Source of the DNA: Candidatus Thorarchaeota archaeon
Lineage (GTDB): Archaea; Asgardarchaeota; Thorarchaeia; Thorarchaeales; Thorarchaeaceae
Length of the DNA: 44,318 nucleotides
Assembly (NCBI GenBank): GCA_019894665.1
Contig: JAGXOC010000003.1
Coordinates: forward strand, 29,158 to 73,475
Direction: 5' to 3'
The notes under the pieces were generated by a model, which worked only from the letters and a program-made list of their open reading frames with translations, was not told the origin of the DNA and did no database searches. The translations under genes were made by a program, and so were the position numbers. Below, piece after piece: positions 1 to 44,318 of the stretch (within the stretch, counting starts at the first letter, position 1; each line of letters starts with the position of its first letter).

Positions 1-217
1 CGGCAAGTGAGCAACCCATATTGAACCATCCAGTTGGCGTGTCCTCTGTTGGGATTGCCTCAGCCACTTCTTGGTCATCACGATGTGCTGGCTCCACTGT
101 CTCCTACACCTATTTGCTCTAGTTGTATATCAACCTGAACGAATATTACTTTTGGCAGGGATTATAGGATACAGATAAATGAGGGGTCGTCCGAGGAAAG
201 GTCCGAGGTAAGTCCTA

Positions 218-1213
218 GTGAAGGTTCTAGTCACAGGAGCATCAGGTTTCCTTGGTGGGAGAATTATATCCAGACTTTTAAAAGATGGCCATGAAGTTGT
301 GGGACTTGTAAGAGCAACTAGTAACAGAGAAGGACTCCTGAAAAATATTGAGGTCAAAGAGGCGGATTTGTTTAATATTCCAAGTCTTGAGGATGCAGTT
401 CAAGGAGTCAACGCAGTCATTCATTTTGCCGCTTATTTCGATTTCTATCCAAGTGACGAAGAACTCATGTTCAAAGTAAACGTTGAAGGCACAACTAACC
501 TGATGAATGCATGCGTGGGAACAGAAGTTGAGAGATTCATCTATTGCTCTACCGCAGAAACAATGGGTGGGATCAGATTCCCTCCCGGAACTGAAGATAC
601 TGAACTTAGACCTGACTTTAGCTACGGCGAGAGTAAGATATTAGCTGAGCGAGCAATTCGGGAGATAACAAATGAAACGGGATTAGCCCATATCATTCTG
701 CGCCCAACAGGTGTGATGGGTGAGGGCGACTTCTATGTCATGTATGAAGTAGCTCAAGAGTTGAATAACGGAAAGGTTTTCGTCCTGCCACGCAACCTAA
801 GTGCTCAGTTTATGTATACATACGTTGATGATGTTGTTACCGGGTTTGTTGCTGCATTAACGCCTATGGTCGCTCTAAACAATACGATAATTCTCTGTCC
901 AGATGAACCGATGAGTTGGGACGAGTTTGTAGAGGTCATGACCGAACGTCTTGGTGTCAAACCCCCTCGGCTTCGTGTACCAAGTATTCTTGTAAAATTC
1001 GTGATGGCTTTACTAAGTCCTTTCAAGAATCGGAAAAAGATGACCTTCTTCTGGCACATGAAATCGGTAGACATGATGCACGCGAATCGTGTGTATTCAA
1101 ATGATAAAGCAAAACGGTTACTTGGATGGACTCCTCAAGTTACCATGGTGGAAGGTTTTCAGCGAGCTATAGATTGGTATTTTGAAAACGGTCATCTCGA
1201 AAGGAAGGAATGA
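218..1213 (+). CDS. NAD-dependent epimerase/dehydratase (extended SDR)
   Basis: N-terminal Rossmann motif VTGASGFLGGRI; YxxxK-like YGESK; SDR-type organisation. Confidence 0.9.
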   Translation: MKVLVTGASGFLGGRIISRLLKDGHEVVGLVRATSNREGLLKNIEVKEADLFNIPSLEDAVQGVNAVIHFAAYFDFYPSDEELMFKVNVEGTTNLMNACVGTEVERFIYCSTAETMGGIRFPPGTEDTELRPDFSYGESKILAERAIREITNETGLAHIILRPTGVMGEGDFYVMYEVAQELNNGKVFVLPRNLSAQFMYTYVDDVVTGFVAALTPMVALNNTIILCPDEPMSWDEFVEVMTERLGVKPPRLRVPSILVKFVMALLSPFKNRKKMTFFWHMKSVDMMHANRVYSNDKAKRLLGWTPQVTMVEGFQRAIDWYFENGHLERKE

Positions 1214-1216
1214 GCA

Positions 1217-2929
1217 ATGGATGCCGTACTTGGTTTTGTTCTAATTATTCTGCCAATCATTTTGGCGCTCGTGCTTCTAGTCTACTTGAAGAAAGCTGCG
1301 GATGTGACAGGAGTCATAGTTTGGTTCGTGACTCTTGTAATAGCTATCGTTGCTTTCCAGACTGATATTGGGGTCGCGCTCACTGTAAGTGCTGCTGGAA
1401 TTGTGAAGTCATTTCCCATCTCTCTGATGGTGGCTACTTCAATCTTGATGATGACCTATATGCAAGAGACTGGTGCTCTACAAAGACTGATTGTCTTCTT
1501 CAAGACGCTTGGAGGCGGCAGTCGTCCCATGCAGATCTTGATGATTAGTTTTGGGCTCGGACTATTCTTAGTAGGAATTGGAGCAACTCCTGTATCAATG
1601 CTACCCCCAGTTATGCTCGCACTCGGTTTCTCACCTATGGTTGCAGTTGCACTACCATCTATAGGATATGACCCGCTCACAACATTCGCATTGCTCGGAG
1701 TTCCAGCAGTTGTTTTTACGGGCGAATACAGTGCATGGGCTACAGATATTACTTTGCAGCAGGCTGGTTCTGTCTTTGCCTGGTTTATGCCGCTCGTGAG
1801 TGTGGGAATCGCGATTTCTATGCTCTGGATTGCGGGAGGTAGAAGACTTCTACTTAGTCGAGATGGTCTTGTGCTGGCAGGTATTTGTGGACTAACAGCT
1901 GGACTTATGGCTATCGTCTGTAATGTACTTCTCCCACTCACTACATTGACAAATGTGTTTGCTGGAGCTGCAGTTCTTCTAGTCCTATTCATCTTCAATC
2001 GTGTACGAGGAAAGGCCATTCTTGATAGAAGTACTCTTGATGAGGAGGACATAGAAGTAGAGAATGGGATGAGTATCTACCGTGCTAGTATCCCTTGGGT
2101 TGTACTCGTCATACTAAGTCTCGTCACGAACATGATTCCTCAGATCTTCCAATTCTTGTTTGTTGACCTTGCCTTCCCAGTTCAAATCGGGGCATATCCT
2201 AGTGTAATCAATACTCGCTTTCTCTGGCAAGCCTATACTTTGATGTTAATCTCAACGATTGTGTCAATGCCGTTTCTCAAAACAGACAGAGATGTGTTGA
2301 AGCGAACTTTGTCGAAATTTAGAAAGAGAGCACTCCGACCAGTGCTTGCAGCTGCAATATTTTTTGCAATGGCTGATGTGATGAACTTTAGCGGTTGGGT
2401 TGTTGGTCCCGGTGGTGTTTGGCTCAACCCTCCTGATCCGACCAACAACATGATCTTTCTGTTAGCATCACTTACTGCAGGTCTCGGACTTCTCTATCCA
2501 GTCGTTGCACCCTTCATGGGATTGCTTGGAGGTTTCATATCTGGATCTGAAACTTCTTCAATTGCCATGTTCACAAAATACCATGTAGAAACGAGCAATC
2601 TGATTGGTGCAAGCTCTATTCATGTTGCAGCATCAAATGGGATTGGAGGAGGACTTGCTAGTGTACTTAGTCCTGCAAAGATTCAGAACGCAGCCGCTGT
2701 CATCGATGAGATTGGCATTGAGGGTGAAGTTATCCGATATGGTCTTGTGGTCGCAGTATTGATGACACTGGCTACTGGTGTCATGACTCTGCTCTGGGCG
2801 TTCCCAGTAAGTCTACTAACTCTATCAATCGCTAGTATCATAATCATCTCAGTAGTTCTTATCGGAGGTTACGTCTACATGAAGAAACCACCAATTGAAG
2901 CTGAAACGTCTATAGTTCATCAATCTTAG
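1217..2929 (+). CDS. L-lactate permease (LctP)-like multi-TM transporter
   Basis: Multiple TM segments; GATPVSMLPPVMLALGFSPMVAVALPSIGYDP and SNGIGGGLASVLSPAKIQNAAAVI resemble LctP-family motifs. Confidence 0.65.
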   Translation: MDAVLGFVLIILPIILALVLLVYLKKAADVTGVIVWFVTLVIAIVAFQTDIGVALTVSAAGIVKSFPISLMVATSILMMTYMQETGALQRLIVFFKTLGGGSRPMQILMISFGLGLFLVGIGATPVSMLPPVMLALGFSPMVAVALPSIGYDPLTTFALLGVPAVVFTGEYSAWATDITLQQAGSVFAWFMPLVSVGIAISMLWIAGGRRLLLSRDGLVLAGICGLTAGLMAIVCNVLLPLTTLTNVFAGAAVLLVLFIFNRVRGKAILDRSTLDEEDIEVENGMSIYRASIPWVVLVILSLVTNMIPQIFQFLFVDLAFPVQIGAYPSVINTRFLWQAYTLMLISTIVSMPFLKTDRDVLKRTLSKFRKRALRPVLAAAIFFAMADVMNFSGWVVGPGGVWLNPPDPTNNMIFLLASLTAGLGLLYPVVAPFMGLLGGFISGSETSSIAMFTKYHVETSNLIGASSIHVAASNGIGGGLASVLSPAKIQNAAAVIDEIGIEGEVIRYGLVVAVLMTLATGVMTLLWAFPVSLLTLSIASIIIISVVLIGGYVYMKKPPIEAETSIVHQS

Positions 2930-3251
2930 CAGCTAGAATGAAATCATTCTCGAACAAGCCATTGATTGCATGAGTCCATAGTGTGAAAGTGACTTTGTTC
3001 CATTGAATGAATATGTCTGGGTGATGATCCTGCTCATCAGCGATTTCAGCAACTTTGTTCACAAAGACCATTGCTTCCGTGAAATTCTTGAACTTGAAGA
3101 GCTTCTCGATTTTGTCAATCTCACCTTCTGACTTTTTCCAACCAGGCACTACATCCAGCATGAGTTTGACCTTATCGCCTTGCATGTGGGGTGTGCCTCC
3201 TCTACATGGAACACACGTGAGCGAAGCAAGTTCTTTTCTTGTCTTTGACAA
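2910..3251 (-). CDS. Pterin-4a-carbinolamine dehydratase-like protein
   Basis: FKNFTEAMVFVNKVAEIADEQDHHPDIFIQWNKVTFTLWTHAINGLFENDFILAAKID matches the PCD/DCoH fold signature (HHPD, W-x-T-x-G/N-L). 3' end overlaps the convergent upstream CDS by 20 bp. Confidence 0.88.
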   Translation of the reverse strand: MSKTRKELASLTCVPCRGGTPHMQGDKVKLMLDVVPGWKKSEGEIDKIEKLFKFKNFTEAMVFVNKVAEIADEQDHHPDIFIQWNKVTFTLWTHAINGLFENDFILAAKIDEL

Positions 3252-3426
3252 TTACATCGACTCCTGTTAACTATCGTTTTCTAATACGAGGACAGGTTAA
3301 ATCCTTACGCATAGATGAAAATAACCGGAACGTTGAATCGAAACTGATTTAGAGAAGGTTAAATGAGAAGAAGACTGAATGCTAATCAAGTGTTCATGTG
3401 GCTTTATTGGAAGATGTGTTGTCCTG

Positions 3427-4080
3427 ATGTCGAAAGGCGATCTGACATATTGGCGCGAGAGTAGCTTCTACCTCAACCCTACATCCAGATGCATGAATGA
3501 CTGTCTGTTCTGCGTGCGTCATTACGGTGCGGGTGTGTTTGGCTTTGACCTGGTTCTTGATGAAGACCCAAATGCAGAGGAACTAGTGAAGGCGATTGAT
3601 GACACATGGGATTCTAAATTTGATGATGTTGCGATTGTTGGTTTTGGTGAACCCTTGCTCAATCTCGATGCTGTCCTAGATGCTATCAGAAAGGTCAAGG
3701 AATTGACTAAACTCCCTATCAGAATGAACACCAATGGACAAGCCCTTCTATTGCATCCATCTCGTGATGTTGCAAAAGAACTTGCCGAAGCTGGATTGGA
3801 CCGAATTCAGATCTCACTCAATGCACAAGATCCTGATACATATTTTCAGCTCTGTCAACCTAAGCTTGGACGAGGTGCATTTGAATCGATTCTTGAGTTT
3901 ACAGAACAATGTAAACCTTTGATGAAGGTCGAGCTTTCAGCAGTTGACATCCCGGGTGTTGATATTGATGCGTGCCGGGGAATTGCTGAACGTCTTGGCG
4001 TTGGTTTTCGTGTTCGAGTGTTTAAAGGTCCAGAAGGGGCACTTGATGGAATACTGCGAACGCTAACAACAGAATCATAG
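3427..4080 (+). CDS. Radical SAM protein, TatD-linked radical SAM type
   Basis: CMNDCLFC = CxxxCxxC [4Fe-4S] motif; YLNPTSRCMNDCLFCVR; GFGEPLL. ORF opens at 3379; Met at 3427 is the likelier start. Confidence 0.82.
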   Translation: MSKGDLTYWRESSFYLNPTSRCMNDCLFCVRHYGAGVFGFDLVLDEDPNAEELVKAIDDTWDSKFDDVAIVGFGEPLLNLDAVLDAIRKVKELTKLPIRMNTNGQALLLHPSRDVAKELAEAGLDRIQISLNAQDPDTYFQLCQPKLGRGAFESILEFTEQCKPLMKVELSAVDIPGVDIDACRGIAERLGVGFRVRVFKGPEGALDGILRTLTTES

Positions 4081-4120
4081 AGTGGACAACTATATCTGGT
4101 AGCTGCAGTTACCTAGAATT

Positions 4121-4960
4121 ATGACTCTTCGGAAACTCGTTGACGGTCTTTTCGTTGATACTGACGGCACCAATGGAGGCAATCATGGGGCTATCGTTCT
4201 TGAGGATGAGGTTGTGATGATTGACTCAGGCATGATCCATCCTAAGAGTCTTGAAACGAAGGAGTTCTTGACGAAAAAGACTGGGTTGCCAATTCTCAAA
4301 CTAGTATTCACGCATTCTCATGGTGACCATGTTTTTGGAGCTCAAGCCTTTGAACCAGTGAGTCTTATTGCTTCTGCACCAATGCGGCAGCGTTGCGAGG
4401 ATAACCTGAAAGGGGATTGGAAGATTGAGACCCTAAGGAACAGCTATGCTCCGATGAAGGAAGAGCGACCCGAATTATGGGAAGCTATTCAGGACCTCTC
4501 CATACGGTTGCCTGATACCATTTTCAAAACTTATCTCTTCCTTGGCAATAACGAAGAAATCTCAGTAAAGCTTCTAGGTGGTCACACTGCAGGTTCTTCA
4601 ACCATAATCTCGCATCCTCACAATGCAATTTTCGTAGGTGACCTCATTTTCAGTGGTAAATTTCCGTATGGGGGTGATCCAACCTGTGATCCTGATAGAT
4701 GGATAATGGCTCTAGAGGAAATACTAGCTTTGGGACTTGAAACCATAATCCCTGGACATGGCCCCGTTTGTGGATTGGATGAGCTTGAAATATATATTCA
4801 AGCATTAATGGATCTAAGAGCTAATGTGGAAGATGCCACTACTGCTGATATGACCATCAGCGAGTTCATTGAAGAAGGAATGATTCCGAAGGACATTGCG
4901 GAAGGGGCTGAACGATTCGCTGACCGAACTCTGAAACACTGGTTTCAATTCTATGGATGA
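4121..4960 (+). CDS. MBL-fold metallohydrolase
   Basis: THSHGDH motif, GGHTAGS, FVGDLIF, IPGHGP. Confidence 0.92.
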   Translation: MTLRKLVDGLFVDTDGTNGGNHGAIVLEDEVVMIDSGMIHPKSLETKEFLTKKTGLPILKLVFTHSHGDHVFGAQAFEPVSLIASAPMRQRCEDNLKGDWKIETLRNSYAPMKEERPELWEAIQDLSIRLPDTIFKTYLFLGNNEEISVKLLGGHTAGSSTIISHPHNAIFVGDLIFSGKFPYGGDPTCDPDRWIMALEEILALGLETIIPGHGPVCGLDELEIYIQALMDLRANVEDATTADMTISEFIEEGMIPKDIAEGAERFADRTLKHWFQFYG

Positions 4961-4969
4961 GGGATTCGT

Positions 4970-6883
4970 ATGGATCTTTGGGAATCAGTTTCAATCGGAG
5001 ACCTCGAGCTAGAAAACCGTCTGGTCATGCTTGCCACACACTTGAGCTACTGTGATGAGGATGGCATTGTCACAGACAAGCTTGTAGAGTTCTATCGAGA
5101 ACGTGCGAAGCACAAACCTGGTCTGATCATTATTGGTGGTTGCTACACTGAGCATCTAGGTATGAGTACACCAACAATGATCGGTATCAGTAGGGATGAC
5201 CATATCGAGGGTTTACAAAGACTGACCGAGGCAGTCCACTCACATGATGTTCCTATATCTGCTCAACTCTATCACGCGGGTCGTTATGCACATTCAATTG
5301 TGTTGGGTCAGCAGGCTGTATCTGCATCTGAAGTTAAGTGTCGACTAACCCGAGAAACTCCCCGCGCGTTAACTCTTGAAGAGATAACCCAGACCGTTGA
5401 TAACTTTGGAATAGCAGCTGAGAGAGCAAAGAAAGCTGGATTTGATTCGGTCGAGATTCTAGGTTCAACAGGATATCTCATCAACCAATTTCTTGCTGAG
5501 GCGACCAACAAGAGACGTGATGGATACGGTGGCGACTTTGAGTCACGATTAAGATTTCCTCTTGAAATTGTAGAGTGTGTGCGCAAAGCTGTTGGGTCCA
5601 AGTTTCCGATTCTCTATCGAATGAGTGGAGCTGATTTCGTACCCGATGGACTTACTCTAGAAGACAACAAGATTCTCGCTCCCCGACTTGTGGAGAAAGG
5701 CGTGGATTGCTTAAATGTGACAGGAGGTTGGCATGAAACCAGAATTCCACAAATAACAATGGATGTCCCACGGGGTGGTTACGCATACTTGGCTGAAGGG
5801 ATAGCAAGTGTAGTTGATGTCCCAGTTGTTGCATGTAACAGAATCAACAGCGTCAGTGTTGCTGAACGAATTCTGTCTCGAGGAAATGTTCAGTTGATAG
5901 GAATGTCAAGAGGATTTCTAGCAGATCCCGAACTTCCATCCAAAGCTAGGGCAAATAAACATCAACTTACTCGCCCATGCATTGCTTGCAATCAAGGTTG
6001 CCTCGACAAAGTCTTTATGATTGAACCTGTAACGTGTGCTCTTAACCCACTTGCAGGTTATGAAACAGAACGAGAGCTAGGTCCACAAGGTGAAGGTAGG
6101 ATTGCTGTAGTTGGTGGTGGTCCTGCTGGAATGGAAACTGCGCGAGTTCTCGCGATGAGAGGGTTCGATATTACTCTCTATGAGAAGGGTGACCGACTTG
6201 GAGGAATGCTTCACCTTGCTGCGAAAGTCCCAGGGAGGGGCGAGTTTGCAGCGTATGTTTCTTACATGGAGCGTGAGCTCAAGAATCTCGGCGTTGATAT
6301 CCGTCTCAAAGTTCAGGCCACTGTTGACACTCTAGTTGATGAAGGATCTGATTGTGTTGTGGTCGCGACTGGCACCGTTGCCGGAGCACCATCCATTGAA
6401 GGCGTAGAGATGTCTCATGTGACTACTGCGTATGACGCGATATCGCTTGGACTTGACAACCTTGGTGATGTTGTTATTGTTGGTGGTAGTGCCTTAGGTT
6501 GCTACACTGCCCTTTATCTTGCATCCCGTGCCGATTCAGTTCACATCTTTGAATCTGATGAGGCTCTTGGAGTGGATCTCAGTAGAACTACTCGATGGGT
6601 CATTATGAAGAGTCTCAAAGAGAAAGGAATTCATACACACGCTAACGCTCAAGTGACGGAAATTACCAGTGGGTTTACATCCGTGCTCATTGACGGAGAG
6701 TATGAACAAGTAGATGCTCAAACTGTGGTTCTTGCCACAAGACCACAACCTCAAGATCGTATTCTGAAGCAATTGGAAAGAACAAGCTTACGTACTGAAG
6801 TGGTTGGGTCTATGAAGAAAGCAATGGACTTGCTCGAAGTCATTCATGAAACCTACAAGTTTGCGAACTCATTCCAACTCTAA
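4970..6883 (+). CDS. NADH:flavin oxidoreductase / 2,4-dienoyl-CoA reductase-like (OYE domain plus FeS plus FAD/NAD domain)
   Basis: OYE-type TIM barrel N-terminus; CIACNQGC...C iron-sulfur motif; IAVVGGGPAGMETARVLA dinucleotide-binding motif. Confidence 0.9.
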   Translation: MDLWESVSIGDLELENRLVMLATHLSYCDEDGIVTDKLVEFYRERAKHKPGLIIIGGCYTEHLGMSTPTMIGISRDDHIEGLQRLTEAVHSHDVPISAQLYHAGRYAHSIVLGQQAVSASEVKCRLTRETPRALTLEEITQTVDNFGIAAERAKKAGFDSVEILGSTGYLINQFLAEATNKRRDGYGGDFESRLRFPLEIVECVRKAVGSKFPILYRMSGADFVPDGLTLEDNKILAPRLVEKGVDCLNVTGGWHETRIPQITMDVPRGGYAYLAEGIASVVDVPVVACNRINSVSVAERILSRGNVQLIGMSRGFLADPELPSKARANKHQLTRPCIACNQGCLDKVFMIEPVTCALNPLAGYETERELGPQGEGRIAVVGGGPAGMETARVLAMRGFDITLYEKGDRLGGMLHLAAKVPGRGEFAAYVSYMERELKNLGVDIRLKVQATVDTLVDEGSDCVVVATGTVAGAPSIEGVEMSHVTTAYDAISLGLDNLGDVVIVGGSALGCYTALYLASRADSVHIFESDEALGVDLSRTTRWVIMKSLKEKGIHTHANAQVTEITSGFTSVLIDGEYEQVDAQTVVLATRPQPQDRILKQLERTSLRTEVVGSMKKAMDLLEVIHETYKFANSFQL

Positions 6884-6968
6884 TCCAATTCCCTGCCTTA
6901 GCGGATATTCTTAAATTGATACAAACAAGGTCTTTCCTGAGTCTAGACGACTGGGAGATACGACAACA

Positions 6969-8141
6969 GTGGCTTTCGATGATGATCCAATCAGTGTCAT
7001 AACCTACCCGACGTTTGCTGAGTTGAATGATATCCTTGCACTTCACTTTGAAATAGAAGCTAGTATCCTTGAATTTGGAATGCCGACATTCATTGCCCGT
7101 TGGCCTGCTGGTGTTATTGCCACCAATGAGCGACAGGATGAGATTTTCAAGGAACTGACTAAAAGGACAAAGTCACTCAAGGTGTGGCCTCTCGTTCGTT
7201 GGAAGAACAAAGCAGCTGGTGAATATTTCATCAGGTTTGTTCCAATCCAAAAACCCGGTCCGAGTAACAAGAAGATCAACTATGCTCTGTTTGTTGCTAC
7301 CTTAGCTACTATGGCTATTGGTGGACTTCTGCAAGCGACGAGTCCGATATTCCTTACATTATTCTATCCCGGTGGTTACACATTTCTAGACCTTGCTTTT
7401 GTTACAATTACTTTCATGCTAGCTCTCATGGGCATAATTTTCACTCATGAGATGGGCCATTACATGATGTGTAAACGGAAAGGGATTGCGGCGTCTCTGC
7501 CATACTTTATTCCCGGCCTCCCTCAGATTGGTGGTACCTTTGGAGCGTTCATTTCCCAGAAGAGTCCGCCAAACAATAGAGAAGAGCTAATCGACATGGG
7601 TCTGGCAGGACCCCTTGCAGGTTTCGCTGTCACAATGGTCGTGCTCTTTGTAGGATATCTGTTGTCAGTTCCAGTTACTGCACAGGAATTGATAGCCATT
7701 GAAGCAGCCTTCCCCGGAATGTCAGGTGACCTTGCAACTCCCATTCTCTTCAATCTGATTGGCAATCTTTTCGTGGGCTTCGTCCCTGCTGGCGGTACCC
7801 TGTACATGCATCCTATTGCTTTCGCTGCCTGGGTTGGAATGCTAGTGACTGCACTCAACCTGTTCCCAATTGCTCAGCTCGATGGTGGTCATGCCCTAAG
7901 GGCAATTGTCGGTCCCAAATGGCACAAACAGATAGGCTGGGTCGCACTGCTAATAATGCTGCTGACAGGATATTACATGATGGCAATCCTGATTCTTGCC
8001 ATGTCATCGGGTGGCGGTCATCCAGGTCCATTGAATGATACAGTTACGATTTCGAAAGGAAGGATAATCACGTTCGGATTGGCTATGATCATCCTAGTGC
8101 TGTGCATTCCACCACTTTGGCAGATGTTTGGGTTCTTCTAA
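6969..8141 (+). CDS. Site-2-protease-like M50 intramembrane metallopeptidase
   Basis: HEMGH (HExxH) inside a TM region; NLFPIAQLDGGHAL (NxxPxxxLDGG). Confidence 0.92.
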   Translation: MAFDDDPISVITYPTFAELNDILALHFEIEASILEFGMPTFIARWPAGVIATNERQDEIFKELTKRTKSLKVWPLVRWKNKAAGEYFIRFVPIQKPGPSNKKINYALFVATLATMAIGGLLQATSPIFLTLFYPGGYTFLDLAFVTITFMLALMGIIFTHEMGHYMMCKRKGIAASLPYFIPGLPQIGGTFGAFISQKSPPNNREELIDMGLAGPLAGFAVTMVVLFVGYLLSVPVTAQELIAIEAAFPGMSGDLATPILFNLIGNLFVGFVPAGGTLYMHPIAFAAWVGMLVTALNLFPIAQLDGGHALRAIVGPKWHKQIGWVALLIMLLTGYYMMAILILAMSSGGGHPGPLNDTVTISKGRIITFGLAMIILVLCIPPLWQMFGFF

Positions 8142-8214
8142 AATAAGTTCAAACGATTATTGATAATCCACAACATTAACATATTTCCATGTATGCCAAG
8201 ACGCGGTCATAATC

Positions 8215-9315
8215 ATGGGTGCTAGACGATTTGCAGGACCAAGTTTGATGTTCATATTAGGAACACTAGTAATGATTCAGATGATTCTAACAATTACTCA
8301 GGGAATGCCCTCTATCGCTTTCATTTCTGACACGTTGTCTCTTAATTTAGGCACAGATGTCATAGCAATAATGGCCATCGCCTTTCCGATCCTATTCTTA
8401 GAGTACTATTTGTTTGCTGTACCAATTGCAGTGGTTCTTCTGCTTGGAACTAAAATCATCAAATCAAATAGATACGAATTGAACATCATGAATATTGGTC
8501 GAAACTTTGGCGCACCACAATTGGTTCGGAGAGCTGCTGCTCCTGCCCTCTTCGCTGTCGCAACTGCTTATCTGTTTCGCAAACCCCTTCAAGTGTTCCT
8601 CTTCGGTATAAACCCAGACATTGCACCCGAGTTTGCCTCTTTGTTTCCAGTTGTTGTATCCATCATGAGCGCGCTACTGGCTGTACCTATCGCGCTGCTT
8701 CTCTTCATGCCTACCTGGGTCCTTAATGATGCAGGTGTGGTCACACACTTGAAATCTGACAATCTCAGATTGCGGCAGTGTCCTGACACACAAGGAGTTG
8801 GTCGATGGATTGCTAACATGCTTGGAGGTTATGCCCTACTCGCATTTCCAATCACAATGTTCCTGAATCATTTCTATGAACCATTGATACTTCCAATTAT
8901 TGAGGGAATGGTGTTTACACCTGAACAAGTTATCTTCCAAGTCACGACTGGAGCTTTATGGACGCTCGGTCTCCCATTCTTCGTTATGGCCTTCATTCTT
9001 CCTATCATCATGTTTAACGAAGCAATGCAAACACGCTCAACAGTACGAATTCTCAAACTTGCACGACGGCTAGGAGCCAAGATAGTTCGGAAAGAACAGA
9101 TACAAGAAATCAAACGCCTGAGTTCGGCTTATGATGAGGAACAGAAAGCCACTGTTTCACTCTATGCCCAAGCAGGTAATCAACAGATTGTATCAACCCA
9201 GAAGAGCATCAAGTCAAAGAGCAAGACAAAGTCAACGACTGAATCTTCTCCCAAGAAACAGAAAACAACAACCAAACAAAAGAAGAATATTAAATCCAAG
9301 AAATCAAAGAAATAA
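8215..9315 (+). CDS. Multi-TM membrane protein of unknown function with Lys/Ser/Thr-rich C-terminal tail
   Basis: About 6-8 hydrophobic segments followed by SIKSKSKTKSTTESSPKKQKTTTKQKKNIKSKKSKK. Confidence 0.8.
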   Translation: MGARRFAGPSLMFILGTLVMIQMILTITQGMPSIAFISDTLSLNLGTDVIAIMAIAFPILFLEYYLFAVPIAVVLLLGTKIIKSNRYELNIMNIGRNFGAPQLVRRAAAPALFAVATAYLFRKPLQVFLFGINPDIAPEFASLFPVVVSIMSALLAVPIALLLFMPTWVLNDAGVVTHLKSDNLRLRQCPDTQGVGRWIANMLGGYALLAFPITMFLNHFYEPLILPIIEGMVFTPEQVIFQVTTGALWTLGLPFFVMAFILPIIMFNEAMQTRSTVRILKLARRLGAKIVRKEQIQEIKRLSSAYDEEQKATVSLYAQAGNQQIVSTQKSIKSKSKTKSTTESSPKKQKTTTKQKKNIKSKKSKK

Positions 9316-9327
9316 TAAAAGAGTAAT

Positions 9328-9356
9328 TGTTCCCGGTAGCAAAATGCCCGGGAACA
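9328..9356. terminator. Hairpin between convergent genes, possible bidirectional terminator
   Basis: TGTTCCCGG (9328-9336) pairs with CCGGGAACA (9348-9356); inner GCA/TGC can extend the stem. Lies between CDS ends at 9315(+) and 9366(-). Confidence 0.5.
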
Positions 9357-9365
9357 CTTTATGAT

Positions 9366-9971
9366 TTACCAGTCTTCTTCTACGTAGTCTTCGAGACCCC
9401 AATCTTCGCCCTCTGGGATTCTTATGACTCCGAGTTCAAGAAGTCGATCCATTACTTTCAAAGCTGCTTCATCGATCTGCGGCTCGAATTTAGCCCCAGT
9501 GATGACGAGCTTTCCAGAACCGAACAATAGAATGACTACTTTTGGATCTTTCATTCTGTAGATCAGACCAGGGAACTGTTCAGGTTCGTAGAGTGTGTTC
9601 TCAAGCTTCATTGCTGCAAGCTCGAGATTGAGTTCTGCACCTAGACTAGCACTGGCGACGATGTTCTGAACAACAATGATCGGTTTGCCGGTAATCTCAA
9701 TACCAGCTTCTTTGATGTTCTTGACAATCTTGTGAACTGCACGTTTTGATTCCTTCTCACTCTTTGCCCCGGTGCAAACCATCTTACCCGAGTTGAAAAT
9801 CAGGGTGGCGGTTTTAGGTTTCTTTAGACGGTACACTAGACCGGGGAATTGCTCAGGGTCGAACTCGACGTTGGGCATTGTAGCTGCAATCTCATCGAGG
9901 TCAAGTCGCTGATTGAGAATTACTGAAGCGACAACGTTCTCTATTTTGGTCATGGGTTTTGGAGGTGGCAT
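9366..9971 (-). CDS. tbp: TATA-box-binding protein (archaeal TBP)
   Basis: Two direct TBP repeats: IENVVASVILNQRLDLDEIAATMPNVEFDPEQFPGLVYRLKKPKTATLIFNSGKMVCTGAKSE and VQNIVASASLGAELNLELAAMKLENTLYEPEQFPGLIYRMKDPKVVILLFGSGKLVITGAK; acidic C-tail. Confidence 0.97.
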   Translation of the reverse strand: MPPPKPMTKIENVVASVILNQRLDLDEIAATMPNVEFDPEQFPGLVYRLKKPKTATLIFNSGKMVCTGAKSEKESKRAVHKIVKNIKEAGIEITGKPIIVVQNIVASASLGAELNLELAAMKLENTLYEPEQFPGLIYRMKDPKVVILLFGSGKLVITGAKFEPQIDEAALKVMDRLLELGVIRIPEGEDWGLEDYVEEDW

Positions 9972-9997
9972 CTGCTATTTCCTACTTTGTCTTTTGC

Positions 9998-10046
9998 CTT
10001 TATATAGTATATAAGGTATATAAGGGGCCTGAAAATCCTATATAAG
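9998..10046 (-). promoter_or_regulatory. Cluster of TATA-box-like elements upstream of tbp
   Basis: TTTATATAG, two overlapping GTATATAAGG (10007-10016, 10016-10025) and CTATATAAG (10038-10046) upstream of the tbp start at 9971. Confidence 0.6.
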
Positions 10047-10132
10047 TCGCCTTTTAAACCTGAGTAATGGTACTCACTCTTTTTCGCAGGTTTGAGTAAA
10101 TTCGACTTGGTGTCACCCTAGCTTTCAATGTG

Positions 10133-10504
10133 TCAGCAGCCGCAGTCATCGCCCTCTATGACAATGACCTTCACCTTGACATCTTCTGCAATGTCGCCAA
10201 AGGCTTGAAGGAAATATCTGGAGGCTTCTGCCAATCCTTTCTCACCTTCAGGTGTCAGGTTGTAAACGATCTGTCTACCTTCCTTGCGCCCTTCAATATG
10301 CCCTCCATTCTTTAATTCTTTCAATGCAGGATAGATTGTGCCAGGGGTTGGTTTTGTTCCTCGTCTTTTTGCTATCTTCTCTGCTATCTCTTGCCCATTC
10401 AATTCTTCTTTGTCAAGTTCCCATAAGATTTGAAATGTGAGAAATCCTCTCATATCACAACAGTCAGGAGGACAGCAGGGTGCAGACTCTGAGGGGTCGG
10501 ACAT
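10133..10504 (-). CDS. PadR-family transcriptional regulator with N- and C-terminal Cys clusters
   Basis: MRGFLTFQILWELDKEELNGQEIAEKIAKRRGTKPTPGTIYPALKELKNGGHIEGRKEGRQIVYNLTPEGEKGL is a PadR wHTH. CCPPDCC at N-terminus and DDCGC at C-terminus. ORF opens at 10552; Met at 10504 fits better, leaving an operator-like repeat upstream. Confidence 0.9.
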   Translation of the reverse strand: MSDPSESAPCCPPDCCDMRGFLTFQILWELDKEELNGQEIAEKIAKRRGTKPTPGTIYPALKELKNGGHIEGRKEGRQIVYNLTPEGEKGLAEASRYFLQAFGDIAEDVKVKVIVIEGDDCGC

Positions 10505-10510
10505 ACTAAA

Positions 10511-10526
10511 TATTGGATGCCCTATA
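10511..10526. promoter_or_regulatory. Operator-like palindrome copy 1 (TATTGGATGCCCTATA)
   Basis: Imperfect inverted repeat just upstream of the PadR start; matches two other copies in the divergent promoter. Confidence 0.6.
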
Positions 10527-10587
10527 GCAAATAAAACCTTTCTCAACTGCATTTTTCAAATTTTATATTCTTTCTCTGAAAGAAAAC

Positions 10588-10607
10588 CTTATATTGGACA
10601 TCCAATA
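10588..10607 (+). promoter_or_regulatory. TATA-like element overlapped by operator-like palindrome copy 2 (TATTGGACATCCAATA, 10592-10607)
   Basis: AAAACCTTATATTGG fits a BRE/TATA arrangement; perfect 7-bp arms TATTGGA/TCCAATA with 2-nt spacer. Confidence 0.65.
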
Positions 10608-10618
10608 ATCAAATGATG

Positions 10619-10634
10619 TATTGGACACCCGATA
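10619..10634. promoter_or_regulatory. Operator-like palindrome copy 3 (TATTGGACACCCGATA)
   Basis: Third copy of TATTGGAYRYCCNATA, 27 bp start-to-start from copy 2 and near the expected TSS. Confidence 0.6.
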
Positions 10635-10648
10635 CAGATGGCGATTGA

Positions 10649-10792
10649 ATGACCGAAGAGAATATTGTTACTGAAGCGGTTTCGAAATGTAGAATCTCTT
10701 GTACAACAACATCTGGAAGATCATGTCAATCAACATCATGTGGTGGCGATGAATATCCGAATTATAACCCAATGAAAACGGTGATTGCATGA
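10649..10792 (+). CDS. 47-aa Cys/Ser/Thr-rich small protein (unannotated micro-ORF)
   Basis: MTEENIVTEAVSKCRISCTTTSGRSCQSTSCGGDEYPNYNPMKTVIA; first ORF after the operator/TATA; stop overlaps the next start as ATGA. Confidence 0.5.
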   Translation: MTEENIVTEAVSKCRISCTTTSGRSCQSTSCGGDEYPNYNPMKTVIA

Positions 10793-11153
10793 CAGAAACT
10801 AAAAAAGTAAGTGAAATGGAATCTGATGAGATCAAGGAAGCAGTAAGGAAAACTTACTCGAAAGTAGCAAAGAGAGATGCGGGCCGCGGTGATGAACCAG
10901 ATCAGACCTCTTCAAGTTGTTGCGGGCAACCAGCAACCAAGTCACAAGAATAAATCTTCTAGTGATATAATGTAAAGAAAATGGTGATTGAATGACAGAA
11001 ATGAAAAAGGTCAGTGAAATGGAACCTGATGAGATTAAGGAAGCAGTAAGGAAAACTTACTCTAAAGTGGCAGAGAGAGATACGAGTTGCTGTGATCAAC
11101 CAGCTCAAACTTCCTCAAGTTGTTGCGGACCAACAGAAGCTAAAGTCACAACA
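10779..11153 (+). repeat. Imperfect tandem duplication of the arsM 5' region (units about 10779-10950 and 10982-11153)
   Basis: Both units begin GGTGATTGMATGACAGAAA and encode MTExKKVSEMExDEIKEAVRKTYSKVAxRD...QTSSSCCG; start-to-start offset 203 bp. Confidence 0.85.
10789..10953 (+). CDS. 54-aa orphan copy of the ArsM N-terminal Cys region
   Basis: MTETKKVSEMESDEIKEAVRKTYSKVAKRDAGRGDEPDQTSSSCCGQPATKSQE ends in TAA; closely matches ArsM residues 1-50 encoded downstream. Confidence 0.55.
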   Translation: MTETKKVSEMESDEIKEAVRKTYSKVAKRDAGRGDEPDQTSSSCCGQPATKSQE

Positions 11154-11783
11154 GTGAATATTGCAGAGGCTCTGGGCTATGACACTGAAGGAATGCCTGT
11201 TTCCGCCACGGAATCATTTGCCGGTTGCGGAAATCCTGTTGCACTAGCGAGTTTGAAAGAGGGTGAAGTTGTGCTTGACCTCGGAAGTGGTGCTGGTCTT
11301 GATATGTTCGTGGCAAGCAAGAAAGTCGGTGAGACTGGGAAAGTTATTGGCGTTGATATGACTCCTGCTATGATTGAGAAGGCAAAGAAAAACGCCGAAG
11401 AGCTCGGTATTACAAATGTGGACTTTCGCTTTGGTGACATTGAGGACATGCCCGTCGATGACAATTCAGTTGATGTAGTGATCAGCAATTGTGTCATCAA
11501 TTTAGCTCCAAACAAGGCTAAGGTCTTCCAGGAAGCCTACCGGGTTCTGAAACCTGGTGGTCGAGTTATGGTGTCAGATATCGTTCTCTCCAAAACATTG
11601 CCAAAGGAAGTTAGTGATGAGGTTGTTACCTACACTGGTTGCATTGGTGGTGCCATACTTGATGAGGAGTACTTGCAACATATGCGAGATGCTGGTTTTG
11701 AAAACGTTGAGATAACCAGCAAAGCTGGCGAGAGTTTACACGGGGCTTACAGCGCTTATGTTGCAGGCCGAAAGCCTGAGTAA
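10992..11783 (+). CDS. arsM: Arsenite S-adenosylmethionine methyltransferase (ArsM-type)
   Basis: N-terminal SCC/SSSCCG; SAM motif VLDLGSGAGLD; SNCVINLAPNKAKVFQEAYRVLKPGGRVMVSDIV; YTGCIGGA containing a conserved ArsM-type cysteine. Confidence 0.92.
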   Translation: MTEMKKVSEMEPDEIKEAVRKTYSKVAERDTSCCDQPAQTSSSCCGPTEAKVTTVNIAEALGYDTEGMPVSATESFAGCGNPVALASLKEGEVVLDLGSGAGLDMFVASKKVGETGKVIGVDMTPAMIEKAKKNAEELGITNVDFRFGDIEDMPVDDNSVDVVISNCVINLAPNKAKVFQEAYRVLKPGGRVMVSDIVLSKTLPKEVSDEVVTYTGCIGGAILDEEYLQHMRDAGFENVEITSKAGESLHGAYSAYVAGRKPE

Positions 11784-11797
11784 AGAGGTTATCCACA

Positions 11798-12616
11798 TTG
11801 GAGGTTGAAGTTAAGGTCGAGACCGGCACACGTCTCGTCAAGGTTCCAGTCAAGGTTAATGGTCAAGGACCATTCACCTTTGACCTGGATACAGGTGCTT
11901 CCACAACAACTCTTACCCCCCAACTTGCAGAGAGTTTAGGAATCACAACCCGTCCAAGTGACCGACCAGAGGCACGAGGAATTGGGGGTGGTATCCCCAC
12001 AGAATATGCAGATGCAACAATAGGAGTTGGATCACTCGAGTTTGAGAAGGATGAAGTCTATGTCCTTGATGTTAATGCCATTCTGCGGGAACTTGATGGT
12101 CGTCAAGGAGTGCTAGGTTACACAACATTGAAACATTGCACGATGTCCCTCAGCTACAATAGGCAACGATTCAAACTCTCTAGAACTGATTCAGGAACCA
12201 CTGATAATGACGCTGACTGGAGTCCCTTCGAGTACGTCAATGACTCGCATTTGGTCGGGGTGCCTGTTCTTATCAATGGTCAAGGACCCTATAATTTCGT
12301 GGTTGATACAGGAGCAGGAAACACTGTCATGACACCTAACCTTGCAGAGCTGTTAGGAATTGAAGCTAAGGCTGTGCATGGAATCGCCCGAGGTGTTGGT
12401 GGTGATGTCGAATTGAAACTTGCTGGACTGGAAACGCTTTCAGTAGGATCTGCTCAAATCACCAATTCTCAAGTAGTTGTTTTAGACCTCAGTAAGGTTT
12501 CGCCCAAAGGAAATCTCATTGAGTATGGGATAATCGGGTATGACTTTCTGAAGAACTTCGAAACGATTCTAGACTACCCTCGAAAACAGTTCTCCTTCAT
12601 TGATGAACTTAGTTGA
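11798..12616 (+). CDS. Single-chain tandem retropepsin-like aspartic protease
   Basis: Two homologous halves, each with a DTG motif: GQGPFTFDLDTGASTTTLTPQLAESLGI and GQGPYNFVVDTGAGNTVMTPNLAELLGI; GVLGYTTL and GIIGYDFL second motifs; TTG start. Confidence 0.85.
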   Translation: MEVEVKVETGTRLVKVPVKVNGQGPFTFDLDTGASTTTLTPQLAESLGITTRPSDRPEARGIGGGIPTEYADATIGVGSLEFEKDEVYVLDVNAILRELDGRQGVLGYTTLKHCTMSLSYNRQRFKLSRTDSGTTDNDADWSPFEYVNDSHLVGVPVLINGQGPYNFVVDTGAGNTVMTPNLAELLGIEAKAVHGIARGVGGDVELKLAGLETLSVGSAQITNSQVVVLDLSKVSPKGNLIEYGIIGYDFLKNFETILDYPRKQFSFIDELS

Positions 12617-12671
12617 GCAACTTCGGAAGACACATAGGGAGATTTGTGGGGATAAATGAGAGGTTTTAGCG

Positions 12672-13502
12672 ATGAGCGAGGAGAGTCAATATCAAGGGTT
12701 TGATGGTACGACCATGCTCTTGAGAATCTGGAAGCCTGAAGGTGAGCCCAAGGCTGTTGTTCTTGGTATTCACGGACTGGGGTCTCACAGCGGCCTGTTG
12801 TCTTTCATAGCCGAACAATTCACTTCACAGGGATACACATTCTATGCTCCTGATATGCGTGCTTTTGGCACATATCCCGGAAGAAAAGGCCACGTAGAGA
12901 GTTTTGATGAATACATCGATGACATGGAGTCACTGGTTGCTTATCTCAAGTTGATGCACCATGACACCAAGCTATTCTTGTTCGGTCACTCTCTTGGTGC
13001 ACTTCATGTGATTAGGTATATTGCTAATCACCCTGGTGAATCTGATGGGATTATGATTCCTTGTCCAGCAGTGTCTGAGAGACTGAAGATGAGTGGAGCA
13101 ACAAGAGCGATAGCAAAGTTTCTCTCTAAACTTAACGCTAAGATGTATTTCAGCAATGGTCTTGATTATGATTTGATTTCACGGAATCCTGAGGTCGTCA
13201 AGAGTAATCGTGAGGACCCACTTAGATTCGATAAAGCCACTCCACGATATGGCATCGAAGGGTTCAAGGCGAGTGAAGAAGGGTTCAATTTTGCTAGTAA
13301 GATAACACTACCAGTTCTTGTCCAACAATCGGGAGAGGATATGATTCTAGATCCTGAACGAAACAAGGAGTTCTTTGACAACATAGTTTCCGAGGACAAG
13401 ACATGGAAGCTCTATCCAGGTCTCTATCATGAGCCCTTCCAGGAAGAAGGTGGTGAAGAAGTCTTAACTGATTTGTTTGGTTGGTTAGAACAACATCTAT
13501 AG
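12672..13502 (+). CDS. Alpha/beta hydrolase (monoacylglycerol lipase/lysophospholipase-like)
   Basis: GIHGLGSHSG oxyanion region, FGHSLGA nucleophile elbow, C-terminal LYPGLYHEPFQE. Confidence 0.9.
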   Translation: MSEESQYQGFDGTTMLLRIWKPEGEPKAVVLGIHGLGSHSGLLSFIAEQFTSQGYTFYAPDMRAFGTYPGRKGHVESFDEYIDDMESLVAYLKLMHHDTKLFLFGHSLGALHVIRYIANHPGESDGIMIPCPAVSERLKMSGATRAIAKFLSKLNAKMYFSNGLDYDLISRNPEVVKSNREDPLRFDKATPRYGIEGFKASEEGFNFASKITLPVLVQQSGEDMILDPERNKEFFDNIVSEDKTWKLYPGLYHEPFQEEGGEEVLTDLFGWLEQHL

Positions 13503-13563
13503 AATTGATGGAAACGTCACTCTTATGAGTTAGAAGCGACCTTCCCTCATCGGTTGATAAATC

Positions 13564-14448
13564 ATGCAAGTCAAGACTAACGAAGATAAAATCGTGAAAA
13601 TCTCTGTAATGGGTGAAGTTGCAAGTCCAGTGACCAGATCTGCATACCGAATAACGTCAGATGGTAGAGCTGTTACGCTTCCGGGCGTTGGTGGGATAAC
13701 ATACAATCTCCGCGTCGGAGATCTTGCTACCGGATGGAAAGCTGATCATGTAGAGCCCGGCGTGAGTATTGAGAACAAAGAGAATGACGCCCGTTTCAAA
13801 CAAATGGCGAACACGTCATTGAATATTCTTTCTTGTATCGGGAATGAAGTGAAAGTTGTAGGGGATAGCGATGCGAAGGGAGAGAAGGGAACGGTTGTTG
13901 GTAAACATGGTGGAATAGAACATGTCATGGTTGATTTCTCTGAAGACGTCATGGAGAAACTTGTCATCGGTGATAAGATGATGGTCAAGGCTTATGGACA
14001 AGGATTGGAACTCTTGGATTATCCAGAGATCAAGGTCATGAATATTGATCCAGGTTTTCTAAACAAGATTGATTTCAGTGAGAAAGAAGGTAAACTAGGT
14101 ATTCCCGTGACCCACAAAGTTCCTGCCAGAGTCATGGGTTCGGGACTTGGGGCAGACCATGTTGTTTCAGGCGACTATGATATACAACTCTTCGATGAAA
14201 CGACGAACAAGGAGTTCGGTTTGGACAATCTTAGATTTGGTGACCTAGTGGCAATTCTTGATGCTGACCATTCATATGGCAGAATCTACAAGAAGGATGC
14301 AGTTTCTGTTGGTATTGTTGTGCATAGCGATTGTGTCATATCTGGTCATGGTCCTGGTGTTACAACTCTCTTAACTTCAACAACAGGAATGATTGAGCCG
14401 GTTATTGATTCAGGAGCCAATATAGCTTCTATTCTCAAGTTGAGATAG
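13564..14448 (+). CDS. DUF4438-like protein
   Basis: Overall sequence (VTLPGVGGITYNLRVGDLATGWKADHVEPGVSI ... HSDCVISGHGPGVTTLLTS) resembles DUF4438 proteins by recollection. Confidence 0.7.
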   Translation: MQVKTNEDKIVKISVMGEVASPVTRSAYRITSDGRAVTLPGVGGITYNLRVGDLATGWKADHVEPGVSIENKENDARFKQMANTSLNILSCIGNEVKVVGDSDAKGEKGTVVGKHGGIEHVMVDFSEDVMEKLVIGDKMMVKAYGQGLELLDYPEIKVMNIDPGFLNKIDFSEKEGKLGIPVTHKVPARVMGSGLGADHVVSGDYDIQLFDETTNKEFGLDNLRFGDLVAILDADHSYGRIYKKDAVSVGIVVHSDCVISGHGPGVTTLLTSTTGMIEPVIDSGANIASILKLR

Positions 14449-14495
14449 AGCAAAACATGATTGTACGAAAAACTGCAGGGATGGATTTGTTTAGT

Positions 14496-14912
14496 CTATC
14501 CCTTAAACCCTATCTCCTGAAGGAACTTACCGAATTTTGAATCGATTGACTTGATATGTGTGACTAACCAATTGATCAGGAAGGTGTTGACTCCTTCACC
14601 GAGTCCTGCTGTGGCGCCATCTTCCTCAAATTCCTCCACCATGTGACTCAATGTGGATTTGAATTCCTCATGCTGTTGTTTGTGAATATCGAAGTCCGGA
14701 TAACCTAGCTTCGTCATATGTTTCTCTTCTGTTGAGAAATGAAACTCGGTATAGTCTATCATGAAACCAAGAGTCTTTCCGATTTGCCCACGACCTCTAC
14801 TTGATCCGACTGCTTCAGACAAATCTTTGATACGTTGAATTAACATCTTGTGTTGCTCATCAATCAAATCGACGCCCACAGATAGACTATCATCCCACTC
14901 GATTTCTGTCAT
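14496..14912 (-). CDS. Bacteriohemerythrin-like oxygen/iron-binding protein
   Basis: IEWDDSLSVGVDLIDEQHKMLI...FHFSTEEKHMTKLGYPDFDIHKQQHEEF...WLVTHIKSIDSKF has the hemerythrin His/Glu/Asp ligand pattern; start taken at internal Met. Confidence 0.92.
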   Translation of the reverse strand: MTEIEWDDSLSVGVDLIDEQHKMLIQRIKDLSEAVGSSRGRGQIGKTLGFMIDYTEFHFSTEEKHMTKLGYPDFDIHKQQHEEFKSTLSHMVEEFEEDGATAGLGEGVNTFLINWLVTHIKSIDSKFGKFLQEIGFKG

Positions 14913-15074
14913 GATTCTTTTCTCGCTCAATCTCAGTCATAAGGATTGTTCTAATGCTATAGTTCTGAGGTTTAACTATGAAAAGCCTTTTATGCGGCCC
15001 GAAGGTTCGACGCCGCCAAGAGTCGAGATGGCTGAAGGATAGTCCGTCTCTAGTAGTATCGAGAGTGACGTTGG

Positions 15075-16988
15075 ATGAGCAAGACACACAGAGCGTTTGC
15101 ATTTCTCTTCCTGGTTCTTTTCATCGCGAGTATAGCTACTCCGCTAGCATTGAATGAGACCCTTGTTTCAGATGCACCCTTAGGAACATCATATGAACCA
15201 GCTGCTACCGATTACGTTGTGGACATTAGAGAATACAACAACCTACTGGCTTTCAATGATGATGACTTTGAGTTCCGAGTTAGGAATGGTTCAATTCCTT
15301 TGAACAATGCTTGGGTGCGGCTCTACAACACCACACCTACTTTTTTTGAAGAGGAAACTCAGACTGATGGAAATGGTTATGCCTGGTTCTTCAATTTACC
15401 CCAGGGCACCTATCAGTGGAACGTTTCTCATGATTTCGATACACTCACCAATGATGAGACCGGTCAGATTGTGTCAGATGGTCCTGAAGCTAATATCCAT
15501 ATCCTGTTTGGGAATATCGATGGGGACAACGACGATGACGATCTAAATGCTACAATTACTGATATCGAGGGTAATCCAGCTCAGAACCTCAACTTTTCTA
15601 TTCATCGTACTGTTGACAGCTCGATTTGGGCACAGGTTGAGGTCACAGATGGAACAGCTAACTTTGCTGATCTCCCACAGGATAACTATACTTGGAGAGT
15701 TTCTGTACTTTATGACCTGACCTATGATGGATATCTTCTAGGAACTGGCGCCGTTGAGTCTAATGGTGTACAACTACTCGTACATCAGAGTATTGGTCCT
15801 ATAACAGGAGACCCTGATTATCTGGACTTAGAGATCTTCACCTACTTTGAGACCAGCCTAATTCCAATTTTGGGTGCAGATGTTGAAGTCACTTTCAAGA
15901 ATGGCACAGTTTATGACTCACAGGTCACTCCTGCTAATGGCACAGTAATCTTTGTTGACCTTCCTATTGAATACATCAACTGGACTGTGATGTACCTGGG
16001 ACAGCCAGTTGGTTTGGGTGATTATTTCTATAATCTAACTGCAAGCGAATCCGATGTTAGAGACCCCGTCATCACAGGTCCTGCTGATATTGAAGTCTTG
16101 ATTGACACAGCAAACGTAACCCTCACTTGGACAGTCGAAGACGAATATCCCAGCTCTATTGAGGTGTGGGTAGATGGTGTGCTTAATGTAACAACCTCTT
16201 GGGTAAATACAACCTTTGATTATGCTTACAATGTGAGCGCTTCTTTCCCTGCTTTCATCATCGGTCATTATGAGATCAAATTAGTCGCTATTGACCTGAA
16301 TTCCAACTTTGCAGAAGATACTCTCACAATCAGATTCTATGAGAATGTGACTCCCGTCATTGAGGGTCCAGACCCGATAGAATTTATCTTCTCTGAGACC
16401 GGAAATTCACTCTCTTGGAATGTAACAGATGATTATCCAAGCATGTATGAAGTTCATCAGAACGACGAACTCTATGCCAATGGCACAATTGATCCTGATG
16501 AACCAGTTATTGAAATTAGTGTTGATGGTCTTGAGGTTGGAGTCCATAATTTTACCCTATATGTGAATGACACAAGCGGAAACTCAGCTATGCACAGTGT
16601 TTTGGTGACTGTACTTGGTGATGATGTTGATCCAGTGATTACTTACACTCCGGCGGATATTTACTACGCGCAGGGAGACACTCATCAACTATTCAACTGG
16701 ACCGCCTCAGATGATTTCATGGATTATTATGAAATCCTAATTGATAACGAGGTTGTATTCACCGCGGATTGGACAACTACCAGTATTGAATTTGATTTCT
16801 CAGGATTACAACAAGGTCCTCACAACGTGACTTTGAGAGTATATGACCTAGGCGGTAATATGGCTGAGTCCATTGTGATGGTATACGTTTCAACCTCAAC
16901 AGCCTCTGTATACTTGACATCAGCAGTTCTCCTCGCTGCAGGAGTGGTTGCTATCATTGGTATAATCTGGTTTGTGAGATATCGTTAG
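15075..16988 (+). CDS. Secreted/cell-surface protein with Ig-like repeats and C-terminal TM anchor
   Basis: Signal-peptide-like N-terminus, many N-x-S/T sequons, repeated beta-rich units (DPVITGPADIEVLI, TPVIEGPDPIEFIF, DPVITYTPADIYYAQ), C-terminal hydrophobic helix plus RYR. Confidence 0.8.
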   Translation: MSKTHRAFAFLFLVLFIASIATPLALNETLVSDAPLGTSYEPAATDYVVDIREYNNLLAFNDDDFEFRVRNGSIPLNNAWVRLYNTTPTFFEEETQTDGNGYAWFFNLPQGTYQWNVSHDFDTLTNDETGQIVSDGPEANIHILFGNIDGDNDDDDLNATITDIEGNPAQNLNFSIHRTVDSSIWAQVEVTDGTANFADLPQDNYTWRVSVLYDLTYDGYLLGTGAVESNGVQLLVHQSIGPITGDPDYLDLEIFTYFETSLIPILGADVEVTFKNGTVYDSQVTPANGTVIFVDLPIEYINWTVMYLGQPVGLGDYFYNLTASESDVRDPVITGPADIEVLIDTANVTLTWTVEDEYPSSIEVWVDGVLNVTTSWVNTTFDYAYNVSASFPAFIIGHYEIKLVAIDLNSNFAEDTLTIRFYENVTPVIEGPDPIEFIFSETGNSLSWNVTDDYPSMYEVHQNDELYANGTIDPDEPVIEISVDGLEVGVHNFTLYVNDTSGNSAMHSVLVTVLGDDVDPVITYTPADIYYAQGDTHQLFNWTASDDFMDYYEILIDNEVVFTADWTTTSIEFDFSGLQQGPHNVTLRVYDLGGNMAESIVMVYVSTSTASVYLTSAVLLAAGVVAIIGIIWFVRYR

Positions 16989-16994
16989 TTTGCA

Positions 16995-17023
16995 TGACGG
17001 TCCGCGAAGGCCGTCAGCCTTTT
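16995..17023 (+). terminator. Hairpin plus T-rich run after the surface protein gene
   Basis: TGACGG (16995-17000) / CCGTCA (17011-17016) followed by GCCTTTTA. Confidence 0.45.
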
Positions 17024-17082
17024 ATCCCTCACAAGAGAGGTCAGAAGAGTCACAGCCTTACTTGGCAGTGCAAGCAGTAATT

Positions 17083-18390
17083 ATGGTGATAACAGTGAGC
17101 TATATTCACGTCGGTGACGTGCTTGAAGGAAAACACGAAGGCAAAAAAGTGCACCTGCGCGGCTGGGTCCATCGGGTCCGGAAGCAGAAGAAAATGGTGT
17201 TCGCACTCCTACGTGACCCTTCGGGTGTCGTACAGACGGTAATCAAGAAGACTGTCGTCAGCGAAGAAGAATACGCTGATGCAGAGAAGATGCTAGTAGA
17301 ATCCTTAGTGACAATGGTCGGTGTAGTAAATGCTGATTCTCGTGCTGAGGGAGGATACGAAGTTCAAGTCGAGAAGTTTGAAGTCTTGCACTTCTCAGAG
17401 GAGTTCCCAATCACCGAACATCAGAGCACTGAATTCTTGAATGATAATCGTCACCTATGGATGAGGTCTCGCAAGCTCACAAATGTACTAAAGATTCGAG
17501 ATGAGGTGTTCAGGTCAGCAAGGGAATACCTTCGCAATGAAGGGTTCTATGAGACCACCTCGCCAATGTTTGTTTCAACAATGGGTGAGGAGGGAGCAGA
17601 ACTCTTTGAGGTTGAATACTTTGGAAAGAAGGTCTATCTGACCCAGACAAGTCAGATGCATCTAGAACCTCAGTTATTTGCGATGGAGAAAGTGTTCATC
17701 TTAGCTCCCTCATTCCGTGCAGAGAAGTCAAGGACGCGAAAACACTTGACAGAGTTCTGGCACTTGGAAGTGGAAGAGGCTTGGTGTGACCACGAGTGTA
17801 ACCTGAAGAGACAAGAGGGTCTCATCAGCTACATGAGTCATGCTGTGGCTGACAACAGACCACGTGAGCTTAAAGAGCTGGATGTTGATCCTGAGCGTCT
17901 CTACGGCGTCAAGGCTCCCTTTGACAGGATGACCTATGACGAAGCAATTGACATCTGTCAAAAAGCTGGATTAAAGATAGAATGGGGACAAGATCTTCGA
18001 ACTGAGGCTGAACACATTCTCACAGATGACCGCGACAAGTTCCTCTTTGTCGAGTATTATCCGAAGGAGATCAAATCCTTCTACATGAAACACAACGAGG
18101 ATGACCCTCGCACATACAAGAACAGCGATCTCTTAGCTCCTCTTGGTTTTGGTGAGATGATTGGTGCGAGTGAGCGGGAAACTGACTATCAGCTAATCAT
18201 TGACAACCTCGATAGAATCGGGGACGACCCGAAGAAGTATGAGTGGTACCTAGATCTCCGAAAATATGGTAGTGTGCCGCACTCAGGTTTTGGGGTCGGA
18301 GTTGACCGGTTGATGACTTGGATGCTGGACCTTGAGCATATTCGAGATAGTATTCCATTCCCCCGAACCGTCAGTCGGATCTATCCTTAG
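17083..18390 (+). CDS. asnS: Asparaginyl-tRNA synthetase (archaeal type)
   Basis: OB fold VHLRGWVHRVRKQKKMVFALLRDPSGVVQ; class II motifs FRAEKSRTRKHLTEFWHLEVE and YGSVPHSGFGVGVDRL. ORF opens at 16990 but homologous sequence begins near 17083. Confidence 0.9.
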   Translation: MVITVSYIHVGDVLEGKHEGKKVHLRGWVHRVRKQKKMVFALLRDPSGVVQTVIKKTVVSEEEYADAEKMLVESLVTMVGVVNADSRAEGGYEVQVEKFEVLHFSEEFPITEHQSTEFLNDNRHLWMRSRKLTNVLKIRDEVFRSAREYLRNEGFYETTSPMFVSTMGEEGAELFEVEYFGKKVYLTQTSQMHLEPQLFAMEKVFILAPSFRAEKSRTRKHLTEFWHLEVEEAWCDHECNLKRQEGLISYMSHAVADNRPRELKELDVDPERLYGVKAPFDRMTYDEAIDICQKAGLKIEWGQDLRTEAEHILTDDRDKFLFVEYYPKEIKSFYMKHNEDDPRTYKNSDLLAPLGFGEMIGASERETDYQLIIDNLDRIGDDPKKYEWYLDLRKYGSVPHSGFGVGVDRLMTWMLDLEHIRDSIPFPRTVSRIYP

Positions 18391-18414
18391 TAGATGGTAT
18401 CACGCTATCCAAAT

Positions 18415-19071
18415 TTAGGGATAGCTGATCTCCCATGTTGGACGAAAATCGTGTATCATTCCTAAAAGCTCATTGTAACTAGACGTGGACATGTAGAGTG
18501 TGGGGTCTCGTGCACTATTCCCCTGGTACACACCGAAGTGGATGTGAGACCATTCACCAGCCTTAAGGAACTTAGCTATTATATCGCCTTTGGCAATCCA
18601 TGTTCCAACCTCAAAATTGAACATTGCTACTTGTTGAGCCTGCTCCAGTGTTGAATTTGTCCATGGCTCGAAACCATAATTCAAAGTCACAGAAGCATTG
18701 AATCTGATTTCAACACCGATTACATATCGATGGGCACCTCCCGGACCCCAATCGGTCAAATCAATTTTTTTAACAATTCCTGGCGCTACTGCTATAACAT
18801 CAGAGTTATTGAAGAAGAGATAATCAATACCATTATGGATGGCACCCCATGGGCAGTTATCGGATTCACTATAACCTTCGTTGAATTCTATGATGTCCGA
18901 TCTATTCACGTAGATAACACCCATATCATTGAGTTCGCTCGGGTCATAGCGTCCTTCTGTATCGAATAACACTCGATCAAAGAGTCCCCCCTGAATTACA
19001 AAGAATCCTACAAGTCCTACAATGAGGATGACTATGAGCAGGATGGCGCGTTTTCTCATGAGATTCTCCAT
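18415..19071 (-). CDS. M23 (LytM)-type peptidase-domain protein, membrane-anchored
   Basis: N-terminal TM; HNGIDYLFFNNSDVIAVAPGIV (HxGxD) and SHIHFGV (HxH). Confidence 0.75.
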   Translation of the reverse strand: MENLMRKRAILLIVILIVGLVGFFVIQGGLFDRVLFDTEGRYDPSELNDMGVIYVNRSDIIEFNEGYSESDNCPWGAIHNGIDYLFFNNSDVIAVAPGIVKKIDLTDWGPGGAHRYVIGVEIRFNASVTLNYGFEPWTNSTLEQAQQVAMFNFEVGTWIAKGDIIAKFLKAGEWSHIHFGVYQGNSARDPTLYMSTSSYNELLGMIHDFRPTWEISYP

Positions 19072-19111
19072 AAGAAAACGATTAGAAAAGTATTTCCTAA
19101 CATGTCAGGGC

Positions 19112-19381
19112 TTAATCGTTACTGGTTTCTTCAAAGGTCTCTTTACGTTTCTTCTCCACAATCTCAGCTTGGTGGACTCTTACCATACGTACGGAATACA
19201 CTAGGCATAACATACCTATAACAACACCAATCAACCAGAGTGGGCTTGCCATGGGATGTGCTAGCCACAGCGTGAGAATGTAGATGTTCAGACTACCGAA
19301 GAATATTCCAAAAGATGCCAGGGTTGCATAATACGACCAAGGCATGTCGACGAAGCTCATAGCTACCACTGTCAAGCTCAC
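19112..19381 (-). CDS. Small membrane protein, unknown function
   Basis: 89-aa ORF with two to three hydrophobic helices and charged C-tail. Confidence 0.55.
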   Translation of the reverse strand: MSLTVVAMSFVDMPWSYYATLASFGIFFGSLNIYILTLWLAHPMASPLWLIGVVIGMLCLVYSVRMVRVHQAEIVEKKRKETFEETSND

Positions 19382-19417
19382 TACAATAAAGACATTGTCC
19401 AGTCCATATTTTTGGAA

Positions 19418-20305
19418 TTATTGAGCAGATTGATTATTGTTGTTGTTCTCTTCTCCCGTGTCCAGAGGACTAATTAAGAGGCCCTCCGGGGTTGCTCTGA
19501 GCACCACACGCTTTCCAATCCCTGCAAGGCGTCTGATGGTCTCAGGAATAACCATTCGACCCTTTGCATCGATCTCTGAGATATCACCATAGAGAGTGTG
19601 TTTCTGCCCCTCGATTAGACCGTCTCTGATTCTCAGGACTCTGTCTGCATATTCTGCAACCCTTGGATTGTGGGTGACATTGATGATGGTCGTTCCAAAT
19701 TCCTCGTTAGTCTTTTTCAAAGCCTCCATCACCATCACAGCGGTTTCACTGTCAAGCTCACCGGTAATCTCGTCTCCAAGAAGGAGTTCAGGATTGTTCG
19801 CGAGGGCTACACAGATTGCACACCTCTGATTTTCTCCACCTGACATTTGATTTGGTTTGTGATTCGCTCTTGGACCAAGACCCATTGTTTCAAGTAGCAT
19901 GTGCGCTCTCTCGTTCGCAAGCTTTGTTGGAGCACCTGCCAATTTCATTGGTAGGGTGACATTCTTGAAAGCAGTTAGACCAGGGACTAGATTACCGACC
20001 TGCCAGATGAATCCAACCTTCTGTCGTCTATAGAGCATTGACCTTCTGTCATCCAGTAACGAAACACTGTGTCCATCATACAGGATTACTCCTGCTGTGG
20101 GTCTGTCCAAAGCGCCGAGCATTTTGAGCAATGTTGACTTTCCTGACCCGCTTGGTCCAACGATTGAAAGAAACTCACCTTCACGAACCTCGAAGTCTAT
20201 ACCTCTGAGTGCAATGACCTCTTTTTGGCCACGCTTGTATACTTTCATTAGGTCTCGGACTACGACTTTATATTCTTCAGCGATGTCGTCTAGATTTTCT
20301 GACAT
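19418..20305 (-). CDS. ABC transporter ATP-binding protein (LolD/MacB type) with C-terminal AbrB/SpoVT-like domain
   Basis: Walker A GPSGSGKST, signature MSGGE, Walker B LLLGDE; C-terminal DISEIDAKGRMVIPETIRRLAGIGKRVVLRATPEGLLISPLD. Start taken at MSENLDD. Confidence 0.92.
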   Translation of the reverse strand: MSENLDDIAEEYKVVVRDLMKVYKRGQKEVIALRGIDFEVREGEFLSIVGPSGSGKSTLLKMLGALDRPTAGVILYDGHSVSLLDDRRSMLYRRQKVGFIWQVGNLVPGLTAFKNVTLPMKLAGAPTKLANERAHMLLETMGLGPRANHKPNQMSGGENQRCAICVALANNPELLLGDEITGELDSETAVMVMEALKKTNEEFGTTIINVTHNPRVAEYADRVLRIRDGLIEGQKHTLYGDISEIDAKGRMVIPETIRRLAGIGKRVVLRATPEGLLISPLDTGEENNNNNQSAQ

Positions 20306-20310
20306 GATGT

Positions 20311-23175
20311 TCACCCTGTGTATTGAATTTCTTCTGCGATGTTGAGTTTCAGAGCTCGAGATACAACGACGTATGTTGCCATTAGCGATACTATCACAGC
20401 AGTGCCTATTATTCCAATCAGTAATGGCCAAGGAACCACTAGATTGACCGGGAGTCGTACCCAAAGCTGAGTGGTTGCAATCCCCATATATAGCATTGGG
20501 ATATCTTTCAGTAGGAATGCAAGTAGTGTGCCAATACCTCCGCCAATGAGTGCAGCAAGTAGCAATCCTGTAGATGAATCCACAAGTGATGCCACTACCA
20601 TTGATTTTGATTCTGCTCCAAGTGCTCGTAGGACCGAGAATTGTTTTCTTAGGCTTCTAACTCTCACCGCGGTAACGATGAATACACCGAATGTGAGATA
20701 GATGAGTGAAAAAATGACATTGAGCGTGTATGCTCCAAAGATAGACTGAGTCGCACGTGAATCTAGAACTTCGTCAATCGATTCTTGTGCGGCTTCAACC
20801 GAACTGAAACTGAACGGCGCAATACTGTATATGTCATTCATAACCTGAGTATAGTTGGCACCTGGTTCAAGGTCAACATAAAACTTTGTGACCTGTGTGC
20901 TGTTGATCCAGTTGTGTAGAAGATTAATGTCCATGATAAGAAATTCGGACATGTCTGACTCGCCTGGGAAGTAGGTTTGATATCCGTCTAAGCTGTCTTT
21001 CATGATATCGATAATTGTACAGTCCGTGGAATTTTGCCAATCAGGATTAAAGACCTGCAATTCAAGGAATGGCGAGTATTCCGGTCTGGGAATCCTTGTG
21101 ATCTGGTCAATTGTGAAGTGGCTGATTGGTTTGAATGTTGTAATGATATTGATACCCTCTTCAAGTGACTCATTCAGTTTTGCGATAGATACCTGCGGTG
21201 AATCATATGCTGTGAAGTAGTCAAGCCAGAATGCACTTTCTATCCACGTGTCCGGCTGGATTCCAAACACAGAGATTGAACGATTAACGTTATCTCCTCC
21301 ACCATAGGCATAGGCGTCCCAGTACTGAACATACCCCGTATGACGAAGCATTGGACTTGCTTGTACGACTCCATCCACTGAAGTGATGTTTTGAATCAGG
21401 TCAGTGGTAACATTGCTGAATGTTGGATCAACCTCAACAGCAATGTCTGCTCCAGTTTCAAAGTTAAACACATGCTTCATGTGTGAATTTCCCGTTGTTG
21501 CGGAGAGTGATGCAAAACAACCAGCGATAAACACCATCGCGATAAACATAGTTCCAATTGCTTCAGATTTCTTGAACATCTTTGTTGTCCTTGAGATGAG
21601 TCGTGTACCTACAACTAGGGACGGTCTCTGAAACCTCGAAAGAATCTTCGATTTTATGGCTGCTGTGCTCCTAGATAACATACGTGTGGAGAAAAACAGA
21701 AAGAGGCCCATCATCGGGATGATAGTTGCAGCGAAGAATGTCGATGCCGTTGCTGAAAGACCAGCCATTGAGTACAATACCATCATCATTAGTAGGAGAT
21801 AACCACTGATACCCACAACTAGCATGTCAATTGCTGGGCTACCCATCTCTTCTGATTGTGTGAGAATCTCCCCTTCCAGAACACTATGAGCTTCGGTTGG
21901 CGTCATAAGCAGAGCTTTCACCGCTGACGGTAAAGCCACAATTAGACCGACTATGAATGAGAATAAGAAGACAATGGTTATAGCTATTGGTTGTAGAAGC
22001 ATTGTAAAGCCTGTGAGTTGATCTAGATTAAACACAAGTAGCTCCCGTACAGAACCAGAAAGGACCGCCGCCAAAATGCCTGTGAAAACAGCGCCAAAGC
22101 TCCCAATTATTCCTGTAGTGACTGCACTACTTAGTACCCATGAGAATGCCTGCATTCCTGATGAACCTCTGGTCTTGATGGTGCCAACATCTCTGCGTTG
22201 TTCATCAGACAGGAGTTTGGAGTTGTATTGGATTAACATGACTCCCATTATTATTGAGGGGATTGAGAAAGCAATAGCTATCCCTCTAACACTCATTGAC
22301 CAGATTGCAAATTCATTTACTGCATCCCTGAGTCTGAAGGAATCGTAACTAATGATACCGTAGGGTAGTGTTTCCTGTTCGATTTGCTTCTTGACATTGT
22401 TTAGAGTTTCAATCATCATTTCAGCAGTATTCTGAACAATCCCCTCTCTGTCAAACTTGACCCAGATGCGATTCTGAATACCAAACCAATCGTCATGCGG
22501 CAATACATCAAACAATGTTTCTAGAGTTTCAGCCGTTGTGATTAGCTGAAGATAGGTCACTTCAGGTGTATTCCAATAAGGTTCGAACATGTATATGTTT
22601 GAAATGAAAGTACCTGTAACTATGTATGATTTTTCAATGAGTATTTCAGTATAATTTCCATCGGACCAATCTTCAAACAAAATTGAAATTGTATAGTTGC
22701 CACCAATTTCTAGACCTTCATCCAAAAATAGACTCTTCTCCACTAGACAAGAATCATCATCATATGATAGACTACCACTATCAAGCTCGATGGCATCTGT
22801 AAAACTTTCGAAGACTGTACTATCTATCCCTAGAAAACCCCTTCTACTATATCTGTAGTCATCAACATTCCAGTCATACAGGTTTACAAACGTGAGAGGT
22901 TCCGTAGTAACTACATAGTCGCGTGATTCTACTATATCTCTAATTTCATCCACTGTAGTTGAATCGGGATTTGTGAAATTCTGATTATAGAACTGATAGC
23001 TGAGTGAAACCTCCATGTCAATTGAAACATCAGCAGTCATATCATTCAGAACAGTTGGAGCAGTTGAATCCATGTAGAACAAAATGCCTCCAAGCACTCC
23101 ACTTGACAATGAGAATATCAGCAGTGTTGTTAGCACCTCTGGAGCTCTTGCTGATAGACGTGCAAATAGGAACAT
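20311..23175 (-). CDS. ABC transporter permease, FtsX/MacB-like (954 aa)
   Basis: N-terminal TM, large extracytoplasmic domains, repeated blocks of TM helices; immediately precedes the ATPase gene. Confidence 0.85.
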   Translation of the reverse strand: MFLFARLSARAPEVLTTLLIFSLSSGVLGGILFYMDSTAPTVLNDMTADVSIDMEVSLSYQFYNQNFTNPDSTTVDEIRDIVESRDYVVTTEPLTFVNLYDWNVDDYRYSRRGFLGIDSTVFESFTDAIELDSGSLSYDDDSCLVEKSLFLDEGLEIGGNYTISILFEDWSDGNYTEILIEKSYIVTGTFISNIYMFEPYWNTPEVTYLQLITTAETLETLFDVLPHDDWFGIQNRIWVKFDREGIVQNTAEMMIETLNNVKKQIEQETLPYGIISYDSFRLRDAVNEFAIWSMSVRGIAIAFSIPSIIMGVMLIQYNSKLLSDEQRRDVGTIKTRGSSGMQAFSWVLSSAVTTGIIGSFGAVFTGILAAVLSGSVRELLVFNLDQLTGFTMLLQPIAITIVFLFSFIVGLIVALPSAVKALLMTPTEAHSVLEGEILTQSEEMGSPAIDMLVVGISGYLLLMMMVLYSMAGLSATASTFFAATIIPMMGLFLFFSTRMLSRSTAAIKSKILSRFQRPSLVVGTRLISRTTKMFKKSEAIGTMFIAMVFIAGCFASLSATTGNSHMKHVFNFETGADIAVEVDPTFSNVTTDLIQNITSVDGVVQASPMLRHTGYVQYWDAYAYGGGDNVNRSISVFGIQPDTWIESAFWLDYFTAYDSPQVSIAKLNESLEEGINIITTFKPISHFTIDQITRIPRPEYSPFLELQVFNPDWQNSTDCTIIDIMKDSLDGYQTYFPGESDMSEFLIMDINLLHNWINSTQVTKFYVDLEPGANYTQVMNDIYSIAPFSFSSVEAAQESIDEVLDSRATQSIFGAYTLNVIFSLIYLTFGVFIVTAVRVRSLRKQFSVLRALGAESKSMVVASLVDSSTGLLLAALIGGGIGTLLAFLLKDIPMLYMGIATTQLWVRLPVNLVVPWPLLIGIIGTAVIVSLMATYVVVSRALKLNIAEEIQYTG

Positions 23176-25986
23176 CTACATGTCACCTCCATATGGTGCA
23201 GCTTCTGCCCATGATGCATTCAGTGTTGCAGCAAGATTGATTCGAGATCCTAACACAGCCACAATTGCAATGAAGATTACAACTGAAACTACGAAGAATG
23301 CCAGTACTGTCACAATGGTTATCCATGGGAACACTGGAAATATCGATACAGGATATATAGCGGACCAGGAGGCCATTCCACTTCCAGATGTGCTTATCGT
23401 CGTGGTCAGGTACAATGGAGCGAAAACAAGAAGTACTACAAGACTGAATAACATTAGTACAAGCATTTCGGCTCCTTGCGCTTTTACGATTATTCCACGG
23501 CCCGCTCCATTTGAACGGAGCAAAGCTATTTCCCTTCTTCGAGCCCGCACACCCTCCAAGGCATATACTGCAAAGGCTCCTAATATAGTGCCAGTAGTCA
23601 GGACCGTCAACATTGTGTCCACAGATCTGTCCATATGGTAAGCTGTTTGTCCCAAGTATTCAGCAGTCCGTGTGCTGACTGAATCCCATAACTCATCATA
23701 GAGTACCTGCATACCCCCTTGTTCTATGAGTTCAGTTGCTATCAAGCTACCATTTGTCCCTTCAACGGTTTGAACGCAAAGGAAGGAATAGGTTTCATTC
23801 ACGATATTGATATGAGTACTAAGAAAATCACGATTAACTAAGACTCTTTGTTGCCCCACGACTTGAGAGAATCCATAATATGGATAGGGTGCCATTGGTG
23901 GTGGATACATGCCTTCATAATAATACCAAACATCCCTCTCAGGCATCTCAGGGATTGATGTGACAATTCCGAGGATTCTGAACGAAATAGGTATCGCATC
24001 TTCGTCAAGCTGTGTTGCACGAAGGATATCCCCAACCTCAAGGCTGTAATCATTGGCGATGTCTGATGATACTATAGCACCGTCTGGGACCGACTCAAGG
24101 GACTCTAACATATCCGCCATTTCTGAATTGTTCAATCGGTTTCCCATGTAGTGATAGCCAATATTTGCATATTCTCCGGGATTCACCGCAAGGAAAGTGT
24201 TACGTCCTTCATAGTTGCTGGTCAGGTACAAATCAATCTCTGATACTACTGTCCCAGACACGACTTGGTCATGAGCTGTAACATTAGTGATGAAAGCATC
24301 CCATTGAAGGAATTCTGATTCATCAAGTGCAAATGTTAGATCTGCGCCAACACTCAATCTGGCTTGGTATTCATTGGTCACCGGTAAAGATGCATCGACA
24401 ATCGCGCTGTTCCATGAAAGACAGATTGCTAGAACAAGCACCATGGCTGCTGCCCCTCCTGATGATGCTCCTTTTCCAATCCTACGAATTCCTATGGATG
24501 CAGAGAGTTGCCCTACCACTCTTGCCATATATTTTGAAATAGCGTTTGATCCTCGCCTGAGCATCTTGATGGAAAGACTTGCTACTCCAAGGAACAGGGG
24601 GAATGGAAGAATCGGTAAGATAAGACCAAGGATTGGATTACTAGTAACTGCAAACCCTCCGGTTATCAGAGCCATTAGAAGTAAACCGGCAATAAGGACA
24701 ACAATTAGATCCCATCTAATGAAATTGAACCCTCTCACTATCTTAGCAATCTTGCCTGTTTTCTCATCAACTGATCGTTTTGTTGAGTAGATTATGCGAT
24801 ATCCTCCTAGAGTCAGTAGGGGCAAGGCAATTCCTACTACCACTGACATTATCAGTGACTCAAGAGAGATAAGGAGTGGTTCAGAAAATATTAACGCGAA
24901 ATCGAAATAGAAGAATCCAGTGGCTGATATTGCCACCCTACTCACTCCAATCCCAACAAGGATTCCTAGTATAGTTGAGAGAATTGAAAGGACTATAATT
25001 TCTCTGTTTACAATCTTATCCAAGTCTCCCTTAGATGCTCCCCTTGAGAACAACATTGTTGATTCGTATCTTCTTTCATTCACATTATGCCGAATTGCTA
25101 GGAATGTGACAAGCACTATAAGAACAATGATGCCTGAAGATCTGAATAGCTGAGTCATTCTTGCAGCCTGAATCCAATACATGTATTGGTAGATAGCATC
25201 TGCAATACTATTTGATACCCAGTAACTAGACTGCCATGGATTCAGGGGGTCATAGAAGGGATCAACTTCCAAGATTGCTTGGCTTATCCCCGTGACAAAT
25301 GCAAGTGAACCTCCTGCATCGAATGGTGATATCCTAGTTCTATCTATGTTGATGTAGATCCTGTATTCGATAGATTCTATAGCATCCGGAACCACAATTG
25401 CTATGCTTTCCAAATCCCATATGTACTGACTGTAAGTTTCTTCTCCGCCTTGGTGGTAAATCCCGATAACTTCTACTTCCTGTAGAGATTCGCCCCAATA
25501 CATTGAAAAATTAAGAACATCTCCAATGTTGATATCATAGTATTCCGCAAGATAATCGATTATGGCAATTTGTGATGTATTCGTGCTAGGGACTTCACCT
25601 GCAACAAGAATAATGTATCCTGGGAATGTCTCATTAAACTCTTGAGACGGTGCAATGATATTTCCATCGATTCCTTCTATATACCATCCCCAGGTTTCAT
25701 TGACCCAAAATTCCAGAACCCCATAGCTCCTTCGAAGGGCCGCAGCTTCAGTTACACCATCTACGTCCCTGATTTCACCAACATGATTTTCTATACCTTG
25801 ACCCTCAGCATATAATGGGATATGGGGAACTACTTCCATATTATTGTCCCACTGGTGGATTGAGAAAGAATCAACGTAAACGGTGATTCCCATTGCCATT
25901 GCTGAAGCAAGAAGAAAACAAAGTAGTGTGACTCCTTTACGTCTTACACTGTGAAATGCCTCGTAACCAGTGGGTACAGCGGCCAT
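23176..25986 (-). CDS. ABC transporter permease, FtsX/MacB-like (936 aa)
   Basis: Same architecture as the next gene; VRARRREIALLRSNGAGRG is typical of FtsX-like permeases. Confidence 0.87.
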   Translation of the reverse strand: MAAVPTGYEAFHSVRRKGVTLLCFLLASAMAMGITVYVDSFSIHQWDNNMEVVPHIPLYAEGQGIENHVGEIRDVDGVTEAAALRRSYGVLEFWVNETWGWYIEGIDGNIIAPSQEFNETFPGYIILVAGEVPSTNTSQIAIIDYLAEYYDINIGDVLNFSMYWGESLQEVEVIGIYHQGGEETYSQYIWDLESIAIVVPDAIESIEYRIYINIDRTRISPFDAGGSLAFVTGISQAILEVDPFYDPLNPWQSSYWVSNSIADAIYQYMYWIQAARMTQLFRSSGIIVLIVLVTFLAIRHNVNERRYESTMLFSRGASKGDLDKIVNREIIVLSILSTILGILVGIGVSRVAISATGFFYFDFALIFSEPLLISLESLIMSVVVGIALPLLTLGGYRIIYSTKRSVDEKTGKIAKIVRGFNFIRWDLIVVLIAGLLLMALITGGFAVTSNPILGLILPILPFPLFLGVASLSIKMLRRGSNAISKYMARVVGQLSASIGIRRIGKGASSGGAAAMVLVLAICLSWNSAIVDASLPVTNEYQARLSVGADLTFALDESEFLQWDAFITNVTAHDQVVSGTVVSEIDLYLTSNYEGRNTFLAVNPGEYANIGYHYMGNRLNNSEMADMLESLESVPDGAIVSSDIANDYSLEVGDILRATQLDEDAIPISFRILGIVTSIPEMPERDVWYYYEGMYPPPMAPYPYYGFSQVVGQQRVLVNRDFLSTHINIVNETYSFLCVQTVEGTNGSLIATELIEQGGMQVLYDELWDSVSTRTAEYLGQTAYHMDRSVDTMLTVLTTGTILGAFAVYALEGVRARRREIALLRSNGAGRGIIVKAQGAEMLVLMLFSLVVLLVFAPLYLTTTISTSGSGMASWSAIYPVSIFPVFPWITIVTVLAFFVVSVVIFIAIVAVLGSRINLAATLNASWAEAAPYGGDM

Positions 25987-26001
25987 ATTCTTATGCCTCC
26001 A

Positions 26002-26715
26002 TCATGGATTCTCTATCAGTCCATCGCGCATCCTGTAAATATGATCCATCTTCTCTCCAACCTCTGGATCATGAGTCACAGTGATCAACGTACCTCCCTC
26101 ACCTTTGGTCAAGGACACTAGAATATCCAGGATCTCTTTTCCAGTGTTATAGTCCAAGTCCCCGGTGGGCTCGTCCGCCAAGACTATGACAGAGCTCGAC
26201 GTGCCTGGAGGTTTAGCTAGTGCTCTCGCGATTGCGATGCGTTGCTGTTCTCCTCCTGAAAGCTCGTCCGGTCGGTGCTCAGCTCTCTCTGTCAAACCTA
26301 CAAGTGATAATAGATGGTCAACACGTTCTTTTCTGGCGTCTTCCTCTATGCCACCAATGAGCAGTGGGAGTTCCACGTTCTCATAGGCAGTAAGAACAGG
26401 TAGTAGATTGAAAAATTGAAACACGTAACTGATCTTGTTCCGGCGAACTTTCGTGAGCTCGCCCTCACCCATATTGGTGATATCAACACCATCAAGCACT
26501 ACACTTCCATGTGTCGGTCGATCGAGTGCACCCATCAGATTCAAAAGTGTAGTTTTTCCGGATCCCGAAGGACCCATGATACCAATGGCACTACCTTTCT
26601 TAATCTGAAGTGACACTCCTCTCAACGCATGAACTTGTATCTCACCCATGTTGTAAACTCGGGACACTTCATTGAGATCAACAATTACGTCGTTGTTCAA
26701 CGCTACCCACTCCAA
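26002..26715 (-). CDS. ABC transporter ATP-binding protein (LolD/MacB type)
   Basis: GPSGSGKTT, LSGGEQQRIAIARAL, VLADEPTGDLD, VTHDPEV. Confidence 0.95.
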   Translation of the reverse strand: MEWVALNNDVIVDLNEVSRVYNMGEIQVHALRGVSLQIKKGSAIGIMGPSGSGKTTLLNLMGALDRPTHGSVVLDGVDITNMGEGELTKVRRNKISYVFQFFNLLPVLTAYENVELPLLIGGIEEDARKERVDHLLSLVGLTERAEHRPDELSGGEQQRIAIARALAKPPGTSSSVIVLADEPTGDLDYNTGKEILDILVSLTKGEGGTLITVTHDPEVGEKMDHIYRMRDGLIENP

Positions 26716-26924
26716 AGCTTTTCTCGCGCTATAGATGAGCTGAGTGTGAAGGCTAATAAGTTACTCCTTCGAAGTACGAAGAATTGTACTACTATCAGCT
26801 AACTAAACATGAGCTGCGCACATATAACTAGTAATTAACGTAACTGATGCCCAAACTTAGTATAGCATGAATAGCTTTAAGACTACTCATGACATATCTA
26901 CTCATAGAATAGTTAGAGGAGCGA

Positions 26925-27572
26925 TTGACATTGTCTGACGAGATAATGGCGCGTAAGTACGAATTCTTCAGTTGGCAAGGATTCACCGTAGGCGCTGTCG
27001 TTATGGTCTTCTCATTAATTGTCCAATCATTAATCAGCTTCAACGTAGTGTGGACTCAACATGCTGTAGACTATGCTCTTTTCATTGCTTTCTCGTCGAT
27101 TGTAGTTGGAATTGCATCTGGAGGAGTCCTGGTCTATCTCTTTCCACCTGATCAAGATGTGATTGGAATTGCAGGTCTTGGTAGTGATGACTTCACTCAA
27201 CACCTTTCATTGATTCTAGTCATTCTTGCCCTCGTACAACCAATCTTCACTGGATTTGTATTCTTCTACGAGTACTTCAGTGTAGACCCGCTAATCTTCA
27301 TCTGGGTATTGCTTGGATTCGCAGCACCGAGCCTTGGTCTGACAACAGCAATGTTCGAAAGGTCTCGCGCAATCGGAGCAGATTTGAGAGTCTACTTTGC
27401 AGTTCATGAAAAACTTGACATGGCAAGTCTTGATTGGCTACATGCAATTGGTCCTCGCACAGCCACATATAGAATGGGTATGTTAGAGAGTGCTGCCCGG
27501 AGAGTTGGGGGACTGAAAATCACAGGTCATGAGATTGTCAGAGAAAGCAAACAATTTGCAGTTAATCCGTAG
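26925..27572 (+). CDS. Membrane protein of unknown function
   Basis: 215-aa ORF with about four hydrophobic helices and soluble C-terminus; TTG start. Confidence 0.65.
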   Translation: MTLSDEIMARKYEFFSWQGFTVGAVVMVFSLIVQSLISFNVVWTQHAVDYALFIAFSSIVVGIASGGVLVYLFPPDQDVIGIAGLGSDDFTQHLSLILVILALVQPIFTGFVFFYEYFSVDPLIFIWVLLGFAAPSLGLTTAMFERSRAIGADLRVYFAVHEKLDMASLDWLHAIGPRTATYRMGMLESAARRVGGLKITGHEIVRESKQFAVNP

Positions 27573-27574
27573 TA

Positions 27575-27892
27575 TCAGTCAGCGTGCTTTCCTCTCATAT
27601 GAACTTCTAAGCCAACGTCATTCCACGCAACCCAGGTACATTTCAGGCAACTGTAGGATGTGCTTCCAGTGCCGAAGCGTGGCGAGGACCTCTCCTCAAG
27701 CTCATAGATTGTTCCACCATAGCCGCTTCTTTTCTTAGATGTGATCTTGAACCTCTTCTTGAAGCAATCAGAACAAATACAGAGGTTTTTTCTTGTGTCA
27801 TTTGTAAAGTTGTCTTCCAGCGTCGTAGCTGGTTTGATTGGGTCTAATTCTTTTCCACAGCTTTCACAGAAATCTACCGATGTAACCACCAC
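27575..27892 (-). CDS. Zinc-finger protein (CxxC pairs plus C2H2-like C-terminus)
   Basis: FCESCG...CICSDC and CLKCTWVAWNDVGLEVHMRGKH; GTG start. Confidence 0.7.
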   Translation of the reverse strand: MVVTSVDFCESCGKELDPIKPATTLEDNFTNDTRKNLCICSDCFKKRFKITSKKRSGYGGTIYELEERSSPRFGTGSTSYSCLKCTWVAWNDVGLEVHMRGKHAD

Positions 27893-28006
27893 GTTCTGAG
27901 TTCAGGTCATCCAGGTTTACAGGTTCAATCAATTTGTATATAGGTTGACCACTGTAAGAATTCTCTAAGATATAAGTTCCTATTAGTCCACTAAAGTAAA
28001 CTCATG

Positions 28007-29326
28007 TTACAAGGAATTTTCGAATAACTGAGCCGCAGTCGTAAAGACTTCTTCGACACGTTCCTCTGTGACACAAGATGTTTCAATGAATGCAACCGGG
28101 TGAAGAACGTTGTCTTTCCCAAATCGTTGCGCTAGTTCTTCGGCAAACTTGAAACCCTCATTGTAACCAACTGGCTCATCGCCGGAATCCTCACCAGTTT
28201 CAGTTCGAAGGTCAATCTTGTTGGATACAATCACAATAGGTGGCATCTGTTCAGTTGACAAAGTTGCCTCTCTAAGCCAGAAATCTATACTCTCGAAACT
28301 CCATCTATCTGATGCGGAGTATACTATGATCAATACTTGTGAATCCTTGTAGAATTCCTTCCTCTGTACCTTTGCCCTGACCGCAAGGTCAAATGACCAT
28401 ACTCTCATATCAATACGGTGATTGGCACCTTCAATAATCCGACCGAAGATGTGGTCCGAAAAAGTCTCATCTTCTAATATGATTGGTACAATGTTTACCT
28501 TTGCCTTGAGACTTTCTTTGCCGACTCCATCCTCACCCAATAACAAACCCTTGCATTCAACTATGGGTTTTATCTGATGGGCTGGCGTCACTTGAGGTTC
28601 CGACTCTTCTTCAGGTTGTTCCTCTACTTCATCTGTTTCCGCAACAAATTCGGTAATTTCAGAATCTACCTCTTCAGATACTTCTGGAACTTCTTCTTCA
28701 GGTGTGTCAACATCACCGACTCTTGCGAAAGATCTTCCTGAGGCAACAATCTCGTCACTTCCTGCAAGATTGATGCTTATCTCAACCTTCTTCTCAACTG
28801 GTTTCTCTATTGGTTTCTCTTTAGGTGCACCCGTCATGAACGAATCGCTCAAAGCTTCAACAGCATGGAGGGCATCTGCGATATCATCGAAATCCTCTAC
28901 TGTGATCTCACCTTTCTCGTCGGCACTGACTCCTGGACTTTCCACAAAGGTCGCTGCTTGCTCAGGTTTTCTTCTAAGGAAACTTCTCTTCTTCTTCTCA
29001 GATTGTTCAGGCTCATCTTCGGGACCTGGTTCTTCAACATCTGGTTCAACAGGAACAGGTAATGGTTCAGGCTCTCTAGGTGTTTCAAGAACTTCTTCTT
29101 TCAACACTCTTCTTGCCTTGGGAAGACCGATACGGTCCAGAATATCTTCGAGCACTCCTGGAGCTAACCTCTTTCCAAGATAGCGGAGATACTTTTGCAG
29201 CTCTAGAGATACATCTTCAAAGGATCTCTCTTTGAGAGGGATTTTCTTTTTCACCATCCCTTTATCACGAACCTCAACATATGTCGGATTGAGAGTGAGT
29301 GATATGGTTGTACCCGGGATTATCAT
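28007..29326 (-). CDS. Ras/Rab-like small-GTPase-fold protein with long acidic N-terminal extension
   Basis: C-terminal domain CKGLLLGEDGVGKES...MRVWSFDLAVRAKVQRKEFYKDSQVLIIVYSASDRWSFESIDFWL...VIVSNKIDLR...FIETSC; N-terminal region rich in E/P. Confidence 0.82.
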   Translation of the reverse strand: MIIPGTTISLTLNPTYVEVRDKGMVKKKIPLKERSFEDVSLELQKYLRYLGKRLAPGVLEDILDRIGLPKARRVLKEEVLETPREPEPLPVPVEPDVEEPGPEDEPEQSEKKKRSFLRRKPEQAATFVESPGVSADEKGEITVEDFDDIADALHAVEALSDSFMTGAPKEKPIEKPVEKKVEISINLAGSDEIVASGRSFARVGDVDTPEEEVPEVSEEVDSEITEFVAETDEVEEQPEEESEPQVTPAHQIKPIVECKGLLLGEDGVGKESLKAKVNIVPIILEDETFSDHIFGRIIEGANHRIDMRVWSFDLAVRAKVQRKEFYKDSQVLIIVYSASDRWSFESIDFWLREATLSTEQMPPIVIVSNKIDLRTETGEDSGDEPVGYNEGFKFAEELAQRFGKDNVLHPVAFIETSCVTEERVEEVFTTAAQLFENSL

Positions 29327-29485
29327 TGCCGCTCGATGCCTCCTCGCTGAGCATCAACAATTGTTTGTTGTTGTATCTTAACTGTTTCGTGTGCAGGTAC
29401 CATCATGACCATGATTCTTCATTACAATTGGTGATACAGAAAGAATAAAATCTTACTAGTAGATATCTCCGATAGAGTTGAAACA

Positions 29486-30046
29486 ATGGTGGATGTGGAT
29501 TTTACCGAATACGTTGAAGTAATCAAAGATTGGCCCGAGCCAGGGAAAGCTGTGTGCGACATAAGCAGGATTCTAGAACACCCCAATATCTTTCATGAGG
29601 CTGTTGTCGCCCTGGCAAAGCCTCTTCTAGAAGTTCGCCCTAACAAGGTAATAGGAATTGAACAACGAGGTTTGGCACTCGGGAGTGCTATTGCATACTA
29701 CCTTGGATGTGGTATCGTTCCTGCTCGTTCGATTGCCTACATGCCTGAGGATTATGAGCGACCTATTGAATACCTCCCCTCTACCAAGTTCGCTGATCAA
29801 CGTCTTGCCATAGTTTCTGAATCTATTGATGCTGGTGACCGTGTAGCAATTGTTGACGACTGGTTGATTCAAGGAACATCCGTCCTGGCAGTATCAAAGG
29901 TTGTTGAGAAATTGGGAGCACAGATAGTAGGCGTTGCTTGTGTGATAAATAACATGAGTGAGACTCGTAGGAAGCTACTTGGTCGTCCAGAAGTTCATTC
30001 CCTGATTGAGAATCTCCAAACTGATATCCTGCATCCTACGGAATAG
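29486..30046 (+). CDS. Adenine phosphoribosyltransferase-like PRTase
   Basis: DWPEPGKAVCDISRILEHP, GIEQRGLALGSAIAY and PRPP-loop-like VAIVDDWLIQGTSVLA. Confidence 0.85.
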   Translation: MVDVDFTEYVEVIKDWPEPGKAVCDISRILEHPNIFHEAVVALAKPLLEVRPNKVIGIEQRGLALGSAIAYYLGCGIVPARSIAYMPEDYERPIEYLPSTKFADQRLAIVSESIDAGDRVAIVDDWLIQGTSVLAVSKVVEKLGAQIVGVACVINNMSETRRKLLGRPEVHSLIENLQTDILHPTE

Positions 30047-30066
30047 AGCTGATGATAGAAAGAGTG

Positions 30067-30092
30067 ACCGGAGGGGATTTACGCCATCCGGT
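30067..30092. terminator. Hairpin between convergent genes
   Basis: ACCGGA (30067-30072) / TCCGGT (30087-30092), between CDS ends at 30046(+) and 30133(-). Confidence 0.3.
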
Positions 30093-30132
30093 TCGTTTCT
30101 GTTCTATTGTTCATGAAGCTCCAACAACGAAA

Positions 30133-31329
30133 TTACAATCTTAGAGCTTCACGAAGACAGACCTTTAGAGTGCGCAAAGCAAGTTGTTTTACATCCAAGT
30201 CGCCATCAGAGGATTCTGCCATCGATTCAGATACTATTTCTTGGATCTTCTCATCCTTACTCCCTATATGAAAGAGAAGGTCAGTGAACGGACTAGTGAA
30301 GATCTTCTGAGCAAGAAGTTGATTTCGAAATTCATCACCAAAATGTGACTGCCAGAGATGTTGATACTTGCTCAATGTGACCGCATCAAGAGAGTTATTT
30401 TCTAATGCGCTTGCGACGACGTGCGCAGCAAAGCGAGCGGCTTTCATCGCATACGCGATGCCTCCTCCCGTAAGTGGACTGACATGACCCGCAGAGTCGC
30501 CCAGCAGGATACAGCGATCAGCAACTGTCTGTTTGATTGGACCCGCAGTTGGAACTAGAGCCCCCTCCGCTCCCGATAGGTCTGAGGTTTGAGGTAGCAA
30601 GTCCTTCATCTTGAGAAACCGCACGAAGGCATCGAACTTTGATGGTAATCCCTGGGCATGAGTTCCCACAATACCAAGTCCAACATTTATCGTATCCTCC
30701 TTTGGGAAAATCCATCCGTACCCCGGTTGACCTCCAAGGTTTGCGAAGAAGTGGTACTTTAAGTCATCAGTATAGCGGTCAAGGATATCCTGTGTTGAAG
30801 CTGGAACTTCGCATACTCTGCAAGCCGATATGCTTGAGCTTGGCCATCTCTTATTTAACTGGGTTTCCCGAGCTACCATGCTAGTAACCCCATCTGCACC
30901 AATGACTACTTTTCCTTGAACTGATTTTCCTCCAGCAAGGTCAATAGTGACACAATCATCGTGGATAATTACCTTCTTTGCTCTTCTACCATTTAGCGGC
31001 AATGAACCCGCTGAAACTGCCTCCTCAAACAAGACATTGTCAAAATCAGCGCGGAGTGTGACGGCCATATCGACCTTGCCTTCAAGGACTACCTGCCTAT
31101 TTGGAGAGTGAATCACTCCTACCTTCGCTACTCCCTTCATAAAATCGGGAGCCCTAGGTTTCAGATATGCAAACTCATCAATGATGGTCCGGGAGAATCC
31201 TCCCCCACATGGTTTGTCTCGTGGGAATGTATCCTTGTCAATCATGCAGACATCAAGTCCTAGCTTCGCCATAGATCGTGATACTGTAGCTCCACCAGGT
31301 CCTGCTCCAATCACAACGACATCGTACAT
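30133..31329 (-). CDS. Geranylgeranyl reductase-family FAD-dependent oxidoreductase
   Basis: YDVVVIGAGPGGATVSRSMAKLGLDVCMIDKDTFPRDKPCGGGFS; LLGDSAGHVSPLTGGGIAYAMKAARFAA. Start at internal Met. Confidence 0.9.
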   Translation of the reverse strand: MYDVVVIGAGPGGATVSRSMAKLGLDVCMIDKDTFPRDKPCGGGFSRTIIDEFAYLKPRAPDFMKGVAKVGVIHSPNRQVVLEGKVDMAVTLRADFDNVLFEEAVSAGSLPLNGRRAKKVIIHDDCVTIDLAGGKSVQGKVVIGADGVTSMVARETQLNKRWPSSSISACRVCEVPASTQDILDRYTDDLKYHFFANLGGQPGYGWIFPKEDTINVGLGIVGTHAQGLPSKFDAFVRFLKMKDLLPQTSDLSGAEGALVPTAGPIKQTVADRCILLGDSAGHVSPLTGGGIAYAMKAARFAAHVVASALENNSLDAVTLSKYQHLWQSHFGDEFRNQLLAQKIFTSPFTDLLFHIGSKDEKIQEIVSESMAESSDGDLDVKQLALRTLKVCLREALRL

Positions 31330-31409
31330 ACTTGATAACCACTCACGTTGCGAAGCCAATGCAACATCATCTTAAAGGTTGAGCCCATCAACCTTATCTG
31401 TGTCCCAGT

Positions 31410-33017
31410 TTGAAACCAGAGGGTGTACAAATGAGTCAGTTGCTTAAGGCTCGCAGAAAGGTTCGACGGCGAGTGACCTCAGTTCCAAAGTATGATATTC
31501 TTCTTCACCGTTTTATCACGGTTGTATTAACGGTCAATATGATCTTGATACTCTATGCCCTAATTTCTGTCACATTTGGTATGACATTGAGTGGTGTCGG
31601 ATTTGTTGACTCATTACCACTTGCACTCTACATTTTGCCAATGATGATCATCCTTCCAATTATGATTCGTTCCTATTATCGTGAACGAACGGCTGCTTGG
31701 AATTTCGTGTTCCTTACTGTTTGTACAGTCTTCTTTAGCATGCTCTCACTTCTTGTTCGAGGATTCGCCATTTGCCTAGTCTTCAATATCATTGCAGTGG
31801 TGTCACTCTTCTTTATGGGGCGTGTCCGACCCAAAGGAAGACTAAGAGATGCTGGGAAGAAGGTGATTGCATACTTTCTTTTCGTTAATCTTCTTGGACT
31901 CTCATTTCCTATCTCTATCGTTCTCATGGGGCAAAATCCAATTGCAACAACACCCGTGACCGAAATCCCTGAGATTCGACTCAGTGTACCATTAGCCAAT
32001 TTCGATTATCCATACCAGAATGTAACTCCTACGCCCCAGTTACTATCTGATGTTCTAACAAACGGGTTCTACTTGGATCTCCATGTACTCGAAAATGACA
32101 CTTCATCGTGGTCGAGGTTACGATCATGGTTACTTGCGCTTAATGAATATGCGATACTCTACTCTATTACATTGACCGCAGATCGAGCTTCGCTTGCTGG
32201 TGAAGATCCACAGACTCTAGCAACAACGGAACTGCTAGAAGCAATCTATGAAAGTCATAGAAATGCTCTCAGCCAACTAGTGAATGTTGAATTAGCAAAT
32301 ATAACCAATAGACCAGAATTTGTTCTCTTTGACATGACGCTTTCTGGACCGGAATGGCAAGCACTAATGCTTCGAACAAGAAACCTCGACTTGGTTGGTT
32401 TTGGTGGGCTGATGCGAACCTCAATCTACTCGGTTGATAAAACTCGCATAGCGAATGCTTCATCAATACTTCACGAGGTGGCAGTCGCTTCAGGTATCCA
32501 ATCTGGTGTACTTGTTGAAACCTTTGTTGTCGATGACTTGCTTGATGGTGACTCGATTGCGATGCGGCTTTGTGGAGCCACATCATCTTCGCTCCGAGAT
32601 TGGGAATACGTATCTGTGTTATGTAGCCGCTCTCGATTCTCCGCTGAGATGAATGGTGATGTTGGTGAATATTTGGTCCATTCCTACTCAAGTTCTATTG
32701 ATGGGCTTGGTTCTCCTTGGAGTATAAGGCTCGGAGAAGTGGGCAACTCTACTGATGTTTTGGATAGACCAGATAGTGTTTACGAAAGCCTTGCTGTTTT
32801 AGTGAACGACATTGCGCTAGCAGTTGGGAATGGAGTTCAACGAGTCACATTAGACTCACTTCCATCCTTCCTGAATGCTTTCGGGAGCGACTCACTTTCT
32901 ACCCTTCGGTCAACAATTGATGGAACCAATCATGGAGTAGCTACATACACATTCAGAATCTACGCTTATCGGGCTGTGTTCCTAGCAATTGATGCATTTG
33001 ACTTCATCATGCTTTAG
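31410..33017 (+). CDS. Membrane protein of unknown function with large C-terminal soluble domain
   Basis: 535-aa ORF; five or so N-terminal TM helices followed by about 350 aa without obvious TM. Confidence 0.7.
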   Translation: MKPEGVQMSQLLKARRKVRRRVTSVPKYDILLHRFITVVLTVNMILILYALISVTFGMTLSGVGFVDSLPLALYILPMMIILPIMIRSYYRERTAAWNFVFLTVCTVFFSMLSLLVRGFAICLVFNIIAVVSLFFMGRVRPKGRLRDAGKKVIAYFLFVNLLGLSFPISIVLMGQNPIATTPVTEIPEIRLSVPLANFDYPYQNVTPTPQLLSDVLTNGFYLDLHVLENDTSSWSRLRSWLLALNEYAILYSITLTADRASLAGEDPQTLATTELLEAIYESHRNALSQLVNVELANITNRPEFVLFDMTLSGPEWQALMLRTRNLDLVGFGGLMRTSIYSVDKTRIANASSILHEVAVASGIQSGVLVETFVVDDLLDGDSIAMRLCGATSSSLRDWEYVSVLCSRSRFSAEMNGDVGEYLVHSYSSSIDGLGSPWSIRLGEVGNSTDVLDRPDSVYESLAVLVNDIALAVGNGVQRVTLDSLPSFLNAFGSDSLSTLRSTIDGTNHGVATYTFRIYAYRAVFLAIDAFDFIML

Positions 33018-33924
33018 GTGATTTCACATAGACCTCGAAGACTCCGGTCCAGATCTCACTACTAGGTTCAGCTTTAACGAGGAGGTCTCCTTCAAAGTTA
33101 ACTCCCACAGGCGCTGATTTGCCTTTCTTCCAGACATCTGCGAAGATCAAAGAGTGTAGTTTGTTCTGGAAATCTTCAGTCACTCGCTGTATCATACCGT
33201 CAATGTAAGCTTCGTCAATTCCCTGTGGGGTTAGATCGGCTGTTGTTCTAAATAGTCTCTCCTCGCTAATAGCGCCTTCAGTTCTATCAAATCTATAACC
33301 GATTCCTCCAACAAGAAAGAACTCGGCTTGGGGAACTCGAGGTTCATCTCCAATGACTATCATTGAACCATCTGCAAGAAGGATGTACGTGGGAGCTGCA
33401 ACATTGAATGGTATGGAGGCTGCCTCAACAGAGATCTCGTCCATCTTGAGTTCCAAATTTAGAAACTCCTCTAGGGTTCGTACCTTTGTGTCAAATCTGA
33501 ATGGAGCAAGTTCTCCCATATGCAAGATATTTCGTGACTTCCTAAGAATGACATCGAGGACGCGCTGACCTGTCTTCAGAAATTCAACTCGCTGTTCTTT
33601 CTTGGTCAAGATATCTCCTGCAGATATCACTAATCTAAGAAAGTCAACGGTCTTAAAATTAGAAAGAATTGTGCGACTCAGATAGGTTGAATCCTCAGTT
33701 TCGAGGAATCCCTCTTGTGTGGAAACTTCTGTTGGAATGGGATTTCCCAAATAGAGCTGTACAATTCTCTTGTTTCTCTTTCCTTTGAAGAATACACCCA
33801 CATCGTATGATTTTCGCGGCACATCAACCAATTGTCTCACAAATGTCCCATCTGGTGCAATTTCTTTTGCTCGTGCTTTTGCGTAAACCTGTGTATATTT
33901 TGCAAAGAGGTCCGTTCTTGACAT
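33007..33924 (-). CDS. Conserved-looking soluble protein of unknown function
   Basis: 305-aa ORF with typical codon usage, convergent with and overlapping the previous CDS by 11 bp. Confidence 0.65.
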   Translation of the reverse strand: MSRTDLFAKYTQVYAKARAKEIAPDGTFVRQLVDVPRKSYDVGVFFKGKRNKRIVQLYLGNPIPTEVSTQEGFLETEDSTYLSRTILSNFKTVDFLRLVISAGDILTKKEQRVEFLKTGQRVLDVILRKSRNILHMGELAPFRFDTKVRTLEEFLNLELKMDEISVEAASIPFNVAAPTYILLADGSMIVIGDEPRVPQAEFFLVGGIGYRFDRTEGAISEERLFRTTADLTPQGIDEAYIDGMIQRVTEDFQNKLHSLIFADVWKKGKSAPVGVNFEGDLLVKAEPSSEIWTGVFEVYVKSPKA

Positions 33925-34001
33925 CTTCTTATCTCCCGCAGTCTATTACTACCCTCACTGCACGCTATTATCATTTCGGGTGATTTACTCCAGACAAAAA
34001 C

Positions 34002-34130
34002 CTACGTTCCATGACCGTTTGAGCACAACTGTAATGGAAGTTCTCCTCCACTAACGGCAAAATGAATTCCTAAGAATACGATGAATCCAACTATAATGGC
34101 AAGGACTAGGATTTTGATAACTTCTTTCAT
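34002..34130 (-). CDS. 42-aa single-TM small protein (not in ORF track)
   Basis: MKEVIKILVLAIIVGFIVFLGIHFAVSGGELPLQLCSNGHGT; SD-like GAGG upstream of ATG (GCGAGGATAGCAAATG). Confidence 0.45.
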   Translation of the reverse strand: MKEVIKILVLAIIVGFIVFLGIHFAVSGGELPLQLCSNGHGT

Positions 34131-34254
34131 TTGCTATCCTCGCATTCTCCAACCTATTTGTTTCACGATATTAAAAAACGAACTGGAACCTCGGCCACAA
34201 ATTATAAAGCAGCTAGTGAATCAATCCGCGTGTCCTCTAGGAACGGTATTAAAA

Positions 34255-34557
34255 ATGGATAGAAAAACGTTTGGTCCAATTCTCGTAATATTTGGTATAG
34301 CACTATGTCTTGGCGCTCTGTTCTATATTCTTCCAATACCGGGGCTCTACATAATTTCTCTTTTCATGATATTTATTGCAGTCGTAATAGTCGGTGTTGG
34401 AGCTGCTTTTGCAAGAGGAGCTGAAAGTTCACTTGATGTTCCTAGCGATGACTGCTACTACTGCGAAGGTACAGGCAAGATCAAGAGTGGTGAAGAGTTT
34501 GATACCTGCCCCCGATGTGGTGGGTCCGGTCTAGCCCGACCTGATGATGCAGATTGA
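34255..34557 (+). CDS. Membrane protein with DnaJ-type CxxCxGxG zinc ribbon
   Basis: MDRKTFGPILVIFGIALCLGALFYILPIPGLYIISLFMIFIAVVIVGVG... CYYCEGTGK...CPRCGGSG; Met at 34255 is the likelier start. Confidence 0.7.
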   Translation: MDRKTFGPILVIFGIALCLGALFYILPIPGLYIISLFMIFIAVVIVGVGAAFARGAESSLDVPSDDCYYCEGTGKIKSGEEFDTCPRCGGSGLARPDDAD

Positions 34558-34591
34558 TTATTCCTACAACTTTGTTGCTGTTCTCAGGTGA

Positions 34592-35296
34592 GTGGTATCC
34601 ATAACTGAACAAATCATTATCGCACACCGGGGTGCATCTGGTCATGCTCCCGAAAATACTCTCCTATCCTACCAGAGGGCTTTGGAATATGGTGCTCAGA
34701 TGATTGAACTTGATGTGCATGAAACTCTCGATGGTGCTTTGGTTTGTATCCATGATTCCACCGTAGACCGTACTACAAATGGTAGAGGGGACGTTCAAAG
34801 TTTCACATACAATGAATTGTTAGATCTAGATGCAGGTGAAGGCGAGCACATACCTCTTCTTGAAGATATTCTAAAATTTGCTTCTGGAAAGCTTCAGGTC
34901 AATATCGAACTAAAAGTGATTGGAGTGGAGAAGACGGTACTTGACATGGTAGAGCGCTATGAGATGCTCAGAGATATCATAATATCTTCATTCTTTCACG
35001 GCACACTTGTTACTGTCCGGGACCTAAGTGAAATTGCTGTAACTGCCATATTGGTCAATAAACCAAAGGATGAGCTTGTTCTCTATGCATTGGATTTCAA
35101 GGCAAACGCCATCAATCCTCAACACCAATTAGTTTCTCCTGAATTTGTGCACGACGCACACACTGCCGGGCTAAAGGTGCTCCCTTGGACAGTGAACGAC
35201 TCACAAACCATGAAGGAGCTTTTTGCCATTGATATTGATGGTCTGATTACTGATTTTCCTGACAGAGCAGTTGATGTCCTTAGAAGCCATACTTAA
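34592..35296 (+). CDS. Glycerophosphodiester phosphodiesterase
   Basis: IIAHRGASGHAPENTLLSYQRALEYGAQMIELDVHETLDGALVCIHDSTVDRTTNG; HTAGLKVLPWTVN; GTG start. Confidence 0.95.
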   Translation: MVSITEQIIIAHRGASGHAPENTLLSYQRALEYGAQMIELDVHETLDGALVCIHDSTVDRTTNGRGDVQSFTYNELLDLDAGEGEHIPLLEDILKFASGKLQVNIELKVIGVEKTVLDMVERYEMLRDIIISSFFHGTLVTVRDLSEIAVTAILVNKPKDELVLYALDFKANAINPQHQLVSPEFVHDAHTAGLKVLPWTVNDSQTMKELFAIDIDGLITDFPDRAVDVLRSHT

Positions 35297-36042
35297 CTTG
35301 TAGTCTTCTGCACAAAATCAAGGATAAGTGGATACGCCTCAGCCCGAGTTGGGTGACAACTGATCACGTGTTCTGCTCCTTCTATCGTATGTAGCTCTTT
35401 CTTCTCAGATGATATATTGTCAAATGCAATTTGACCATTTACAGGATCAATGGTCTTATCCTCTGTTCCTTGAAGTATGATAGTTGGAACTAGGATCTCG
35501 CTCATGCTCTTCCTCACCACTTTCTGCAACTTAAATAATTCATGATAAGCAGAAACTGGCTCTTTATCGTATTTGGTCCTTTTCACATCATAAACATGTT
35601 GCACTGCTTCAACATCGATTTCTCTATCCTTCATGAAAAACTTCAGTATCGGCACCAATTTCGGGATGAATCCTGAAATCTTCAGCGCTGGGGCTATCAA
35701 CACCAATCCATCAATATCACTCTGTTCTGATGCTAACAATAATGAGAGTGCCCCTCCCATAGAGATGCCAGCCAGAAAGAGGAATTTGGGATTCCAGGAA
35801 CGAACTACTTCAAGTCCTCTCCGAACTGATTCTAACCAATCAAGCCAAGAAGTTGTCTTCAGGTCTTCAGGCGTGGTTCCATGACCAGCTAGTTGGACCG
35901 CAAATGATGCATAACCCGCATCCGATAGATACTTCCCTAGAGTTGCAAGTTCATCAGATGATGCGCAAAATCCATGAACCAAAAGAAATGCGACAGAAGC
36001 TCCTTCTGGACGGGTGACAACACCCTTCACATCGGGAGCCAA
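35293..36042 (-). CDS. Alpha/beta hydrolase (carboxylesterase-like)
   Basis: LLVHGFCASSDE, LAGISMGGALSLL (GxSxG), QGTEDKTIDP, GAEHVI. Confidence 0.9.
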   Translation of the reverse strand: MAPDVKGVVTRPEGASVAFLLVHGFCASSDELATLGKYLSDAGYASFAVQLAGHGTTPEDLKTTSWLDWLESVRRGLEVVRSWNPKFLFLAGISMGGALSLLLASEQSDIDGLVLIAPALKISGFIPKLVPILKFFMKDREIDVEAVQHVYDVKRTKYDKEPVSAYHELFKLQKVVRKSMSEILVPTIILQGTEDKTIDPVNGQIAFDNISSEKKELHTIEGAEHVISCHPTRAEAYPLILDFVQKTTS

Positions 36043-36073
36043 TGTCTTTCACTCTTCCTTCTGAGAGTTTTGA

Positions 36074-38011
36074 TTACTCTAGTTTTGTGAATTTGAAGCC
36101 TTCTCGTAACATTCCCAATCTAATACCAGCTAGAAGCCAACCCATTATGGATAGCACCTCACTACTCACAACAAATGTCACCATGATGGATATCATTATG
36201 GCGATTTCGGTTGGTGATGGAATTCCTGCGAAGACTATCAATACTAGAATGATAACTACAGCAGCCGCAGCAAGTCCTGCCATAGTGGCCACTTTGATGA
36301 GTGTACCCTCAAAACCACGACCTTTATCCTGAACATCGTTTGCGAGATTGAAGTTCAGTGACATCACTAACATGACACTTATTGAGTAGAGTGTAAGCAG
36401 TAAAGCAGCTCCTGTGTTTGCTTCGTGTGAAACGCTTTCGTTACCTGCGATAACTGGAATCAGGATAGCAAAAAAGACGCTTATACCCATGAGAACTCCA
36501 CCTGTTGTATAACCTCTACCATAGGAATATCCAGCGAGTGACACATTTCGTATGAGAAGTGCCAAGAGTGGTAGTACAATGATGGCAGGTCCCTGCACAG
36601 CAGCTGGGATCCCCGGTATCATTGTAATATTGAACCATCGATTTGTGGGCCACAGAGCAAGTGGTCCACTACCAAATCCTCCTAGCATGAAGACGACCAC
36701 AGCAACTGATGTTGTGAGGCTGACAACAACTGTCAGCGCGGCCTGAGAGAAACCAGTCAAGCCTCTTTTCCATGACTCAATCGTCAATAAACCCTGTGTA
36801 ATGATGACGAGCAGCCATGGAACTATAATCAGTGGAAGGAGGTTGAATGGGTGAACCATCAGGAACACTGATGTCAGTACCAAGGGTATTCCCGTGACAA
36901 TGTCTGTTTTTGCGGCATACGAAGCACCCATCAAGAACATGACACCTGCTGGAGCCATCACAAGGAAGAAGCTCCAAGCTCCTACTCCTTCGATAAATGC
37001 TCCCGCCTGTCCTGCAGCTATGAGTCCAAAGAAAAGTAGGAACATCATGAAGTATTTGTTACCGCCCTTTACAATGTCTTCACCAATAGCTGTGGCTTTA
37101 AGCTCTCGAGCACCCAGTCGCGGTGCCAACATTATCCAGAATAGCATGAACGATAGAAATCCGAAAACCAATGCTGGATTTGTTTGATAAGTTGATTCGT
37201 TTACCAATGTGCTCCAGGGTCTCCAGACAGTAATTCCCGCCTCTGTACCAACTGGTCCTAGGAAAACTGCTGCAAGACCAAGAACAAATGTCAACACGCC
37301 GCTTACTCCAAAAGCAATCTTCGCTTTACTTGTGCTTCTCGCAAATTCACGAATTGTGCTAAACGGTGCCCACCAGAATTTGAGACTCATCAACTGGCCA
37401 ACAAGAAGTATGCCATAAGCAGCGTAGATTAACAGGGGACTAATAGCTTGCCCAAGTGCAAGCACTGGAATGAATAAGGCATTCAGCAGGCCTGCAAGAA
37501 AACCGATCCATGTCTTACTCGAATCAGTGTAAATGATGGCTCCAATTTGCCATGCTATAACGAATAATGCTCCGAGGAAATACATCACCGGTAAGAAATT
37601 TGGAATGAGTGATGCACTAAGAACTGCATAATATTGAGTTGGGACAATGACTGCTGTTGCAATAGCAATTATGAATCCCACCCGAAAAACATTGACAGAT
37701 CCGCTTCCGAGAAAACTTCCAAGACCCTTTGAACCTATTGCTTGGAATAGAAGACTAAATGCCATCATTCCCATGAATGCACCGACAGCGATTGGAAAAT
37801 ACGGGGTTCCTTCAATCATCCATTCGAAGGGTATAATCGAGGTCTGTTCCCATTCCAGTGCAGGAATCGGGATTAGAGATTTCCCAATTAGAAGGCCAAT
37901 GGCAGCTGCAATAATACCAAAGATACTACCAAAACCTGCTAATTCGCTTATTCTTTCACCCGATTGGTCTGAATCACTAATTACCGACGATAATGAACTC
38001 AACTGGGCCAT
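36074..38011 (-). CDS. Large multi-TM protein of unknown function
   Basis: About 645 aa from the internal Met with many hydrophobic helices; no family recognised. Confidence 0.7.
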   Translation of the reverse strand: MAQLSSLSSVISDSDQSGERISELAGFGSIFGIIAAAIGLLIGKSLIPIPALEWEQTSIIPFEWMIEGTPYFPIAVGAFMGMMAFSLLFQAIGSKGLGSFLGSGSVNVFRVGFIIAIATAVIVPTQYYAVLSASLIPNFLPVMYFLGALFVIAWQIGAIIYTDSSKTWIGFLAGLLNALFIPVLALGQAISPLLIYAAYGILLVGQLMSLKFWWAPFSTIREFARSTSKAKIAFGVSGVLTFVLGLAAVFLGPVGTEAGITVWRPWSTLVNESTYQTNPALVFGFLSFMLFWIMLAPRLGARELKATAIGEDIVKGGNKYFMMFLLFFGLIAAGQAGAFIEGVGAWSFFLVMAPAGVMFLMGASYAAKTDIVTGIPLVLTSVFLMVHPFNLLPLIIVPWLLVIITQGLLTIESWKRGLTGFSQAALTVVVSLTTSVAVVVFMLGGFGSGPLALWPTNRWFNITMIPGIPAAVQGPAIIVLPLLALLIRNVSLAGYSYGRGYTTGGVLMGISVFFAILIPVIAGNESVSHEANTGAALLLTLYSISVMLVMSLNFNLANDVQDKGRGFEGTLIKVATMAGLAAAAVVIILVLIVFAGIPSPTEIAIMISIMVTFVVSSEVLSIMGWLLAGIRLGMLREGFKFTKLE

Positions 38012-38190
38012 ATCTGAATTCCTCACTTGGTGATTGTCACCATCAGTCGCATGAAACGAAGATGAGGGGTATAAATGCATATCGGACTCGGCGCCAGCAT
38101 GCAATTCCAATTATAGACCCTATCATATTGGTTACTCCTGCAAGACTTAATACACCCAGCAACCTACATCAGTTATTGGTGACTCGATTT

Positions 38191-38340
38191 ATGACATCAG
38201 ATTATGTGCTCTATGTTAAGGGAAACGAGATTCACATGAACGAGTTTGTTTCCAGAATTATCCATGACGTATTAATGGCCATTCTTTCGAATCTAAGAGA
38301 TATCGATCTTGAATCCATCACAAAGATTGAGATTGACTAA
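38191..38340 (+). CDS. 49-aa small conserved-looking protein
   Basis: MTSDYVLYVKGNEIHMNEFVSRIIHDVLMAILSNLRDIDLESITKIEID; GGTGA upstream. The longer 115-aa ORF start is unlikely because it overlaps the divergent gene. Confidence 0.55.
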   Translation: MTSDYVLYVKGNEIHMNEFVSRIIHDVLMAILSNLRDIDLESITKIEID

Positions 38341-38350
38341 ATAATATTGA

Positions 38351-40195
38351 ATGCTGGTTAGGATGTGCACCCATGTGAAGTACAAAGGCTGGACTGGAAA
38401 AATACTGTGGGTTGATTTGACTACTAAGACGACAAGAGTTGAAGAATTATCTCCTGGAGTCTATGAAAATTTTGTTGGAGGGAAGGGTCTTGGTGCTTAC
38501 TTGCTCTATCGAGAGCTAGACACAGGAGTTGATCCTCTCAGTCCAGATAATGTACTCTTCTTCATGACTGGACCTCTCCAGGGTCTGCCAGCTGTGATGG
38601 TTGGCAGATGGACACTTGTCACTAAATCTCCATTAACTGGATTATTTTTGGATACTCACTGTGGAGGTCCCATAGGTCGCGAGATAAAGAACTCTGGCTT
38701 TGATGCTATAGCAGTCACTGGAAAATCGGATAGCCCCGTTACTATTCTAATCGAAGATGACAAAGTTACCTTCAATGATGCTCAGAACCTCTGGGGTAAA
38801 GGAACTCAGGAATCCACACGGCTTCTGCATGAAAGCACACCCAAGAACTCGGCAGTTTATGTGATTGGTCCCGCAGGTGAGAATCTAGTTCTTTCAGCAA
38901 TGGGTTGTTGTGAGTACGCCCATCAAACAGGACGGGGTGGTTCTGGGGCGGTTCTTGGTTCAAAGAATCTCAAAGGTGTGGTGGTTAAAGGTACACAGAA
39001 ACTAACTCCTGCAGACCCTCACTCTTTTGGTGCGATTAGAAAAGCTGTGACCAAGAAATGGAATGATAAGAAAGATTACGATTTCAAGGATTATGGCACT
39101 GCTGTACTTGTTGAAATTGCAAATGAGCGTGGTCAGTTCCCAACAAGAAATTGGCGGAACACATACTTTGAAGGTTACGAGTCAATTACTCCTGAGGAAA
39201 CAAAACAGTGGATTACAGGAAATCACTTGTCTTGTCCGCATTGTATAATTCAATGCACACATTCTTACAAAACAGAAGACCCAAACAATCCAGGAGTGGA
39301 AGTTGAATCCACACCTGAATACGAAACTTTTGGAATGTGTGGAGGCAATCTTGGTATTAGTGATGCACAGACACTCTTCCAATTGAATTACCTGGCCGAC
39401 GACTTAGGACTAGATACCATTGGGGCTGGCGCTGCTATTGGATTTGCGATGGATGCTTTTGAGAGCGGTTTGCTAGAGGAGAGTGAGATTGGTTTCCCCC
39501 TGCGATTTGGTGATGGTGCGGCTGCGCTCAAGCTCATGCGAATGATTGCCAATAAAGAAGGAATAGGAAAAGTGCTTGCCAGAGGAGTCCGAACTGCTGC
39601 CGAAGAGCTTGGTCGTGGAACTGAGAAACTTGCAGTTCATGTTAAGGGTTTAGAAGTGGCTGCTTGGGATCCACGGGGAAAAAGAGGTGTTGGTCTTTCT
39701 TATGCAACCGCGGATGTTGGTGGTCATCATCTTCGAGGATGGCCACAGACTGCAGAAAAACCTGACGCTTCTGCAATCGACGTAATTGAATCGATGATTA
39801 CAGAACGCGATACGAAGATTCTAACAGACTCATTGGTTGTGTGCCACTTCACATGGCATTTTCCATTGACTAGGGACGAAAAAATCCAGTTGTTGAATAG
39901 CGGAACAGGTGTTAGTTATGATGATGCGAGGGTTACCGAATTTGGTCAACGCGTTGAAACACTCATACGACTATTCAATATCAATGAAGGAATTACGCGA
40001 AAGGATGACATATTGCCCCCTCGATTTTGGGAACCTGAAACAATTGGTCCTTCAAAGGGAATGAAGGCCTTTATTGATAAAGAAGATTTTGAGAAATCCC
40101 TAGACTTGTATTATGAACTCAAGGGTTGGGATAAGGATGGAATTCCCACAAAGGAGACCATTGAGAAGCTTGGGTTGGGTTCAATAGTTTTGTAG
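38351..40195 (+). CDS. Aldehyde:ferredoxin oxidoreductase (tungsten enzyme family)
   Basis: GWTGKILWVDLTTK, FVGGKGLGAYLLY, HCGGPIGREIKNSGFDAIAVTGKS, CPHCIIQC FeS ligands. GTG at 38375 is an alternative start. Confidence 0.95.
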   Translation: MLVRMCTHVKYKGWTGKILWVDLTTKTTRVEELSPGVYENFVGGKGLGAYLLYRELDTGVDPLSPDNVLFFMTGPLQGLPAVMVGRWTLVTKSPLTGLFLDTHCGGPIGREIKNSGFDAIAVTGKSDSPVTILIEDDKVTFNDAQNLWGKGTQESTRLLHESTPKNSAVYVIGPAGENLVLSAMGCCEYAHQTGRGGSGAVLGSKNLKGVVVKGTQKLTPADPHSFGAIRKAVTKKWNDKKDYDFKDYGTAVLVEIANERGQFPTRNWRNTYFEGYESITPEETKQWITGNHLSCPHCIIQCTHSYKTEDPNNPGVEVESTPEYETFGMCGGNLGISDAQTLFQLNYLADDLGLDTIGAGAAIGFAMDAFESGLLEESEIGFPLRFGDGAAALKLMRMIANKEGIGKVLARGVRTAAEELGRGTEKLAVHVKGLEVAAWDPRGKRGVGLSYATADVGGHHLRGWPQTAEKPDASAIDVIESMITERDTKILTDSLVVCHFTWHFPLTRDEKIQLLNSGTGVSYDDARVTEFGQRVETLIRLFNINEGITRKDDILPPRFWEPETIGPSKGMKAFIDKEDFEKSLDLYYELKGWDKDGIPTKETIEKLGLGSIVL

Positions 40196-40202
40196 GCTCA
40201 AA

Positions 40203-40652
40203 TCACTCGAAGACACCTGGACGGAAATCTCTCCGAAGGCATATCTCCTTACGTTCTTCTCTATATCCTGATTCGGTGTAAAGATCGAAGAGGTCTGCTC
40301 TTTCTACGTCGAATATTGCATCCATTGCTCGTAAGCCTTTTTCCTCAGCTAACTCCCTGGTTTTTTCTAACATTTTTGAACCGAGGTCTGTACTCTCTAG
40401 TGCGTTTTCAATCTCAAAATATCTTATGAAACCTACACGCCCCATTGCTGGATCTTTTGCAATGTCTAGTTTCAATGCTGCAACGACCATTCCTCGAGCG
40501 GCAGCTATTACAAACATTGTTTCACTGCTTGCACCTACCGGAGTTGATCTTGCATGTTGAATCAATTGTTGGAAATTCATTCCTTCTCGGACATAGAATT
40601 CCTCTATTAGTGACCTGTCTTGAGCACTAGCCAGTCTCACATCGATGTCCAT
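40203..40652 (-). CDS. GNAT-family N-acetyltransferase-like protein
   Basis: MDIDVRLASAQDRSLIEEFYVREG...VAALKLDIAKDPAMGRVGFIRYFEIENALESTDLGSKMLEKTRELAEEKGLRAMDA. Confidence 0.65.
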   Translation of the reverse strand: MDIDVRLASAQDRSLIEEFYVREGMNFQQLIQHARSTPVGASSETMFVIAAARGMVVAALKLDIAKDPAMGRVGFIRYFEIENALESTDLGSKMLEKTRELAEEKGLRAMDAIFDVERADLFDLYTESGYREERKEICLRRDFRPGVFE

Positions 40653-40764
40653 GATAGTGTTTCCTCCGGATAACTCTTCACCCAAGTAATTCTAGTTAGA
40701 AGTGTTTTGCTTAGGACCAATTTGATATAGCGTATCGTCAATATATTGACTATGGTGAAATCAT

Positions 40765-40881
40765 TTGACAGTCGATGAAAATACAACATCAGACATACTA
40801 TTGCCATTGATACTTGTGGTTTGTTTGATTCTTCTTTTACTTACACTTGCTATAATCTACATTCCACGAATTATTGGATAG
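40765..40881 (+). CDS. 38-aa single-TM small protein (TTG start, not in ORF track)
   Basis: (M)TVDENTTSDILLPLILVVCLILLLLTLAIIYIPRIIG; TATA-like AATATATTG about 25 nt upstream. Confidence 0.3.
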   Translation: MTVDENTTSDILLPLILVVCLILLLLTLAIIYIPRIIG

Positions 40882-40882
40882 G

Positions 40883-41635
40883 TTATTTCATCAATCTGTA
40901 GATATCATCAATGTTCTTTGTAAACTCGCTATCTGGATGTCTCAATGTGACTACATAGCGACTTCCTGCTTCAATAAGAAGAGGAAGGAGTGGAATGATT
41001 GTTGCCACAGTGGTTTTGAATTTCTTTTCGACCTCTGCTATGATGGCTTTGTTCTCATAGATGCCCGGTTTCTTGTTGATGATTATACGGATGTCTGGGA
41101 CCTGTAGTTTCCGGGCAACGCTAAGTGTCGCTGCTGTTCCGAGCAGATCTTGCTCATCGATTCTTACAACCACGAAAAGATAGTCAGCTGTTGCCATTGA
41201 CAGCAATGTTTCTCGGTCAAGTCCAGGGTGTGTATCAATGATGAGATAATCAAGATTTTTCTTTTTGATGATTTCTGTAAATCCTTTCTTTAGGTCTCCA
41301 ACTTCGTAGCCCTCTCTAAGAATCCTAGTGATATCAGTAGCAGCCATTGAGCTTGGGATGAGGAACAACTTACCACTTTTGATGTTCAGTCTATCAGTCA
41401 GGTCCACACATGCATCAGTGATGTCACAGGACCCTCGAAGGTAGTCGTTGAGAGTGTACTTCATTTTCTCCCGGCCCATTCCAAATATGACGTGAATACC
41501 AGGTGATGCCATGTCTGTGTCCATGACAGCTACTCGTTTACCATCTAATGCGGCTGCCGCAGCAAGATTTGCAGCGATGTTTGATTTTCCTGTACCGCCT
41601 CTGAAGCTATGAATTGAAACTATTTTACCTGACAC
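40883..41635 (-). CDS. MinD/ParA-like P-loop ATPase
   Basis: MSGKIVSIHSFRGGTGKSNIAANLAAAAALDGKRVAVMDTDMASPGI; DYLIIDTHPGL. Confidence 0.92.
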   Translation of the reverse strand: MSGKIVSIHSFRGGTGKSNIAANLAAAAALDGKRVAVMDTDMASPGIHVIFGMGREKMKYTLNDYLRGSCDITDACVDLTDRLNIKSGKLFLIPSSMAATDITRILREGYEVGDLKKGFTEIIKKKNLDYLIIDTHPGLDRETLLSMATADYLFVVVRIDEQDLLGTAATLSVARKLQVPDIRIIINKKPGIYENKAIIAEVEKKFKTTVATIIPLLPLLIEAGSRYVVTLRHPDSEFTKNIDDIYRLMK

Positions 41636-41654
41636 GACTAAGCACCTTTTCTTT

Positions 41655-42902
41655 CTACCACTTTACATGATTACCGAGAGCTCTGAGGACTTCCAGTATC
41701 CGTTGTGCTGGGATATCAGACCTTTCTGAAATCTCTCGAAGTGAGAGACTACCGTTGCAGTATTTCCAGATGGACTCTACAATATCGAAATCCCTTTTCT
41801 TAATTCCTATGACCTCGAGGTATGCAACAAACCTCTCATCTCGATCTTCCATCACTGGAAATAATTTCGAGATTCTGACGACACCCTTTGCTATCAGCTG
41901 GGCAAGAACCTCATCTGCCTGCTCCCGAATCAAACCACTTGCTTCAATAACCTCAACTACTGTGGAAGTGGTGTCGATAGCATTGATTAGTCTAAGAGAT
42001 CCTGATTGAATACTCTCCGAAAATGAGGTTAGTGACATCTTTGTTTCCCTTCGAATATCCTCTTCTGAAACGGCAGTTTCCACTACGTCAAAGTCATAGA
42101 ACGATATTGGTCCTTCGACTTTGTCGGGTTCGAATTTCCTCGCTTTTTCAAAACTCGTTAGCTGCAAGAGTGATGTGAACGGATTCACAAGGTCAAGGTA
42201 TGTTTTCTCCGACATACCGAGTTTAACGACAAATGCAGATACTCCCTTTTTGGGAATTTGCATCAATAGAAATGCCGAGCCTTTCTCAAGGCTGGAGTGT
42301 TCCTTCATCGCAACTCTATCTCTCACTTCTGGTAGGAAATCCAATACTGCTTCGAGTTCGTATGCCCTTAGGTTTGATACTGCTACGTACCCATCTGAGG
42401 TGACCATCCCCCCCCTGAGAATGTCCCGGTTAACCTCGACCTCTGATAGAACCCGTTTCAACATATTCAGATCCTGAACAGGGAGGAGCACTGTCTTATA
42501 GCGTCGGGCAAGTCCTGGAATGCCATCGAACTTTTGCAGTGTAACCTCAACAACATCTGCAAATGGCCTGAATTTCTTGGAATTCGGCAGTTCTCTCCTG
42601 AGGTCTGAATAGTAAGTACTCACGAATTGTTCTGCAAGGTCCTGAAGAATCACACGATGGATCTCTCCACTGTCCTCTTCGGACACCAATGCTATGAAGT
42701 AGAGATCTCCCTTACGCACCCAAACTAACTTGTTCTTTGCAAAAGACATGACGGTGATTATATCTTGACTTACTTCCTGGGCAAAGGAACTAACGGCTGA
42801 GAGAAATGCAGCTACCAGCTCATCAAGCCTCCGAGTCCCACTCACACTATAGTGGAAGAGAAGAATGCCAGTTTCACGGAGTACAATGATTTCTTTCACC
42901 AA
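41655..42902 (-). CDS. Longin-like N-terminal domain protein with C-terminal winged-helix-like regions (paralog A)
   Basis: MVKEIIVLRETGILLFHYSVSGTRRLDELVAAFLSAVSSFAQEV; homologous at both ends to the 42993-43895 protein. Confidence 0.65.
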   Translation of the reverse strand: MVKEIIVLRETGILLFHYSVSGTRRLDELVAAFLSAVSSFAQEVSQDIITVMSFAKNKLVWVRKGDLYFIALVSEEDSGEIHRVILQDLAEQFVSTYYSDLRRELPNSKKFRPFADVVEVTLQKFDGIPGLARRYKTVLLPVQDLNMLKRVLSEVEVNRDILRGGMVTSDGYVAVSNLRAYELEAVLDFLPEVRDRVAMKEHSSLEKGSAFLLMQIPKKGVSAFVVKLGMSEKTYLDLVNPFTSLLQLTSFEKARKFEPDKVEGPISFYDFDVVETAVSEEDIRRETKMSLTSFSESIQSGSLRLINAIDTTSTVVEVIEASGLIREQADEVLAQLIAKGVVRISKLFPVMEDRDERFVAYLEVIGIKKRDFDIVESIWKYCNGSLSLREISERSDIPAQRILEVLRALGNHVKW

Positions 42903-42916
42903 GGAGGTGGCCTCCT
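42902..42916 (-). promoter_or_regulatory. Hairpin that could sequester the SD of paralog A
   Basis: On the - strand AGGAGG-CCA-CCTCCT directly abuts the TTG start at 42902. Confidence 0.4.
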
Positions 42917-42992
42917 AACAGCACGGCCGCACCATGTGGGGCACAAAGGCACTTAATTCCTTTGTCAGAACGGAGATGACTCATCCCAAAGA

Positions 42993-43895
42993 CTATGCAT
43001 CATCCACTAATCCACTTACCTCGATAAGCTTCCACTCAACCTCATCTCCAAGCTTGTCAAGCACCTCATAGAGCTGCTCTGGAACCACACCGAGCCGTTC
43101 ACTGATATCTACAAGTGGACGAACACCATTACAAAGTGATTTTGCCCGCTCAAGGAGTTGGTAATCCTTGCTTGGTAATCCAATCAAGTCAAGATATGCA
43201 TCGAATCGCGCATCCTTCTCTCGAATCAAGGGACATAATTTTGAAACTCTGAGCAATCCCCGAATAGCAAGATATTCGACGACGTCTGATATATCAGTTT
43301 CAGATAACCCGAGATGTCTGCTAAGGTCATAGATGGAAGTCTTCCCGTTTATTGCTGAAAGAACTCGATTACCCGAGTTACCAAGATCTCGATGGAACTC
43401 GTCAAGAAATCCTCCAGTCCTGATTGCCACATCCAGATTATCTTTCTTGACCTCTGGGATAACAAATGCACTTAAGCTGGACATGATGATTAGGATTCCT
43501 TCGTAGTATGAGAATGCCCCTCGAACATCACTTTCGAAATCCATGAACACATCAAGAACCAGGATGTCCATCTTCAACTCAGTCTGGTATCTCGATACGA
43601 ATCTCTTACTCAGCTCTCTCAAGACCACTCTGAGTACTTTCTCGGATGATCCAGTTTCAACTAAGAAGATGAAAAGGTATTCAGTCCCATAGGGCTCATA
43701 AAGAAGTTCTGAGCCTTCGAACGATAGACTCTGGATTGATTTCTCTCCAAACTCGGTTGCAAAGCTAGTTATTGCGCTCAGAAAGCCTGACAATAGCTCA
43801 TCTAACTTTCTTGTTTCAGTTGTGGAAAAGTGAAAGATTGGAGTTCCACCGCTTGTCAGGACCATGAACTCATGAACACCGAGTTTCTCGACCAA
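42993..43895 (-). CDS. Longin-like N-terminal domain protein with C-terminal winged-helix-like regions (paralog B)
   Basis: HEFMVLTSGGTPIFHFSTTETRKLDELLSGFLSAITSFATEF; shares LRVSKLCPLIREKDARFDAYLDLIGL...ISERLGVVPEQLYEVLDKLGDEVEW with paralog A. Confidence 0.65.
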   Translation of the reverse strand: MVEKLGVHEFMVLTSGGTPIFHFSTTETRKLDELLSGFLSAITSFATEFGEKSIQSLSFEGSELLYEPYGTEYLFIFLVETGSSEKVLRVVLRELSKRFVSRYQTELKMDILVLDVFMDFESDVRGAFSYYEGILIIMSSLSAFVIPEVKKDNLDVAIRTGGFLDEFHRDLGNSGNRVLSAINGKTSIYDLSRHLGLSETDISDVVEYLAIRGLLRVSKLCPLIREKDARFDAYLDLIGLPSKDYQLLERAKSLCNGVRPLVDISERLGVVPEQLYEVLDKLGDEVEWKLIEVSGLVDDA

Positions 43896-43986
43896 ACACT
43901 TTCTCTCCTACCTCTGTCCAGATTCTGAATCGTCTTTAAGATATCGCCTATGACTTTGTGTTGTAGCTCGAAACATCCATAACGTG

Positions 43987-44318
43987 ATGACGAATCGCAT
44001 ATCCTGTAAGGTGGATTTGGATTTGCTGGAGTATCGAGAATTTCCATTGAAGACAATGGTCATCTATGTATTGCTTGCAGTCCCGATGGCATTCTCCATC
44101 TATGTCATCACAGGCCTCTTATCAGGGACTCTGTTTAGTTACTTTGGTCTGACAATACTCGAGCACCACGGACTTCTGGGTTATGGCGCTCTAACGGCTA
44201 CTATTGCTCTACCTCTCTCTGGACTGCTTGTTGATCGAGTGCGAAAACACGACCTTCTAATGTATATCGCAGCGCTATTGCCGAGTCTTGTGGGAATTCT
44301 TAGTGTTCTACAAATCAT
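43987..44318 (+). CDS. Multi-TM membrane protein, possibly MFS transporter, truncated by window end
   Basis: Open frame MTNRISCKVDLDLLEYREFPLKTMVIYVLLAVPMAFSIYVITGLLSGTLFSYFGLTILEHHGLLGYGALTATIALPLSGLLVDRVRKHDLLMYIAALLPSLVGILSVLQI with no stop before the edge. Confidence 0.55.
   Translation, partial: MTNRISCKVDLDLLEYREFPLKTMVIYVLLAVPMAFSIYVITGLLSGTLFSYFGLTILEHHGLLGYGALTATIALPLSGLLVDRVRKHDLLMYIAALLPSLVGILSVLQI

Follow-up and report, generated by a model that had tools for sequence, protein, structure and literature searches.

Arsenic-responsive transcription is nearly always ascribed to repressors of the ArsR/SmtB family. What, then, does a PadR-family regulator sense and control when its gene lies divergent from arsM, the gene for an arsenite methyltransferase, with a set of palindromes between the two? 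This arrangement occurs in a 44,318-nucleotide stretch of a Candidatus Thorarchaeota genome, the whole of which is referred to here as the window; a TATA-binding protein gene also adjoins the locus. Family, gene pairing, operator conservation, operator–regulator co-occurrence, regulon membership by operator and cysteine conservation were all read from sequence, and from these we infer DNA binding by the window PadR, repression, the ligand and the release mechanism, arsenic sensing included. The regulator and its operators form a real, conserved and apparently undescribed system, which together with its regulon is backed as strongly as a comparison of genomes permits, and it is reasonably likely that PadR is a one-component repressor that senses a trivalent arsenical and controls arsenic methylation. 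The open-access literature, a body that leaves most subscription journals aside, yielded no description of a PadR protein in connection with arsM or arsenic.

The regulator is a protein of 123 aa encoded on the reverse strand (10133..10504, with the stop codon at 10133-10135). Its start codon is the ATG at 10504, which is preferred because ortholog starts fall about 10 residues ahead of the CC motif. The longest ORF given by the ORF finder would begin at 10552, a start ruled out by the ortholog starts and by the operator position, since operator O1 would then fall within padR. By every test made, the protein belongs to the PadR family and not to ArsR. The PF03551 PadR profile scores 41.7 bits against a gathering cut-off of 27, and the AF2 model (pLDDT 84.9) consists of a wHTH and a long C-terminal helix, with helices at residues 18-32, 37-48 and 54-66, two strands, and a last helix at 85-119. 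The top Foldseek matches and the profile matches in the PDB are PadR proteins, the solved neighbours being TA0346 (3elk), H. salinarum RosR (6ez1/6qfd), M. tuberculosis Rv3488 (5zhc) and LmrR. In the NCBIfam search no equivalog exceeded its cut-off, the Rv3488 family (NF053635) reaching 27.4 bits against 140. As for ArsR/SmtB, the Pfam HTH_5 profiles (PF01022/PF12840) gave no match, the ArsR model NF033788 scored 23.6 bits against a cut-off of 55, the ELCVCDL-type metal motif is absent, and the stretch between residues 17 and 120 is free of Cys.

Three exact copies of a 16-bp palindrome lie between padR and the arsM operon, at the positions given in the first-pass annotation. O1 (TATTGGATGCCCTATA, 10511..10526) is situated 6 bp upstream of the padR start codon, O2 (TATTGGACATCCAATA, 10592..10607, an exact match on both strands) overlaps the TATA-like CTTATATT of the arsM promoter, and O3 (TATTGGACACCCGATA, 10619..10634) occurs near the expected arsM transcription start, so that the copies are spaced by 81 and 27 bp; none is assigned to a strand. 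The TATA element in O2 was assigned by inspection and the arsM start site from archaeal promoter spacing, a sigma-70 promoter scan being uninformative for an archaeon. With two or fewer mismatches allowed, 4 places in the window gave 7 strand-matches, where 0.43 would be expected; with one mismatch or none, 6 places in the window genome gave 12 strand-matches, and a reversed control pattern gave 0. Refinement on 180 sites gave the nearly symmetric consensus TATTGGRYRYCCRATA.

The first-pass annotation had proposed a search for the same sequence upstream of padR/arsM pairs in related genomes. Whether or not they are ArsM-linked, all 80 PadR loci have at least one operator in the 150 nt before padR, a match at 13 or more of the 16 positions being counted as an operator, as against 45/5832 control windows (0.8%) in the same loci. 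The commonest distance from operator to padR start is 6-7 bp, copies favour a spacing of 30 bp (mostly in Thorarchaeota) or about 40 bp (mostly in Bathyarchaeota), and a TTTAAAT-type TATA element commonly lies between them. Among 99 Asgard genomes, the exact operator was found in 36/39 with the regulator and in 3/60 without it (Fisher p=6e-20, a value that overstates the evidence because related genomes are not independent). Of these three PadR-less genomes, G070 and G077 have their matches inside ORFs, where they look like chance. In the third (G092, 74% complete), the operator is upstream of an old-yellow-enzyme-like gene, and padR may be missing there through incompleteness.

The pairing with arsM is also widespread. 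A protein search of the 99 Asgard genomes gave 39 PadR orthologs at E<1e-36, the next match being at 3e-10, and arsM is divergent at 38 of them. The odd one out is G025, where arsM, the operators and the first CC pair have all disappeared, whereas G035, of the same genus, retains an intact set; the joint loss looks like a single deletion that left a padR remnant (L150:5554-5883). A pattern-guided scan with one genome per species, overlapping the 39 Asgard genomes, brought together the 80 loci, which span Thorarchaeota, Hermodarchaeota, Bathyarchaeota, Methanomethylicota, Methanosarcinales/Methanocellales, Methanoperedens, Thermoplasmata, Micrarchaeota and Pacearchaeota, with a divergent arsM at 67. 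Because CCDMRG was among the two patterns of that scan, a profile search of Bathyarchaeia was added. Its matches break at E=1e-48 and then at 1e-25, and 16 members of the top group were fetched; CCDMRG and operators are present in every one of them, and arsM in 15. Across loci, identity to the window PadR correlates with identity to the window ArsM (Spearman 0.80), which is consistent with the two proteins travelling together. The Asgard, cross-phylum and Bathyarchaeia sets rule out a single-genome oddity. The first-pass annotation would have abandoned its reading had orthologs lacked the Cys clusters or the operators; the orthologs were searched for such losses, and the reading was not refuted.

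Some of these loci have further neighbours. Downstream of padR, Thermoplasmata and related Euryarchaeota have a thioredoxin-like gene (L107, L108 and L113, with TTCPFC in L113) whose product is likely a reductant partner of ArsM. Sister PadR clades with a related operator (Micrarchaeota, Pacearchaeota and some Bathyarchaeia) are divergent from a gene for a small Cys-headed protein that ends in RNFLTKEEKIEKLKGYKEWLDNESKGVEEAIEKIK and has no Pfam match (L196:1778-2002 on the reverse strand; L198:1493-1735). Similar N-termini occur at L087, L111, L115 and L118.

On the other side of the operators, ArsM itself (263 aa, 10992..11783, forward strand) scores 320.6 bits with the arsenite S-adenosylmethionine methyltransferase model NF008823, whose curated cut-off is 263. 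The catalytic residues C79, C167 and C217 are kept in 64/66, 64/64 and 64/64 linked homologs, respectively. One correction to the first-pass annotation is that two forward-strand ORFs separate O3 from arsM. The first after O3 encodes 47 aa with 4 Cys (10649..10792), and its stop overlaps the next ATG (ATGA); the second (54 aa, 10789..10953) resembles the first 46 residues of ArsM at 80% identity and is a shortened duplicate. ORFs similar to the first, of 39-53 aa with 2-5 Cys, occur between operator and arsM at 13/24 Thorarchaeota loci in the L040-L063 series (L040, L042-L051, L059 and L061). They change fast and could encode an arsenic-binding peptide or a coupled leader. The duplicated ArsM N-terminus, which bears an SSSCCG motif, is also found upstream of full-length arsM in G011 (L006:1131-1280).

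If PadR does bind a metalloid, its cysteines are the obvious place to look, and the first-pass annotation had suggested a metal site in the clusters at the two ends of the protein. Both motifs read as claimed: CCPPDCC is residues 10-16 (codons 10457..10477, reverse strand), directly ahead of helix 1 (residues 18-32 in the AF2 model), and DDCGC is residues 119-123 (10136..10150, reverse strand). The N-terminal half of that suggestion is borne out by conservation. Cys15-Cys16 is kept in 39/39 Asgard orthologs, which were found by BLAST and not selected by pattern; all 39 have CCDMRG, and 38 have both CC pairs. The same pair is present in 81/81 aligned PadR members, a count that is biased because CCDMRG was one of the two search patterns, and the Cys10/11 columns are filled in 64-65 of the 81. 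The C-terminal half, on the other hand, did not hold up. DDCGC is lineage-specific, its cluster being confined to part of the Thorarchaeota; the proteins of L056, L069 and L071 have no Cys at the C-terminus, and Cys121/123 occur in 23-24 of the 81 members, a frequency that rules the motif out as a general metal site. It is probably dispensable for PadR.

The number of N-terminal cysteines follows the presence of arsM. At least three precede MRG in 66/68 ArsM-linked members, and the two exceptions (L091 and L100) carry Cys95 and Cys99 instead, both within the last helix, positions that hold Cys in 35/81 and 30/81 members. Among members without arsM, at least three N-terminal Cys are found in 5/13, and the presence of the full cluster in these five counts against an arsenical reading. 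An AsS3 site requires three or more cysteines, and the four at the N-terminus of the window PadR could supply them. In the AF2 model the cluster is placed directly ahead of helix 1, the N-terminal residues being of low confidence, as for a flexible tail. In a Bathyarchaeia sister clade that has a related operator but lacks arsM, the Cys are mostly C-terminal (SCC, CCC). Within one fold with one operator, the Cys site appears to have shifted among the N-terminus, the dimer helix and the C-terminus.

The means by which such a protein could regulate arsM can be proposed as follows. A PadR homodimer would sit on each 16-bp palindrome and block padR and arsM, thereby combining autorepression with repression of arsM; both promoters would be blocked because the operators adjoin the padR start and cover the TATA box and start region of arsM. 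Once a trivalent arsenical entered or arose in the cell, as As(III) or as methylarsenite made by ArsM, it would be captured by the Cys cluster ahead of helix 1 (CC-x3-CC in the window PadR). The captured arsenical would distort helix 1 and the dimer, and the repressor would leave the DNA. Release would induce arsM together with a small regulon comprising a nitroreductase with a flavin reductase, a 115-aa protein and sometimes a DUF2284 protein.

This regulon was recognized by its operators. Beyond the padR/arsM locus, the window genome has three further sites: two precede a nitroreductase gene, which is followed by a flavin reductase-like gene (contig C58), and one precedes the gene for a 115-aa CxxC protein (C111). 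When orthologs were fetched by protein alone, an operator was found directly upstream in 10/10 cases for the nitroreductase and 6/6 for the 115-aa protein, and several of these had been missed by the earlier exact operator search. In two Hermodarchaeota genomes (L033 and L036), the genes for flavin reductase, ArsM, PadR and nitroreductase are contiguous, both promoters bearing operators. One Bathyarchaeote lacks arsM next to its padR, and a flavin reductase gene elsewhere bears an operator pair (L175). One genome has an operator before a DUF2284 gene (L130), and DUF2284 is fused to ArsM in NCBIfam NF041536. The 115-aa protein, which has a CDGC motif and matches nothing in Pfam or NCBIfam, is encoded at L132:3054-3401, L127:1989-2336 (reverse strand) and L212-L215.

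The presence of flavoenzymes in the regulon would also suit a sensor of thiol redox state or of electrophiles, in which disulfides or adducts at the vicinal Cys release the repressor and ArsM belongs, alongside nitroreductase and flavin reductase, to a general regulon for thiol stress. Methanoperedens has an FMN reductase gene divergent from padR, and an FAD/NAD(P) oxidoreductase gene adjoins padR in Methanocellales; both cases favour this explanation. Nevertheless, we regard it as unlikely, albeit the strongest of the alternatives, as arsM is the dominant partner (38/39 and 67/80 loci) and most hosts are presumably anaerobes. The third and fourth Cys, moreover, are kept mainly in ArsM-linked members, a pattern that trigonal As(III) fits better than a two-Cys disulfide. 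A halobacterial PadR protein, RosR, does act in oxidative stress, but it has no cysteine at all and therefore offers no model for a Cys switch (PMC4287449).

A plain As(III) sensor might be expected to govern efflux as well. Joint control of efflux and methylation is common in As(III) repressors, although not strictly required, and it was not seen here: when the acr3 and ArsP loci of the same genomes were searched for a PadR operator, nothing emerged beyond one weak site each at L217 and L238, and control of arsenite efflux by the same operator was rejected for these loci. A canonical ArsR is often found beside acr3 in PadR-bearing genomes, the window genome included. There, an ArsR with an EQCQCDIF motif is encoded close to a piece of acr3 where a contig ends (L256:1524-1838, G000:C23). 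With acr3 standing apart, often beside its own ArsR, two regulatory branches seem to coexist. The lack of PadR operators at acr3, taken with the flavoenzyme regulon, raises the possibility that PadR answers to a methylated form of arsenic, to some other soft metalloid or to thiol/redox state. Efflux could be left to ArsR because PadR prefers methylarsenite or another soft species, or because PadR serves thiol stress, which the flavoenzymes also fit.

The separate control of acr3 lends some weight to a sensor for a different soft metal or metalloid (Sb, Bi, Cd, Hg, Te or Se species), with the ArsM-like enzyme methylating that element or the regulator answering to it. Rv3488, a fold neighbour of the window PadR, is a Cd-binding PadR protein. 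Rather improbable in our estimation, this explanation is weakened by ArsM itself, which scores above the cut-off for arsenite methyltransferases and in which all three catalytic Cys are conserved. It does draw support from arsM loci without PadR. Twelve Asgard genomes have ArsM (E<=1e-60) and no such PadR, and at these arsM loci the candidate regulator is an HgcC-type AbrB in 7, an ArsR in 1 and a MarR with CCC in 1, with none obvious in 2 and a contig end in 1. Three of the HgcC calls were above the NCBIfam cut-off (NF040962) and the rest were made by evident similarity. The HgcC family was named for its association with mercury-methylation genes (PMC10349881). The HgcC-type proteins at arsM, which bear GCC and CC motifs, are encoded directly upstream of it (L141:2511-2801, L143:2545-2835, L145:2534-2815, L144, L148, L260 and L261) and may be another type of arsenic-responsive regulator. 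The MarR-family gene, with an SACCCSPST motif in its product, adjoins arsM at L146:3349-3828 (reverse strand, G098). That Cys-bearing regulators of differing folds take the same place at arsM counts in favour of the arsenical reading and would support a thiol-binding ligand for all of them.

The Cys cluster might instead be a structural Zn or Fe-S site, with an organic ligand bound in the dimer pore as in LmrR or the phenolic-acid PadR proteins. A metal could be bound constitutively by four Cys that fall within a span of seven residues, and PadR proteins classically bind aromatic ligands. However, vicinal CC pairs would be an unusual geometry for Zn, the first pair drifts in spacing and is missing from several members of the 81-member alignment, and the partner genes encode metalloid and flavin enzymes, not aromatic-acid enzymes, all of which makes this explanation improbable. 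That padR and arsM adjoin by chance, next to unrelated palindromes, is scarcely credible, as nothing supports it and it is contradicted by the conservation of pair and operator across phyla, the operator counts in the window, the genome and the 80/80 loci, operator–regulator co-occurrence and the regulon ortholog test.

Taking the arsenical-sensing reading as the best available, we lean slightly towards a broader view, in which this is a family of arsenical-sensing repressors that uses the PadR fold, is independent of ArsR/SmtB and is either ancient or widely transferred in archaea. Such a family would have its own operator across Asgard, TACK, Euryarchaeota and DPANN lineages and a mobile Cys site, and would control methylation and flavoenzymes, As(III) efflux in that cell being the task of ArsR. 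If so, PadR would be a second fold for arsenic-responsive transcription, and the known ways of sensing arsenic would be extended by one whose operator and regulon can be read across most archaeal phyla. It would also give a first handle on the control of arsenic methylation in uncultured sediment archaea, Asgards included, and the PadR/operator pair would be a ready reporter part. Regulator–operator pairs kept over such distances are uncommon, and this one provides a context for otherwise unannotated genes, namely that of the 115-aa CxxC protein and the nitroreductase/flavin reductase pair.

How does this regulator compare with known systems? It shares the wHTH and long C-terminal helix of TA0346, RosR, Rv3488 and LmrR, its solved neighbours in the small PadR subfamily, and differs from them in having an N-terminal Cys cluster, a divergent arsM and its own operator, TATTGGRYRYCCRATA, where that of RosR is TCGnCGACGAGnTCGnCGAC. 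A parallel is offered by E. coli NfeR (YqjI), a Ni/Fe-sensing PadR protein with an N-terminal metal-binding extension that is encoded divergently from the flavin reductase gene yqjH. NfeR and the window PadR have in common an N-terminal extension, putatively metal-binding in the window PadR, and a divergent target gene, and with NfeR and Rv3488 alike the likeness is one of a PadR core with a function linked to metals, a putative one in the window PadR. The extension of NfeR, however, is a His-rich tail in place of a CC-x3-CC cluster, and the predicted target in the window is arsM. HgcC, known from archaeal hgcAB loci, is likewise a small Cys-bearing candidate regulator and takes the place of PadR beside arsM in other Asgard lineages, but its AbrB/MazE fold is unrelated. 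The ArsR/SmtB proteins are similar as small dimeric winged-helix repressors with a palindromic operator beside ars genes, yet the window PadR has neither an ArsR profile match nor ELCVCDL, and true ArsRs stand beside acr3 in the same genomes. The As(III) sites of ArsR proteins consist of three Cys at helix ends, that of CgArsR being Cys15, Cys16 and Cys55' (PMC11868830). This type 3 ArsR and the window PadR each have two vicinal Cys close to where helix 1 begins, a likeness that is positional only. As an arsenic sensor, PadR would be a new variant of the one-component metalloid repressors.
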